Of a DNA stretch of 7,254 bases, positions 1 to 7,254 are shown piece by piece. The DNA is taken from NCBI GenBank assembly GCA_024278345.1, contig JAJRTK010000372.1:1-7254 (forward strand), in the 5' to 3' direction. The stretch's first letter is position 1. Each line of letters starts with the position of its first letter. The notes under the pieces are model-generated. The model had not been told where the DNA came from. It searched no databases and saw only the letters and a program-made list of their open reading frames with translations. Origin of the DNA: a bacterium. GTDB lineage: Bacteria; CSSED10-310; JAJRTK01. Position numbers and translations under genes: made by a program.

Positions 1-326
1 CCCACGATGCTTGCTCCAAACGAGCTCAACCCCCGGTAGGAAAAATTTAGAGCATCGGCAATGGCCACGAAGGGCGCCAAAAGAAAGAAAAAGAGTGGCG
101 GATAGGAGTTGGGGAACAGGTGACCGAAAATGTCCAGCCGAACAGAGTAAATCTCCTGGGGCCGGCCCTCCAGAATCAGGCGAGCCGTGGGTACCCAGAA
201 GTCGGCCAGATCGTTGAACGGCAAGGAGGCTTTGACAGCACTGGCCGCCAGTAGATAGGCAATGGCGGCAGTCAGCAAGAGCCAAACCTCCAGCACAGGA
301 CCTTTGTCAACCCTTTTTCCATTCAT
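1..326 (-). CDS. Partial membrane glycosyltransferase-like protein (GT87/DUF2029-like), N-terminal part
   Basis: An open frame on the minus strand runs from an ATG at 326 to the left edge without a stop, giving 108 codons; the C-terminus lies outside the window. The peptide begins MNGKRVDKGPVLEVW and enters a hydrophobic helix (LLLTAAIAYLLAASAV, about residues 16-31). A polar stretch follows with NDLADFWVPTARLILEGRP and an IYSVRLDIFGHLFPNSYPP segment, then a second hydrophobic helix (LFFFLLAPFVAIADAL). The pattern helix / D-x-F-x-x-x-A-R-x-x-x-x-G-x-P-x-x-x-Y / YPP / helix is what I recall for the N-terminus of GT87 (DUF2029) GT-C polyprenol-phosphate-mannose-type transferases, which add sugars outside the cytoplasmic membrane. 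A second in-frame ATG lies at 338, and an in-frame TGA at 357-359 closes the frame upstream. Neither start has a strong Shine-Dalgarno. The gene diverges from thiI. The membrane-protein call is firm; the GT87 assignment is moderate because only the N-terminus is visible. Confidence 0.72.
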   Translation of the reverse strand, partial: MNGKRVDKGPVLEVWLLLTAAIAYLLAASAVKASLPFNDLADFWVPTARLILEGRPQEIYSVRLDIFGHLFPNSYPPLFFFLLAPFVAIADALNFSYRGLSSFGASIV

Positions 327-425
327 CGCAAGGCCCATTCCATCCACGCCGGTCGGTCACCAGCGCCTTCTTCCAAGGGGCACCATTCTTCCGCGAACGT
401 TTCTGCTTTCCTTGAACGCCTTCTT

Positions 426-519
426 TTCTTTGGGTTGCGTTCCGCTCGCGGCGGCGGCAATCCGTCCGCCGCCACTCGCCTTCGGCACGAGTTCCCCCCG
501 TCCGCCGCCACTCGCCTTC
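426..519 (+). repeat. Dispersed hairpin repeat, copy A
   Basis: This is the longest of three related intergenic copies (the others are at 3211-3288, inverted, and 4031-4085). It opens with TTCTTTGGGTTG (426-437), followed by CCGCTCGC (442-449). Next is a GC palindrome: GGCGGCGG at 450-457, an 8-nt loop, and CCGCCGCC at 466-473. A 22-bp unit at 462-483 (CCGTCCGCCGCCACTCGCCT plus TC) recurs exactly at 498-519. Between the two units lies GGCACGAGTTCCCC, which is shared with copy B. It occupies the divergent intergenic space between the glycosyltransferase-like gene and thiI. No protein or known RNA family is recognised in it. The rest of the 339-581 gap shows no gene I can support. Confidence 0.72.
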
Positions 520-581
520 TCATCGCCCTTCACTCGATCCCCCTTCCCGTGGAAGCGCCGGGGCACCAGAAAGTAACCATC

Positions 582-1856
582 ATGCCCATGGACACGAAAA
601 CCAGCCCCCAAGAGGAGCTTCGCCCCCCGGTATCAGACGCCACTGGCGATTTTCCGGCCATGGCGGAAGGGGGCGAGGAACATTTGCTCATCTTGCGCGG
701 CGGCGAGTCAAACCTCAAGGGCGGCAACCGCCGGCGCTTCTTTTCCCAGTTGGAACGAAACGTTCGCCGGGCCCTCCACGACTTGCCAGCGGGAGCACCG
801 CGCCGCTTGACGGGGAGGATCGTCGTGCCCCTTTCCGGCGCCGAGTGTTGGCCCGAGATCCGCCAAAGAGTCGCCAAACTCTATGGCATTGAAAACTTTT
901 CCCTTGGGCACCCAGCACATCGGAGCCTTGAGGGAATCTGCCAGACCATCGAACGGCACTGGCCCCATGGCATGCAGGGCTCGTTCTTGGTCCGCTGTCG
1001 CCGCGGAGACAAGAAATTCCCTCTCAAGTCACCCCAGATCGAGCGCGAAGTCGGCGGTTTCATTCACCAAAAGTGGGGGCTGCCGGTGGATCTTCGAAAC
1101 CCGGAGACGACCATTCGCGTCGAAATCTTGCCCAACGTTGCGTACGTCTCTTTCGGCATACTCCAAGGGGCTGGAGGTTTGCCCACGGGAACTTCCGGTC
1201 GCCTCGTTGTCCTCTTCTCTGGCGGAATCGACTCCCCCGTGGCAGCCGCCCGCCTCCAGCGGCGAGGGGTCACCGTGGAGCTCGTCCACTTCAGCGGGCG
1301 GCCTTTCCAGGACCGAAGGTCGGAGCGGAAAGCCAAGAAGCTGGCCCGGGTCTTGGCGCGATCCCAGATGCGCTTGAACCTGTGGCTGGTCCCCTTTGGC
1401 GAGGTTCAACGGCGAATCGTCGTGGCATCCCGCCCGGCATTGCGCGTCTTGCTCTACCGCCGTCTCATGCTTCGCATCGCCCGCAAGCTTGCCTGGAAAT
1501 GCGATGCGCCGGCCGTGGCCACGGGCGGCAGCATGGGGCAGGTCGCCTCACAGACTCTCCAAAATCTCGTGGCCATCGACGACGCGGTCCAGGGCCCGGT
1601 CTTCCGGCCACTCATCGGAATGGACAAACAAGAGATCATCGACGAGGCCAGAAAGCTCGGAACCTACGATATCTCCATCCTTCCCGATGGCGATTGCTGC
1701 CAGCTCTTTGCCCCCAAGAAGGGTTCCGAACTGGCCGTCACCATCGCCGAAATCCGGCGAGCCGAAGAAGGACTCGACATCGAAGACCTCGTCATGATAG
1801 CCCTTGCCGGCGCCACAGTGGAACGATTCCGCCTTCCGGGTGCGGCCTCCGACTAG
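582..1856 (+). CDS. thiI: tRNA 4-thiouridine synthetase ThiI (no rhodanese domain)
   Basis: This 424-residue cytoplasmic enzyme should adenylate U8 of tRNA with ATP and thiolate it to s4U using sulfur relayed from a cysteine desulfurase; in some bacteria ThiI also supplies sulfur for thiazole synthesis. The N-terminal ferredoxin-like part carries the ThiI opening pattern ILRGGESNLKGGNRRRFF (residues 37-54). A THUMP domain spans about 100-190. The PP-loop ATPase follows, with SGGIDSPVAA at 213-222, TGGSMGQVASQTLQNL at 314-329, FRPLIGMDKQEII at 341-353 and DCCQLFAPK at 371-379. The DCC region corresponds to the catalytic-cysteine position of the family. The protein ends soon after, so the C-terminal rhodanese domain of the E. 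coli type (482 residues) is absent, as in the B. subtilis type. The ATG at 582 was chosen because the frame upstream runs through the repeat; ATGs at 588 and 660 are alternatives, and none has a good Shine-Dalgarno. About 33 residues precede the conserved core. TGGS replaces the usual TGES/TGDS. Confidence 0.95.
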   Translation: MPMDTKTSPQEELRPPVSDATGDFPAMAEGGEEHLLILRGGESNLKGGNRRRFFSQLERNVRRALHDLPAGAPRRLTGRIVVPLSGAECWPEIRQRVAKLYGIENFSLGHPAHRSLEGICQTIERHWPHGMQGSFLVRCRRGDKKFPLKSPQIEREVGGFIHQKWGLPVDLRNPETTIRVEILPNVAYVSFGILQGAGGLPTGTSGRLVVLFSGGIDSPVAAARLQRRGVTVELVHFSGRPFQDRRSERKAKKLARVLARSQMRLNLWLVPFGEVQRRIVVASRPALRVLLYRRLMLRIARKLAWKCDAPAVATGGSMGQVASQTLQNLVAIDDAVQGPVFRPLIGMDKQEIIDEARKLGTYDISILPDGDCCQLFAPKKGSELAVTIAEIRRAEEGLDIEDLVMIALAGATVERFRLPGAASD

Positions 1857-2992
1857 GAGGAAAAGCAGAAGCCCTTGTCATGGCTCTCGATCTGGGCCAC
1901 AACCTCCGATGGCGAGTCGGTGAGGGCCAGGCAACTGGCGTACCTCCGGCCTTGGGCGAGCTTTGTCAAAAGCGGGTAGACTGGCTTTGTGTGTGTCCAG
2001 TAGCTTTTTCCAAAGAAGATCATGGGACTCGGCGGCCCCAGCGATTCATAATGATTCTGGGTGGCATCCTGGAAGATCTCCTGGATCGTGCCGGCGCTTC
2101 CAGGGGCGAAGATGATGCCGGCTGTGGCGATGCTCACCAGTTGATCTTCCCGGAAGCTGTTGGCAAAAAGCTTGGCGATTTGGGTTGCGAAAATCGCTGG
2201 CGGTTCATGGCCAAAGAGCCAGGTGGGAATGCCTAGGCTGGCGCAGTCTTCATCCACGTGGCGAAGAGGAAAGGCCCGCGCCACCTCAAAGGCCGCGTCA
2301 TACCAAGCCTCCACGGGCGTGAAGAGAGGGGCATGGGCCAGGATTCGGATCGCCTCCTCAAGCTCGGCATCCCTCCTTGAGGCAAACCAGGCTCCCAGAT
2401 GCGTCGCCTCCATGGCTCCGGGGCCGCCACCGCTCACCATGAAAAAACCACGGCGCGTAAGATCCCGTGACAATGCGGCAACCTGAGCGTAGTCATCGTG
2501 CCCTCGCGCCATGGCGTGCCCACCCATGATGGCCACCACCATCCGGCCTTCCAGCGCTTCCTCCAGGGCATCGGAAATCGCGTGATCGTGGAGCCAGCGC
2601 CCCAAAGATTCCAAAATCGACGGGGGCTTGATGCCGCCAGTCTTCTTGTAATGGGCGTAAATCCGACCGTCGAGAGTCTTCCCATAACTGCCGGGAACCC
2701 CCGGCTCGTACCCGCCCAGAAGCTCTTCCGGAGTGTACAGGGCCCCTCGATAGGGCTTGTACGGCAGGCCGGGGATTCGCGGGAAGAGCAAAACATCGGA
2801 TCTGCCGAGATGCTCGTACGCCTCCGGACTCAGCGTACAGCCCAAAAAAACAGAGTTCCCACCGGGCAAACGAAGCAGATCCGCCGTCAAGCCCAGGAGA
2901 TTGAGCCCCTGGAAGACCGCATTGGCAAACGTACCGCCCTGGGAAAGATGTTCTTCTACGGCCTCAACCGTCTCGAATTCCCGACGAACCAT
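1853..2992 (-). CDS. LOG/TIGR00730-like Rossmann-fold nucleotide-binding protein, long form
   Basis: This is a 379-residue cytoplasmic protein. LOG-type proteins (once annotated as lysine decarboxylases) typically hydrolyse nucleoside 5'-monophosphates to base plus ribose phosphate; the substrate of this long subfamily is not evident here. An N-terminal domain of about 150 residues includes ETVEAVEEHLSQGG and SVFLGCTLSPEA. The Rossmann core follows: IMGGHAMARG at 155-164, SGGGPGAMEATHLGA at 187-201, GIPTWLFGHEPP at 254-265, and FAPGSAGTIQEIFQDATQNH at 295-314. The last is the family's PGGxGTxxE motif with the second Gly replaced by Ser, as in the long subfamily I recall from actinobacteria, where PGAAGT is usual. 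The ATG at 2992 is preferred because GGAGA lies 8 nt upstream and the conserved N-terminus begins at once. The frame stays open to another ATG at 3073 (27 extra, low-homology-looking residues) that lacks a ribosome site. The gene is convergent with thiI, overlapping it by 4 bp. Confidence 0.9.
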   Translation of the reverse strand: MVRREFETVEAVEEHLSQGGTFANAVFQGLNLLGLTADLLRLPGGNSVFLGCTLSPEAYEHLGRSDVLLFPRIPGLPYKPYRGALYTPEELLGGYEPGVPGSYGKTLDGRIYAHYKKTGGIKPPSILESLGRWLHDHAISDALEEALEGRMVVAIMGGHAMARGHDDYAQVAALSRDLTRRGFFMVSGGGPGAMEATHLGAWFASRRDAELEEAIRILAHAPLFTPVEAWYDAAFEVARAFPLRHVDEDCASLGIPTWLFGHEPPAIFATQIAKLFANSFREDQLVSIATAGIIFAPGSAGTIQEIFQDATQNHYESLGPPSPMIFFGKSYWTHTKPVYPLLTKLAQGRRYASCLALTDSPSEVVAQIESHDKGFCFSS

Positions 2993-3000
2993 ACGCTTCT

Positions 3001-3005
3001 TCTCC
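3001..3005 (-). promoter_or_regulatory. Shine-Dalgarno site deciding the LOG-family start
   Basis: On the minus strand GGAGA, within GTGGAGAAGAAGCGT, sits 8 nt before the ATG at 2992. The longer in-frame start at 3073 is preceded by AGCATCGGTGA, which has no comparable purine-rich site. This supports 2992 as the translation start. Confidence 0.6.
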
Positions 3006-3034
3006 ACGGAACTTGGAACTCGCCTCTCCCAGCA

Positions 3035-3071
3035 TTTTCCCCAGAGGGAAAACGATCGGCCTTTTCCGGCC
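3035..3071 (-). promoter_or_regulatory. Mutually exclusive short hairpins in the LOG-gene leader
   Basis: If translation starts at 2992, this stretch is untranslated leader. TTTTCCC (3035-3041) can pair with GGGAAAA (3046-3052) across the 4-nt loop CAGA. The same GGAAAA arm (3047-3052) can instead pair with TTTTCC (3062-3067). The latter is itself the loop of a GGCC-TTTTCC-GGCC hairpin (3058-3071). Alternative pairings of one arm can occur in attenuators, but no U-tract terminator follows and no known riboswitch consensus is seen. The structure is visible; the regulatory role is speculation. Confidence 0.25.
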
Positions 3072-3210
3072 ATTCACCGATGCTAGGCTATCTGAAAATA
3101 CCCATCCTGTCATCTGATGATCCGGCTTCTTGGCCGCGATAAAAATCTTGTGGCAGCAGATTTCGGTGGTGCTCCAGCCCTAGGGCAATGGATCGAAGGC
3201 GGCGACAATG

Positions 3211-3288
3211 GCGAGGAACGGGCGCCGCGGGGAACTCGTGCCAAGGGCACGGGTCGATACCGATGCGAGCGGGACGTAACGCAAAGAA
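3211..3288 (-). repeat. Dispersed hairpin repeat, copy B (inverted)
   Basis: Read on the minus strand, this copy starts TTCTTTGCGTTACG, continues CCCGCTCGC, and has the later block CCTTGGCACGAGTTCCCC that matches copy A. Its central palindrome differs in sequence from A and C but still folds: GCACGGGT (3247-3254) pairs with ACCGATGC (3259-3266) around CGAT, with one mismatch and one wobble. It lies between the LOG-family gene and the YfbK_C relic, 85 bp before the relic's broken 5' end. Apart from this copy and the hairpins described separately, the gap 2993-3373 holds no gene I can support. Confidence 0.65.
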
Positions 3289-3373
3289 AATAAAAGGTGT
3301 TTCGCCAATTATGCCCTAAAAGAAGAGCACGACCCCACGTTTCTGGATAGTCTAATTGTTGCAGCATTAAAGC

Positions 3374-3976
3374 GTGGAGCAGATGAACTCCACCCTCATC
3401 ACCATCGCCAAGGACATCAAGCTCCAGATCCGGTTCAATCCGGCTTCCGTCCAGTCGTTCCGCCTGTTGGGCTACGAAAACCGGCGCCTCCAAAAGGAAG
3501 ATTTCAACGACGACACCGTCGATGCCGGAGAGATCGGAGCGGGTCATGGAGTGACCGCCCTTTACGAGATCGTTTCTCCACCCGGTGCATTGCCGGCCCG
3601 GGAGTCTGGTCATGGAAGCGGCACCCCGCCAAGCTTGGGTTTACCGGGAAAAGAACTCTTGACCCTGGAGATCCGTTACAAAGAGCCCGAAGGAGTGCGC
3701 AGCCGCCTGCTGAGGTTTGCCGCGTACGACCGTGGGGGCAGATACCAGGCGGCTTCGGCCGATTTCAAGTTTGCCGCCGCCGTGGCGGGGCTTGGGATGC
3801 TTCTCAGAAATTCCAAATATAAGGGCCACACGACGTTCAAGCTGGTGCGAAGCCTTGCAAAGCAGGGGCTTGAAACCGATGAACCAGGCTATCGGAAGGA
3901 GTTTGCGCGGCTGGTCAAAAAGGCCGAAAAACTGGTAAAAAAACGGCGGCCAAAGGTTCATGAGGCGGGCTTGTAG
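3374..3976 (+). pseudogene. 5'-truncated YfbK-type von Willebrand factor A protein: C-terminal domain only
   Basis: The 200-codon frame encodes what I recognise as the C-terminal domain (YfbK_C, formerly DUF3520) of YfbK-like VWA proteins, which are normally about 500-600 residues with an N-terminal vWF_A region before it. Diagnostic stretches are EQMNSTLITIAKDIKLQIRF (residues 2-21), FRLLGYENRRLQKEDFNDD, DAGEIGAGHGVTALYEIV, LTLEIRYKEPEGVRSRLL, and ASADFKFAAAVAGLGMLLR. The C-terminus looks complete, ending in a lysine-rich tail. In family members the sequence before EQM continues into the VWA domain. Here in-frame stops lie at 3368-3370 and 3353-3355, and no VWA motif (DxSxS) occurs upstream in any frame. 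The apparent GTG start has no ribosome site; GGAG lies only 3 nt before the ATG at 3383. I read it as a deletion relic. A functional stand-alone domain is possible because the remaining frame is intact over 200 codons. Copies B and C of the repeat flank it. Confidence 0.75.
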
Positions 3977-4030
3977 AGCCACGCCCACGGGTATCGCCCC
4001 TTCCCGGTGAGAGCCTGCGCCCGCTCTTCC

Positions 4031-4085
4031 TTCTTTGGGTTGTACTCCGCTCGCATCGGCGGCGGTCCCACCGCCGCTACTCGCC
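4031..4085 (+). repeat. Dispersed hairpin repeat, copy C
   Basis: This copy aligns without gaps to the first 55 bp of copy A: TTCTTTGGGTTG (4031-4042), then TCCGCTCGC (4046-4054), a palindrome, and ACTCGCC (4079-4085). The palindrome is GCGGCGGT (4059-4066), a 3-nt loop CCC, and ACCGCCGC (4070-4077), a perfect 8-bp stem. It sits in the 160-bp gap between the convergent YfbK_C relic and the beta-helix protein gene. It could in principle act as a transcription barrier there, but no T-run follows on either strand. Confidence 0.7.
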
Positions 4086-4136
4086 TCTTCGCTCCAATTC
4101 GGGTTCGATCCCTCCATATTCGGCAACGTCGGGATG

Positions 4137-6998
4137 TCAAGTCCGGCGCACTCCACGGCGTCTTCGGAGGATCAGGCCCACTCCCATGCCCGGGATGAGA
4201 ATCGTCAGGAAAAAGGGAAACCAGGCCGGCACGAATTCACTAAAGGGCCGGTAATGGCGCTCTCCCCAAGCACCGCCCATGGAACCTATGTCGTTGTCCG
4301 TTCCGTCGATGTCCAGGCCACCGTAAAGCTGGCGGTTATCACCGCCGTCCAGAATGTCGGAGTAGTTCGTGGGAGCCAGAAGATCGATGAGGTAAGAGTC
4401 CGGCTCCAGAAGGACCGCCTGGCGCTCCACCATCCGCTGGTTTTGGTACGCGCCATTCTCCGCGCAGGGCTTCCACCCCTCGGGAAACAGGTTCCACTCC
4501 AGGGTCGGGATCCGGCCCGTATCCACCGACCAGACGTAGAGGTCGCAGGGCTGGCCCAGGGAAACGTTATTCACCATCATCGGTCGTGCGTGCCGCGTGC
4601 GGATCGCGGCGACGGATTGCCCGATGAAGGTGTTGTTATGAAGGATGGAAGAAGAGGAAACCGAGTCATTGATCTCGATGCCCACGGAGTTCTGCCGGAG
4701 AAGGCAATTGCTGATGATGGCGCTGGAACCGTAAAGCTGGATCGCGGCGCTGTCCAAAAGTGAACCGGCTCCGAACCCCTCGATGGTGAGGCGGCGAATC
4801 ACGGTTCCCGCGGAACCGGGAACGAGCTTGAACCCCACTTTTTGCCCACCTCCGGGTCGGACTATGCAGCCTAGAATGCTTTCGCCGATGATGGTCAGCG
4901 GCCGATCGATGGTGAGGTTCCCGTCGTAGTAGCTTGGAACGACATTGTCGTTGCCGTCAGTTTCCACCTGCACGATAATCGTCGAGCCGGCCACCACTTC
5001 CTGCCGGGAGAGGCCATAGGATATCTGGCGCCAGGGCTGGGAGATGGAGCCGTCGCGCCCCGCGACATCACGCCCTGAAGGATGGACGTAGAAGATGCCG
5101 GGAAGGACGGCGGTGACATCGACGGTATCGGCTCCAGTGATGGTTGGATTGTCCACGTCGAAGACGCGAATGGTGTGGGTTCCCGGGCGAAAGGCCGTGA
5201 TGCCGTCTTCCTTGGGAAAGAAGCGGTGTCCCCCGTCGCTGGCCGCAAACGCATAGGGTCCGGGGCGGAACATACCGTGATCCGTGGAGTCGAAAGCGAC
5301 GGTACCGCGGTAATAGGGGACAATCCGGTTGTTCCCGTCGATGGCGGTTACGTCCAGGGATGCCTGGTTGTTGGTGAGATCGAAGCCGATGACCAGGGAG
5401 GTGGGATTGATGGTCAGAAGAAGCTTCTTGACGGGCCCGGGAGTGGGAGTGGCAGTCAAGGTGGGTGTGTTGGTGGGAACGCCCGTTGGTTGCGGTGTAT
5501 CGGTGGGCGGGACAGGAGTCTTGGTGGGGGTCTTGGTCTTGATGGGAGTCCTGGTTCGGGTCCACGTGGGAGTGGGAGTGCGGGTCACGGTTCGGGTGAA
5601 GGTCTGAGTTGGACTATTCGTGGGGGTGGGAGTCCGCGTCGAGGTTGGCGTATTGGTGGCCGTGGCGGTCTTCGTCCGCGTGGGGGTTGGCGAGTTGACG
5701 GGGGTGGCCGTCCTCGTGGGCGTGTGGGTCCGCGTAGGAGTATTCGTTGGCGTGTTGGTCGGTGTGTTCGTCCGCGTGGCGGTATTTGTCGGCGTATGGC
5801 TCGGTGTGCTTGTCCGTGTAGCGGTTTTCGTTGGCGTGTTGGTCGGTGTGTTCGTCCGCGTGGCGGTATTTGTCGGCGTATGGCTCGGTGTGCGCGTGGG
5901 CGTGATGGTATTCGTCGGTGTGTTGGTCGGTGTGTCCGTGGAAGTCGCCGTCATCGTCGGAGTCGCCGTCATCGTCGGAGTCGCCGTTGCTGTCGGGGTA
6001 TCCGTTAACGTAGGAGTCGCCGTGGTTGTCGGAGTGTCTGTGATTGTCGGTGTTGCTGTTACCGTGGGCGTGAGCGTCGGCGTGGGCGTGAGCGTCGGCG
6101 TGGGCGTGGGATTGTCGTCCAAAAGGATGAGGATTTCGGCTTTGTCGGCGAGTTTTGTGCCTCCGGCCTTGAACTTGGGTTTCAGGCTGTACCACCAACC
6201 ACCAGTGCCTGCTCCCGTGAGGTCGAAATCCATCCTGAATTTCTTGGTTGATACGCGACTCACATTTGTGGGGACGGCGTTGTAGAGGTCCGTGTTTGCG
6301 TAGCCCGTTGCGTAGTCCGTCAGGACAAAGCGCGATGAGCCATTCGGCGAACCGTCCGTAAAGAAGTTGCTGAAAACCTCGATGTAAACGGTTCCGTTGA
6401 GGGGAAAGGTGTCGCACTCCCAACTGTAGCCCGTGTCGCAGAACGTCTTGATGTAATTGGCGGGACTCACCGACCCTACCCGCAATGAGACGCCCTTGAC
6501 TTCGTACTGGCTGGTACCGTCGTCGATTTTGCCTTCGAAAGTGTAGGTCTGGTCCGTGGTATTTGGCGTTCTGAACCAAGCCCGATAGAGATAGGGGGAG
6601 ATCGCCGAAGCCTGGTACCAGGGTTGCTTATTGTAGCCGCCGACGGCTGCTCCCCCCAAGTTCAGGACACTCCATTCGTTCTTGTTGCTGAAATCGATGA
6701 CACGGGTGGTGGTGGCCTCGACACAATAGGTGGCATTGGGATCCAGGAGCGCGGTCTGGGGATAAACTTCTGTCGCGCTCGGCGTGCAGTCAGGATAATT
6801 GGGATCGTTGGGATCGGACACGCTACTGGGAACATAAAGAGCGATGCTCTCAGATTGGTTGGCGCTGACTTCGGGGTAGTCGGCAAAGGCCGGGGAATTC
6901 AGGAAGAGAAGCCCGGTCAGTCCGGTGAAAAGCCCGAGGCGTTTTCCATGGCCGGTGGCCTTAACGAACAGTTCCCTGAATCGTTTAAACTGGTTCAT
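4137..6998 (-). CDS. Large secreted modular protein: signal peptide, Thr/Pro linker, Ig-like domain, right-handed beta-helix, C-terminal anchor
   Basis: The protein has 953 residues. The ATG at 6998 follows AGGGA at 7-nt spacing and starts a signal peptide (basic [10 protein letters not shown]..., core [16 protein letters not shown], likely cleavage after AFA at 39). The frame is open further to 7103, but that adds non-signal sequence. Residues 40-295 form an unrecognised domain with four cysteines (71, 92, 187, 195), many aromatic residues and alternating strands. Residues 297-522 are a Thr/Pro repeat. Residues 523-634 look like a bacterial Ig-like domain ([32 protein letters not shown]). 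Residues from about 635 to 920 resemble a DUF1565/pectate-lyase-like right-handed beta-helix: [60 protein letters not shown], and an [13 protein letters not shown] end. The C-terminus is a hydrophobic segment (926-944) followed by [10 protein letters not shown] infer an exported surface or extracellular protein held or sorted by that tail, perhaps an adhesin or polysaccharide-binding or -cleaving protein; no catalytic residues were identified. Confidence 0.88.
5433..6110 (-). repeat. Low-complexity Thr/Pro coding repeat (226-residue linker)
   Basis: This part of the large secreted protein alternates ACN and CCN codons, with every second residue Thr and frequent Pro. Sub-patterns are [30 protein letters not shown] and [12 protein letters not shown]. 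Such linkers are extended, flexible spacers that separate domains and are common O-glycosylation targets in exported bacterial proteins. Basic residues (R, K, H) concentrate in the C-terminal two-thirds. Antisense reading gives Val/Gly-rich open frames that are only a by-product. Confidence 0.9.
5743..5893 (-). repeat. 67-bp perfect direct repeat, 84-bp period, inside the Thr/Pro linker
   Basis: The 67 bp at 5743-5809 recur exactly at 5827-5893, so the unit is 84 bp or 28 codons. The protein shows [20 protein letters not shown] twice. Identity at synonymous positions implies a recent duplication or gene-conversion event rather than selection on the protein alone. Confidence 0.85.
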
Positions 6999-7005
6999 GG
7001 CTTCG

Positions 7006-7010
7006 TCCCT
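7006..7010 (-). promoter_or_regulatory. Shine-Dalgarno of the secreted protein, inside a small hairpin
   Basis: AGGGA on the minus strand lies 7 nt before the ATG at 6998. Its AGGG is part of CCCTG-AA-CAGGG (7007-7018), a 5-bp stem with a tight loop, which could partly mask the site. The leader further upstream (7020-7100) is AT-rich with a T-tract, but I see no promoter I would defend. Confidence 0.4.
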
Positions 7011-7167
7011 GTTCAGGGTCTTGCCCGGTAAGGCAAAGAAAAAAATTGGAAGCGTTAGATTTCTAAATGGGTTGATTTCTGGAGTCACCGATTTGCCAAT
7101 CAAAACCGAAACTAGGCCTCGGTCATGGTACCGGCCACGGTTCAGATTTCAGACGCCGCCCCGGGGC

Positions 7168-7254
7168 TTCCAGCCCTGGAACCCGGCGGAGGCTCCGCCT
7201 CCGGACCTCCGCTGGGAGCGCCGCTCCCAGACCCACGCCAGGGAGCCAGCTCCC
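7168..7254. repeat. Array of consecutive perfect palindromes at the right edge
   Basis: Four palindromes follow one another. They are TTCCAG-CC-CTGGAA (7168-7181), GGCGGAG-G-CTCCGCC (7185-7199, overlapping an alternative CGGAGG/CCTCCG at 7187-7203), CTGGGAGCG-C-CGCTCCCAG (7212-7230), and GGGAGC-CA-GCTCCC (7241-7254). The last two share the GGGAGC/GCTCCC arm. No T-tract follows on either strand, so a simple intrinsic terminator is unlikely. The array lies upstream of the secreted protein gene and is cut by the window edge. A REP-like extragenic palindrome cluster is the simplest reading. Confidence 0.6.

Follow-up and report, generated by a model that had tools for sequence, protein, structure and literature searches.

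A numerous intergenic repeat in one bacterial genome: probable MITE copies with a central hairpin conserved on one strand

Three copies of a repeat lie between the genes of the window (the whole 7,254-nucleotide stretch of contig JAJRTK010000372.1 analysed here), raising the question of whether they belong to a mobile element, a structured RNA or a boundary signal, and of why their hairpin persists although its sequence varies. The preliminary description placed the copies at 426–519 (copy A, forward strand), 3211–3288 (copy B, reverse strand) and 4031–4085 (copy C, forward strand) with a common left flank; these positions hold, and the flank has exactly three matches in the window with three or fewer mismatches, versus 0.07 in shuffled sequence. 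That account stands in part: positions, flank, intergenic siting and the kept hairpin were confirmed, while the hairpin arms assigned to copy B and the limits of the copies were not, the limits having been drawn too short, as copy B reaches outwards to terminal inverted repeats (Table 1).

The expectation of many copies genome-wide was borne out by 611 matches to the left flank, against 20 for the reversed pattern. A profile of the core identified 274 copies in 1.85 Mb of sampled sequence (∼30% of the 6.06-Mb genome), and none when an earlier sample of 1.66 Mb was searched in reversed form as a control; a total of about 800–930 copies is extrapolated. The siting between genes is nearly general, 255 of the 274 cores having no overlap with a predicted gene although coding sequence makes up 78% of the sample. 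Pattern and covariance-model searches of 97 other genomes (the latter scoring 59 candidates per genome, which is not a copy count) returned nothing above chance-level matches, as did searches of viral contigs, plasmids and phages; a BLAST search with the copy B element returned ∼40 relatives from its own genome but nothing from 10 other named genomes. Among the genomes searched, the element has thus been seen so far in a single bacterium. Rfam gave no plausible match in the window and one chance-level match elsewhere.

A role at transcription boundaries, also proposed initially, is not indicated: convergent gaps hold 35 of 215 copies and make up 105 of 711 intergenic gaps, so that there is no convergent-gene excess, and no T-run follows the hairpin on either strand, which sets aside a terminator or gene-boundary reading.

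Well-preserved copies extend beyond the core to imperfect 22-bp terminal inverted repeats, GGTCGTGCTCTTCTTTTAGGGC / GCCCTAAAACCGGAGCACCACC, which start with GG and carry AGGG at positions 18–21; the pattern GGTSGTGCTCTTSNTTTAGGGC occurs 77 times genome-wide with three or fewer mismatches, compared with one control match. Between these ends the element measures 146–174 bp (intact short form ∼146–150 bp, long form ∼170 bp), with no genes predicted inside. Insertion has duplicated exactly 8 bp of target: 14 of 42 copies are flanked by 8-mers at least 7/8 identical where 0.32 would be expected (0 of 20,000 permutations, p < 1/20,000), nothing comparable appears at lengths of 4–7 or 9–11, and a further exact duplication, AAAAATTG, was found at locus L199. 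Neither the terminal repeats nor the duplications feature in the preliminary description. Short gene-less length, terminal inverted repeats and a fixed-length target duplication are the hallmarks of a MITE, and mobility of this type is strongly supported; of the initial suggestion of a REP/MITE-like element, the MITE half is the one that stands. Since clear terminal repeats are missing in ∼75% of copies, an origin of these by the same transposition is what we infer.

The window contains the element in several states (Table 1). Copy B is a full-length long form and not a simple variant of the A and C hairpin: the arms GCACGGGT/ACCGATGC, initially given as counterparts of those in A and C, show no correspondence to them, the real hairpin being an inner stem, so the original example of compensatory change was wrong while the general claim was right. 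Folded as a whole RNA, the two ends of copy B pair (z = −3.1); no target duplication is recognisable around it (3/8 identical). Copy A appears to combine a short form with a long one, judging from the second, long-form 3′ half that comes after its first CTCGCC. Copy C is a short form, with no detectable terminal repeats.

Table 1. Features of the three repeat copies in the window
Feature	Position	Strand	Evidence or remark
Copy A core (short form)	423..480	+	53.6 bits against core profile; terminal repeats weak remnants only
Copy A hairpin GGCGGCGG/CCGCCGCC	450..473	+	Fold conserved on reverse strand
Copy A extra 3′ half of long-form core TTCGGCACGAGTTCCCCCCGTCCGCCGCCACTCGCCTTC	481..519	+	Sequence compared with long-form copies
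Copy B full-length 170-bp element (long form)	3165..3334	-	PWM ends 30.5 and 24.6 bits
Copy B right terminal inverted repeat GCCCTAGGGCTGGAGCACCACC (minus-strand reading)	3165..3186	-	
Copy B inner long-form hairpin ACTCGTGCC-AAG-GGCACGGGT (folded strand)	3234..3254	+	RNA fold
Copy B core left flank TTTGCGTTACGTCCCGCTCGC	3265..3285	-	
Copy B left terminal inverted repeat GGTCGTGCTCTTCTTTTAGGGC	3313..3334	-	23 exact copies genome-wide
Copy C core (short form)	4028..4085	+	43.1 bits against core profile
Copy C hairpin ATCGGCGGCGGTCCCACCGCCGCT	4055..4078	+	

Comparable elements are known in other bacteria. The enterobacterial MITEs ERIC, RU-1 and YPAL are likewise short (∼127 bp) and intergenic, with imperfect terminal inverted repeats and the capacity to fold into a long hairpin, and ERIC-type elements reach hundreds of copies in some genomes, including 711 in Photorhabdus luminescens (PMC10969869); the present element, however, has no visible sequence relation to them, generates an 8-bp duplication, and has, apart from its ends, a central hairpin that is conserved on a single strand, within a core that persists when the ends are gone. 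Correia/NEMIS elements of Neisseria are similarly intergenic MITEs present in large numbers, with terminal repeats able to pair in mRNA as RNase III sites (PMC10969869), whereas here the centre and not the ends is most conserved.

The partner transposase is most likely of the IS1595 family, the best candidate, although the 30% of the genome that was read yielded no autonomous element bearing the MITE ends. IS1595-family transposase pieces are resident in the genome, with 26–27-bp ends, GGCTCTATATGCGATCCAGGGATCTRG, that have in common with the MITE the initial GG and the AGGG at 18–21, yet differ from it at most positions (only ∼8 of 22 agree); the family is a putative parent. Duplications of 8 bp are usual for IS1595, GG termini are given for its Merlin/IS1016 group (PMC8101967), and a preference for AT-rich sites was described in one studied case (PMC12561309); the GG ends and 8-bp duplication of the MITE are as expected of an IS1595-derived element. 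A left terminal repeat beside an IS1595 fragment on contig C322 was considered as the insertion sequence's own end, an idea dropped once other contigs proved to carry intact IS ends. The ISL3 family also gives 8-bp duplications, and ISL3 fragments are present in the genome, but the fragment end (GGCTCTTCGCCATC...) is unlike the MITE ends; IS256 was absent from the search results, and DDE_Tnp_1 was represented by one fragment only.

The core comprises 55–60 nt, reading Y-tract-TTTGKGTTGNNTTCCGCTC, hairpin, CTCGCC, and on the conserved folded strand GGCGAG-YRGC-hairpin-GAGCGGAA. The claim that the hairpin is kept despite changing sequence holds across 169 distinct cores: against a tree-aware null of alignments simulated along the phylogeny, pairs 22–45, 27–40 and 28–39 covary at E = 0.000, 0.013 and 0.020. 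In the alignment 89.8% of cells are paired, and the covariation score is 0.50, compared with at most 0.134 for slid partners. Changes that weaken a pair are nearly always to G.T and on one strand only: Watson–Crick to G.T changes number ∼31.6 for the reverse strand and 3.0 for the forward (p = 4e-7). Mutation bias does not account for this asymmetry, as G>A and C>T are equally frequent in unpaired columns (44 and 46), and the confinement of wobbles to one strand rules out a cruciform, pointing to RNA or single-stranded DNA. Conservation of the hairpin on one strand thus suggests a job as a single strand in one of these forms; covariation beyond phylogeny (three pairs at E ≤ 0.02) and one-strand structure are features of structured RNA, with which the fold would be compatible, while single-stranded DNA would give an equal signal. 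Pairwise identity in 41 two-ended copies is 84–87% in the CCGCTC/CTCGCC flanks of the hairpin, compared with 71–72% in the left terminal repeat and 48–69% in much of the spacers, and a 36-copy subfamily has kept the core with terminal-repeat scores at background.

An independent, non-mobile structured RNA family (cis-regulatory or small RNA) spread by segmental duplication would explain the covariation and the one-strand bias, but is highly improbable: young copies carry terminal repeats and 8-bp target duplications, the latter largely refuting this reading, flanking genes are unrelated, and relatives are absent from the other genomes searched and from Rfam matches in the window. Conversely, the element could be a plain MITE whose hairpin has no host function, pairing being kept for the transposition machinery or by template switching, in which one arm is corrected from the other. 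The terminal repeats and duplications fit this proposal, as does the lack of orientation preference relative to genes among end-bearing copies (22 versus 21, the overall bias of 75 sense versus 52 being weak, p = 0.05) and the presence of one-sided wobbles in those same copies (13 versus 2). It is nevertheless unlikely, as template switching would not yield one-strand G.T in elements lying both ways round, DDE transposases are not known to require a single-strand hairpin in the interior, and the core outlasts the ends, with wobbles at 36 versus 1 in still-paired cores of copies without them.

A third proposal holds that a REP-associated tyrosine transposase (RAYT) moves the core, a REP-type palindrome, in the form of single-stranded DNA and that the MITE captured it later, the one-sided wobbles reflecting recognition of a single-stranded DNA hairpin. 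Like REP/BIME systems, the repeats are small extragenic palindromes in hundreds of copies whose hairpin is strand-specific, and a whole-genome search with Y1_Tnp and REP_Tyr_transpos identified exactly one RAYT gene (Pfam Y1_Tnp 30.1 bits against a cut-off of 23; NCBIfam REP_Tyr_transpos 67 bits against 80). A diverged core of a type (type C) whose copies have no terminal repeats overlaps the 3′ end of this gene (E = 5.9e-5 in the RAYT locus), weak evidence because the genome holds ∼900 copies; no core was detected on the gene's other side, and two palindromes inside it are of a different, GTAG-tagged type. In the cores themselves a strict GTAG tag occurs in only 24 of 169, the position reading G-Y-R-G with R pairing across the stem. 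The close pairs in opposite orientation expected of REP/RAYT systems are likewise not enriched, since 8 of 148 neighbours lie within 600 bp where density alone predicts ∼12. The palindrome moreover sits within a longer element with terminal repeats and, in full-length copies, 8-bp duplications; REPs are not known to have target duplications. By the criteria tested a RAYT/REP identity is not supported: tag, close pairs and duplications argue against it as the main explanation, and the proposal as a whole appears quite improbable.

The explanation we consider likely is that the three repeats are copies of a MITE transposed in trans by an IS1595-type enzyme, with the hairpin selected on one strand. 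A DDE transposase, most likely of this type, would cut at the GG ends and insert the element at SGAATTCS-like sites with an AT centre, leaving an 8-bp duplication. As copies age, their ends would decay and the core persist, the hairpin presumably acting in single-stranded form. The likeliest form is RNA inside the transcripts of neighbouring genes, where by analogy with other bacterial MITEs it could alter mRNA processing or stability. That a functional RNA or single-stranded-DNA hairpin was spread by a DNA transposon and kept by the host after decay of the ends is a more tentative suggestion.

What usually identifies a bacterial MITE is its conserved ends around a more variable centre. In this element the centre is best kept: independent compensatory changes have held its fold on one strand, and it outlasts the ends. 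A REP-looking palindrome can also sit inside a larger transposon, and outer ends need checking before such a repeat is filed as a REP. With some 800–900 copies in one genome, the element offers a natural data set on whether a mobile element supplied a ready-made RNA signal. If the hairpin is indeed kept by the host, one structured element would be present hundreds of times in untranslated regions across a single genome, and selection would be preserving its fold on the strand that is transcribed.

The flank TTTGSGTTRNNNYCCGCTCGC was matched three times in the window at no more than three mismatches, against 0.07 in shuffled sequence, and 611 times in the window's own genome (6.06 Mb in 550 contigs, 88% complete), against 20 for the backwards pattern. 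A profile made from the hits recovered 240 copies from the first 1.66 Mb, whereas a reversed control of that DNA gave none; once further contigs were added the count was 274 copies in 1.85 Mb, and scaling gives ∼790 copies genome-wide, or ∼930 using contigs picked irrespective of hits. The preliminary description, which had proposed three copies in the window, many copies genome-wide and an intergenic location, is borne out on each count, with 255 of the 274 cores (the 55–60-nt centre of the repeat, comprising left flank, hairpin and CTCGCC) lying outside genes predicted by a simple codon-based in-house method, coding sequence being 78% of that sampled. Convergent, tandem and divergent gaps are occupied roughly in proportion.

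Alignment of well-kept copies delimits a gene-less mobile element (MITE) bounded by imperfect terminal inverted repeats (left GGTCGTGCTCTTCTTTTAGGGC, right GCCCTAAAACCGGAGCACCACC), which measures 146–150 bp, or ∼170 bp for the long form. Of the window copies, A and C belong to the short form, with an additional long-form 3′ half on A, and B belongs to the long form, which has an extra inner hairpin; the arms paired within B in the preliminary description therefore do not correspond to those of A and C. The left terminal repeat has 77 matches in the genome against one for the control, 23 of them letter-identical, so some members of the family are young. Just outside the element ends are 8-bp direct repeats; among 42 copies with good ends, 14 show a duplication matching at seven or all eight positions, against 0.32 expected from pairing one copy's left flank with another copy's right flank. 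The observed value was reached in 0 of 20,000 permutations, and lengths of 4–7 and 9–11 bp gave no comparable signal in these 42 copies. The target site is a loose palindrome near SGAATTCS, and no duplication is now recognisable at the flanks of copy B. The MITE-like mobility suggested earlier is upheld by the terminal inverted repeats and target duplications, the spread of the element being DNA transposition by a DDE-type enzyme.

Transposases in the genome comprise pieces of the IS1595 family (ends GGCTCTATATGCGATCCAGGGATCTRG), an ISL3-family fragment, one DDE_Tnp_1 fragment and one REP-associated tyrosine transposase (RAYT), with no IS256 transposase found in the genome. Duplications of 8 bp are usual for IS1595 elements, and GG ends are a feature of the related Merlin/IS1016 group (PMC8101967); one studied IS1595 member favours AT-rich 8-bp sites (PMC12561309). 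The MITE and resident IS1595 ends have GG and AGGG at positions 18–21 in common but little else, and a search of the readable 30% of the genome revealed no complete partner, so IS1595 is the best candidate partner rather than a demonstrated parent.

Conservation of the hairpin was assessed in a gap-free alignment of 169 distinct short-form cores, collected by sequence profile, the fold playing no part in finding them. Of these cores, 163 of 169 have G-C or A-T at the foot pair (columns 22–45), stem pairs alternate among G-C, C-G and A-T, and covariation exceeds chance at pairs 22–45, 27–40 and 28–39 (E = 0.000, 0.013 and 0.020) under a null replaying inferred substitutions along the tree, blind to pairing. 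In a 47-sequence alignment, 89.8% of cells are paired, with a covariation score of 0.50 against at most 0.134 for slid partners. The hairpin is thus kept while its sequence changes, as had been proposed, and the strongest point in its favour is the one-sidedness of wobbles: of the inferred changes from a Watson–Crick pair to G.T, ∼32 fell on the reverse strand and ∼3 on the forward strand (p=4e-7; approximate parsimony counts on a tree from 53 columns), with no difference between G>A (44) and C>T (46) in unpaired columns. A cruciform, which would treat both strands alike, is therefore rejected, and there is good support for a fold maintained on a single strand, either as RNA or as single-stranded DNA.

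In tandem-gene gaps the folded strand (the reverse strand of the core, reading GGCGAG-YRGC-hairpin) is sense in 75 cases and antisense in 52 (p=0.05), in one of several splits examined; copies with ends show no bias (22 to 21) and those without divide 53 to 31, a weak pattern that would fit retention of sense copies. By eye, and uncounted, many folded-strand hairpins of type C cores apparently carry tandem G.A/A.G mismatches between Watson–Crick pairs, as in CGCGAAC-GGCC-GTGAGCG; this motif is one that folded single strands typically show.

Among copies having both ends, identity is 84–87% in the CCGCTC and CTCGCC flanks, 71–72% in the left terminal repeat and 48–69% in much of the spacers. 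The type C subfamily (36 copies, test set) has the core with terminal-repeat scores at background; either these are old insertions with cores held by selection, or the core moves or forms alone. Independent movement or formation stays alive because a type C core lies at the 3′ end of the sole RAYT gene, but just 24 of the 169 cores carry a GTAG tag, and cores show no surplus of the close pairs that are usual for REPs (PMC3733652); the REP/RAYT version of the earlier proposal is not supported. The RAYT-like gene itself contains two in-frame internal copies of a different palindrome, GGGGCGGGTTCGGAACCCGCCCCTAC, which is of GTAG type and was found nowhere else in the sequence examined.

An unrelated second repeat family consists of several stacked hairpins (CAGGGCTTCCAGCCCTGG, GGCGGAGG..CCTCCG, GGGAGCGCCGCTCCC), with 45–48 copies in 1.85 Mb and none in the reversed control; on contig C5 one copy splits an ISL3 transposase gene, and another contains the end of the window's contig. 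The sequence GGAACCTATCAGATCCGGTTTACAAGTCCACGC forms a third repeat, counted 23 times in 1.85 Mb (control: 0); in one instance it directly adjoins a broken MITE end, and it probably represents the terminus of a different mobile element. The window also encodes a 988-residue protein without Pfam match, near ThiI, a SLOG-type protein and a YfbK-C-terminal-like protein.

Features in the window and in stretches read from the same genome (L numbers); target duplications and type C cores are examples
Feature	Location	Strand	Detail
Copy A	window 426-519	+	short form
Copy B	window 3165-3334	-	full length
Copy C	window 4031-4085	+	short form
8-bp target duplication	L200		CGGATTTT
8-bp target duplication	L197		CGAATTCT
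8-bp target duplication	L190		CAAAGTCG
8-bp target duplication	L096		GATCTTCT
8-bp target duplication	L199		AAAAATTG
Type C cores	L113	+	
Type C cores	L081, L129	-	
RAYT-like gene	L084 2524-3236		contig C390; the genome's only one
Stacked-hairpin repeat	window 7115-7254; L208 320-520; L205 end; L067, L079, L085, L087		
Third repeat	L063 4163, L077 1562, L085 7184, L103 299, L106 6891, L084 3534, L126		L126 within MITE end
988-residue protein	window 4137-7103		long Thr/Pro-rich repeat, encoded by repeats around 5440-6110

No relatives were found by pattern in 97 other genomes (seven of the same phylum, none closer than phylum), nor in ten named genomes, viral contigs, plasmids or phages; the covariance-model search advised in the preliminary description returned no relative in the 97, where its single weak match came from an unrelated genome. 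The family is a new and very abundant group of MITEs with 8-bp target duplications and a central hairpin kept as a single-strand structure, in which both mobility and the one-strand fold are well supported and IS1595 is a candidate partner only.
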